Source: Phlegmacium glaucopus (taxonomy: Eukaryota > Basidiomycota > Agaricomycetes > Agaricales > Cortinariaceae). Taken from it: a DNA stretch of 55,103 bases. The notes under the pieces were generated by a model that was given only the letters and a program-made list of their open reading frames with translations, had not been told where the DNA came from and made no database searches. Shown here in pieces: positions 1 through 55,103 of this stretch. Positions within the stretch are counted from its first letter, which is position 1. The number at the start of each line of letters is the position of its first letter. The stretch is from NCBI GenBank assembly GCA_015039465.1, contig MU130553.1:154391-209493 (forward strand), given 5' to 3'. The translations under genes were made by a program, and so were the position numbers.

Positions 1-294
1 GATGACCGATGCAAATAGTAGATTGATCGCTTTGTTGAATAGCTAGCCAAGGGACAAACAGATGGTAGATGTTTAGGAGCATGTCAATAGTGTAAATGAT
101 TGAGAGCATAGTGTGAGACATTGAGGATATGATGAGTGATGAGGATGTTAACATTGAACAAATGATTTTATTGACCAGGAACACAATTCAGGGCTGCTTC
201 CAAAATAGGTAAGTGAATTCAAAGTCCGCTTATTTTCATGATGGCAACTTTTAAGCTTTGTTCTCATGCTACCAATCAGTATTGGTGCGCAATA
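1..294 (-). mobile_element. Element A, copy 1, cut by window edge
   Basis: This is the 5' end of element A in reverse orientation; the rest lies outside the window. It matches the copy starting at 7541 almost base for base. The terminal hairpin (CCAAT-actg-ATTGG type) lies at about 270-286, and the element ends in the complement of TATTGCGC at 294. No internal gene is recognised. Confidence 0.85.
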
Positions 295-1969
295 GCGCAA
301 TCATCCTGTACATCCACCTCACCCTGAGGCCCTGGCAAACACTGCTGCCTGCCAATCATATGGGCATCAACTTGAAGATGACAACCTCAATGAGTCTGTC
401 AGGGGAGACAATGTAACTGATGAGGCTGATGAAAATGAAGACAATGATTCATCTACCCATCGGGCTCATCACTATTCAAAGACACCAAGGGATGCAGAAC
501 CCAAACCAACAACCATGAAATACTACCCCCCTAGGCTGGCAGACTATGCTTGAGATGGCGAAGAATAACATGAGAAGGCATGTAGCCCTTGTTAATGCCT
601 TCCCACGAAGAGACAGAGACCTCAAGGAGGCTACTCTCATTCTCAACAATACAGTCACTGAATATCAAAGAATTGAAGGCAATGATCTAGAGCCAGGTTG
701 TTTCATACATCTTTTTAACCCATCAGTTATTGATCATCTGTTTTAGAATATTCCCCGGATCGAGATATGAGCATTCTGGTAGAATGTTACATTCCCATCA
801 TTCAACATCTACTAATTCCCTGCTTAGGTTTTCAATGAGCATTCATCCTTTTGCCAGAAATTAAAAAAGGTTATTTGGCACATCATGTTAGCAAAATATG
901 TGAATCTACTTTGCCCACCCAAATTCAAAGGAGGCAATCAACAAGAGGAGTACAACTTGGTGCAACAAGCGGTTCACAAATCGCTAAAGAAAGGTCTCTT
1001 TCTTTGGGGTGGAGAAGATGAAAATGTGCATTTTCTTTTGTTTCAGTATTTCTTTCTTACATTTCTTACTACATTTGAAGGGCAAATGCAGAAATATTGC
1101 ACATCCAGCAATACCTGCTGTGATTCATGAGTTTTTCTATATGGATAAGGATTGTCTTGCAGCTCTCTACCACCAAGACTTCGAACACATTGTCCCTGAT
1201 TACACCATTGCCCTAGTCATGACTTGCGTAAGTTATATGTTACTCCAGTCCAGCTCCATCGGAGTTGTCTCCAGTAGTCCATACTCCGTTCCAGTACTTT
1301 CCCTTGTCTCTGGATCTACTCCTCCTACGTCCAGCTCCGAGACTTCTCTGTATCATTCCAGCTCTTCCAATGTTATTCCAAACCCATTACCACATCTTCA
1401 ACATAACAACTATTTCTTTGTCATCACTTTCCCACTATCAGTCATCACACCCACTATGGATTATTCACCCAAGAATGCAGGACCTTCTGGGAGCAGAACA
1501 CAGCACTTTATATTTATCCTTTATATTTCGGTTGCTATTCCTTTTATTATTTAAGCACTTGAAACTTGTATGTTTTCCTCAGCTCGAATATCAACTTAGT
1601 TTCCTCCTCTTGTTCATCCTCTAAGTCACTGATGTCTTCTGTCTTATTCCTTTCTCTTTGAGGTCTTTACACTAAGCCACTAATTCCAATCAGATTCCAA
1701 TCAGACTAATCGGAGTCCGATCAGATTCTGATTGGATTCTGAGCAGTCCGATCGGACTCAAATTTGGCTGGAGCACCAGCCATTTTCAAATTTTGAGTCT
1801 GAGCTCAGTCTGAGTAAATTGCTTGGACTACTCGGAATCTGATCGGACTGTGTGTCATTGGATTCCGATTGGATTCTGATCGGACTTACTCAGACTTAGT
1901 CCAAGTAAATTGCTTAGACTACTTGTTTGTACTCATGTTTGTACCCATGTTTGTCCTCTTCCCACACAG

Positions 1970-2101
1970 ACCATTGGTCACATGATCACAGATAAGCATG
2001 ATTTCAAGCATATGCTGGTCAGAGTAGATTACATGAGATTCCAAAAAAGGAAATTTTTTAAAGATGGTAGAGAATTGTTTTAGGACCCTGAATATGTTTA
2101 A
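1970..2101 (+). other. Exon-like coding fragment inside T1
   Basis: After a good splice acceptor (tcccacacag ending 1969) there is an open frame beginning TIGHMITDKHDFKHMLVRVD and continuing with MRFQKRKFFKDG. It is broken by a TAG at about 2081, where CAG (Q) would fit, then reads DPEYV before a TAA. It is protein-like in composition but I do not recognise the family. Its position inside the TIR element suggests a captured gene fragment. Chance similarity to coding sequence cannot be excluded. Confidence 0.4.
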
Positions 2102-2234
2102 ATTCTATTAATAGCAGCTCTCCTTATTGAGAAAATTGCAAAATACTTTCCTGGACACGGCGGTTAAACATTCTATATGAAAATTTGAGGTCTTTGCTGT
2201 GATCCCCCAGATCTGATCAGATCTGAGCAGAATG

Positions 2235-2322
2235 GACACTATATACCTCCCTAACCTTAATAAAACCTTAACCCAAACCTTAACCCAAACCTTAACCAAA
2301 CCTTAACCAAACCTTAACTAGG
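2235..2322 (+). repeat. Degenerate CCTTAACC(AAA) repeats in T1
   Basis: Repeated CCTTAACCAAA and CCTTAACCCAAA units that resemble degenerate CCCTAA telomere-type sequence, in the centre of element T1. Confidence 0.8.
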
Positions 2323-3007
2323 TGGGAGACAGAGAGTACTGGAAAATTGATAAATTCTAAATAAATTCTAAGGGACTCCCAGGGCCTCCTGATGTGATTT
2401 AATCCAGATGGTTAATGCACCAGGATGCACTAAAGGTGTCAAAATCATTTTTCCTCATGCAGTCCGAGTTCAGTCCAAGCTGAGTCCGAGCTGAGTCCAA
2501 GTCCAAGTAATTTTTTACTTGGACTCGGACTCAGCTCGGACTCAGCTCAGACTGAACTCAGACTGAACTCGGACTTTTGATGTTTTTACTCAGACTACTC
2601 GGATTCCGATTGGACTGGTGGGTGTAAAGTCTTGTTCTCTTCCAGTTCCAAAATCAGGACACTATAGGAGCTGGGCAGCACAGCACATATGCTGAGGCCA
2701 AAGTCCTTTCTGTTACTTGTTCTGGTTCCATTCCATCCATTCCGGAGTTACTCCAGCATTACCCCTTGTCTAAAATTAACATCTTTCTCATATCAAATGA
2801 CCTCCACTAATGAGTATCTTATAGATTCAAAATTGCCTTAAGAATTACGCTGACTATGGTTATAGAAAAGCAATCACCTTAGATGGAGACACATACAGAG
2901 TGGTAATGAAACATCATCTCCACCTGATTGATACACTGAAGGGCCATGAGTATCATGGAGCACAGTATGAAGCTTGTCACACCAAATGGGCACAGAAGGG
3001 GATGTAA

Positions 3008-3627
3008 GAAAATTTCTTTGTCTTTAACTTATTAATTTCATTCATTGACCCTTATTTACTTTATTAGGCAACTTCTGGAATGAGATGAAGCCCCAGTAGC
3101 TCATTATGCTCCCGCATTACAACTTGACTGATAATTGATATGTCAGTATGTTCTCTCTTATCCCTATTGTCTGTATAGTCCACTGATAACTTTAGATGCA
3201 GGTTCTGTCAAGATAACCTTCTTCTGAGTAGTTATCACCCTGCTTTATTGCAATGTCTAGTTACTTGGTTTATGTAGCTCCAGAAATCGGTACTTTAATA
3301 CAATCAATAATGTTTCCAATTATTTCGTTATGCAAAGCTATCAGTATTTGGATACAGTATATAAACAAATTGGGTTTATATATTATAGTCTATATATGAC
3401 TATACTGAGCTTTATAGTACTAAGTAGAAGCCAGGTGTTTCTGGAGAATAACAAGGTAAGCCTATATAGTAATGAGCCAAGCCTATATAGCACTCCATAG
3501 TAGCAAACTAAGCCTATATAGTGCTTCATAGTACCAGGCAGAGCAAGGCTATTTCTGGACAGAAGTGATGTGACACCAGCCAGTGCTATAAATTAAAGAA
3601 CCTTTTCTATGGTTCTATGATGCTGTG
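3008..3627. other. AT-rich intergenic stretch
   Basis: No gene is supported. There is a local repeat of the motif AAGCCTATATAG at about 3459, 3479 and 3511, and several short TATATA tracts near 3360-3410. Confidence 0.6.
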
Positions 3628-5533
3628 AGGTCTTTACACTCCCCCACATTGTCAGGCTGGAATTCTGCCGGACTGACCAGAGTCCGGCAGAAGTCTGGCG
3701 GACTCCAGAAACATCCAGTCAGAGTCCAGTGAGAGTCCGGTGGAAGTCCGGTGGAAGTCCGGCAGAAGTCCGGTGGAAGTACAAAACATGCCTGTATCCC
3801 CTCCTAACCTAAGAATGCACTACTGCACAGACAGAAAATATCCCCATCCCTAAATATTAATCCTAAGCCCTAAGCCTAAGCCCTAAATCTAAATATAACC
3901 CTAAGCCTAACCTCTAAATCTAAATATAACCCTAAATTCTATCAAAAGTCCGGCGGATGTCCAGTGGAAGTCCACCGGACTGTGACCAGACATACAGTCC
4001 AGGCATTTTTCTACTTTCACCATACTCTGACCGGACTCTCACCAGAATTTTACTGGAATTTTACCGGAGTCCGGCGGTATCGCGCACCAATACTGATTGG
4101 TAGCGTGAGAAGAAAGCTTAAAAGTCGCCATCATGAAAATAAGCGGACTTCAAATTCACTTACCTATTTTGGAAGCAACCCTGAATCGTGTTCCTGGTCA
4201 ACAAAATCATTCGTTCAACGATAACATCCCCATTGCTCATCATACTCTCAATGTCTCACACTATGCTCTCCATTGTTTTCACTATCGACATGCTCCTAAG
4301 CATATACCATCCGTTCGTTCCTTGGCTAGTGATCCAGCAAAGCGATCAATCTACTATTCGCGTCGGTCATCGGCTCGCGTTTGATCGTATCCTTGGTCCA
4401 TCATTTCAAGAACGGCCCCTTTATGGACGCATCAACTACATCTCCCATTATGTACAAGGCTTTGTCATTGTTGTTGTGGCTATGGACCCACAAGTCTTCC
4501 CCTCAGCCATCTATCTTGCCATCCCTCGCTCCTGGATCTCACTCAGTCCCCTATCCTCACTCATCTACCTCTTATCTTATCATTCACTGCCAAAACCATC
4601 ATTCACGCGGTACCTGAAGCCTTCCCACCCTCTTTATGACAATTTAGGAAGTCCAGGAGGATCACGACTAAGCAGGAATTGCAGATGAATCAGCAGCAGA
4701 GGATTATTCTCGCAGAGTGTCAAGTGTTATCAAGGCTGCGCGACATGGGACCATGGGCAAGTAGTGTTTTCTCGGGAACAAGGCTGCGCCTTTCAAGTGT
4801 TGACTCAGGACCTTTCACATTTTTGACATGACCACACGCCTATGGAGTCGATATATTTTTGCTATTGGACTATGTACACTGCCTTCTCTTCTTTTCTCTC
4901 GCACTTTGACACTTTACAGATTTTTTTTATTGTTCCTTCTTCTTTTCCATTGTTCTTTTCTTCTCGCAGCTGTCCTCTCTTTATCTTTCTTCCTTTGACA
5001 GCGCGTACTTTGTTTCTTTTATTGTTTTACATAGCCTCATCCTTAGGGTATAAATACTGCTCTTTTGTACCAGGATAGGTAGTTCAGTTCAATTCATTCT
5101 TACCCCCCACTTTCATCATCTCAGTGGAATTCCAGTGAATTCCTTCCTCAAGTTCGCTTTTTCAGTCCTCAACTGTCAATCTATCCCCACTGCCATTTGC
5201 TATAGTCTTGCTGAAGACTTCCTCTTATTCCTCCTCATCCTCTTCCTTAATCCCTCCAAGTTCGCTTTTTCCAGTCCCTTACTGTCAACCTTCTGTCAAC
5301 TGCTATAGTCTTACTGAAGACTCTTCCTCATTCATCCTCATCCTTCTCATCTCTATTCTCACCCCCTACCTCTGTGTGATACAAGTCTAAGGTTATACCT
5401 TCCCTAAACGAACAACAGGGAGGCTTTTGACTTAAAGACTAGTCCATTGCTCTCTGGTTGGAGTTTATATACAACAACAACAACGATTTATAGCGGAGTC
5501 CAGCTGGACAATGTGGGGGACTGTAAAGTACAT
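3628..5533. mobile_element. TIR family T element T2, host of element A copy 2
   Basis: The left end is AGGTCTTTACACTCCCCCAC. The right end, read in reverse, is ACTTTACAGTCCCCCAC. It is flanked by GATGCTGTG (3619-3627) and GACGCTGTC (5534-5542), a 7/9 duplication. Subterminal arrays consist of GTCCGGCGGA/AGTCCGGTGG motifs. The core (about 3850-3945) holds CCCTAAGCCTAA-type telomere-like repeats. Element A is inserted at 4078-5492; removing it with one GCGG restores the motif array. Confidence 0.75.
4078..5492 (+). mobile_element. Element A, copy 2 (1415 bp)
   Basis: Starts TATCGCGCACCAATACTG and ends CAACGATTTATA, flanked by a perfect 4-bp duplication GCGG (4074-4077, 5493-5496). It has a 5' terminal hairpin (ACCAAT-ACTG-ATTGGT) and a TATA box (TATAAATA at about 5049) in the 3' third, followed by a C/T-rich transcribed-leader-like region. 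It could be a solo LTR with unusual TAT...ATA ends or another non-autonomous element. A 166-codon frame at 4188-4688 stays open in all full copies, but I recognise nothing in it. Confidence 0.8.
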
Positions 5534-6640
5534 GACGCTGTCCAGCACTCTCTGGTGCCAGCAAGCTGACCCCCCAGTTTGCAGATGTAATGGGCACCAG
5601 TAAAAAATAAGAAAGGAGTGAGTGATGGTCCTCCTGAAGTGGGTTTACAGGTATGAAATTTTCAGTGCCACCATGCATCACCTCACCTCTGGATAACTTT
5701 TACCACCATTGGCTTTCAGGCATGTGAGCTCATAATCAGACCAGCACCCACCCCACACACTACCAGCGGTACCTCCTGAATCCCCAAGGGCAATAAACAG
5801 TATTCAGTCTGCTTGCAAAAGTATTGAAAGGGCAAGAACTTGCCAATTCCAAAAGAAAGTGGAGGTCTTTACACTCCCCCAAATTGTCCGGCCAGACTTC
5901 CACCGGACTAACCGGAGTCCAGCAGAAGTCCAGTGGACTCCAGAAAAGTCTGGTCAGAGCCATGAGCTGTCCAGCTGAGCCACTATTTTGGGCTGGCTGC
6001 ACCAGTAAATCAGCTCCCAGCTCAGAGCTGCCCTGAGTGGCTCAAGCCATGCCTTCAGTCACATAAGACTGGTACAAGGTAATCCATTGAAAAAACTTCT
6101 TGGAACATTATAATACAACTATATTAGACATTCTAAGTATTAATTTTACCATTAATTGCAGTATCCCATCCCTAGAGTCAGGAAACTGCCTCACATGGCT
6201 ATATTTGGTAATATTTACAACAAGACAAATATAGCCAAAGTTGAGCCAAAGATTTTTATGTTATGCAGATATCTGACTCTAGGAGATTTTACAACATGTT
6301 TTTCATTGTAAATATAGTATATACAACTTAAATTACAAGTAAATGGTACAACTGAGGCTTCGCACACAAGTAGGACCACAGGTGAACAAATTTGGCAATC
6401 CTAAATCCACTCAGCCACTCAGAGCCACTCAGGGTGGCTCTGGGTCATTACAATTGGCTCAGGTGCCTGAGCCAAGCCATGGCAACACTAGGCCCAAGAG
6501 CCTAGGGGAAGATGAATGGGTATTTAGCAGCGTTTCAGACTGCCCAAGGTAAAATTTACCAGTCCAAGCAGTGGTGCAATGTAGTAAATCCCCATCTTCA
6601 AATACAAAGTCATTCATAGGCCATAATAAGCAGAAAGTTA
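5534..6640. repeat. Repeat debris: T-family left end and GAGCCACTC motif arrays
   Basis: A T-family left terminus (AGGTCTTTACACTCCCCC) starts at 5863 and runs about 100 bp with CCGGACT motifs; no matching right end was found. Arrays of GAGCTG/GAGCCACTC/GTGGCTC motifs occur at about 5960-6050 and 6405-6480, which look like the subterminal arrays of another such element. No host gene is supported here. Confidence 0.55.
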
Positions 6641-7533
6641 GTGTCAATACCTACTTTCTTACTGCATACTGCAGGGTCAAAAATATCAGCAAGTGTTGCT
6701 GCTCCAATCACCATCACAGCACTAGACCTATCATTTGGGAAACATAATTATCATATTTATTTACCCAGCTGCCTGCATACACTGGAATCCAATGACACTA
6801 AGTAATTTGTAAATATACGAGCAAACCTGGATGTCGCTCGGCTCACAGTTCAATGCTGCAACTCAAAGCCATGATAATGGTTCCAATGGTGAACAAGGCA
6901 AGCAACAATAAATAAACAAGCTAGTTCATGAAATATTTAACCTAAATAGACAGTTAACAAGCTCAGCATGGCTTACTCTTCATCCTTTAACTTTGCTTAC
7001 TGCACACCAGAACAGTGGCATCACTCCTTGGATGAGTACAAAGAGCAAAATGCTCAAACTGAATTGCTCAGGTGTCGCTGGTAATTGTGCCTCCATCTCT
7101 TGGACCGCAGCTAGGTATAACAGAACAATGGTTTATGCGGTGAACAGTGTGATATAGACCATACATACTCATGGTTCTGTATATTGCAACTGAGTCCAGC
7201 AATCATAGAAGCAGAAGCGATCGATGCTAGGGTAGCATTCTAGGAAACAAACACAAAAACAGACGGAAGATCAAATGTGATATTTAAGATAGTGATTTAT
7301 GTTGGAAACCTCACCTTGCTCAATGGTGACCATTTCCTTGGGTCATTTTGAACTGGAACATGTTCAATATCCAAAATTTCTGTATCTGGCATCGGTACTA
7401 TTGATGTTGAAGGCTTTACAGAGTGTACTCCAGTAATTTCGGTCTTCTCCAAGTCATAAGCAAGTGTAGGCATTTCTGGCATAGAATATGGGTGTTGGTC
7501 AAGGACCATCTCTATTTTCTGCATTTCTGTCAT
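6640..7533 (-). pseudogene. MFS transporter (DHA1-like) pseudogene, N-terminal part
   Basis: Minus-strand exons read as the N-terminal half of a fungal major facilitator transporter. The N-terminal cytoplasmic segment ends NDPRKWSPLSK (7533-7300). It continues after an intron with NATLASIASASMIAGLS (about 7245-7170), then EMEAQLPATPEQFSLSILLF and VLIQGVMPLFWCAVSKVKG (about 7110-6990), LFTIGTIIMALS (about 6895-6860) and SSAVMVIGAATLADIFDPA (about 6735-6665). VKG is followed by TGA where the family usually has RR, and later frames are broken. The C-terminal half is missing. Element A copy 3 is inserted eight bases upstream of the ATG. Inactive as it stands. Confidence 0.7.
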
Positions 7534-9409
7534 GGATCATTATCACACACCAATACTGATTGGTAGCATGAGAACAAAGCTTAAAAGTTGCCATCATGAA
7601 AATAAGCGGACTTTGAATTCACTTACCTATTTTGGAAGCAGCCCTGAATTGTGTTCCTGGTCAATAAAATCATTCGTTCGACGTTAACATCCTCATCACC
7701 CATCATATCCTCAATGTCTCACACTATGCTCTCAATCATTTACACTATCGACATGCTCCTAAACATCTACCATCTGTTTGTCCCTTGGCTAGCTATTCAA
7801 CAAAGCGATCAATCTACTATTTGCATCGGTCATCGGCTCGCGTTTGATCGTATCTTTGGCCCATCATTTCAAGAATGGCCCCTTTATGGATGCATCAACT
7901 ACATCTCCCATTATGTAAAAGGCTTTGTCATTGTTGTTGTGGCTATGGACCCACAAGTCTTCCCCTCAGCTATCTATCTTGCCATACCTCACTCCTGGAT
8001 CTCACTCAGTCCCCTATCCTCAATTATCTACCTCTTATCTTATCATTCACTGCCAAAACCATCATTCATGTGGTACCTGAAGTCTGGGAGGATCACAACT
8101 AAGCAGGAGTTGCAGATGAATCAGCAGCAGAGGATTATTCTTGCAGTGTGTCAAGTGTTATCAAGGCTGTATGACATGGGATCATGGGCAAGTAGTATTT
8201 TCTCAGGAACAAGGCTGCACCCTTTCAAGTGTTGACTCAGGACCTTTCACATTTTTGACATGACCACACGCCTATGGAGTTGATATATTTTTGCTATTGG
8301 ACTATGTACACTGCCTTCTCTTCTTTTCTCTCGCACTTTGACACTTTACAGATTTTTTTATTGTTCCTTCTTCTTTTCCATTGTTCTTTTCTTCTCGCAG
8401 CTGTCCTCTCTTTATCTTTCTTCCTTTGACAGTCGTACATATTTTGTTTCTTTTTATTGTTCTACATAGCCTCATCCTTAGGGTATAAATACTGCTCTTT
8501 TGTACCAGGATAGGTAGTTTCTCCCAATTCATTCTTACTCCCCAACAGTCATCTTCTCAGTGGAATTCCTCCCTCAAGTTCGCTTTTTCAACCTTTTACC
8601 TGTTACTGCCCCCTACTGTCCTGAACTTTACACTCCCCCACGTCTTCCTCCAGGAATCCACCCGGACTGCCCAGAATCCTGGAGGAATCCTCCAGGAATC
8701 CAGGAATTCCTGGTAAATGAGAATATTCCTCATGGATTCCGGGTGGATTTCGGGTGGATTCCTGGGATTCCTATCTAATTCCTGGTGGATTCCTTGTTAA
8801 TTCCTGGTGGATTCCTGGTATTCCTGGTATTGGAATCCTGGTGAGTTCCTGGTGGAATTCTGGTGAAATCAGCTAAGTCATTGACTTGTTTTATTTAATT
8901 TAATTTTTCCTTGATTTTTTTTATTGCAAGATATATATTGAAAAGTATACATTAATCACTTATTAATAACTTATTATTTAAACTAAAATGTAACCCCATG
9001 AGGGGGTTATGATTGTATTATATTAAAATTAAAACAAACCCCGGCGAGGGGGTTGTTGTTGTCGTCGTGTGAGGGCTGTGATAGTATATTAAATAAATAA
9101 ACCCCCCGTGAGGGGGGTCGTCGTACACGTGTGTCGTCGTTTGTACGCGTCGTTGTTTGTACGTGTTGTTTGTACATGTTGTCATTTGCACGTGTTGTTG
9201 TTTGGGTGTTGTTAATGTGGGTCCTCGTCGTCATACCTGTCGTCAGAGTAATCAAAGAAGAATAAAAAATAAAAAATATAACCCCCCCAGTGAGGGGGGG
9301 TGGTGGTTGTTGTCCCGGTAGCGTACTAAAATAAATGAAATAAAAATAACCCCCCCTTGTACAGGGGGGGTAGCTGTTGTTGTCCATCATTGTCTGTCGT
9401 TTGTTCGAT

Positions 9410-9570
9410 GTTGTTGTCGTGTCGTCGTTGTCTGTCGTTGTCTGTCGTTGTCTGTCGTTGCTGTCGTTGTCGTTTGTCTGTCGTTCGTTTGTCGTTCGTT
9501 TGTCGTTGTCTGTCATTCGTCCGTTGTCGTCTGTCGTTTGTTCGTTGTTGTCTGTCGTTTGTTCAACGTC
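9410..9570 (+). repeat. GTCGTT(GTCT) short tandem repeats
   Basis: Imperfect GTCGTTGTCT and TCGTTTGT repeats between hairpins of element T3. Long frames here on both strands are artefacts of the repeat. Confidence 0.8.
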
Positions 9571-9816
9571 GTCGTCCGTTGAAATAAAATGAAACCCCCC
9601 CATATGGGGGGGTAACCGTTGTTGTCAGTTGAAATAGAATAGAAACCCCCCTGTTCAGGGGGGGTAGCTGTCGTCGTTCGAACCATAAGGATTAAAAAAA
9701 ACCCCCCCGGTGAAGGGGGGGTGAGGGAGTGGTGGTGTGTCAAGGTGGAGGGTGGTGGTGGATGGGAGGGAGGTCATCGTCGTCGCTGTACACTGCCGGT
9801 AGTCGTTAATGAATCA

Positions 9817-9877
9817 AAATAAAAATAAAAATAAAAATAAAAATAAAAATAAAAATAAAAATAAAAATAAAAATAAA
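9817..9877 (+). repeat. (AAAATA)n microsatellite
   Basis: About ten hexamer copies of AAAATA immediately upstream of the ninth hairpin in T3. Confidence 0.95.
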
Positions 9878-9986
9878 CTGAAAACCCCCCTGGTTAGGGG
9901 GGTAGCTGTCGTCATCACCGTCGCCATCACCGTCGCTGTCGTTGGCCGTTGTTGGTCATTGTCATTGTTGGTTGTTGTTGGTTGTC

Positions 9987-10019
9987 CTCCTCCTCCTCCT
10001 CCTCCTCCTCCTCCTCCTC
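9987..10019 (+). repeat. (TCC)n microsatellite
   Basis: About eleven TCC units inside T3. Confidence 0.95.
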
Positions 10020-10884
10020 GTCATCCGTCCTCGTTGTTGTGTCTTGGTTGTTGTTGTCGTAGTTCTGGGGTGGTTGTGATTGCGATGGTGGTGGTTGTGA
10101 GATGACGGAGTATATTACTAATGTTTGTTGATTTGGGAAATATTGTCACGTGCGGTCACATGACCACACCTCGCAGCCTGAACAAAATTCAAAATTTAAA
10201 TGGCGGCAAGGCATTACCACCTTTAATATATGAATTACAATTAACCTATATATAGTATGAATTACTGATGTTTTAGTATTTTACTTTTAAATATTAATAA
10301 TACATAATATATAATGGTAGTACCAGGAATTCCCAGGATTCCGGGTGGATTCTGTGTTGGGGATTCCTAAGGAATTCCGGGAATCCTGGTATCAATTTCA
10401 TTGTGTACCAGGAATCCACCTGGAATCCTCCTGGACTGGGAAGAGCCAGGAATGTCAATTTCAGGGGGAATTGGCTGGTAGAAAATTCCTCCCGGAATCC
10501 TCCAGGAATCCTCCCGGAATAGGTAGGAATCCACCAGGATTCCTCCAGGAAGACGTGGGGGAGTGTAAAGACCTCCCTACTGTCAATTGCTATAGTCTTT
10601 CTGAAGAGTCTCTCTTATTCCTCCTCATCCTCCTCCTTAATCCCTCTAAGTTCGCTTTTTCAGTCCCTTACCATCAATGTTCTGTCAACTGCTATAGTCT
10701 TACTGAAGACTCTTTCTCATTCATCCTCATCCTCCTCATCTCTATTCTCACCCCCTACCTCTGTGTGATACAAGTCAAGGTTACACCTTCCCTAAATGAA
10801 CAACAGGGAGACTCTTGACCTAAAGACTGGTCCACTGCTCTCTGGTTGGTGTTATATAACAACACAAACAATGATTTATATCGT

Positions 10885-11801
10885 CAGATATAGACAACTG
10901 GTAAAAAGTCAGTAAAAGGCAATTCACAGGCCTTGACCGATGAAGCTCCCATGTCTCGATAACACCCCAATCATTTATATGTATTTCAGTAGACCCTGAA
11001 ATAGAATTTTCTTTTGTTGCAGGAATCAAATTACAGTTGGAGAGATTGTCCAACTAAATTACATATTAGTTATGCAGATCCATCACATGCCTTGGAATTG
11101 TGTTAGCACTGGCCGCCACATTGATATTGCGGTTAGTCACATATTTTGGCAGAGAACCCTAGAGAAGCATGTTATTTAAATCCCAGGCACCAAGGAGTGA
11201 CTACTTAGAAGTAAGACAAGAGTTGAGCATTTTTTCAGAGTACAAATAATGTATAAACATCGAGCAAATAAATAAACTTAGAATATGCATGCGCAAGAGC
11301 TTCTCAGGATTGGCCAAACTATGGTCTGTGGCATCCCTTCTGACTTATCCACCTGAGCCTTATGTAGGACACTGGGCTGGGCTGGGCCAAAATGCATCAT
11401 GCTTGTCAGACAGACAATAATTAAAACACTCACACAGTGCTTGCTTTTTACTCAGGCTGAGAGTCACTTTTCGTCAAAATAATCAGAGTATCAAAAGACA
11501 ACAAAAATCTGAAGGAAATGAAAGAATAAGGTAATGATTTCAAAAAGTGGGAGGCAAAAGAGTCTGTAATGCATTCAGTGGGACAAAGCTGGAGGGAAGA
11601 GGGAAGTGGGGTGGGAGGAAGGGTGATAGGGAAGATTGCAGGATCACATAGTTTAGAATTGATGGGGGTGTTCTGGGTGGAAGACATGCCAGACCCTTGG
11701 TTGGGAATACACTGATGAGGGTTTTATTCTAAGCAAATGCAAGGAATGAGCATGAACATAGAATTTGGTCTATGTGGAGATAAGGATTGTGACATCATAC
11801 A
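10885..11801. other. Intergenic, no gene recognised
   Basis: This is sequence that would be upstream of the MFS pseudogene before the element A insertion. Short frames exist on the minus strand (10820-11053, 11448-11687), but I see no family resemblance and no convincing exon structure. Confidence 0.5.
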
Positions 11802-12182
11802 AGGTCTTTGCACTAAGCCACTAATTCCAATCGGATTCCGAGCAGTCCAATTGGACTCAAATTTGGCTGGAGCACCAGCCATTTTCAAGTTTTGAGTCCG
11901 AGCCCAGTCCAAGTTCAGTCCAAGTAAATTTCATTTCTATAGCGAAGCGAGGTATGAGTGAAGAGAATAGAATATGGTCTTTGAGAAGACGGGAAGTGCA
12001 TCACGTGCACATCCCCTCTCTCTTCATCCTCACTGGCGTAGAAACACTCGACAATAATCCCAAGTTGAGCTTCTACTGCATTACTTCCTTTCCTTTTCAA
12101 ATTTTAATAAGATGCTCAATATTTTAATACTTCATATAATCAACATCATTTTAAAAACACTCCTTTTACAATCCCCTTAACA

Positions 12183-13915
12183 ATGCCCCCTGGTCAAAAC
12201 CCAAACCTCGAACAACCACCAAACTTTGAAGGTGTGGCTTACCAACCAATTGTCAACCTGATAGTGCAGGTGCAACAGGTTACTCCGCAACAGGCTATAG
12301 AACAACTCAAAACAGCACACAATGCGGACTGCCAGGCTAGAATACAAGCATGGGACGAGCAGGTTAAACAAGAGCAAGAAGCAGAGGATCAGCTAGCCAC
12401 TTTACAAAGGGAAGAAGAGGAAAGAGTACGAGAAGAAGAACAGAGGGCTGCGGAAACCGAAAGGAAGGAGCTAGAGAAGAAGAGACCAAAGATAAACGAC
12501 TTCGACAAGAATTGAACAGGCGATGAAGTGATTATGCCACGACCCTCGCCTTTCGCTATCAACAAACTCAAGAATTTTGACTATGTAGAACTATCCTACT
12601 TTACTCCAGAAGGTTGCGCAGCAGCCATGGACGAGCGAGACATCAGCAGGACAACCGCCGATGAAGCCTTCGGCATCACGGAAGTCAACGGCGTCATGGC
12701 CTTGAAACCCATCGCTTCCTTCAAAGCGGCCAAGAACATCATCAAGGACAAAGATCTAACTTGGCAGCAAATGACTATGGGTAAAAATTCCACGCTCCAT
12801 TACATGAACAAACTCGGCTGGCCCGAGAAACACATAAATGCCCTGGCACACTTCTATTTCAAGCTCGAAGACCACCTCATGTGGCTCAGGCCCAATGGCA
12901 ACGAAATACTCATCATCTTCCAGGCAACCGTTAGGAGAGAATGGCACAACGCCCTGGAAAGAAGAGAAGGTTTCAATATTGCCAACATCAATGAGACGAC
13001 ACTTTGCACTATTGCGGACGAATACCATCACAAAAAGAGAGCGGAAGGCATGATGGAGGTCAGCCCCTTTTCTTACAGACCCCTTGCCTATACTAATTCC
13101 TATCTCTCATTCACTCCCCCTCCACTCGGCATCTCTCTCATATTGTCAATTGACTCGTGCTACGTGCTACATGCTATATGCCTCTGCTTTAACATCGTGA
13201 TACATGCCTTGTGCCTCTTGTGCCTCATGCCTCATGCCTTGTGCCTCATGCCTCATGCCTCATGCCTCATGCCTCATGCCTCACACCTCATGCCTCACAG
13301 CTCATGCCTCACACCTTATGCCTCATACCTCATGCCTCTTCCCCCGTGTTTCACGACTCCTACCTTCACCTCTAACATCCCACATATTTAACCCAACCCA
13401 AAGCTTCAGAAAGCAATCGCTAACACAACCCCACAACAGGAACACCATGAGAATCCACGCGGTCGTTCCAGAAGATCTGCCAGTCGTTTCCTCCCCAGTG
13501 GTTCTCACTACAGACAATGGTCGCGTTCAGTTTCTCCAACACCTAGAAGGTTGAGATTGCCCACATCAGCATCTAGAAATAAATACCCGTCACCCAGGCA
13601 CGCAGCTTCAAAGCCAAGACAACACGAGTCAGCATCTAACTCGTCTTTTTGAGACAGTGCATCTTCACCTGGCCCAGCAGCCTGCGCCATATGCCTCGGG
13701 CGTCATCTACACAATGTCAGGACGTGCAACAGCGCCAAGACCTTCAATGGAGGAGAAACCAAGGCTCATTGAAGTGAGAACGGTCGGCTCATATGTCTAT
13801 CCACAGGATCATTCTTATGTTCAGATTGGCAACGTCCCATCAGCTGCACAAGCACCGAACATCCCCAGTGTCACATATGCTCCGGTGATGTAACTGCACA
13901 GAGGTTGTTAAGAAA
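12183..13915 (+). pseudogene. Gag-like protein of the DIRS-like element
   Basis: Starts MPPGQNPNLEQPPNFEGVAY, followed by a Glu/Arg/Gln coiled coil (codons about 55-105) and the conserved segment PRPSPFAINKLKNF. It then continues to about 13058, where GAG|GTCAGC is a plausible donor. The following intron would carry the CATGCCT repeat and end at about 13438 (CCACAACAG). Exon 2 is Arg/Ser-rich (SRRSASRF...SRSVSPTPRR) and ends with a cysteine motif CAICLGRHLHNVRTC at about 13683-13727, a zinc-knuckle-like nucleic-acid-binding site. In-frame TGA codons occur at 12513 and at two places in exon 2 (SSF*DS and KAH*SE), each where arginine is expected. The family is common next to DIRS reverse transcriptases in this fungal class. 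Confidence 0.6.
13204..13345 (+). repeat. (CTCATGC)n minisatellite
   Basis: About twenty imperfect copies of the 7-mer CTCATGC, probably inside an intron of the gag-like gene. Confidence 0.9.
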
Positions 13916-15189
13916 AGGTGTATTTTCAAGATTATAAATCTCTACTCAAAACAATCACTCAATCAATACTTTATACAATCTCAATAATGCAAGTTGGGTT
14001 TTCTAGAAAGTATAACCTTTCCAATATTTTGAATTCACTTCAACTAAACACACACAACAACAACAATAATTTGGATCAATTAAAGGATGATCAAACTTGT
14101 AAAGTGGTTTTGCAATTTATGGCTTGCACCAACAATCAGTCAAAGAATTCCTAAGACTTTACTGATTGATTTACAATTTGTGTACACAAAAGTCCAAGAC
14201 TTTGTTACAACTTCAACACAATTGCATACACAAGAAGGCTCAAACTTCTGCTATGACTTTAACACAATTGCATACACAAGAAGCCCTCTTGCTTCTGCTA
14301 TGACTTTAACACAACAACAACTTTTACAACAATTCAACAATTATTGCAACAAGTCAAACAACTCTGAGAAACTGATTTATTTTCAAGTCCACTACTCAAA
14401 GACAAGTGTTCTTGCTCAATGTCTAAGACAGTGAGCTGTACTAGGTTGCAATTGAGGGGGGGGAAAGAAAGAATCCAATTTTCTGACTATTTACAAACCC
14501 TGGGAGGTATTTTATACATTTGAGATACTTAAAAATAGATAATGTCCAAAAATAGATATACTGGTTCCTGGTACCCTTACTTTGGTTCTGGCACCATGTG
14601 CACTCATTGTTCCTGGAGACATAGGGGTTGTTCTATTTTTAGCCCCATGTTCCTAATTTTAGGTAGTTTCCACCCCTCTTGGTGGGAACTATGCCTATTG
14701 TGCCTGGAAACAATCTTTATGATTGTTCAGCACTCCCCCTATCCTTAATCATCATGATTCCCACACAATCACATGGTTCCACTATCTTGGTTATTCTGCT
14801 TCCACTGTTGCTAGGGCACCAACTTCCCCTGAATATTTATTAATAATATTCTGTTGCTCCAAAACCACACCCCATGACATTTGCTAACCCAATATTGTTT
14901 ATTTAACTTTTCCTGTGCCAAGTCTATAAGGATATTCATGGATTTATTGGTTTTAATCCAGACATGCAATTTGTAGTGTAACAAATGATAGTCTATTGAC
15001 CACACTTATTAACTATATGCATTTAAGTCACACAGTAATAGGTCTAATCAGCAGTTGTAGGGTAGACAACTCTGATTCCCTTGTTTATTATCAGTTGTAT
15101 TAACCAGTTATTGGTGCATTAATTAATATTTATGCTGAAATAATAGATAAAAATTGCAAAAACCATGCTTATGCAGATTTAAATCATAT
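13916..15189. other. DIRS-element spacer
   Basis: Sequence between the gag-like and reverse transcriptase genes. It holds short repeats such as ACACAATTGCATACACAAGAAG (two partial copies near 14217 and 14263) and an eight-G run at 14454. No protein is supported. Confidence 0.5.
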
Positions 15190-17203
15190 CACCGGTTGCG
15201 AAAAGCCGGATCATGGAGCTCAAAGCTGCCCTCGAGCGCAGAAAGCCGGATCCGCTCACTCCTTATAAACACAAAGCATGGAATATCCTACTACAATACC
15301 ATAATCTCATTAATTGATACCCTAACCTATGTCATAGCATTCAATGGGGATTCAATGTTGGCATTCGCAAATTACACTACACGCATACACCGCCCAACAG
15401 CCCCTCCCTCGACGACTTCTTGGAAGTCTATCAAGATATTGAAGACGTTGAATTCAAGAAAGGTCGATATATTGGCCCATGCACCCGACAAGAAGTTGAA
15501 CTCCTTATCGGGCCCTTTCAAACTTCGCCAATGTCCATCATACCCAAACCTGGAAAACCAGGAAAATTTCAAGCAATACATAATTTCTCGTTGCCTCATT
15601 ACCCCTCTTTACATATTTTTTCTATTAATTCCTCTATTGACAGTAGTAATTTCCCTTGTACCTGGGGCACTTTCAACACTATTGCACTCCTCATCTCAAA
15701 CTTACCACCAGGCTCTCAAGCCTCAGTCCGTGATGTGGCAGAAGCTTACAGAACAATTCCGGTTGTCTACAGCCAGTGGCCCAGTCTCACCATCCGCTTA
15801 CGTGGAGAAAACAAGTTTGCAATCAACACCAACAACAACTTTGGACTCGGTTCAGCTGGAGGGGTTTATGGAGAGCTGGCAGACGCAGGGACAGACATTT
15901 GTCGAGCAGAAGGTATCGGTCCCCTCTCTAAATGGGTCAACAACCACGTTTTCTTCAGAATCCTTAGAATATATCTTAAACAATACAATCAAATGCAAAA
16001 GGAACAATCACAGCATATTGCTACCAATGGAGGTCAATGACATGATAGTTGTTGAATATGGTATTGTGGAGCCACAATGGAAGATGGTCACCTCAAAGAA
16101 TTTGACGAAGACAACAGCCAACCTCTGCAGGATTTATCAGCTTCATTGTCACCCGATTGCCCTTTCACTTATAGTGATGCAGACATTGATCGCATATCTG
16201 CTCAGCTCAGCATCCCTTGGGAAGCTTCAAAGACAATTCCTTTTACTTTGGTGGTACCATACCTTGGCCTCAATTGGGACCTCAACGCAAAGATCGTCGC
16301 TTCACCAGACACCAAGAAACAAAAATACATTGAATATATCAATGAATGGCAGCAGCGTCGCACACACACACTCCTACAAGTTCAAGGACTCTATGGTAAA
16401 CTTCTACACTCATGTTTGGTCATCACTGAAGGACACGCTTACCTCACCTCTTTGGAGGTCATGCTCAGCGTCTCCGCTGACAGTCCTTTCGTTCCACGCT
16501 CCCCACCTTGCAGCACTGCGCAAGACATTCAATGGTGGCTCAACACCCTCAGAAAGCCGAGACTCTACAGAGACATACCGGGCCCAGTCACAATCGACAA
16601 TTTTCAAGCCTTCTCAGACACCAGCTCTGGCGTCGGCCTTGGTATCACCATTGCAGACAGATGGAGGGCCTGGAGGCTTCTACCGGGATGGAAAGCGCAA
16701 GGCAGAGACATCGGTTGGGCAGAGGCAATCGGCTTTGAGTTCCTCATCCGATCACTTTGCAGCCTTATTTGCGAACCACATAAACTGCACCTCATAAGTG
16801 TTCGGAGACAACAAAGGAGTTGTCAAAGGTTGGTGGAAGGGACGCAGCTGCAACAAACCAACAAATGAAGTTTTTTGAAGAATACACTACTTCACAAAGA
16901 AACACCAAATCACTATCCACTCCCGGTACGTCCCTAGCCAATACAACCCAGCCGATGACCCATCAAGAGGTATATACCCCCCTCTTTCACTCCTCCTCCC
17001 TCCCATTTGCATTCCCGAAGAACTCCAACCCTTTGTCACAGAGTTCAACGTGCAGGCACATCTCTCTGAGCTCCAGGCTAGCAAAAATGGAAGTCTATTC
17101 GGTCCTCTCCCCAAACCTGCGAGAGAACGCTCAACAGCACATACCCAGCCGAATCACTACGGCAAGCATGAAGAGCTCGATTACATTGCCAGATACGGCT
17201 AAG
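15190..17203 (+). pseudogene. DIRS-type reverse transcriptase and RNase H
   Basis: The correct frame is 15420 modulo 3 (LTPYKHKAWNILL onward). Blocks in order: KGRYIGPCTRQEVELLIGPFQTSPMSIIPKPG (15450-15545), RDVAEAYRTIP (about 15730-15765), NNFGLGSAGGVYG (about 15835-15870), WVNNHVFFRIL in place of the usual WVDDHIFFRI (about 15930-15965), VVPYLGLNWDLNAK (about 16250), QGLYGKLLHSCL (about 16380), and the RNase H segment with AFSDTSSGVGLGI and GWAEAIGFEFLIRSL, then VFGDNKGVVKGWWKG and NPADDPSRG. In-frame TGA stops at 15315, 16038, 16053 and about 16870 all replace arginine. One frameshift lies near 16796. The catalytic YVDD-equivalent reads NN instead of DD, so the enzyme would be dead even if read through. 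Confidence 0.8.
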
Positions 17204-17405
17204 CCTAAGAATTGTAAGCCATGCGGCTTGTATTTTTAGTTAAACAAACTCACAGTTTACAGCCCTTTGAACATCAGCTAGACCTGCTCCATATCCAGCT
17301 CACCTAATTCTCCGGCCCATTGATAGTCAACCCCACTGCCTCGCTAGAGACAGATTATACAAATGGAAACTGTTTTGTTCACGTGAAGCTGTTGATGCAG
17401 TAGGC

Positions 17406-18428
17406 ATGCCGGTCAACCTCTCAGACCAGGACTTAGATCGTATACAGGCAGTCCTAGGGTGCGCATGGTCTGAGTCCACTCGCGAAGTCTATGGCTCAGG
17501 CTTGCTTGCCTTTCACGTGTTCTGCAACTCCAAGGACCTACCGGAAGCACAACGTACTCCCACCAGCCCAGTCCTTGTCGCCTCTTTCCTTGCTAGCCTA
17601 GCAGGTGCCTACTCCAACAAAACTCTCCAAAACTACGTCCATGGCATCAGAGCCTGGCATATTCTATATGGTATACCATGGTCCATCAACGAGGACAAAC
17701 TCAGCACGATGCTAAAGGCAGTCGAGAAGCTAGCCCCCCCAGACTCCAAAAGGAAGAAGCGTTGACCATACACTACAGAGTTCATCGCTGCAGTCAAGCA
17801 CAAACTAAACTTAGACACACCACTTGATGCGGCCATCTTTGCATGCCTAACCACATGTTTCTATGCCGCTGCCCGCTTAGGCAAATTCACAGTACGTCGT
17901 CTAGATGCCTTCGACCCAGCAATCCACATCACCCCCTCAAACCTAAGCGACACACCATAGATTGACATGGCAACGCCATCACAGTCCTGCATCTCCCGAA
18001 GACCAAGACAAGCACACAGGGTGAAGACGTATACTGGGCCAGTCAGAATGGCGAGTCGGACCCCGTCGAAGCCCTTAGACACCACAGACTCCTAAATTCA
18101 CCCCCCCTGACTAGTCACCTGTTCGCATACAGGCACAAAAATGGCTATCGCCCTCTCACCAAAACCAAATTCATAGAAAGAGTAGCCGTTGCTGCCAGAG
18201 CCGCCGGGCTTGAGCCTCTACAAGGACACAGAATCCGAATAGGCGCCACCCTCGAATATCTACTGCAAGGAATTCCCTTCGACGTAATGAAAGCCAAAGG
18301 TCGATGGGCCAGCGACGCCTTCCTGCTCTACCTAACCAAGCCATGCACAAGTCCTGGCTCCTTACATGCAAGCCATCCCTCAGGTTCATGAAACCTTCAC
18401 CCGTTACATTGTCCCTCGCGTTCGATAG
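17406..18428 (+). pseudogene. Tyrosine recombinase (DNA breaking-rejoining enzyme)
   Basis: The N-terminal core-binding part starts MPVNLSDQDLDRIQAVLGC (17406-17762). After a TGA at 17763, PYTTEFIAAVKHKL continues in frame through CFYAAARLGKFTVRRLDAF, which carries the first catalytic arginine box. The frame shifts near 17958, then reads DRHGNAITVLHLPKTKT, GHRIRIGATLEYLLQG (the HxxR box at about 18228) and KGRWASDAFLLYL with the nucleophilic tyrosine at about 18330. A second shift near 18340 leads to LAPYMQAIPQVHETFTRYIV and the natural stop at 18426-18428. Length and order fit DIRS recombinases; the gene is inactive because of the stop and two frameshifts. Confidence 0.8.
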
Positions 18429-18802
18429 TGCCCAGCGATGGCCACACAATCGAGCCTCACAGGTAAGCTAACTATTTCACTCCTACAACTAGGGGTATCG
18501 ATACTCACTTGATGCATCATTCACTCCTAACAGATTGGGAAACACGTCTCATATCGAAAACCTTATCTCATTGTTGGATCTTTCTGGGTCTGGAACACAC
18601 TGTGTGTGTTTTCACCCAGTTAGCTTATTTACTAGCCACTCATTACATAGCCACAATCTTGGACTCAACTCAGACGTAGCTCAGACTGAACTCGGACTGA
18701 ACTCGGACTGACTCGGACTGAACTCAGACTTTTAATGTTTTTACTCGGACTACTTGGATTCCGATCGGACTGGTGGGGGAGTGTAAAGTCTTGCATCATA
18801 CA

Positions 18803-19504
18803 TGTGACCAGCTTCTCTGGTTCATGGCCACAACCTTCAACATTGGACCATATTTCCCTGCTTGTCATCTGAGCAGCTCATTCTTTTCACCCACCCTCCA
18901 TCCACTCCCTTTTTTCACAGCAATTTTTCTTCACTACAATAGTTACCTTTCATTTTTCACTTCTTTCCATGACTCGATGCAATCTGTCTTTGATTATGTC
19001 AGCTATCTTAGATTGCTATGCTGCTTGGGCCCTCCCACCCATCACAGCTCATCTTAGATTTGTTTTTCCATAGATCAGGACCCTTGTTTCAGTCAAAAAA
19101 CCCTTCAGGTTTTTGCCCAAACTATGCCCACATTTTCCCTTTCACTCTCACTGATCTCCTGGATCAGTTCTTCCTCCTTCAATAACATACAAACCACTGC
19201 CCACATCTTTCCCTTCACTCTTGCTGATCTCCCAGATCAGTTCTTCCTTTTTTAACATAATGTTTGACTACATAGATGTCAACTAAGCAGAGGGGAGCAG
19301 TTCAGGCCAGAGAGGAATAGGTGTTATATGCAGATTGCGACAAAATGGTATGAGTCAAAGAGGTACTGCACTTTGCAAAGAGAGAGAAACACAACAACAA
19401 CAATGAAGAGAGAATCCACCAAGAGGGAAAAGAGAAAAACAAAGGGGAAAAAAATACATGATGAAGAAAATGGAAACTTTTTTTTCTTTTTTTTTCAGTT
19501 CTTT
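18803..19504. other. Intergenic, with a tandem duplication
   Basis: No gene is supported. A unit of about 70 bp is duplicated in tandem at about 19118-19256 (TGCCCACAT...GATCTCC...GATCAGTTCTTCC). A run of Ts lies at 19478-19497 near the end of the minus-strand gene that follows. Confidence 0.5.
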
Positions 19505-20546
19505 TCAAAACTGCGACTCTACTTTGACTCCTCTCGATGAGCTTACACTCTCTGCACATGAGAGGGGGCCGCCACTGTCGCTGATATTAGATGCGGCGTC
19601 TGTTGTTAGATTTCTTGTGGCAATTGGTGGCAATACTCCTGTTGCTACTGCTGGGATCCTCGTATGGCGTGGGAGTAAGGGGGAACTGGGACTGTCACAT
19701 CTTTGATTCGTCTCTTGAGTCTCTCGACTACCTCGTGCAATCATCGGAGAAGCTGACCCCATTGAATTCCGATTGGAGTCCGTTTCCCTTCTTCTGCGGA
19801 TGCAACGGAGGATGAGGAAAACGAAGATGCACGTGGCTACTATAGCTAAGAAGCCTAAGACGATTGCGGCGATAGCCCAGGGAGGGAAAGGTGGTTGAGG
19901 TGTAGCATGCTGAACATATCCTGTAGGTATGGATGCGGAAGTGATGGAAGTGATGGAAGCTGCAGCAGCACTAGATGATGAGGCAGCAGCTACTGAATCG
20001 AGAACTGTTGTTTGAACAGCTGTGAAGATGGTTTGGGGGACTTGATTGCCGGCGAGAGTTCTATCGCTGCGAATGATAACCCAGTAGTAAGGATAAGAGA
20101 CGTTCGACCCTGACCAATTTAGACCATCTGTACCAAACCAAGAGTCGTTTACTTGAGCACGAATGACGCCTGCTTCGTGTCCTATTGGATTTGATTGGTT
20201 GGGAAGATGAAGAATTTGTTCCTGTGTATCAGCATGAAACAGAAAAATGTCGACTAGGTTGATTTGGGTGATGTCTGGTCTATTAGAGTTCCCTGAAAGG
20301 GAGGAATTTTATTCAAATGTGAAAGGGAGAAGATGAAAGAGATTAAGAGGACATACAAACAAAAGTAGCCCACTCTGCTTGAGGAACGATCGTGTCTGCT
20401 GTTGGAAAGCAGGAGAAGATATTGTTGCCAGAGTTGAATTGGCAGTCTTGCGCTGCTTGACTGACTTGAGGCAGGTCGACGATGATTGGTTGTGAGTCGG
20501 GTACTCTACGATGCCAGATATCCCGCTGGGAGCGAGAAGCGGACAT
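19505..20546 (-). CDS. Secreted single-pass membrane protein, mucin-like
   Basis: Two exons on the minus strand: 20546-20357 and 20292-19505, joined across a 64-nt GT-AG intron. The ectodomain contains DCQFNSGNNIFSCF, WATFVWNSNRPDITQINLVD and NVSYPYYWVIIRSD, with NXS glycosylation sites (NDS, NWS, NVS). A Ser/Ala-rich stalk follows, then PFPPWAIAAIVLGFLAIVATCIFVFLIL as the transmembrane helix and a basic RCIRRRR stop-transfer. The cytoplasmic tail is Ser/Pro-rich with SNRNSMGSASPMIA. I recognise this as a widespread Agaricomycete family of unknown function. The start is uncertain: upstream of the ATG at 20546 the same frame reads GLVVLV, which would complete a signal peptide, but it runs into a TGA with no ATG. 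Confidence 0.75.
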
Positions 20547-20620
20547 GACAAGGACGACGAGCCCTGCACAGAACCTTGCTCAACAAAAAAGCTCTCACGC
20601 TTCAGAGACCCCGGATACTC

Positions 20621-20633
20621 GTTATATATATAT
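20621..20633 (-). promoter_or_regulatory. Possible TATA box
   Basis: TATATATATAAC on the minus strand, about 75-85 nt upstream of the ATG at 20546. Position fits a core promoter of the membrane-protein gene; not tested further. Confidence 0.35.
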
Positions 20634-20639
20634 GCTCAC

Positions 20640-21359
20640 AACAATACTACACCCCATCAGGAAGAGGACCTATGGCGTTCCATAGTTAGGGTTGATTCAG
20701 TACTCACATCAACGCCAAAAAAAAACATACCTCAGCCATAAGATCCGAGTCAGCAATTTGTTGTGCTCCCTGGATCCTTGTCATTATATCCAGCTTGGTC
20801 GAACACGGCTAGGATACGCCTTATGCTGCCTTATGCAACCTAATTGTAGATCATATCGTTTTCTATCTTCATCAGAAAGTGGACTCGGAGATTTGCGAGA
20901 TAAGGTGGGAACTACTTGAAGGTTAGGGAAAATAAATAAATTACGAGTCCTATTTATAGGACTCGTTCTTTTATGGAGCGGTCTAGCGGTCTCCACCAGG
21001 ATTTTGTTGACGCTTAATGCGCCGGCAAACGCCGTGTTCTATTTTAGTAATGCCGCGGTCATAAGCATTTCTTCCCCTTCCTTCCCTCATCTTCCTCGTA
21101 ACTTCAACAACCATTGACGCTACCACCACCGCTGCCTGACCTGGTCAAAAAAGTTACAATTTATCAAGAATATGATAGGAACCCTTAGTGTGGGTCCTCA
21201 TTTTCGTCAAAATGAGCTTATTGTTTACCCTCAGTGCATGCTACCGTTGTTACATTCCGCAATCTCATTGAACCGAGCATGGCGAGGGACTCGTAAATGC
21301 CATGCAACGCAATGGCACTCAGGCTATGTAAATGAAATAAAGGGATGTACGCCTTAGGC
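20640..21359. other. Intergenic, no gene recognised
   Basis: Upstream region of the membrane-protein gene and the 3' flank of the PEX19-like remnant. Short frames only. Confidence 0.5.
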
Positions 21360-22010
21360 AAGCTCCGAGACTCCGAGAGGTGTTCATACAAGATCCAGCC
21401 AATTCCTTGTCATCCCACCTTCACCCAGACTAAAGTCACCTAGAATATTTTCAAGGGATTCAGCATTCGGTGCTGCTGCACCACCAGCATTCGGCGATTT
21501 CCCATTAGCCTATTATTGCAAGTAGTTTTGTTAGTGAGCCTTTTGGAACAAGGATGAAATAATTTGAAGACTAGATTCGCTCTCTTTGAGTTTATTCACC
21601 AACTGTTTGATCTTATCCTGGAACCAGTGCTCGTTTCATTTTCGAAAAATTGACCTGTTCCTGGATTACCATCCATACCCCCAGTTAACATCTGCTCCCT
21701 CACGGTTTTTAGCGCTCGAGCACTCTCTGCTGAAGGGTCTGATGATCCGCTGTCATCTGTGGACGCTGCCCCTGTTGAAGCTTCGGCTTCCGCTGATAGT
21801 TCACGCGCGAGGTTTTCCATCCCCTTTGCCAGCTCTCTAATTCTTCTCCTGTTTCATGTGTAATGTCTGGGTTTGTAGGACCTAGGCTAGATGTGGGTAA
21901 CGCATCTACTCAGGTGTCGTGTCGGGGAGGTCTGAATATAGTTGCGGTACTTGCAGTAGGTTGTTGTGGCCGAGCTGAAAATGGATTCCTAATTATCCCG
22001 AGCTACACTA
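21360..22010 (-). pseudogene. PEX19-like (peroxisomal import chaperone) remnant
   Basis: PEX19 is the cytosolic receptor for peroxisomal membrane proteins. Minus-strand frames read RRRIRELAKGMENLARELSAEAEAS (about 21860-21790) then ALKTVREQMLTGGMDG. After a frameshift near 21640 comes FQDKIKQLVNKLKESESSLQ (about 21635-21575), then after a possible intron SLENILGDFSLGEGG (about 21465-21420) and LYEHLSESRSLPKAY (about 21385-21345). Order and motifs match the PEX19 central and start of C-terminal regions. The farnesylated C-terminal end and a clear N-terminus are absent and the frames are not continuous. An essential gene in this state suggests a second copy or a pseudogene. The family call is moderate, from motif memory. 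Confidence 0.5.
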
Positions 22011-22644
22011 GTAGTACAAAATTTTATGTAAAGAATAAAAATTCTACATTAACGAGATTCGAACATGAGAGATCCAGATAACTATGCATCATGGACACAC
22101 AATGTCTGGAAAATTACAGCGACCCTAGATGCCTGAGGCATTGATGTCCGAAATGGCGGTTCAGCCATTTGGGCCCTTTTTTGTCTGGAAATGAACCGAC
22201 TTTAGGTCAAAAATTTTCAAATTCTGTCTGGAATTTGCAACGGGCTGCATCAGTATTATCCGGGGTCCTCTTGTAACAAGTACCGGTTTCATGAGGGCAG
22301 TGTCAAGTTTTCAGTAATGAATTTATACTGTTGAATCAAGTGACTTTTGAGTGCCACTTATTACACAGATTATCATCTATAACATAATATCCATCCAAAA
22401 GCCAATTTTCTCATTTAGAGAGCTTGCTGGAATGAAAAGAAATGGGATGGTCTCGTTTCGTGCTAATTTTGTAGTCTTTCAAATATTTGATCGCCTGAGT
22501 CACAGGTTGGTCACATCGGTCCGACAAAGCGGCCACCCAGCACTGCACATATCTTCCTTCACATCTCCTATGCCTCCTGGTCAGAAGCCCCGATATGAGA
22601 AGGTTGTTCAAACTATAGGCACTTCTGCGAAGGACGCGATCGTG
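22011..22644. other. Intergenic, no gene recognised
   Basis: Short plus-strand frame at 22570-22686 (MPPGQKPRYEKVVQTIG) with no recognised family. A T-loop-like GTTCGAATC on the minus strand near 22060 does not fold into a tRNA. Confidence 0.4.
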
Positions 22645-23561
22645 TCACGGAATTATTATGTGCATTTTTTCGATGGCAGAGCTTGAACAGCTTGCTGACC
22701 ATACACAGCAGCTGGGAACAGACATCAATTCTCTCCTCTCTCCTTGCTGAGGCCCTTCTTGATCACGATTATCTGTGCTAATGACATCGTCGTCGTTATC
22801 CCAACTCATCCTGCTCCTACCTCCAAACTTGCCAGAAGGTACTGGTAGTCCAGGTAACGTCTTATTATTCAAATAATCTCTATTGACCTCCCCATCAAGG
22901 CCTTTCAGAGTAGCACCAGCGGCTTTCGGCAGATCTCCAGAAACATCCCGACTCCTTTTAGCTACATCAGCCATCTTCTTCAATTCTTCAACTCGCTCGC
23001 TCTTGGAGATAGTCAGAGAACCGAGCACAGGATCTCGAGTAAATGAATGTTTGGGCGTCAGTTGAGGAAGGGGGCAGTAGAGCACGGTGGTAGGAGCGGA
23101 GGAAGAAGGGTTGGGAACTAGATTAACAAAACTATCCATAGGGGGTGTTATTGTAGGCGGAATGGCATGCATGAAAACTGGTTTTTGTAGACTCGACAAT
23201 GGGGGTTTGATGAGATATGGGAGGCAGATAAGGTAGAGCAACAGAAGGTAATCCGGGAACAGCCTCAGGAAAGAGTGAATGCAGTGGTGGTGGAGTACGA
23301 CCGTCTGCTGGTGCTTGCATAGGATGAAACTGTTGAAACGGTGGTAGCAATTGAGGACCAGGTGAAGTCGCATAACCATGCGGATATCTCTGAAGTAAAA
23401 GCGGACGTGGCTCCATGGGTGGTAACCATTGTTGAATCTGTGTAGGGTCGATATATGTGCCTTGATTGGGGTAATAGGATGTATAATCTGCATATGGCGT
23501 AAGTTCAGGTACGGGTGCGTGTTTCAGAGTTCATGGGCTCTGGTAATTCCGGAGTCGCCAT
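22645..23561 (-). pseudogene. Proline-rich hypothetical protein, two frameshifts
   Basis: The minus-strand ATG at 23561 opens MATPELPEPMNSETRTR. The frame then shifts near 23508 to PELTPYADYTSYYPNQGTY and a long Pro/Gln/Leu-rich stretch to about 23170. A second shift near 23185-23180 leads to MDSFVNLVPNPSSSAP and SERVEELKKMADVAKRSRD, ending at the stop 22645. The composition is that of a disordered regulatory or scaffold protein; I do not recognise a family. The shifts may be real or sequencing errors. Short introns do not explain them. Confidence 0.4.
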
Positions 23562-26500
23562 CGTCAATTTCCTCGTATTCAATGAATCTTTCGGAGAGGG
23601 GGGGGAGAGTTCCTGTATCGATTCCCAAAGGCTTTCCGCGATACTAAATTTTTGTCTTCAAGTGAGAAACAAGGCAAAGAGTTGAGGTTGACACTTTATA
23701 CGATGCAGTCCTGGAGATATAGGTATTGTTTGAAGCAAGTTGGCCTGCTGTTGAGGACTATAATATGAATAAAAGGGGAACATTTGGATGTAGGAAATCT
23801 AGAGCTTTTTTTGTTTGTTTCACGAGCAATTAGAGGCCTCCATCGTTTGGGTTTGAAGAGCGGAAACAGGAAGTGGCAAGGATCAGGTAATACAAGGCTC
23901 CAAATATTCTCACACTCGCATACAATCAACCAACGCTTGCTTCCTTTGGGAGGCATGTTGAGGCTGTACATAGTGTGTGAAGAAGATATCATCTTCGACA
24001 ACTTGAACCAAGAGGCTTTAAATTGCCTATCTATTTATATTATTTCCAATCATACAGAAAACTACGTATTGTCGAGGTTGTGTGCTGAATATTTCATACT
24101 CAAGCTCCTTATTACAACTCTCAAATGACGACGGTGAAACCTGCGGTTAGAGGATCTATGGCGATCACCTGGACACAGTTCAAAGCCGAAGTCGGCGGTC
24201 AGTCGGTGATGGGACTAATTGATGCCTTCTTTTCCAAGCCTCAAGCTCAAGGCCAAGAGGTTGTTCATCTTTGCGAGTCACTAGCATGTGACCGAGTAAT
24301 ATTTGTTGTAATAATTTCAAGCGAAATTCTTGTGTGACATTTGGATGTAAATTTGAGTTGCTTAGTATGTTTTGGGTGAAAGTACTTGGTACTTCCCGAC
24401 CCAAGAAGCAGCCAACTCAAGGTTTCTGTAGGTGCGAGACACGCTGCGTGGGGCGGGTGGGAAACTCGCAAATATCCTTTTCCTTTGAGCTGATTGTTTC
24501 TTGAATCAGATGCTTAATTTGCGAAAGAGGGAGTGGAGGGTGGGGCAAAAAGCAAAAATGAAACTCAAGAGCGAGTGAGGAATTGTCAAGAGTGAGAGTT
24601 AGCGACAGAAGAAGCCTCAGTCACTCTTGTCACATTGATCGTTTGCTCAAAGACGATATTCTAATCTACGATCATTCTTCACTGCGATCATTCTTCACTA
24701 TGATAGAGAATGTTATTTGTCCCCCGTGTGTACTAGTGCCAATCCTGGACGATTTCTAATCCCCAGTTTTCCTGATGAAAGAGATACCTAGTACGAACCC
24801 CCACCATCATCCAACAATCTAATCATCTACTTCTTTAGCCAACCTTCCCCTTTTCGTCCGACTGACATGCGTGGATGTCCGCAACTCACCCTCACACTGT
24901 ATTTTTTGTGACTTGATGTTTGCAAATCCGTTGCTCATAATAGTTTGTAGTAGGTACAAATCGACGGATCTTCAGCCAATAAGATGTCATACAAAGAGGC
25001 ATAAGATGAAACAGAACATAGATTTTATTTCAAACAGGTGCGCAGTACTAGAAACAAAGGCAACGCCTATGGAACATCTTGTGGTGCTCACGCTGAGTTA
25101 TCCAAGCAATTCAGACAGCTTCTTGCGCTGACATTGCTCATCTTGATGTTTGACCCTTCCCGGAAGGGAGCATACACCATCCGCAAGCAGGATGGAGCCC
25201 CCCCAAGAGGGAGCCCACGCAACGCGGCGGCTCCCCCCGGTTTACGATTTTTCACTCAATCACGCAAGACCTCTGGAACGTCGCGCTCCTGTTGAGCTGT
25301 CAGGCAGTCTCCGCAAGCCTACAAACTTGAGTCTGGTAGTATCCGACTCCACATTTGATACCATCGAACAAATCGAAGCTTTAGCCAATGTCGATTTTGT
25401 AGTGACGTGTGGGCCGGGCTTGGACTCGAGCGGGCTTGGGCTTTTAACGTAATCAACCCTTGTGCACCGACCAAACACCGACTCAGTGACTCAGGACACT
25501 GAATGGCCGATCTCACATCAATGCTGCTATCGATTCTAACTGCATCATCAACTGCCTGCTCTACCCTCTTGTCCTTCGAAGTCCTAGTCATTACGGATTC
25601 GAGACTTTATATACTATATACTACAGATTCCCGTCGAGGATCATGTCCAGCACCTGTGCCATATCCGATCGAGAAAGCAGAGATGTGCGAGCGTTACCTC
25701 TCCTCGTCGATGCTTTCGTCCAAGGTTCCCAAGTAGCTGAATCCGATGGTCTATCAAGCGATCGCGCAAAGCTGAGCTTCACTTTTTAGCTATTGTTCGC
25801 CAACTGGAAGAAATTATTTCGTTTCTCCTTGCTTTCTCCTCAGCCTACAGATGGTCTCAAAGCCGAAAGCAGCTTGGAATATCCTCTAGCTAACGTCTTT
25901 CCTTTCACCGAACAAAAGGACAAAATTCGGAGGGTGGCGTTGCATCTATAATTAAGTCCGCTCGTTTCCCGACCCATCAACACTAAGAATAACAACTTTT
26001 CAAGAAATTGTTCGCTGAATCCGTAGCGGTCTCAGCCCGCCTTCGAAAACAACAGCGCCTGGTCTTGATGCACTTCCGTACATTTTGCTTCCACATGCAG
26101 GACTTCGACGGTGTTTTTTCCCTTTTAAAATCAAACGCTTTCTGACTATAATATAGGATCAACAAAAGCTTCTCGAGCGCTACAATTCTTGACTCCAACC
26201 AAAGCCCGTGAACTCGATACTATCCGCCTTAGGTATGTGGTGACTCATTTATTACTGTGTCATCCGCGCTGGGGCCGTGACTATCAGCAGCAACATGGAG
26301 TAGTACGACGTTGTACGAGCGACTATGAACGTGAATGAGGTGAGGAATGTTTTATTTTTTTTCCTGCTTTGGACCTGTCTCAAATTAATCTGCAACACTG
26401 TAGATATCCGAACACACCAAATATTTAATACAGTTGCTATAAGGCGAAGAACCGAATTTTTTTAATGCAGACAAGGAAATTGAAGAAAACACAGAAGTGG

Positions 26501-27000
26501 ACACACAGATGGGTGCTAGTGATAGTCAATGCAGGGTGTTGCAGACTCAGATGACGAAAACATGAGAATTACAGTTGAAGAAACTTGGATTTTACACAAA
26601 TGATCTAAAATATATCCTTTGACTGAAACTATAGCTGAGGCCAATTCTACCGATTGACGACTAAAACGAGAAGTAAAACGAACAAGGTATCGTACCTATG
26701 TTATCAGTCCAATTCAGTTGAATCTCGTCCACTTCTCTGGTTGCGGCGTTAGACTCTACTACCTCTATAGCCTGAGCGGGCGGCATATCAACAATGTTGC
26801 GAGAAGAGATTTTTTGATACTTTCGAGTCCAGAGAAAATTCCTGCATGACTTTCGTGTCGCGAATCACTTACAGCTTACACTATTACTTAGGAGCTTGGA
26901 TTTTTTGACTGCCGTGATACCCATATTGGTGACAGTCACAGTGTACTTGTCTGTACTCATCGTTCACATCTACGAGTTGTCTACGAGAGCTCCTTTCGCA
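23562..27000. other. Gene-poor region
   Basis: About 3.4 kb with only short frames. Candidates looked at and not supported: minus 23696-24001, plus 24125-24337 and minus 25319-25591 (starting MTRTSKDKRVEQAVDDAV, the most protein-like, possibly the first exon of a small gene). The final few hundred bases are the likely promoter of the GTPase gene at 27001. Confidence 0.4.
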
Positions 27001-30000
27001 ATGTCTACTTCATCGAAACCCCAACTCACTGCTAAGCAGATTCAGGCGCTGCAAGCAAAGTTTACTCGCTTCCGTATCCTCGTGATTGGGCGAGCCAACG
27101 CAGGCAAGACAACAATCCTGCAAAGACTCTGCAACGCTATGGGAGAACCCACGATCTTTAATCCAGATGGTGAAATGGTGAGGCATATGGCGAAAGTTCA
27201 TGCCAGATACTGACATACATGCCCATGATCTCAGATCGAGTCCTCGGCGCTTAATCCATCGAGGGGGGTAAGCAGTTCCTCTACTAGTCTTGGGTTATGG
27301 TTCGATTAATATCCTCACACCGCAGCGTGGACAGCATGACATCAAGAATGAAATAACATTTGAGAGCAACCCTGGTTTTCTGTTTCACGATTCCCCTGGT
27401 TTTGAAGCTGGCGGTGCTCAGGAGTTGAAGACGGTACAAGAGTTCATTAAGGAGCGTTCAAATGCAACAAAAGTGAATGAGCAGCTTCATACAATCTGGT
27501 GTGTTAGTACTTGCCTTTAGGGAACAAATTTCTTGACAGAAAAAATATTTTGGGTAGGTATTGCATTCCAACAAGTGATGGCCGACCAATCACGACAGCA
27601 GAAAAGAAGTTTTTCAATGAATGTGGGACAGGGCTTGGTATGTGTGTCGTCTTATCAATATGTTACTGTGAAGGATAAGCCTGTGAAGTACCAGTGATCG
27701 TTTTGTGGACCAAGACTGAGTCTCTTGATGTTGCTAAAATTAAGCAACTCATGAAGGAAGGTAACAGCAGATCCGAGGCAATGCAACAAGCTCCGGAAAA
27801 AGCTTGGACTGATTTTGAACAGAGTATTCATGAACAGTTTGAAGAGTTTAAATATCCACCAAAGACATATGTTGTATTTCGAAGTAAGTGTTCATGAGTT
27901 ATGCTTGTTAACAACTATTCAGCTAATTGTGTGTTGTAGAGATGCATGAGCCTGGAGCTGATTGTAAAGACTTGATTGAAAAAACAACAGCTGCACTGTC
28001 TAGTGAAGAATTACAACAGCTCTTTCTTTCAACACAGCAAAATGTTATTGAGCTGTGTATTAAATATGGGGTTAAAAGGTTGGTAATTATGATAATTTTA
28101 AATTCCCACATTAACATAATTCCTAGACTTTTGAATAAGAAGGAATCAACTCTGTTGAGATATTTTAGAAAGATTGAAGGAAATTGGGCATATTTCATGG
28201 GAATTGTTCTGAGATATTTCCCACAACTTGTAGTATGTATTTGATAATACTAAAAAGGATTGACAACTGATTGATTTTTGTAGAGTGTTATCTTGGGCAT
28301 TTAGTGCTTGACACTTTGGACTAACATAAATTATGACAGCGTGTGTGTAGAAAGAGTCACCATTATGTTATATTGCTTATTACCTGATTTTTCTCAACAG
28401 ATTGTAAGTACAAGGCCATGTTGATCTGCCTCGACTCTAGCTTACTCTTTTGACAGTCTGTAAGTGCAAGACCATCCTTGGTCTGCTTTGACTCTAGCTT
28501 ACTCTTTTGACAGTTGGTAAGTGCAAGACTATCTTGATCTGCCTTGACTCTAGCTTACTCTTTTGACAGAAGGTAAGTGTCAAACCATCTTGATCTGCCT
28601 TGGCTCTACCTTACTCCTTTGACAGGGGGTGAGCACAAGACCATCTTGATCTTTGACTTTGACTCTGGCTTACTCTTTTCACAGAGGGTAAGTGCAAGAC
28701 TATCTTGATCTGCCCTAGCTTACCTCTTTTAACAGAAGGTAAGGACCAGACCATCTTGGTCTGCCTTGACTCTAGCTTACTCTTTTGACAGATGGTAAGT
28801 GGAAGACAATATTGATCTGCCTTGACTCTAGCTTATTCCTTTGACAGTTGGTAAGTGGAAGGCCATATTGATCTACCTTTGCTCTAGCTTACTCTTCTGA
28901 CAGTTGGTCAGTGGAAGACCATCTTGATCTGCCTAGACTATGGCTTACTTCTTTGATAGGATGTAAGTGCAAGACCATCTTGATCTGCCTTGACTATGGC
29001 TTACTCTTTTGACAGAATGTAAGTGCAAGACCATATTGATCTGCTTTGACTCTAGCTTATTCTTTTGACAGCATGTAAGTGCAAGATGATATTGGTCTGT
29101 CTTGACTCTAGCTTACTCTTTTGACAGGGGGTAAGTGCAAGACCATCTTGATCTGCCCTGGCTCTAGCTTACTCTTTTGACAGTGGGTAAGTGGAAGACT
29201 ATCTTGATCTACCTTGGCTCTAGCTTACTCTTTTGACAGTTGGTAAGTGGACAACCATCTTGATCTACTTTGACTCTAGCTTACTCATTTGACAGAATGT
29301 ATGTGCAAGACTATCTTGATCTGCATTGGCTCTAGCTTATTCTTTTGACAGAATGTAAGTGCAAGACTATCTTGATCTGCCTTGGCTCTAGCTTACTCTT
29401 TTGATAGTTGGTAAGTGCAAGACCATCTTGATCCACCTTGGCTCTAGCTTACTTTTTTAACAGAAGGTAAGTGCAAGACTATGTTGATCTGCCTTGGCTG
29501 TAGTTTACTCTTTTGACAGTTGGTAAGTGGAAGACCATCTTGACCTGCTTTGGCTCTAGCTTACTCTTTTGACAGAGGGTAAGTGCAAGACTATATTGAC
29601 CTGCCTTTTCTCTAGCTTACTCTTTTGACAGGAGGTAAGTGGAAGACTATCTTGATCTGCCTTGACTCTAGCTCACTCCTTTAACAGTTGGTAAGTGGAA
29701 GACCATCTTGATTTTACTTGACTCTAGCTTACTCTTTTAACAGTTGGTAAGTGAAAGACCATCTTGATTTGCCTTGACTCCAGCTTATTCTTTTGACAGT
29801 TGGTAAGTGCAAGACCATCTTGATCTGCCTTGACTCTAGATACTTTTTGATAGGGGGTAAGTGCAAGACCATCTTGATTAGCCTTGACTCTACATACTTT
29901 TTGACAGGGGGTAAGTGGAAGACCATCTTAATTTGCCTTGGATCTAGCTTACTCTTTTGACAGGAGGTAAGTGTAAGACTATCTTGATCTGCCTTTGCTC

Positions 30001-32668
30001 TAGCTTACTCTTTTGACAGATGGTAAGTGCAAGACTATATTGATCTGCCTTGGCTCTAGCTTACTCTTTTGACAGGAGGTAAGTAGAAGACTATCTTGAT
30101 CTGGCCTGGCTCTAGCTTACTCTTTTGACAGGAGGTAAGTGGAAAACCATTGTGATCTGCCCTAACTCTATCTTACTCTTTTGACAGTTGGTATGTGAAA
30201 GACCATCTTGATCTGCCTTGGCTGTAGCTTACTCTTTTGACAGGCAGTAAGTGGAAGGCCATCTTGATCTGTCTTGGCTGTAGCTTACTCTTTTGACAGG
30301 AGGTAAGTGGAAAACCATCTTGATCTGCCCTAACTCAATCTTACTCTTTTGACAGTTGGTAAGTGGAAGACTATCTTGATCTGCCTTGGCTGTAGCTTAC
30401 TCTTTTGATAGGGGGTAAGTGGAAGACCATCTTGATCTGCCTTGGCTCTAGCTTATTCTTTTGACAGGAGGTAAGTGCAAGACCATCTTAATCTGCCTTG
30501 GCTCTAACTTACTCTTTTTACAGTTTGTAAGTGCAAGATTGATCTATCTTGACTCTAGCTTACTCTTCTGACAGGAGGTAAGTACTTAACCATCTCTTCA
30601 TCTGCCTTGACTTTAGCTTACTCTTTTGACAGGAGGTATGTTGAAGACTATATTGATCTGCCTTGGCTCTAGCTTACTCTTTTGACAGTCTGTAAGTGGA
30701 AGACCATCCTGATCTGCCTTAACTCTACCTTACTCTTTTGACAGTATGTAAGTGCAAGGCCATATTAATCTGCCTTGACTCTACCTTTGCTCTTTTGACA
30801 GGAGGTAAGTGCAAGGCCATCTTGATCTGCCTTGGCTCTAGCTTACTCTTTTGACAGGAGGTAAGTGGAAGACTATCTTGATCTGCCTTGGCTCTAGCTT
30901 ATTCTTTTGACAGTTGGTAAGTGCAAGTCCATCTTGATCTGCCTTAACTCTACCTTACTCTTTTGATAGGAGGTAAGTGCCAGACCATCTTGATCTGCCT
31001 TGACTTTAGCTTACTCTTTTGACAGGAGGTAAGTGGAAGACTATCTTGATCTGCCTTGGCTCTAGCTTACTCTTTTGACAGGAGGTAAGTGCAAGACCAT
31101 CCTGATCTGCCTTAACTCTACCTTACTCTTTTGACAGTATGTAAGTGCAAGGATATATTAATCTGCCTTGACTCTACCTTACTCTTTTGACAGGAGGTAA
31201 GTACAAGACTATTGTGATCTGCCTCGACTCTAGCTTACTATTTTCACAGGAGGTAAGTGCAAGACTATCTTCATCTGCTTTTTTTCTAGCTTACTCTTTT
31301 GACAGTCTGTAAGTGGAAGACCATCTTGATCTGCCTTAACTCTAGCTCACTCTTTTGACAGGAGGTATGTGCAAGACTGTATTGATCTGCCTTGACTCCA
31401 GCTTACTCTTCTGACAGTTAGTAAGTGCCAGACCATATTGATCTGCCTTGACTCTAGCTCACTCTTTTGACAGATGGTAGGTGCAAGACAATCCTGATCT
31501 TCCCTGACTCTGGCTTACTCTTTTGACAGTCTGTAAGTGCAAGACCATCTTGATCTGTCTTGACTCTAGCTTACTCTTTTGACAGACAGTAAGTGCCAGA
31601 TTATCTTGATCTGCCTTGACTCTAGCTTACTCTTTTGAAAGTATGTAAGTGCAAGACCATCTTCATCTTGGACTTTGACTCTAGCTTACTCTTTTCAGAG
31701 GGTAAGTGCAAGACTATCTTGATCTGCCTTGACTCTAGCTTACCTCTTTTAACAGGAGGTAAGTGCAAGCACAGAGAAGTCCCTATTATTCTGTCACTCT
31801 CTTTTATTTATGTTACAATATCTTTGGACAGTATGTAGGTGCACTCATTATATCTTCATTTCTGCTTACCTGATTGGCATATCTTTTGGACAGTATGTAT
31901 GTTGAACATGTGGTGTTATTTACTGATTGCTCTATGACTTACATGTATCAACAGAAAGTATGTGCAATAATTTCTGATCTGTCTTTTTTTCTTCTACCTA
32001 TCTAATACCTTTGCTTACAGATGGTAAGCATCATTACACTTACCCTTCTATTTCAATCTTTATAATAAAATATCATATGGTGAAATCTTTTTGTCTTATT
32101 TCCATATCTGTACTTACTTCCTTTGTCCAGTTTTTCTTAATTTCCATGCACAGAATTCCATCTCCAAAATTATGTCACCCATTGTGAGTGTTTGCTCTTT
32201 GACAATACACTGACAGAAAAGTAGCTAATCCCATCTTCTAAAAATTTTCAAGCTTTCCAGTCTATCTACCAAATTCAACTTAAAAGAAGTTACCTACTGT
32301 GCAATTGGCATGTCTCTCATTCAACTTTTTGTCCATATTCTCAATATTGACTTTTACTATTAGTTGCAGCTATTATTGGCCACTTGTACTTCACTCTTCA
32401 TCAAGAATCACCAAGAACCAGAAACTCTTTAAAAAGAGCTGTTCAAATTTATCAGCAATCAACTTGTGATGCCTCTGTCAAGCAAGCAATTGAAAAGATT
32501 TTTGAACTTGAAAATCTTTTCAACGGCTCTCATATAAAGAGTCACATCAAAAGTCCCTTCAAACACTTTTTGCATGTTGATGAAGTTGATCATAAATTAC
32601 TGGTTGAGGAGGCTGTACAGACTGCATTGAATAATCTCTTATGTATGAATTCAATTCTTATTTGTTGA
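27001..32668 (+). CDS. G-domain GTPase with embedded single-codon exon array
   Basis: Exons 27001-27177, 27235-27267, 27326-27498, 27558-27637, 27689-27883, 27940-28078 and 28127-28232 join into 301 codons; all introns are 48-59 nt GT-AG and every phase fits. The G domain has a P-loop GRANAGKT (residues 30-37), a G3-type FHDSPGFEAGG, and a WTKTES motif in the G4 position. It continues with a conserved QQLFLSTQQNVIELCIKYGVKR segment. This is the Agaricomycete family of P-loop GTPases whose C-termini usually end in a membrane-associated region; the cellular role is unknown. After exon 7 the gene enters 67 three-nucleotide exons (28284-32023). The C-terminal exon reads AAIIGHLYFTLHQESPRTRN and ends at TGA 32666-32668. 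It needs a phase-1 intron, so at least one more exon of 1 mod 3 length (for example AAAA at 32217-32220) must lie between 32023 and 32364; that junction is unresolved. Confidence 0.8.
28284..32023 (+). repeat. Tandem intron array with 67 three-nucleotide exons
   Basis: Units have the form GTAAGTGCAAGACCAT...CTTACTCTTTTGACAG followed by three bases and the next GTAAGT. Exon starts run 28284, 28340, 28401, 28457, 28514, 28570, 28626, 28685, 28736 and then almost always every 56 bp to 31642. The final steps are 31699, 31756, 31832, 31894, 31955 and 32021. All 67 introns begin GT and end AG; nearly all have a CTTAC/CTTAT/CTCAC branch-like site 12-14 nt before the acceptor. Codon counts: GAG 17, TTG 12, GGG 5, TAT 5, TCT 4, ATG 4, AAG 3, AGG 3, AAT 3, and one each of AGT, CGT, ATT, GAT, CAT, TGG, GCA, TTT, TTA, ACA, AAA. 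There is no stop codon. The array lies in phase 0 directly after exon 7 of the GTPase. Confidence 0.9.
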
Positions 32669-33337
32669 TGAGCAGTACTAATTAGGAACTCTAGCAGGGA
32701 AATAAGCCAATGCTCTACTGTATACTTAAATCATCACACCTCTCTATGCAAAGTGTTATGAATGTCTGGTACTATGCTCATGCAATCCCCACTCTACCTT
32801 CCTTACATTACTTCCCCTTGACCCTAGTACCTTTCTCAATGTCCTTACCTTTCTCCTGAGTCCTTGACCTTTACCTGTACTATACTTAGCATTGCCCTTT
32901 GTTGGAATTATTTATTTATGTGCTGATCACATCAGATTGCATCATTATGACAGTGGGTCTTGACCAATAGTGGTAATCACTCATAGATTATTGTCATAGT
33001 ACAGCCACATTTGTATGTAGTATAAGTAGCTAACCTTTGAGGAGGGGACTTCTCATCAGTTTGATCCAATACTATAGCATATCACCAACCCTTGTCTTGG
33101 CTCCTAAGAAGATATTAAGTGATCAGACAGGCCTAGTTCATCAAACCAACAAAAATATCTTAATGCCCTTGGCCCTTCTTGAGTCTTGACTCACCTTGCT
33201 TCCTGGACTATATTTACACTACTATTACCTGTTGACTCCTAGCTACTCATGACTATAGAACTAAGCCACTGAGTTCAAGGTTATATTTATACATGCTTCA
33301 ATTAAGCTAGATAGGTGTGATTGATATCACAAGACAA
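32669..33337. other. Intergenic, no gene recognised
   Basis: AT-rich 3' flank of the GTPase gene. No coding region or repeat is supported. Confidence 0.5.
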
Positions 33338-33645
33338 GTTCTTTACTCTCCCCTACCTAATCCATGCAGAGTCTACATGGAGTCTGAGTAGTCTGTGTGG
33401 AGTCTGTGGAGTCTGTGCAGACTGTCTGAGCAATCTTTTTGGCAGAAGGACCAGCTAAATTTCTGTTCCTAGTCTGAGTGGAGTCTGAATGGAGTCTGAG
33501 TGGACTCCTAGCATCTGCTTGGACTCCACATAGACTCTGCTCAGACTAAACTTGGACTCTACACAGACTGAGCTTGGACTAGTCCTAGCACTCTGCTAGG
33601 AGTCTGCTTGGACTCCACATGGACTAAGCTTGGACTGGGAATGGA
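33338..33645. repeat. T-family-like left end with GAGTCTG/GACTCC arrays
   Basis: Begins AGTTCTTTACTCTCCCCTACC, similar to the T-family terminus. It is followed by dense GAGTCTG, GGAGTCTG and TTGGACTCC motifs in both orientations. No matching right terminus was found before the LTR at 33682, so the element is truncated or diverged. Confidence 0.5.
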
Positions 33646-33681
33646 AATTTGGCTGGTTATTCTCCAAAGGGGTTTGTTATT

Positions 33682-34070
33682 TGTTACAACTTCAAACAAT
33701 TCAGAATATCTGATCATTAACAGTTGTTTGCAAAGTTCATTTTGTTATTTAATCTGGGGTCTCCAGCATATGCAGACTGTTTAAGGTCTGAAGAGGTTGT
33801 CAACTTTGAGATTGAGTAAGATGTTAAAGATTGTCTATTAAGGACTAGGTACAGAATGTGATACAGAAAGTAAGAGTTTATATACTAAAAGAGTAAATGA
33901 AAGACATGTGGTAAATGTGCATGAAATGCATGAAATGCATGTAGAACATATGGTAGGTGCATGTATGAAAAGGATGAGGGAAACATGTGTAAATGAAATG
34001 TGTGGAAAGTATGTGTGACAATAGAAGAAATGAAAATAGAATGTACTCCATGTGTTAGAAAATCATAACA
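33682..34070 (-). mobile_element. 3' LTR of decayed gypsy element (389 bp)
   Basis: Bounded by TGTTACAACTTC and AATCATAACA (TGTTA...TAACA). It adjoins a run of eight Cs at 34074-34081, i.e. a G-rich polypurine tract on the element strand, as expected just upstream of a 3' LTR. The start matches the partial LTR at 38333. Confidence 0.75.
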
Positions 34071-36550
34071 TTACCCCCCCCTAATAGATTTTGAAAACTC
34101 CAGATTCAAAGACTATACAATCATTTTGTGAGTTTGCACCATTTCAAGATATGTCCTCCTTTGTTACAGAGAACACAATGATTAGGGGTTGTTCGCATTG
34201 TTTCAAGTTGTTCTAATTTCTTGTAGTTGTCGTTATCAGGAATATAAATAGGACTTTCTTTTGATCCTTGTGAACCTGTTTTATAAATTGAGTTCAGCAT
34301 TGAGAAATCAGGATGTGTACTGGAGGGGGATGAATATGAACTTCTTGAGGGACATCTGGAATCAATTTTGCTGAAGAAGTAGATGGAGATGGAGAATGAG
34401 GAAATTCAGGTCTTCAATAAGGAATTTTATTTCACTGATACTTTCAATGGTGTTGAATTAAAGGTTTCAGCTTCAAAGTGAGACCCTTTTCTGTCATGTG
34501 GTTGAAGAGTTTGTTTGCTTTGACTTGTTGTTGTTCTACTTCTTTTTCCAACTGTTGTATAGTTCAAATCATTTTCTGATAGTGATGAAACTGGCAAGAG
34601 AGATTGGATCAGTCCCAGAGCAAATCAGAAATATTGTCAAGGTTGTCTTGACTTTCAGAAATAGTGTTGAGTTCTTGAAAAGAAAAATATTCAATATTGG
34701 AAAGAGGGTCAGTTTCAGAAGAAGAAGGAGGGGAAGAATTAAGACCATGTGCATGTGGTTGATGAAAACAAGGTTGAGGGGTATCAGCTCAAGGTATTAT
34801 GGTACCAAGAGAATTGTCAGTTTAGAAATTGAAAAATTCAAAGTTGAACTGGGGAAGAACAAATTTATTCTCTCGTTCTTTTTCCAACATCTTTCTTATG
34901 TCTTCTAATTCATCTCCAGTGACTGTTACTTCATTGATGAGTTTAAGGAAGTCCCAATTGAGAATCTTGTGTTGATATGAAGTGTAAAGCACATGTTTTG
35001 CTTCTGTGATGATCAAAGTTGGTGATGTTGTTTGTAGAATGCCAGCAGGTCACCATTGTGTCTTAGTTTTCCCACAATGCTTCAGAGATCAGATATCCTC
35101 TCCATTTGAAGTAGTATTGATATTTATTTCCTCATTTTTGATGTTTGAGAATTATTTTGACTTTGTACACTTCATCTTCTAAGAGTTCAGGAGGAGGTTG
35201 AGTGTAGTTTTCTCCATAGATGTCATTTTCTTTGTAAGGTTGAAGTAATGATGCATGAAAAACATTGTGAATTTTCCATGAGGAAGGGAGTCATAATTCA
35301 TATGTGATTGGTCCAAGGACTTCTGTGATGTCAAAGGGTCCTTCACATTTTGGGGCCATCTTTTTGTGATACAACATTTTGAGGTTTCAAGAGTCTAACC
35401 AAACCTTTTGTCCTTTTTTGAATGGGATAAAATTCAATCATCTTTGTTCTGCAATGCTTGTGTGTGCGAGTTCATGTGCAGCTAAAGCTTCTTCTCAATT
35501 CTTCAGAAGTGTTTTAATCTTGTCTTCAATAGCAGGATATTTTGTGCATTTGAAAGAGAGTGGGATCACAATGGGTAATTCTCCAAACATGAGTTCAAAA
35601 GGTGTATGGAGTTGATCTGCATGTCTTCAGTTTTTATGTGTAAATTTGAGGGTGTGTAAAGCAATCAGCCATTCTTCTGGATGAGATGCACAATAAATTG
35701 ATAAGTATGCTTTGATTTCTTGGTTCAATTTGTTCCATAGCTCTGTCTGTTTGTGGGTGGTAATGTTAGGAGACAACCAGTAAAATGGTTATGCCTTACA
35801 GTCACACTTCTTGGGGAACCCCATAAGCATTGTTATTGATCAAGGTGCAGAACCTATATCTGCATCTTAACCATTTATACTAATGTACATGGTCTGTGCA
35901 CTTGTATGTACATGTGTGTATAGTGATAAGGATTGGTCATATAATACTAAACTACTAAGCAGATAGCTAACCAGGCTTGTGACCAAGGCATAATGACTAA
36001 GACTATGGATCTAGGTCTGGGAGACAGGTAAGGGTAGGTACTAGGGTAGTAAGCTTGTGATGGGATGTCACATGGTGACAGAGGGTGTCAGGTAGTGCTG
36101 TAGGTCTAGGCAGTAGTGTAGGGTAACCATACAATGGGTGAGATCAATCGATGGGTGGTGCTATGTGTAAGACTGGGAAGTGTAGGGTAGGACCAAAGGG
36201 AGGGTATATACCTGAGAGGTGTCCCTTACAATGCCACCAGTAATGCTGTCTGACTGCATTATAAGTTTTGAGTTCTCTGGGATGTCCAACTGTTTCAGGA
36301 TTATGGAACATTTTGACTATGTCCCATCGTAAGTTCATGTCTTTGGGAATATAATTCTTTCCTTTATAGAAAAGAACTCATTTTCCATTGTATTCTTCCA
36401 TCATCAAATTGTGTAGGTCTTTCCTTATTGTTGAAGATCCAGATTCAAGTAGCAATTTTATTGCTTCAGAAGCATCAAGGTTGAGTTTGTCTGCAGATGC
36501 AATTCCATCTTGAAGGTTGGTGTCAATTAAATTGATAAAAAGACTGTCGG
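34071..36550 (-). pseudogene. Gypsy pol remnant (integrase, chromodomain region, post-pol CCHC ORF)
   Basis: On the minus strand: an RNase H-integrase linker ending KNYIPKDMNLRWDIVKMFH (about 36545-36300), then the HHCC start NPETVGHPRELKTYNAVRQHYWWHC (to about 36231). The catalytic integrase core is missing and replaced by a solo LTR. The frame resumes at YHPQTD (about 35755) and continues through LHTPFELMFGELPIVIPLSF, QKVWLDS, GPFDITEVLGPITYEL, KIHNVFHASLLQPY and YQYYFKWRGYLISEALW (chromodomain-like) to about 35080. Five in-frame TGA codons (near 35496, 35439, 35088-35134 region, 35292 and 35388) replace arginine. A short downstream frame on the same strand near 34180-34110 carries CVLCNKGGHILKWC, a CCHC zinc knuckle. 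Defunct. Confidence 0.7.
35764..36230 (-). mobile_element. Solo LTR in the integrase region (467 bp)
   Basis: On the minus strand it runs TGTAAGGGACACCTCTCAGG ... GTTGTCTCCTAACA, with a TATATACC box near its start. No target duplication is visible. The gypsy integrase core that should span this site is absent, so the LTR sits at a deletion junction. Confidence 0.7.
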
Positions 36551-38130
36551 TATAAATTGTTGTTTGTGTTAGTATATAACACCAACCAGAGAGCAGTGGA
36601 CCAGTCTTTAGGCCAAAAGCCTCCCTGTTGTTTGTTTAGGGAAGATATAACCTTGACTAATAACACACTTGAAAGGTGATTGAGGCAAGAGTAGAGGATG
36701 AGGATGAGGATGAGGATGAACAAGAAAGAGTCTTTAGTAAGACTATAGCAGTAGACAATAGGGATAGATTGACAGTAAAGGGCAGAAAAGTAAACTTAGA
36801 GGGAGGAATTCTCTGGAATTCCACTGAGATGATGGCTGTTGGGGGCTAAGAAGCAACTTGTGGGTGAGGGCCATCGCTCTGCGTGGCATATACAAGTCCC
36901 TTCAAATGAAATTATACTGGTATTTTTATAATGTCTTTGTGAGCGTTGAGTTTCTTAAAGATGCCAGGGATTGACAGAGTTTTCGCAGTGATTCGCGCAG
37001 CAAACAAGGCCATCATCATCAACATGTGCAATCACGGAAGTTACCGGCAAGTCTTGCGTTACCTTTGAAAGCCACATCTGCTTATAAGAACGAGCCCCTA
37101 AAGGGGACTTGTAAATTGGAGGGAACTACCTATCCTGGTACAAAAGAGCAGTATTTATACCCTAAGGATGAGGCTATGTAGAACAATAAAAAGAAAGAAG
37201 TATGCACTGTCAAAGGAAGAAAGATGAAGAGACAACAGCTGTGAGAAGAAAAGAACAATGGAAAAGAAGAAAGAACAATAAAAAAATCTGTAAGATGTCA
37301 GAGTGCAAGAGGAAAGAAGAAAAGGCAGTGTGCACAGTCCAATAGCAAAAATATATCAACTCCATAGCTGTGGGGTCATGTCAAAAATGTGAAAGGTCCT
37401 GAGTCAACACTTGAAAGGCACAGCCTTGTTCCTAAGAAAATACCACTTGCCTATGATCCCATGTCACACAACCTTGATAACACTTGACATACTGCGAGAA
37501 TAATACTCTGCTGCTGATTCATTTGCAACTTCTGCTTAGTTGTGATCCTTCTGGACTTCCTAAAGTGTGATAAAGAGGGTGGGAAGGATCCAGGTACTGC
37601 ATGAATGTTGGTTCTGGCAGTGAATGATAAGATAAACAGTAGATAAATGAGGATAAAGGGCTGAGTAAGATCCAGGAGTGATGTATGGCAAGGTAGATAG
37701 CTGAGGGGAAGACTTGTGGGTCCATAGCCACAACAACAATGATAAAGCATTTTACATAATGGGAGATATAGCTGATGCATCCATAGATGGGCCATTCTTG
37801 AAATGATGAGCCATAAATATGATCAAATGTGAGCTGATGACCAATGTAAATAGTAGATTGATCATTTTGTTGTACCACTAGCCAAGGGATAAAAGGATGG
37901 TAGATATTTAGGATCATGTTGATAGTGTAAATGATAGAGAGCATAGTGAAAGACATTGAGAATAAGATGAGCAATGAGGATGATAATGTTGAATGAATGA
38001 TTTTATTGACTAGGAATGTGATTTAGGGCTGCTTCCAAAACAGGCAAGTGAATTCAATGTCTGCTTTATTTTCATGATGGCAAATTTTAAGCTTTTTACC
38101 CATGCTACCAATCAATATTGGTGTGTGATA
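36551..38130 (-). mobile_element. Element A, copy 4, in reverse orientation
   Basis: Ends TATAAATTGTTG (left) and GTGTGTGATA (right), i.e. the same TAT...ATA ends. Flanks are TCGG and CCGT, so the 4-bp duplication has decayed or been lost. It separates the protease and the integrase parts of the gypsy remnant. It is about 165 bp longer than other copies because of an insertion/replacement at about 36838-37125. Confidence 0.75.
36838..37125. other. Unmatched segment inside element A copy 4
   Basis: Between the blocks shared with other copies (GATGATGGCTGTTGGGG and CTACCTATCCTGG) lies about 285 bp not found in the other copies. It starts GCTAAGAAGCAACTTGTGGG and contains the small hairpin GAGCCCCTAAAGGGGAC. 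It may be a short nested insertion; no SINE or tRNA structure is clear. Confidence 0.5.
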
Positions 38131-38332
38131 CCGTTAATGATAAGATCAAGTTTGACATAGTTCTTTATCGTTCCACATTTATTCTCTGTGCCATCAATGT
38201 TGAAAACTTTCAGAGGTTCATCAAGTTTGTAGATCTTGAATCCAGACTTTCTTGCATAGTTCTGGTCAATGAAATTTCCTCCAGCTCTGCTATTGATGAG
38301 GCCAAGGGTTTCAATGTCTTCTTCACTCAATG
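38131..38332 (-). pseudogene. Gypsy protease fragment with lost active site
   Basis: Minus-strand frame EEDIETLGLINSRAGGNFI then DQNYARKSGFKIYKLDEP and KVFNIDGTENKCGTIKNYV. Relatives have a D-S/T-G active site; here it reads NSR, with both changes of G-to-A type on the coding strand. It abuts the LTR at 38333 directly, so gag has been deleted. Confidence 0.65.
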
Positions 38333-38657
38333 TGTTACAACTTCAAAGTATTCAAATGACTTTGACTCTAAACAGTTGATAAAGGATTGTTTGTGATAGA
38401 ATGAGCTTCTAAGAATGCTGAATTGTCTCAGTATTGTCTTAAGAAGTTTGAGAAAGTTTGAGTAAGAAAAGCTGTATTGATCTCAAGAACTAGCTAAAGA
38501 TTGTACAAAGAAGTAAATACTGTATTTATAGTAAAGAAGTGAGTCACATGTAGGAAATGAGTCATATGTAAAAATAGAAGTGACTCATACAATGAGACAT
38601 GCACATGTAAGTGAAACAAATGTGAAACAATGAAAAAGTAAAGGTAAAGGCATGTAG
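38333..38657 (-). mobile_element. Truncated 5' LTR of the decayed gypsy element
   Basis: Starts TGTTACAACTTCAAA like the LTR at 33682 and then diverges; it is cut at 38657 by a solo LTR-G. Confidence 0.6.
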
Positions 38658-39025
38658 TGTTAAGTTTAAAAAGGAAAACATTGGAGGGATTCTGGAATGG
38701 ACGGAACGGAACCAGACTGTAACAGAAAGGACTATGGCCTCAGTGTATGTGCTGTGCCGCCCAACAACTATGTTGTCCTGATTTTGGAACTGGAAGAGAA
38801 AGGAATAAGATGGAAGCATCAGAGGACTTAGAGGATGAACAAGAGAGGGGAACTAAGTTGATACTTGAAACCAGGGAAAACATACAAGCTCTGGGTACTT
38901 AAGTAATATCAAGGAATACCAAATGTAAAAGATAAAAATAATAGTGTTGTGCTCTGCTCCTGAAAGTCCTGCATTCTTGGGTGAATAATCTGATGCTGGT
39001 GTGCTGACTGATAATGGGAAAGGGA
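38658..39025 (-). mobile_element. Solo LTR-G, degenerate and truncated
   Basis: Starts TGTTAAGTTTAAA and follows the 47114-47700 LTR with many transitions through GGATTCTGGAATGGACGG, GTGTGCTGACTGATAATGGG, then stops at 39025, where the copia LTR begins. Confidence 0.75.
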
Positions 39026-39342
39026 TGTTGGAATATTGCGAGTACGACTTGTTCATTTGTTAAGTAGATCTTTCTTTTATCTATATCTTGATCTTGCCAT
39101 TCGTTTTCATCCCTGAATCACATTACATAATCTAGTTAGTTTATTTGCTATGTTTTATTATTTAGCAGTCTCAACTTCAATTGAAGTTGAGACAGTGAGT
39201 AGAATATCAATTACCATACTAAAACTCATTTACTAATACCATTTAGATAGACTTTCTTTTTAGGTATTTATTTTACTCTAACTTCAAATTGAAGTTGAGA
39301 CAATAGACTTTCTTTTTAGTTCAACTGCGAAATACTTCAACA
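39026..39342 (+). mobile_element. 5' LTR of copia element (317 bp)
   Basis: Bounded TGTTGGAATATTG ... ATACTTCAACA. It contains the repeated motif TCAACTTCAA(T)TTGAAGTTGAGACA at about 39168 and 39277, itself a palindrome. The next bases are GGTTATGGGCCCC, which resembles the half-tRNA(iMet) primer binding site (GGTTATGAGCCC) used by several copia-type elements. Confidence 0.7.
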
Positions 39343-39346
39343 GGTT

Positions 39347-41131
39347 ATGGGCCCCAAAGACCTATCAACAAACTCCAACTCTGAATCACCAAGCCTTCAA
39401 GTTCCTAAGCTCCGAGATGACGGAAGCAACTGGTCAGATTACCAACAAAGGGTACAAAGAGTGATGGGGTCCAAGGGTTTATGGAGACACATTGAAGGCA
39501 CTACTGCCGAGCCTAGGCCGTTTAAAATGCTTGATGGTAATCCAGTCTTAGCAGACGGAAAAACCCAAGCTACAGAAGAACAAATAGAAATTAAAGAAGC
39601 CTGGATATCAGAGTTTGAAAAATGAGAATACCTGGCTCAACACATCATACTTTCGACAACTTCACCTCGTCTTGGAGCAAAAATAAAGAACCTCGAGACT
39701 GCAAAAGAAATGTGGGATGTTGTCAAAGCCGATGCCACCACAAAGAGTACACTTTACCTGCTTGACACGGAAGACCAATTGGCCAGCATGGAGCTCTGTG
39801 AAAACAAAGATCTGAAGGTTCATCTCACAGAACTTAAGCATCATTTTCAGCTAATGCTACAATGTCACGATAACCTAATATCCATGGGTTCAACACTGTC
39901 AGATTCGAGATTCAATACCATCATAATGATGTCCTTACCTGAATCCTATCGACCCACCCTCCAAACCATCACGGCAGCTGAAAGAACCAATTCGGTCCTT
40001 GCTACCTCGTCAAAACGGATGCAAGCAGATGACTTGATAGCTTTCTTCATAGAAGAAGCTCAGCATCGTGTAATCAATGACGAACGAGTGAAGAATGCAG
40101 AGTCGGCTCTTGCAGCTCATTCAGGTGGTGCCAGAAAGGGTAAATCTCAAAGAGGGAAGAAGCCACAAAGATCTGAAAATGAAGGGTCAGATGTCATCTG
40201 CGGAAACTGTAAAAAGCCAGGACATGTATCGTCAGAGTGTTGGTCAAAAGGTGGTGGTAAAGAGGGCCAAGGTCCAAGGCAAAGGAAGCCTAAGAAGATT
40301 GAGACAGCAGTAGTAGCAGTTGACAAAGAGGATAACAATTTTTTTGCATTTACATGCACATCCAATTACACAGCTGTTGCGAATGCACTTCTGGTCCTAA
40401 AATCTAGGCTAGGAGGTTGTGTAGACAGTGGGGCAAGCTGAGATTACTCTCCAGATCGATCAAACTTTACCAACTATCGACCTATCGACCACAAAATCAC
40501 GACGGCAGATGGCCGGAAAGTAAAAGTGATTGGTATGGGTGACATGCACCTGGATCTACCAAATGGGTCAAAATGGACCAAGATGGTGTTCAAAAACGCA
40601 GTACACGCACCAGATCTGGCCTTTACCCTTATATCCATCAGCAGACTCGAACAAGCTGGATACCTGGTGATGTTTTATAAAGGAATGTGCACAATAAAAC
40701 GGCCAAATGGACCTACTATTGCCACAATTCCACAAGCCGATGGCCTCTATCACATAGCTAATCCAAAAGAAGCTAGCAATGCCGATTTTGCAAATATAGC
40801 ATCTAAAAGGATGACTATTAGCGAAGCTCATCAAAAATTGGGTCATATTTCACATTCAGCAATCAAGAATGCCATCTCCCAAGGTCTTATATCTGGGATT
40901 GAACTGGACCTTGACTCGAAACCTGATTTCTGTGAAGCTTGGGTGAAGGCTAAATCTGCCAGACAGCCATATCCAAAGGAGTCTGAAACCAGAGCTACCA
41001 AATATGGAGAACGTGTCCATTGGGACCTTTGGGGACCGGCATCCATAAAAAGCCTAAATGGTAACTATTATGTTGCTGCTCATATCAATGATGCCACTCG
41101 CAAAACAAAGCTATACTTTCAAGGCAAGAAA
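39347..41131 (+). pseudogene. Ty1/copia gag-pol, truncated after integrase start
   Basis: The frame opens with ATG within the primer binding site (MGPKDLSTNSNSESPSL). The gag core contains LRDDGSNWSDYQQRVQ and the UBN2-type LYLLDTEDQLASMELCEN and LMLQCHDNLISMG. The zinc knuckle is CGNCKKPGHVSSEC (about 40199-40240). The protease site reads CVDSGAS at about 40421-40438. The GAG-pre-integrase block KRMTISEAHQKLGHISHSAIKNA and the integrase start HWDLWGPASIKSLNGNYYVAAHINDATR follow; the rest of integrase, RT and RNase H are missing. Two in-frame TGA codons (39623, 40439) stand where arginine is expected (EK-R-EN, SGAS-R-D). Inactive. Confidence 0.85.
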
Positions 41132-41343
41132 TGAAATCACATGACGCAAGTCGTGTGAATCTTCTTGTGTATAACAAGCACAATTTTCTCCTCGCTTACT
41201 CTTTTCTATCCTTTAACTACCGATCATTCCATTTTCTCCACCTCAATTCTATAGCTATATCTACTCACTTGTTCATCTAACTCATCCTCTTTCTTTAAAA
41301 TATACCGACTCACAAAGAATTAATCACAACTCTTATAAAAAAC

Positions 41344-43194
41344 ATGCCACATCACCCAAGGAAGACAACATACACCAAAACTCTCAGTGCTCTGCGAAAA
41401 ACGGAGTTAATTCATCTCGCTGATGACCTTGGTCTTGATTCAGAGGGCTCAGTTGCAGAACTGCGAACGCGACTCAAGGACCATCTAAACGAAAACCGAG
41501 ATGACCTGTTTCAAAATCCAAGGTATAATGGACTGTATCCAAGGCATTGTCACCACAACCAACCTCCACCACCATTACCACAGCCTGGCTCTGACACTCT
41601 CTCAACCCAGTCTTCTCAATCCACTGCATATTCCCATTTGTCATGGGAAGGTATCACAGATAATCCTCACCATCATTCACCACCACCTTCACACATTCAT
41701 GCCAACCATCGCCTTTCAGCATTAACAATTTCTCACAAAGGAATTCACCCATTCCACAAACGGAAGCTGTTGACGGTATCGCGCACCAATACTGATTGGT
41801 AGCGTGAGAAGAAAGCTTAAAAGTCGCCATCATGAAAATAAGCGGACTTCAAATTCACTTACCTATTTTGGAAGCAACCCTGAATCGTGTTCCTGGTCAA
41901 CAAAATCATTCGTTCAACGATAACATCCCCATTGCTCATCATACTCTCAATGTCTCACACTATGCTCTCCATTGTTTTCACTATCGACATGCTCCTAAGT
42001 ATATACCATCCGTTCGTTCCTTGGCTAGTGATCCAGCAAAGCGATCAATCTACTATTCGCGTCGGTCATCGGCTCGCGTTTGATCGTATCCTTGGTCCAT
42101 CATTTCAAGAACGGCCCCTTTATGGACGCATCAACTACATCTCCCATTATGTACAAGGCTTTGTCATTGTTGTTGTGGCTATGGACCCACAAGTCTTCCC
42201 CTCAGCCATCTATCTTGCCATCCCTCGCTCCTGGATCTCACTCAGTCCCCTATCCTCACTTATCTACCTCTTATCTTATCATTCACTGCCAAAACCATCA
42301 TTCACGCGGTACCTGAAGCCTTCCCACCCTCTTTATGACAATTTAGGAAGTCCAGGAGGATCACGACTAAGCAGGAATTGCAGATGAATCAGCAGCAGAG
42401 GATTATTCTCGCAGTGTGTCAAGTGTTATCAAGGCTGCGCGACATGGGACCATGGGCAAGTAGTGTTTTCTCGGGAACAAGGCTGCGCCTTTCAAGTGTT
42501 GACTCAGGACCTTTCACATTTTTGACATGACCACACGCCTATGGAGTCGATATATTTTTGCTATTGGACTATGTACACTGCCTTCTCTTCTTTTCTCTCG
42601 CACTTTGACACTTTGCAGATTTTTTTATTGTTCCTTTTCTTTTCCATTGTTCTTTTCTTCTCGCAGCTGTCCTCTCTTTATCTTTCATCCTTTGACAGCG
42701 CGTACTTTGTTTCTTTTTATTGTTTTACATAGCCTCATCCTTAGGGTATAAATACTGCTCTTTTGTACCAGGATAGGTAGTTCAGTTCAATTCATTCTTA
42801 CCCCCCACTTTCATCATCTCAGTGGAATTCCAGTGAATTCCTTCCTCAAGTTCGCTTTTTCAGTCCTCAACTGTCAATCTATCCCCACTGCCATTTGCTA
42901 TAGTCTTGCTGAAGACTTCCTCTTATTCCTCCTCATCCTCTTCCTTAATCCCTCCAAGTTTGCTTTTTCCAGTCCTTTACTGTCAACCTTCTGTCAACTG
43001 CTATAGTCTTACTGAAGACTCTTCCTCATTCATCCTCATCCTTCTCATCTCTATTCTCACCCCCTACCTCTGTGTGATACAAGTCTAAGGTTATACCTTC
43101 CCTAAACGAACAACAGGGAGGCTTTTGACTTAAAGACTAGTCCATTGCTCTCTGGTTGGAGTTTATATACAACAACAACAACGATTTATAACGG
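41344..43194 (+). pseudogene. SAP-domain ORF of a retroelement, interrupted by element A
   Basis: MPHHPRKTTYTKTLSALRKT starts the frame. The SAP-like helix-extended-helix segment is LRKTELIHLADDLGLDSEGS and AELRTRLKDHL (residues about 16-50), followed by a Pro/Ser/His-rich tail. SAP motifs bind DNA; this ORF type is common beside retroelements in Agaricomycetes. A TATAAAAAA box lies just before the ATG (41334). At 41777 element A interrupts the codon stretch KRKLLT; removing it and one ACGG gives KLLTD followed by a perfect GTAAGT donor at 43196. Confidence 0.6.
41777..43190 (+). mobile_element. Element A, copy 5 (1414 bp)
   Basis: Starts TATCGCGCACCAATACTG and ends CAACGATTTATA, flanked by a perfect ACGG duplication (41773-41776, 43191-43194). 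It is nearly identical to copy 2 over its whole length, so these two are the youngest copies in the window. The TATA box is at about 42747. Confidence 0.9.
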
Positions 43195-43426
43195 ATGTAA
43201 GTTTCTTTGTCTTTGTCAACTGAATTTTTTCATTGTGTATATATATTTGCATACTTTCAATGTGCCTCGTTAATGATGCTCGTATTGGGCTGGTCACCAA
43301 AGTATATTGTCAATGACGCATACTATTGATATGCTATACATATATATCATTGCATTGTAAGGATCAATGATTGTTTAAACAGCAAAATTTGTCCAGTGTG
43401 TGCAGCAATTTCCCATTTTAGAAACA
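43195..43426. other. Remainder of interrupted SAP-ORF locus, probable intron
   Basis: Begins with the GTAAGT donor of the interrupted ORF. AT-rich, no coding evidence; ends at the gypsy LTR. Confidence 0.4.
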
Positions 43427-43922
43427 TGTCACGTGTGACTTTCCCATTCTGGGAAAAGTAACACACAGGAGAAAGGGGACATGGGCAGGACCGGGTTCGC
43501 GCAAGAGAAATGAAGAATGGAGACAGCTAAAGAGAGCTAGCGTCTCTAAAAAATTAATTTGAAACAGAACAATTTGTTTTAGGATCAACAGCGCTGGTAA
43601 AATTCATTTTAAAATTTCCTTTCATCTTACATATAAAAGCAGCTCGTATTTACTGTAGATAGGCAGTAGAACAGCCCACCATTTAGCTAGCCTCGGATCT
43701 CTTATTTCATTCTCAAAAGGGGATCTAACAAATCTCTTTACTGCAATTTCTCTTTCAAAAATACAAACACGTTACATATACAAGTTTGCAACTGCATAAA
43801 CCATTAGTGTAAACACACGTCACGTAACTTAAGCGCTCACACCATTGGAAATCGATATTTCCAACTTACCCTCAATAAACTTACTGTATCCGTTTCAAAC
43901 CAGGAACATTTATACTTTTACA
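43427..43922 (+). mobile_element. 5' LTR of second gypsy element (496 bp)
   Basis: Bounded TGTCACGTGTGACTTTCCC and TATACTTTTACA. A promoter-like ATATAAAAGCAGC lies at about 43631. The next bases, ACTTGGAGCCCACCGCGAGGG, contain a plausible TGG-initiated primer binding site. No 3' LTR is present in the window. Confidence 0.7.
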
Positions 43923-44280
43923 ACTTGGAGCCCACCGCGAGGGAGGTGCAAGCTCATAATATAAACTAAACAAATCACACAAAGACAATCTGGAAGGCCA
44001 GATATCTCCAGAAGTCAACAACATAAGCCAGACAAATACGGATGACAAATTCCAGTTCTTTAGAGACCTCCCATACCCTAAATCAGCATACCCACAGCCG
44101 ACAGATAGGCTTTCAGCTTCAGAAGGATCATTATCAAGTGAATCGACGCCCAGTCACGAAACAAGCACGTTGCCAAGCCCTCGTCTCATTCCTGCAGTCT
44201 GGACACCAGCCGAGATACGCTGATCAGAATCTATCAGAGCTACAAGTTTACCAGCCAATTACACAGAAATAACTCAAAAC

Positions 44281-46745
44281 ATGATACCGGAAGCTACCGT
44301 TCACACAGCATCAATCATGCCAGGACGAAATAATCATGCAGCACCAAAGTTTGACAGAAAGCCGGCATCATTATCAATATTTTTAGATGAAATTGAACAG
44401 TTAGCTGGCACATGCAAATTAAGCAAGAAACAGACAATGGAATGGACAATCAGATATGCACCAAATGAGGAAAGAGAACTATGGGAAATGCAAGACTCCA
44501 TAGCAACAGCAAAATGGATAGAATTTAAAAGGAATTATTTGATCTATACCCAGGATCTACCGGGGAGCAAAAATACTCGGTGGCCAGCCTCAAATCCTTA
44601 GTCGAGGAACAGGCCTTAAGAAATATCCGGAATGCTGAAGAGCTTGGAGCCTATAGGCGCTCATTCCTAACAATTGCCACATTCCTTAAAAATAAATCTT
44701 GGCTAACTGATAGAGAAATCAGTGGATATTTTATGCAAAGGATGGAGTCCTCATTCAGAGCCGAGGTACAAAGCCAGCTGAGAGCCGAAGACCCCAGGCA
44801 CCATTCCAACGATCCATACATGCTCGCTGAGATTTCCTCTGCTGCACTATTCATTTTGACATGTAATTACAGGGAATTACCCCAAAAAGAAACCATTTCA
44901 ACCACAATACCAATCAAAAAGGAGACGTATGATATGTTGCAAAGTTTTGGAAGCCTAAATATAGGCGCAATAGCTTCTGAAATCATGAAACACCTTAATC
45001 TCCATCTGAACGCACTGGCCCCTGAAACAGGGCCTCGACTACGAAACAACAATTGTATATTTTATTCAGATCCATCACATTACCTAAACAAATGCCCCAA
45101 AGTCATGGAATACATACAAAAGGGACTATGCCAAAGGAACAGTGATGGCCAGATCGTCTTGCCAAATGGGGACAGAATAAATGCCCGAGATAGCCCGGGA
45201 CAAAACATAATGGAACGATTAGACAACTGGCACAAGGCCCATGATATTCCCAAGGTGTCAACAAACTTTGTAGGTGCTGCAAATACACACGAAAGATACA
45301 TGTGGACAACTTCAAATCCAAAAGAAGACAAGCCAGCCAAACTGACGACCCGAGAAGAAGAGGAGCTATTAATTCTGGAGAATTTAGTGGCCTCCACACA
45401 AAAGAAAATTGATAATGCTCGACAAAAGAAATTCTCCAACACAAATAAGCCGCAGGCACAGACAGCATCACAGAAAAGACCGAATGACATGAGCTCGGCA
45501 CCCGAGCCCCAGTTCCATTATGTGACACCGATAGAGGACCCTTCGCTGATCAGAAAGGTGGCACAGCAAGCTCTAGACGTACCAATTGCTATTACCACAC
45601 GAGAATTGCTGTCCATATCGCCTGATGTCAGATGCCATATCAAGGAACAGCTAGTGGCTAAGCAAATCGGGACGACAGTGTTCATTGAAACCTCAGACCA
45701 AGAAGACAGCCATCAAATCTTGTTAGCAAATTTAGCAGCAGAAAATATGATCGTGGCAAAAGATGTTGAGGAGTTAAGGGCCGTGGATGTCATAATAGAG
45801 GGGCATGAGATAGAAGCAACAATCGACGATGGATCCCAAATATTAAGCATTTGAGAGGACGTATGGCAGAGATCCGGCCTTCCGTTGCGAGCAGACAAGA
45901 CCATCGTCATGGAGTCAGCCAATTTGACTAAAAACAAAACGATGGGACTAATCAAAAACCTTAAATTAACAATTGGCAGGTATGATTTCTACATCCAAGC
46001 TCAAGTCGTCAAAGACGCACCCTACAAAGTGCTTTTAGGATGGCCATTCTTTACACTTACTCAAGCATCACACCAACATTTCTCAAATGGCAATTCTTGG
46101 CTTACGGTACTAGATCCAAATTCACATGAATTGATCACCATTCCTACCCGGCCCTGGAACCAAAATAACATAATCCAGGGTTCTTAGGCGTCGATGATTC
46201 ATCCATAAATAGAGGAGATAGCCCATACACAACAAGTCAGACAAATAAAAACATTTCAGCCTATTATAAAGACAATACCCATGAACTAGCCAAGCCAAGC
46301 CAAGAAGAAAGCCAAGAGGCGTTTATGTACAAGAAAGTAGCAAACAGGATCAAGCCGGTAGCAACGACGCTGCCAGAAGAATTCAGGATCGTACGAAACA
46401 TACCTAGTGACCCGCTAGCCGAGTTGCCAATGCTCCCGACATCGCCACCAGAATTCTCGCCAGGGACCAGATACACCCAAGAACGAAAGGAATCAATGCC
46501 AGTCAACAAGGATCAATTCCTATGGCCCGAAGAAGAAAAATTAGTGCACTACCTAATTAAAATTCATGAAAAAGCATTTGCCTGGGACGAGAATGAAAAA
46601 GGAAAATTCTTGGACGAATATTTTGAGCCAGTGGTAATTCCAACAATTGAGCACATACCATGGATTTTGAAAAATATTCCGATACCACCTGGAATTTACG
46701 ACCGCATAGTGGAAATCATCAAGAATAAAATCCAGTCAGGGGTCC
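44281..46745 (+). pseudogene. Ty3/gypsy gag-pol, truncated at start of RT
   Basis: Gag begins MIPEATVHTASIMPGRNNHA and shifts frame near 44535 (in an A-rich stretch) into KSLVEEQALRNIRNAEELGAYRRSFLTIATFL. The CCHC-like segment is CIFYSDPSHYLNKCPKVMEYIQKGLC (about 45055-45130). The protease site is IDDGSQILSI (45825-45851), then TGA at 45852 where SIREDVW is expected, then the rest of the protease with YKVLLGWPFF (46023-46052). A further stop and frameshift lead to HEKAFAWDENEKG and IPPGIYDRIVEIIKNKI, the pre-RT block (to 46735). RT proper, RNase H and integrase are missing. Confidence 0.8.
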
Positions 46746-46837
46746 AAGAATACAACTTGGGACATTGTGGATGGAAACTGAATGTTGATCTCTGGCTCAG
46801 AACTTTTTCATCAAATGGATGTAATCAAACGTACTGG
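46746..46837 (+). other. Possible upstream fragment of the KDZ-associated gene
   Basis: A frame fused to the gypsy remnant reads NLGHCGWKLNVDLWLRTFS, weakly like the LDTTVW...DLW...FS block upstream of the cysteine cluster in relatives of the gene at 54381. If right, the chromovirus complex (46838-54378) lies between two parts of one gene. Confidence 0.3.
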
Positions 46838-47113
46838 TGTTACATTCCGTTATACGTTACTCCGGTCCGGCTCCGTCGGAGCTGTCTCCGGTAGTCCGTA
46901 CTCCGAACAGTGCCTTCCCTTATTCCCCAAACTACTCTTCCTATGTTCAACTCCGAGACTTCTCCGTGTCATTCCGGTTCTTCCATCCATACTCCAAACC
47001 CGTTATCACTTCTTTGCCACTACCACTATTCTTTGTCATCATCTTTCCCATCATCAGTCAGCACACCAGCCATGGATTATTCACCCAAGAATGCAGAACT
47101 TTTTTCGGGAGCA
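46838..47113 (+). mobile_element. LTR-G, left half, plus orientation
   Basis: Starts TGTTACATTCCGTTATACG and follows LTR-G until TTTTCGGGAGCA, where the minus-oriented chromovirus begins. The remaining half of the same LTR is at 54089-54378. Confidence 0.85.
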
Positions 47114-47700
47114 TGTTAAGTTTAAGACAAAGAGGAGAAGTCACGTCGGAGTTACTCTGGAATGGACGGAACGGAACCGGAACAGTAACCCGGAAAGGAC
47201 GTTGGCCTCAGCGTGTGTGCTGTGCCACCCAGCTCCTAAGGTGTCCTGATTTCGGAACGGAAGAAGAAAGTAACAAGTCGGAAGACCTCAGTGACTTAGA
47301 GGAAAAACAAGAGGAGGGAAACTAAGTTGATATTCGAACTAAGGGAAAACATACAAGTTCGAGTACTTTAAATATAAAAGGAATTGCAACCGAAATATAG
47401 AATATAAATATAAGTGCTGCGTTCTGCTCCCGGAAAAAGTTCTGCATTCTTGGGTGAATAATCCATGGCTGGTGTGCTGACTGATGATGGGAAAGATGAT
47501 GACAAAGAATAGTGGTAGTGGCAAAGAAGTGATAACGGGTTTGGAGTATGGACAGAAGAACCGGAATGACACGGAGAAGTCTCGGAGTTGAACATAGGAA
47601 GAGTAGTTCGGGGAATAAGGGAAGGCACTGTTCGGAGTACGGACTACCGGAGACAGCTCCGATGGAGCTGGACCGGAGTAACGTAAGACGGAATGTAACA
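47114..47700 (-). mobile_element. Chromovirus 3' LTR (587 bp, LTR-G)
   Basis: On the element strand it runs TGTTACATTCCGTC ... GTCTTAAACTTAACA. The adjacent purine-rich GACAGGGAGGTAC on that strand fits a polypurine tract. This is the only full-length LTR-G in the window. Confidence 0.85.
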
Positions 47701-47759
47701 GTACCTCCCTGTCAAGGCCGAGACCCTCGAGGCCACGTGATGGTCCGTGCGAGGTTTCC

Positions 47760-47775
47760 GTGCTATAAAGACTGT
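47760..47775 (+). promoter_or_regulatory. TATA box of the antisense gene
   Basis: GCTATAAAGACTG on the plus strand about 80 nt before the ATG at 47843, outside the LTR. An E-box CACGTG lies 30 nt further upstream (47733). Confidence 0.45.
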
Positions 47776-47842
47776 TGGAAACTGGGGATGATTCTTCACT
47801 TCAGTTACCTCTCCCATTACCACATCCTCTAAAACAAAAATC

Positions 47843-48882
47843 ATGAACACCAACAGCAATGCCGGCCCCTCCCGCCCTCCTGCTTCCCAACGAGCTCGGC
47901 TCAAGGAAGCACGGGAGCGTCGACGGAGAGAGCGGGAGGAGGAGGAAAGGCGGGAAGAGGCGGAGATCGAGGAAGCGCGGAGGCTGGAGGAGGAGGAGGA
48001 GAGACGGAGGGTGGAAGCGGAGAGGCAGAGGGTGGAGGCAGAGAAACGGAGGGAAGAGGCGGAAGAGAGACAAAGGGAGGAGTTGAAACAGAGGCAGCAG
48101 GAGGAGCAGCAGAGGAAGAGAAAGGCGGAAGCCATTGCGGTTGACGACGACAACGATGAAGAAGAGGAAGAGGGAAACAGAATGGAGCCGGGGCCAAGTG
48201 CCCTGAAGAAAAGAAAAACAAATGACAAAGTAAGTGGTTCAAAAACAGAAACGGGATAAAACTAACGGAAAACACATAGGAGGTCTATCAGACCAAAACC
48301 AAAAAGAACCCGGCGTGTAGCCGGTGCACAGAAGCACACGAAGTGTGCTACGAGAAGAGCAGTGGGCCAGGGTGCTGGCGCTGCTATCAGAGGAAGATAG
48401 CATGCAGCCTGGTCAGAGGGAAACGGAGAACGAAGGAGACAGAGATGGAGAAACGGAGCGGAAGGAAGGACAAGGGGAAAGGGAAGGAGGTAGCGCCAGA
48501 GGTGGACGGGACGGAGTTATTGATAGAGGGGTTGGAGATGATCGGGGGGTTGTTGCGGAAGATGGTGGAGACCCAAGAGGGTATAAAGTACGTGATGGAA
48601 GTACGGATGAGGAGGGAGATAGAAAGGGAGAAAAGGGAGATAGAGAAGGATAGACGGAAGGAAGAGTGGAGAGAAGAGGAGAGAAGACGGAGAGACGCCA
48701 CAAAAGCGGAGAAGGGGGTGGAAACGGAGTTGCAAGAGGAGACGGAGGACAAGGAAACGGATGACGGAGAAGACGAGGAGGTGGAAGAAGGGTTGGAAGC
48801 GGAGACAGAGAGAACGGACGGAGGGAAGGACGGAGGAGCGGAGACGGAAGGGATGGAAGGAGTAGAAAAAACAGTAGAGTAG
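47843..48882 (+). CDS. Antisense coiled-coil protein with Zn2Cys6-like cluster
   Basis: Two exons, 47843-48229 and 48280-48882, separated by a 50-nt GTAAGT...ACTAAC...TAG intron, give about 329 codons without stops. Exon 1 encodes a highly charged Glu/Arg coiled coil (residues about 17-105), an acidic patch DDDNDEEEEE and a basic SALKKRKTNDK that could be a nuclear localisation signal. Exon 2 opens with KKNPACSRCTEAHEVC and then GCWRCYQRKIAC. This gives C-x2-C-x6-C-x8-C-x2-C-x6-C, the spacing of fungal binuclear zinc clusters. A second long coiled coil and an acidic tail follow. It lies inside the chromovirus, between pol and the 3' LTR, on the opposite strand to gag-pol and with its own TATA box. 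Role unknown; a DNA-binding regulator or an accessory protein are guesses. Confidence 0.7.
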
Positions 48883-49059
48883 AAAAGAAATTGTATATAA
48901 TTTTTTTCTTGTTATTTTTTTTTTTTTGTTTTGTTTATAAAAAATTGTTTTCTTGAACTTTGTTTTGTGAAACAGAAGAGTAAGATAATGGAAAGGAATA
49001 GAACAGAAAAGACATGGAAAAGCACGGAAAAAGCAAGGAAAGAGATGGAAAAGGAATCA

Positions 49060-52000
49060 AGATAGTGGAAGAGGTCTGGGTTTAGTCGGATAGCTCTGGT
49101 GGAAATCAGCAACAAGTTCGGACGCGTGTCCTAGTTCATTAGCTGGTAACCAGGAAGTTTCTTCGTCGGTACCTTCATAGCCAGACCACTTGACTAGGTA
49201 CAGAAGTTTGCATACACAACGTCTGTTATCCAATTTAGAGTCCAGAATCTCGGAGACCTCGAATTCCTGCTCTCTGTCAATGACGACCAGAGGAGGCGGA
49301 GGTTGAGTACGATCCGGAATAGTGTTCGGAACAGAGGGCTCTAGCATGGAAACATGGAAGACGGGATGGATGGCACGCATGTTGTCGGGAAGACGAAGGG
49401 TCCAGGACAGAGAACCTGCCTGAGCAATGATCTCATACGGACCAAGATACTTCTCAGAGAGTTTCTTTGAAGGTCTGGTCGTACGGAAGAATTGTGCTTT
49501 GACAAAGGCTCGATCTCCAACCTTGAAGTCCAGGGGAGGAATCCGACGCTTGTCCGCGGAACGTTGGTATTGTTCCTGGGAAGTAAGGATAGCTTTTCGG
49601 AGTTCCTCGTGGAGTTCGTTAAGGTCCGTAACGTACTTGTGAGCATGGGAGGAGATGAGGTCGTACTCCGGATGGATAGTGATAGCCGGATCGTAGCCTT
49701 TGTTGGCAAAGAACGGAGATACACCGGTAGTGGCACTCGGAGTATTGTTGTAGGAGAATTCCGCTAAGGGGAGAAGTGAGCTCCAGTTGTCTTGCTGATA
49801 GTTGCAGTAGATGCGGATGTATTGTTCCAAGGTTTGGTTGACGCGTTCTGTTTGTCCGTCACCTTCCGGGTGGTATCCGGAGGTGAAGTGCAACTTCATG
49901 TCGAGGGCTTTTCCGAGGGATCTGAAGAAGTGAGATACAAACTCGGAACCGCGATCGGAAGTTACATGGGACGGAACACCGTGCTTGGAAAACACATGGA
50001 TGACAAATAGTTCAGCAAGTTGAGCGGAAGTGATGGTGTCGTATGTGGGGATGAAAATGGATTGTTTCGTGAAACGGTCTACTACGACCAAGACCGCAGT
50101 GAAACCTTCGGAGTCCGGAAGGTGTTCAATGAAATCCATGGAGATGGAGTCCCAAGGACGGGACGGAACAGGGAGTTGTCGGAGTAAGCCGTATGGTTTA
50201 TGATGTTTGGCTTTGGACCGAGAACAGGTGGTGCAAGTCCTACAATAATCAGTAACAAAAACACGGATACTGGGCCAAGTGTATTCTCGACGGATAACCA
50301 CAAGAGTTCTATTGACACCAAAATGTCCGGAGACAGGATGGTCATGATAATAATGAAGGACACGGAGACGAAGATCTCCGGAATCTGGAACATAGATCCG
50401 TTGATCAATCCGGACGAATCCGGAAGAGTCCTTAGACCATCTAGCATACTTCGGATTGTCTAGATCCGATAAGTAGGACTGTGCAAGGGGATCTGTGGAA
50501 AGAGCGGAAAGGATCCCCTTGTTGAGCTCTTCAACATCCATGGTAAAGATACCACGGAGTACAGTAGGAAGTAATGAAGTAGCTCGGAGTGAAGCGGAAA
50601 GTTGTTCGGAAGAAAAGATAGGTTTAAAATTGTGTGGATTGACTTCACCGTAATCTTTCCCTCCCTCCTTTAGATAGAGGTCAGGACCACAAGTCAGCGC
50701 GTCCGGTTTTGTTCCGAGACGGCCTGGGCAAAATCTGATAACCATGTTGAATGCGGAAAGGTACTCCGACCACCGGGCTTGACGCCTGGATAAGATTTTG
50801 GTGGTCGAGAAATACTCTAGATTCTTATGGTCAGTAACCACATCAATCGGGAAACTAGCACCTTCAAGGTAGTGACGCCAAGCTTTAAAAGCTTCAAAAA
50901 TGGCGAGCAACTCCTTGTCGTGAACGTCGTAATTCAATTCTGCACTGGAAAAGGTACGAGAACGATATGCGACGGGATGGATTTCTCCATTGGAGTCACG
51001 GATGGAAAGGATAGCTGCTAAAGTGTAGTCGGAAGCGTCAGTTTCCACAATGATAGGACAGTTTGGCTTCCAGTGTGTTAACACCGGTGCGGAAATAAAA
51101 GCCTCCTTGAGAGCCTAAAAAGCAAGGCGACAACTGTCATCAAAAACCCACGGAATATTTTTCCAGGTGAGACGGGTCAACGGAACCACAATATCGGAAT
51201 AATTGTGGATGAAACGTCTGTAAAAATTAGCAAAACCAAGGAAGGATTGGACATCTTTGACTTTCTGAGGTTCCGGCCAGTCTTGAATGACTTGGACTTT
51301 TGCCGGATCCATAGAAAGGCCATTAGGACCAATCATGTGACCCAGGTACTCGACGGAATCGGAGTGGAAAACACATTTCTTACCATTAGCGAAGAGATTA
51401 TTATCTCAGAGCTGCCAGAGGACTTCGGAGACATGTTTGATGTGATCTTTTTCGTTGATGGAGAAAATGAGGATGTCGTCCAGATAGATGATTACGAACA
51501 CATCTAAAAGGTCAGCAAAAATGGTGTTAAGGAAGTGTTGAAAACCACCAGGGGCGTTGGTAAGTCTGAACGGCATGACAAGCCACTCGAAGGAGCCATA
51601 GTGGGTACGGAAAGCAGTCTTCCACTCATCTCCGGCAGCAATCCGGATGAGATGGTAGGCATGCTTCAAATCGATTTTAGTGAATATTCCGGATTTGCGC
51701 AGAGCATCAAGTAAGTCGGAAACAAGGGGTAAGGGATACTTGTCTTTCCGAGTGATGGCATTGAGTTTTCGGAAGTCGACACAAAGCCAGAGTGACCCGT
51801 CCTTCTTCTTGATAAACAGGACAGGTGCTCCGAAGGGAGACTTAGAGGGGCGGATGAAACCCATGTTTAGGTGCTCGTCGATGAACTCTCGGAGCGTTCC
51901 TAACTCGGATTCGGAAAGGGGATAAATCGGACCCAAAGGGGGCTTAGCAGACTCATCGATTTCGATTTTTAGGTCATACTCTCGATGGTCCGCTAGAGTG

Positions 52001-52815
52001 CTAGCCTTGCCTTTGGAAAAGACGTCCGAAAATTTGTGGTATATTTCCGGAACACCGTCCAGATCGGAATCGGATGGTGTAGCAGAGGCTGAGGCGGAAC
52101 GGCCAGCAGCCTCGACTGGATTGTGAACGGAAATAGAGTAGCATTGGGCTCCTTCGGAACGGATGGACCTCATGAAAGCTGCAGCAGACACTAAGGAAAT
52201 TTTAGGAGTGGTCAGTGGTTTGGGAACAAAGGGGATATCAGGAGGTGGTTCCGGAACAGAAGGTATTTCAACCTTTGTCTTCACGGAAACCGTATCGGAC
52301 ATGGTAATGTCAGATACCGGAACGGGTGCCTTGGCAGAAACGGAAACGGGAACTGGAAGGATAACTATACGGTCTCGGAAAGTTACACTGCTATCGACCC
52401 AGTCAATCAACGGATTATGTAGGGTGAGCCAGTCAAGCCCGAGTACAGCAGGAAAATCAGAATCCAGCTTGGTTAATAAAAACCGGATTTTGTGGACGGA
52501 ACCACAAGAGAAACGAACGGAAACAATGGTAGCATGGGTGAACATGCCCAGAGAAGAACCATCAAAAAGACGGAGAATCATAGGAGTAATCGGAAAAATA
52601 GGAAAACCTTTGTACTTCGCGAAATGCTTGTCCATGAAACAGTGAGTGGAACCACTGTCAATAAAAGCGGAAAAATCGATATGCGGAAATTGAAGAGAGA
52701 GAAGAGAAACAAAAACTGCTCGGGTTTCTGGAGAGATTATTGCATTGAGAACTGCAACAAGCTCAGCACAGGGCCTCTCGCAATTCACCGTCTGTGCTGA
52801 GTCCAGTGAATTGCT
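49060..52815 (-). pseudogene. Chromovirus pol: PR, RT, RNase H, IN, chromodomain
   Basis: Read on the minus strand. Protease FIDSGSTHCF (about 52657-52628); RT with RKLNAITRKDKYPLP (about 51780), MPFRLTNAPGGFQHF and IYLDDILIF (about 51490-51465); TGA at 51406-51408 where LRDNNLF is usual; then YLGHMIGPNGLSMDP. A TAG at 51115-51117 probably replaces a CAG. The RNase H part has VETDASDYTLAAILS, YDVHDKELLAIFEAFKAWRHYLEG. Integrase has the HHCC block DHPVSGHFGVNRT...CRTCTTC (about 50330-50220), D in MDFIEHLP, D in TSDRGSEF, E in NQTLEQYI. The C-terminal chromodomain reads YLVKWSGYEGTDEETSWLP (about 49200-49140). The stop is near 49057. Two nonsense codons break an otherwise full-length pol. Confidence 0.9.
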
Positions 52816-53981
52816 TAGTCTTTTTTCTTCTCCGAACCGGAGTCCTTTGGCTTAGCCGGAGCGGACTCAGAGACAGAATCAGAAACGGTAGAGGCTCGGC
52901 CTTTAGCGGAGCTTGCCTTGGCAAGGTTACACTCAGGAACGCGGTGTCCCGGCTTGCCACAGAAAAGACAAAGTTTATGATCTATCCGGCGTTGCCTTTC
53001 TTGCTGGGTAAGTCTACCCCGCGAGTCCAGCTTGCCTTCTAGATTAGGTTTAGGAGGAGTGGAAGATGAAACCTTACCGGAGTCTGCGGGCTTCACGGAT
53101 TTTTGATCCGTAGGCCGAGACTGTTTACCGGAACCGGAAGAGGGATTGGAAGAAGAGGGTACGGAGGAGGATGAAGAAGGGGTAGGACCCTTTGGAGGGT
53201 TTTGGTGTTGCTGCGGAGCGGATTCCCGAGAACGTTCTTGCATACGTTCCCAGTAGCGAGCATCAGCGTTTTGAGCTTTTTGACGCATCGCGGATAATGA
53301 CCGAGGCTTGCCATCACCTTTGCTGATTTCATCCTTGATTTGGGAAGGTAAACCTTCGTAAAACCTATACCTAAGAGCAGGCTCGCCCCAAGTACAGCGG
53401 ACTGCCAAGGAGTTGAACCGGACCAAGTAATCGGAGATACGTTGGCCGTCCTTCATTCGGAGATTGGTGAGTTTGTGTTCTATGTCGGCGGACTCGTCGT
53501 AAGGACCAAAGTTGGACTGGAGTTCGCTGACAAAGAGATCCCAATCTTCAAGCCAAGATGGAGGCTCGTCGGTGAGACCGGAAATTCCAGGTTTGAACCA
53601 TTCCTGAGCAACGTCCCGGAGATAGGACAGAGCAAAGGTTACTCGCTTGGAGTCATCTCGGAATGTGTCGGAAGAGCTCCGGAAATAGAGCTTGCACTGG
53701 AAAAGAAAAGCTTTTAGTTTCTTAGGATCCTTACCCGTGAAGGGTTCGGGCTCTCTAAGTCTGCCAGCCGAATCGGACTTGGCTGAAGATTTCCCGAGGG
53801 AATTCAAAGCGGAAACAAGTTGATTGATATGAATAGTTGGAGACTCAACTTCGTCCATAGTACTCCGAGGTTCATCAATATGACTAGCCTCTTCGACTAC
53901 ATCGGGAATGGGAGTGTTTTCGTGGGACATAATTTCTTGTATCGGTAATTGTGTTTTGGAAGTTTTAGAACGAGTTTGCAT
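52815..53981 (-). CDS. Chromovirus Gag
   Basis: 388 codons, intact. MQTRSKTSKTQLPIQEIMSH start; the retrotransposon gag core includes PEPFTGKDPKKLKAFLFQCKLYF, LRDVAQEWFKPG and NFGPYDESADIEHKLTNLRM. A Ser/Pro-rich linker precedes the zinc knuckle CLFCGKPGHRVPEC (about 52970-52930). It ends KKKD then TAA at an A6 run. Pol lies in the -1 frame and overlaps only by the segment upstream of its GTG-region, so Pol is probably made by frameshifting. Confidence 0.85.
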   Translation of the reverse strand: MQTRSKTSKTQLPIQEIMSHENTPIPDVVEEASHIDEPRSTMDEVESPTIHINQLVSALNSLGKSSAKSDSAGRLREPEPFTGKDPKKLKAFLFQCKLYFRSSSDTFRDDSKRVTFALSYLRDVAQEWFKPGISGLTDEPPSWLEDWDLFVSELQSNFGPYDESADIEHKLTNLRMKDGQRISDYLVRFNSLAVRCTWGEPALRYRFYEGLPSQIKDEISKGDGKPRSLSAMRQKAQNADARYWERMQERSRESAPQQHQNPPKGPTPSSSSSVPSSSNPSSGSGKQSRPTDQKSVKPADSGKVSSSTPPKPNLEGKLDSRGRLTQQERQRRIDHKLCLFCGKPGHRVPECNLAKASSAKGRASTVSDSVSESAPAKPKDSGSEKKKD

Positions 53982-54008
53982 AGGAGTGGGTGAGCAGTTC
54001 GAATATAC

Positions 54009-54088
54009 TGTTAAGTTTAAGACAAAGAGGAGAAGTCACGTCGGAGTTACTCCGGAATGGACGGAACAGAACCGGAACAGTAACCCGG
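54009..54088 (-). mobile_element. Chromovirus 5' LTR, 80-bp remnant
   Basis: TGTTAAGTTTAAGACAAAG to AACAGTAACCCGG, identical in order to the matching end of the 3' LTR with few changes. The remaining about 500 bp are deleted at the junction with the plus-oriented LTR half. Confidence 0.8.
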
Positions 54089-54378
54089 CTCCTATATTTT
54101 GGTTGCAATTTCTTTTATATTTAAAGTACTCAAACTTGTATGTTTTCCCTCAGTTCGAATATCAACTTAGTTTCCCTCCTCTTGTTTTTCCTCTAAGTCA
54201 CTGAGGTCTTCCGACTTGTTACTTTCTTCTTCCGTTCCGAAATCAGGACACCTTAGGAGCTGGGCAGCACAGCACACACGCTGAGGCCAATGTCCTTTCC
54301 GGGTTACTGTTCCGGTTCCGTTCCATCCATTCCGGAGTAACTCCGACGTGACTTCTCCTCTTTGTCTTAAACTTAACA
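54089..54378 (+). mobile_element. LTR-G, right half, plus orientation
   Basis: From TATATTTTGGTTGCAATTT to CTTAAACTTAACA. Together with 46838-47113 it makes one LTR-G lacking about 25 bp at the chromovirus insertion point. With 54009-54088 it forms a long hairpin, since its last 80 bp are the reverse complement of that remnant. Confidence 0.85.
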
Positions 54379-54380
54379 GG

Positions 54381-55103
54381 CCAACACACTGTGCATATCA
54401 AGACTGCACATCTGATCTCCTGAATGCTAGAGGTGGTGTATTTTGTCCATTTCATGAAATGGAGTATGGTGCTAGGTGCCGTGTCCATGATTGTCAAAAT
54501 ATAAAAGTCAATCAAACTGAGGCTTGTGTACAACATCAACCAGAATGGAAAAAGTACATTGAAAGCCATAGTCGTGAGACTCTATCTGGAGTTAAGCATA
54601 TGCTAAGAAGATCTGGAGAAACTATGCCTTGGCAATCTGGTATTCAAAGAAATATACAACCTCATGATCAAGAGGCTTCATCAGAGCAACCAAAGAAGAA
54701 GCATTACTTTAGTCCAAACCGTTTCTATTGTATTGAAACCATCTGTGCACCTTGTGGTACAGTGATTGCTTGGGCCAAATTTGCTAAGTCTGAGTCACCA
54801 ACACATATACTCAACTTCTTAGCCAGTGTTTATCCAAGTGAGGAATCATGGCCAGATTATATATGTATTGATAAAGCATGTATGGTACTGCGTACTTGTA
54901 TAATCAATGGAAGCTGGGAGGAATGGAAGAAGACTAGCCGATTTATAGTGGACTCATACCACTATAAAAATCATAGGGTTAATGATTTCTTGTGCCACAC
55001 ATGGTGTAATCCTGCACCCACTGATGGTTCAGCCCCAAATTTGATCATACCTGCAGTTGATAAGAAGGGACAGCCTTGCTTGAAAAGGGCCTTTAATACA
55101 CAG
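54381..55103 (+). CDS. KDZ-associated cysteine-cluster (CxC5/CxC6-like) protein, partial
   Basis: 241 codons open to the window edge with no stop, beginning PTHCAYQDCTSDLLNARGG. Cysteine/histidine cluster: HCAYQDC, GVFCPFHEMEYGARCRVHDC and TEACVQHQPEWKKYI (54387-54560). A central block follows, with HYFSPNRFYCIETICAPCGT, VIAWAKFAKSESPTHILNFL, PDYICIDKACMVLRTC and SRFIVDSYHYKNHRVNDFLC, then WCNPAPTDGSAPNL and KRAFNTQ. I recognise this as the Agaricomycete protein family annotated as cysteine cluster associated with KDZ transposases. Its partner is a mobile-element transposase or a related DDE-like fold; its own activity is unknown. The 5' end is cut by the LTR-G insertion at 54378, so the gene is probably broken. 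Confidence 0.75.

Follow-up and report, generated by a model that had tools for sequence, protein, structure and literature searches.

Micro-exon genes (MEGs) have been described in schistosomes (PMC4015677), and the megacycle gene of aphids contains over 100 microexons (PMC9168663). In Podospora, the HNWD genes (het-d/het-e) take part in non-self recognition; their WD repeats are homogenised within and between paralogues, with four codon positions under diversifying selection (PMC1805685). Introners, or introner-like elements, are families of near-identical introns known in fungi (PMC4457414, PMC9860276), and stwintrons are tightly coupled fungal introns that undergo consecutive splicing (PMC8469720, PMC7138796). 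The Arabidopsis APC11 gene carries a single-nucleotide exon that is constitutively spliced, probably with one flanking intron removed after the other (PMC4674806). Here we describe a GTPase gene of Phlegmacium glaucopus in which, as we consider probable from the sequence, 67 spliceosomal introns yield a 66-residue, in-frame and likely hypervariable segment whose introns are alike and whose codons differ. The segment is predicted to lie between the GTPase domain and a conserved C-terminal domain.

The gene is intact and spans positions 27001-32668 on the forward strand of a 55,103-nucleotide stretch of contig MU130553.1 (hereafter the window). Its first seven exons encode the G domain, with GRANAGKT as the P-loop, and the annotated Phlegmacium glaucopus protein P0001 matches the predicted protein at 81% identity. 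The top Pfam match of the window protein is MMR_HSR1 (23.3 bits), and no WD40 was listed in the same scan; a NACHT match was obtained for P0001 alone, at 15.0 bits, below the cut-off of 26.7. An Rfam scan of the window gave nothing at gathering scores. The first-pass annotation had counted seven ordinary introns of 48-59 nt. Six introns of that size precede the array, and downstream of it there are two more, of 69 and 56 nt, one being GC-AG. The predicted gene has 75 introns in total, 74 GT-AG and one GC-AG. When the array codons are joined to the ordinary exons, they form an open frame of 496 codons that runs into the conserved downstream exons, and the array supplies 198 of the 1491 coding bases. 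A predicted structure of the array and C-terminal part, made with the related protein P0122, had a mean pLDDT of 54.1 and was too poor for use. Elsewhere in the window, loose tandem repeats of 11, 20, 22 and 33 bp of the GAGTCTG type occur just downstream of the gene (33369-33581), about seventeen copies of the 7-bp TGCCTCA begin inside an open reading frame (13221-13338), and the list of open reading frames shows, by eye, frames resembling gag, protease-reverse transcriptase and integrase parts of LTR retrotransposons at 44580-45854 and 49057-53981.

Between the last base of exon 7 (28232) and the first of exon 8 (32154), a splice-chain search returned 67 predicted introns and 66 single-codon exons in phase 0 (Table 1). 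All 67 introns are GT-AG and range from 48 to 130 nt, most being 53 nt. Since this search restricted exons to 3, 6 or 9 nt and penalised stops, we regard it as a description and not as a test. A mechanical parse starting from 28404 found 64 consecutive GT...AG units; after each of them, the next GT begins exactly 3 nt later. Independently, Tandem Repeats Finder reported a period of 56 with 60.2 copies over the homogeneous core, in agreement with the dominant 56-bp period proposed earlier. Each unit has its own GT, branch-like CTTAC and AG, and the units are consecutive, 3 nt apart. The introns at the 3' end are diverged from the core, and their spacing is still exactly 3 nt. The array had been proposed to consist of 67 introns with as many three-base exons; the number of introns stands, and the single-codon exons number 66. 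The triplet in question is the first, an AGT near 28285; we doubt it, as it would need GTTATC for a donor and the spacing is absent from paralogue L033. We read 28233-28339 as one 107-nt intron. As each exon is one codon in phase 0, any set of them could be skipped with the frame kept, whereas retention of the first array intron would stop the frame at once. A predicted tryptic peptide from the array is ELLLGGEMEELAELGEFEESYEELEEEYEESELMSTYR.

Table 1. Positions of the exons and array features of the GTPase gene within the window.
Feature	Position	Strand	Remarks
Exons 1-7	27001-27177, 27235-27267, 27326-27498, 27558-27637, 27689-27883, 27940-28078, 28127-28232	+	
First array-side intron (predicted)	28233-28339	+	107 nt, GTATGT...ACAG; read-through stops at ..VVCI*
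66 single-codon exons (predicted)	28340-32023	+	introns between them 48-73 nt (mode 53, period 56); encode RISLKGRKMLLDNHGWLNNLKLRELLLGGEMEELAELGEFEESYEELEEEYEESELMSTYREYYKM
Homogeneous core of near-identical 56-bp units (53-nt intron plus codon)	28404-31769	+	Tandem Repeats Finder; column profile over all arrays
Four 3'-end introns (predicted)	31759-32020	+	73, 59, 58 and 63 nt; next codons TAT, TAT, AAA, ATG
Last array-side intron (predicted)	32024-32153	+	130 nt, GTAAGC...CACAG; joins exon 8
Exon 8	32154-32183	+	NSISKIMSPI, phase 0; conserved among paralogues
Exon 9	32253-32307	+	LSSLSTKFNLKEVTYCAI; GC-AG intron next
Exon 10	32364-32668	+	C-terminal domain VAAIIGHLYF...ALNNLLCMNSILIC, then stop

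The gene in the window is not a one-off but one of dozens. Exact matches to the unit pattern number 459 in the genome, 275 on one strand and 184 on the other, against 0 and 12 for a reversed control, and a DNA query of two units gave at least 989 matches. For comparison we used, beside the window, the 20 best distinct protein matches out of 46 regions named. Arrays were present in 19 of these 20 paralogues, with between 8 units (L051, cut by a gap) and 100 units (L047). In the remaining one, L050, two intron units are present; beyond them, at its positions 2467-2752, an unrelated repeat of about 60-80 bp (CCAGAACGTGAATG...) takes the place of the array and leads up to an assembly gap. L051 has foreign sequence ahead of its array, and exons 8-10 are absent from the 10 kb of L052. 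Exons 8-10 were located in 18 of the 21 loci (window included). In all of these but L047, which gave no chain, the splice-chain search connected exons 7 and 8. The 17 chained genes contain 702 micro-exons, 698 of 3 nt and 4 of 6 nt, as found by a search limited to 3, 6 or 9 nt. Their first array-side intron measures 98-113 nt, and the second array codon is I or V in 16 of the 17. End introns with GTATGT donors are similar in most paralogues. We note that L050 is still counted in the figures for 21 arrays, namely the substitution profile, the donor counts, the 804-unit columns and the comparisons of intron pairs and codon blocks, and likewise in the frame counts of the splice-chain search and in the tally of second codons. 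It is excluded from the indel, shuffle and strict counts, which cover 20 arrays (the window and 19 paralogues), six of its units having been forced.

The spacing of the units is strongly maintained. Among gaps with proper splice dinucleotides on both sides in the 20 arrays, 776 of 779 are 3 nt long, two are 6 nt and one is 2 nt (a 2-nt exon in L036), which bears out the exact 3-nt spacing first noticed in the window. With the forced units at array ends added, the count is 786 of 789. The strict count omits the forced or gap-cut end units of L033, L035, L043, L045, L046, L049 and L052, one L051 unit cut by Ns, and four gaps with a single proper splice side. AG directly abutting GT, a gap of 0 nt, was found in none of the 779 strict gaps. 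For the 6-nt case of L049, a 3-nt exon with the donor GTAGTA is an alternative reading. The 3-nt spacing is held although the introns vary by indels. In a cyclic alignment of the 20 arrays that charges indels equally for every column, 468 indel events fall on the 49 inner intron columns (9.6 per column), and the three codon columns have one deletion, plus two insertions at the AG/codon edge that are the two 6-nt cases. Over 21 arrays, departures from consensus at the splice-site G, T, A and G are 1.1, 2.0, 0.6 and 0.9%, compared with 3.4-24.4% in the other columns, making the splice dinucleotides the most conserved columns. The 802 donors include 786 GT and 14 GC.

The triplets also behave as codons. 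Stops occur in 2 of 785 triplets, compared with a mean of 76.2 and a minimum of 57 in 500 within-array column shuffles. When the strict triplets are joined, there are 2 stops in 776 codons of the predicted frame, and 31/756 and 104/756 in the other two; these counts hardly differ with L050 included (2/791, 31/770 and 105/770), and the window by itself gives 0/63, 5/62 and 8/62. Both in-frame stops are TAG. One is in L045, which has a further stop in exon 10, as in a decaying copy, and the other is in L048, at a position where its near-twin L037 has GAG. GTN triplets would offer an earlier donor; only 10 were found, against 69.4 expected from the column make-up, and we read this scarcity as avoidance. 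We also observed that the third base of the triplet is never C (0/776 strict) and that C is rare as the first base (46/776); the third base precedes the donor G, so that a C there would form a CpG. Given these controls across paralogues, chance is untenable, and the array is real. The open frame, the stop avoidance and the conserved splice dinucleotides support the original proposal of tandem introns with single-codon exons, in phase 0, within one GTPase gene.

In these arrays, the introns are more alike than the codons between them, and the predicted 66-residue segment has almost nothing in common from one sister gene to another. Across 804 aligned units, 58-62% of bases in the codon columns differ from the modal base, compared with at most 24% in any intron column. 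Within arrays, the codon is common to 41% of 56 pairs of units with identical introns, 17% of 105 pairs with one intron difference, and 9% of the pairs with the most unlike introns. Between arrays, the corresponding values are 7.7% for 287 identical-intron pairs and 4.8% for the most unlike introns. In the 56 within-array pairs with identical introns, the codons differ at one base in 21% and at two or three bases in 37.5%. Codon change by stepwise point mutation appears disfavoured in the sequence comparison. Linkage of the codon to flanking intron bases is weak and shows no clear gradient. Adjacent triplets are identical in 14.2% of 770 pairs, and therefore a simple duplication of a 3-bp target is not favoured.

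Some arrays contain repeated blocks. Blocks of four codons are repeated within arrays 17 times, against 2.3 in shuffles, in L041, L044 and L047; duplication of units is real in some arrays. Exchange between genes, on the other hand, looks occasional, as far as the sequences indicate. Four-codon blocks common to different arrays number 8, against 3.2 in shuffles with a maximum of 12, which is within chance, and block exchange therefore does not explain most of the codon diversity. Codon pairs common to different arrays are in slight excess (988 against 846, shuffle maximum 968). The distances between paralogues upstream and downstream of the array are correlated (Spearman 0.78, 153 pairs), which argues that exchange between genes through arrays is not rampant. 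L037 and L048 are 98.8-100% identical over about 2 kb from exon 8 on, in a near-identical tract at 3437-6000 and 3578-6140. In the 900 bases up to the end of exon 7 their identity is 90.7%, and the drop occurs inside the last ten or so array units. This tract is a recent exchange, with its edge apparently inside the array.

A sister gene, L054 (G000:C223:13960-16079), shows the same arrangement with a different intron. After ..FPHCV come an intron of 106 nt and the first triplet; of the 24 intron units that follow, 22 consist of an unrelated 73-nt intron with a period of 76 bp. Only 8 of 1606 sites in these 22 introns are off their consensus. Among the triplets, 66% of bases differ; the triplet is common to 6 of 137 identical-intron pairs, and one of the 24 triplets is TGA. 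A genome search with the 73-nt intron gave 224 matches, and all 115 gaps shorter than 20 bases were 3 nt (143 of 144 full-length matches listed). Two unrelated introns have thus given rise to one kind of structure, at a single site, in two branches of the GTPase family. Arrays of the 73-nt intron in the sister clade were also seen at G000:C144, C149, C164, C201, C203, C34 and C249. Copies of this intron are often identical between contigs, and occur also at C164:637046-638093.

Proteins of other species suggest that such arrays are spliced. When the region from exon 7 to the C-terminus was used in a protein search, three matches were obtained. Two of them, both from jgi, are P0121, of 295 aa on a contig of 1373 bases, and P0122, of 285 aa on one of 955 bases; each continues intron-free from the G domain to the C-terminal domain. 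Between FPH/FPN and the part resembling exon 8, each has some 50 residues in which E, W, K, F and Y are frequent. In windows of 48 residues, this stretch alone favours array over gene codon composition, by 24.9 bits in P0121 and 8.1 bits in P0122, and elsewhere in the two proteins the score is at most -1.4 and -7.4. A 955-base contig is too short for 50 introns of about 56 bp, and P0121 and P0122 most likely represent spliced RNA of other species, judging from their length and the absence of introns. Relatives therefore very probably splice such arrays, and intron-free proteins with array-like peptides at the same site add to the case for single-codon exons. P0038 and P0123 enter a similar stretch and then end, which is weaker evidence. 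Other proteins terminate at the array: ..VVCV or ..VVCI is the end of P0003 (jgi, intron-free, 1117-base contig), of P0125 and of the annotated P0001, and P0004 ends in ..VVCNWSD, which is read-through of the first donor. Retention of the first array intron would produce the ..VVCV and ..VVCI ends, and it may therefore be that splicing is incomplete or regulated. The annotated Phlegmacium glaucopus models P0001 and P0004 stop at the array and P0126 starts beyond it, and the arrays are thereby hidden from annotation.

One further protein, P0006, was considered as proof from RNA and set aside, being an annotated partial model that looks like a chimaera of two neighbouring paralogues. Its insert EKIEEEEKYDWEYSLREYYQVQI resembles the array of L049 (KIEEEDVEKYDWEYRSLREYEFYQV) and includes about twenty single-codon exons, and its C-terminal part is identical to the neighbouring gene L033 (L049 and L033 lie together at G000:C237:124000-146799). 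The units missing from P0006 have a weak donor, a GC donor or a 6-nt exon, and a gene finder or a spliceosome might equally omit them.

We infer that the transcript of the window gene is fully spliced. Adjacent introns would be removed successively by intron definition, because an exon of 3 nt would have no room for both machineries together, and near-perfect GTAAGT donors may leave the codon free to vary. In the view we prefer, unequal crossing-over and short gene conversion would homogenise the introns by concerted evolution, and selection may maintain both the frame and the diversity of the codons, in the manner reported for the het WD repeats of Podospora (PMC1805685). Fold likeness and analogy suggest a recognition or signalling GTPase as the product, with the segment as its variable part. 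A more far-reaching reading, which we put forward tentatively, is that the arrays form a system for diversification by codon units, with interchangeable near-identical introns, codons that are rewritten independently, and a private peptide of about 10-100 residues for each immune-type GTPase. The introns would then serve as frame-proof spacers and recombination tracks and the codons as payload, in dozens of GTPases.

Other explanations were weighed against these observations. The short proteins raise the possibility of a splicing switch, in which retention or failure of the first intron would give a short GTPase ending in ..VVCI, full splicing would give the long form, and array length would set the ratio. 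The intron-free P0003 ends at read-through of the first donor, and P0125 and P0001 are alike in this. Such a switch would leave the stop avoidance along whole arrays and the codon diversity unexplained, and we think it rather unlikely as an account of the arrays; it may act in addition to the splicing of the array into a variable segment. The array might instead be a 56-bp satellite that grew from an intron inside one long intron, with untranslated triplets. Tandem arrays do expand by slippage and unequal crossing-over, and annotated models end at the array (P0001) or begin after it (P0126). However, stops are avoided in the predicted frame, indels are almost absent from the codon columns, exact spacing persists between diverged end introns, unrelated intron arrays occupy the same site in the sister clade, and relatives have intron-free proteins with array-like peptides. 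We regard a satellite as the least probable of the alternatives. A simple satellite in one intron was rejected on the frame, indel and stop controls, and an untranslated 3.7-kb intron, which the first-pass annotation had named as the contrary case, does not appear to fit these results.

The remaining alternatives concern the origin of the units. By introner-like insertion, one intron would have been copied between successive codons of an older linker, such that the codons are old and the introns young. The very uniform introns of L054, whose triplet is seldom common to pairs with identical introns, are consistent with this, as are the identical 73-nt copies on several contigs. Random insertion, however, gives no 3-nt spacing, the 56-bp intron adjoins the GTPase family among the matches listed whereas introners usually hit many genes, and some arrays show block duplication (the excess of four-codon repeats within arrays). 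We consider insertion unlikely. Alternatively, units may have been born with new codons. Reverse transcriptases can add untemplated bases as they jump between templates; if one jumped between excised introns with three such bases at each junction, a concatemer could have entered the gene. This idea agrees with introns that are identical while their triplets are nearly random, and with the stop (1 of 24) in L054, the most uniform array, but nothing here shows reverse transcription, and untemplated tails should vary in length, at odds with the 776 gaps of 3 nt among 779. Such a birth of units is very unlikely in our judgement. The array of L054 speaks for linker insertion, for unit birth or for very strong homogenisation limited to the introns, as far as its sequence can indicate.

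If the predicted structure is correct, 67 back-to-back splicing events around 3-nt exons would test how small an exon can be and in which order introns are removed. Introns that are more alike than the codons between them reverse the usual rule. If strains differ in codons and not in introns, the arrays would be a new means of diversifying a protein by single residues, and their use, perhaps in non-self recognition in a tree-associated mushroom, would become testable. The array genes also show why annotation misses them.

Compared with the systems described above, the array is most readily set beside the MEGs and the aphid bicycle and megacycle genes, which likewise have runs of tiny in-frame exons in families of variable proteins. 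Very small exons divisible by three are found here too (66 of 3 nt in the window; 776 of 779 gaps over 20 arrays). However, the micro-exons do not make up most of the coding sequence (198/1491), and unlike the MEG type, the array exons are all single codons, and the introns are copies of nearly the same sequence that are better conserved than the exons. With the HNWD genes, the present arrays have in common that the units are homogenised and a few codons are hypervariable (58-62% against at most 24% off the modal base), and the window protein has no WD40 behind NACHT. The unit in HNWD is a protein repeat, whereas the unit here combines an intron with a single codon, of which the codon alone enters the protein. 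Positive diversifying selection is a feature of HNWD, and codon diversity does not by itself show it here. Compared with introners, the copies here stand head to tail, with 3-nt spacing, in one gene family; the listed places of the 56-bp intron adjoin the GTPase family, among the matches listed by a DNA search that skips common words. Stwintrons are nested, whereas the present introns are consecutive with a codon between them, and none was seen to interrupt a splice element of another. Nor was a zero-nucleotide exon (AG then GT), as in recursive splicing, found in the arrays. Searches of the open-licence PMC literature, which are no proof of absence, listed no report of single-codon-exon arrays, in keeping with the novelty first suggested, and none of the kinds compared here is known to combine long runs of one-codon exons with near-identical introns. 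APC11 has one exon far below the usual size, and here 66 are predicted in a row.
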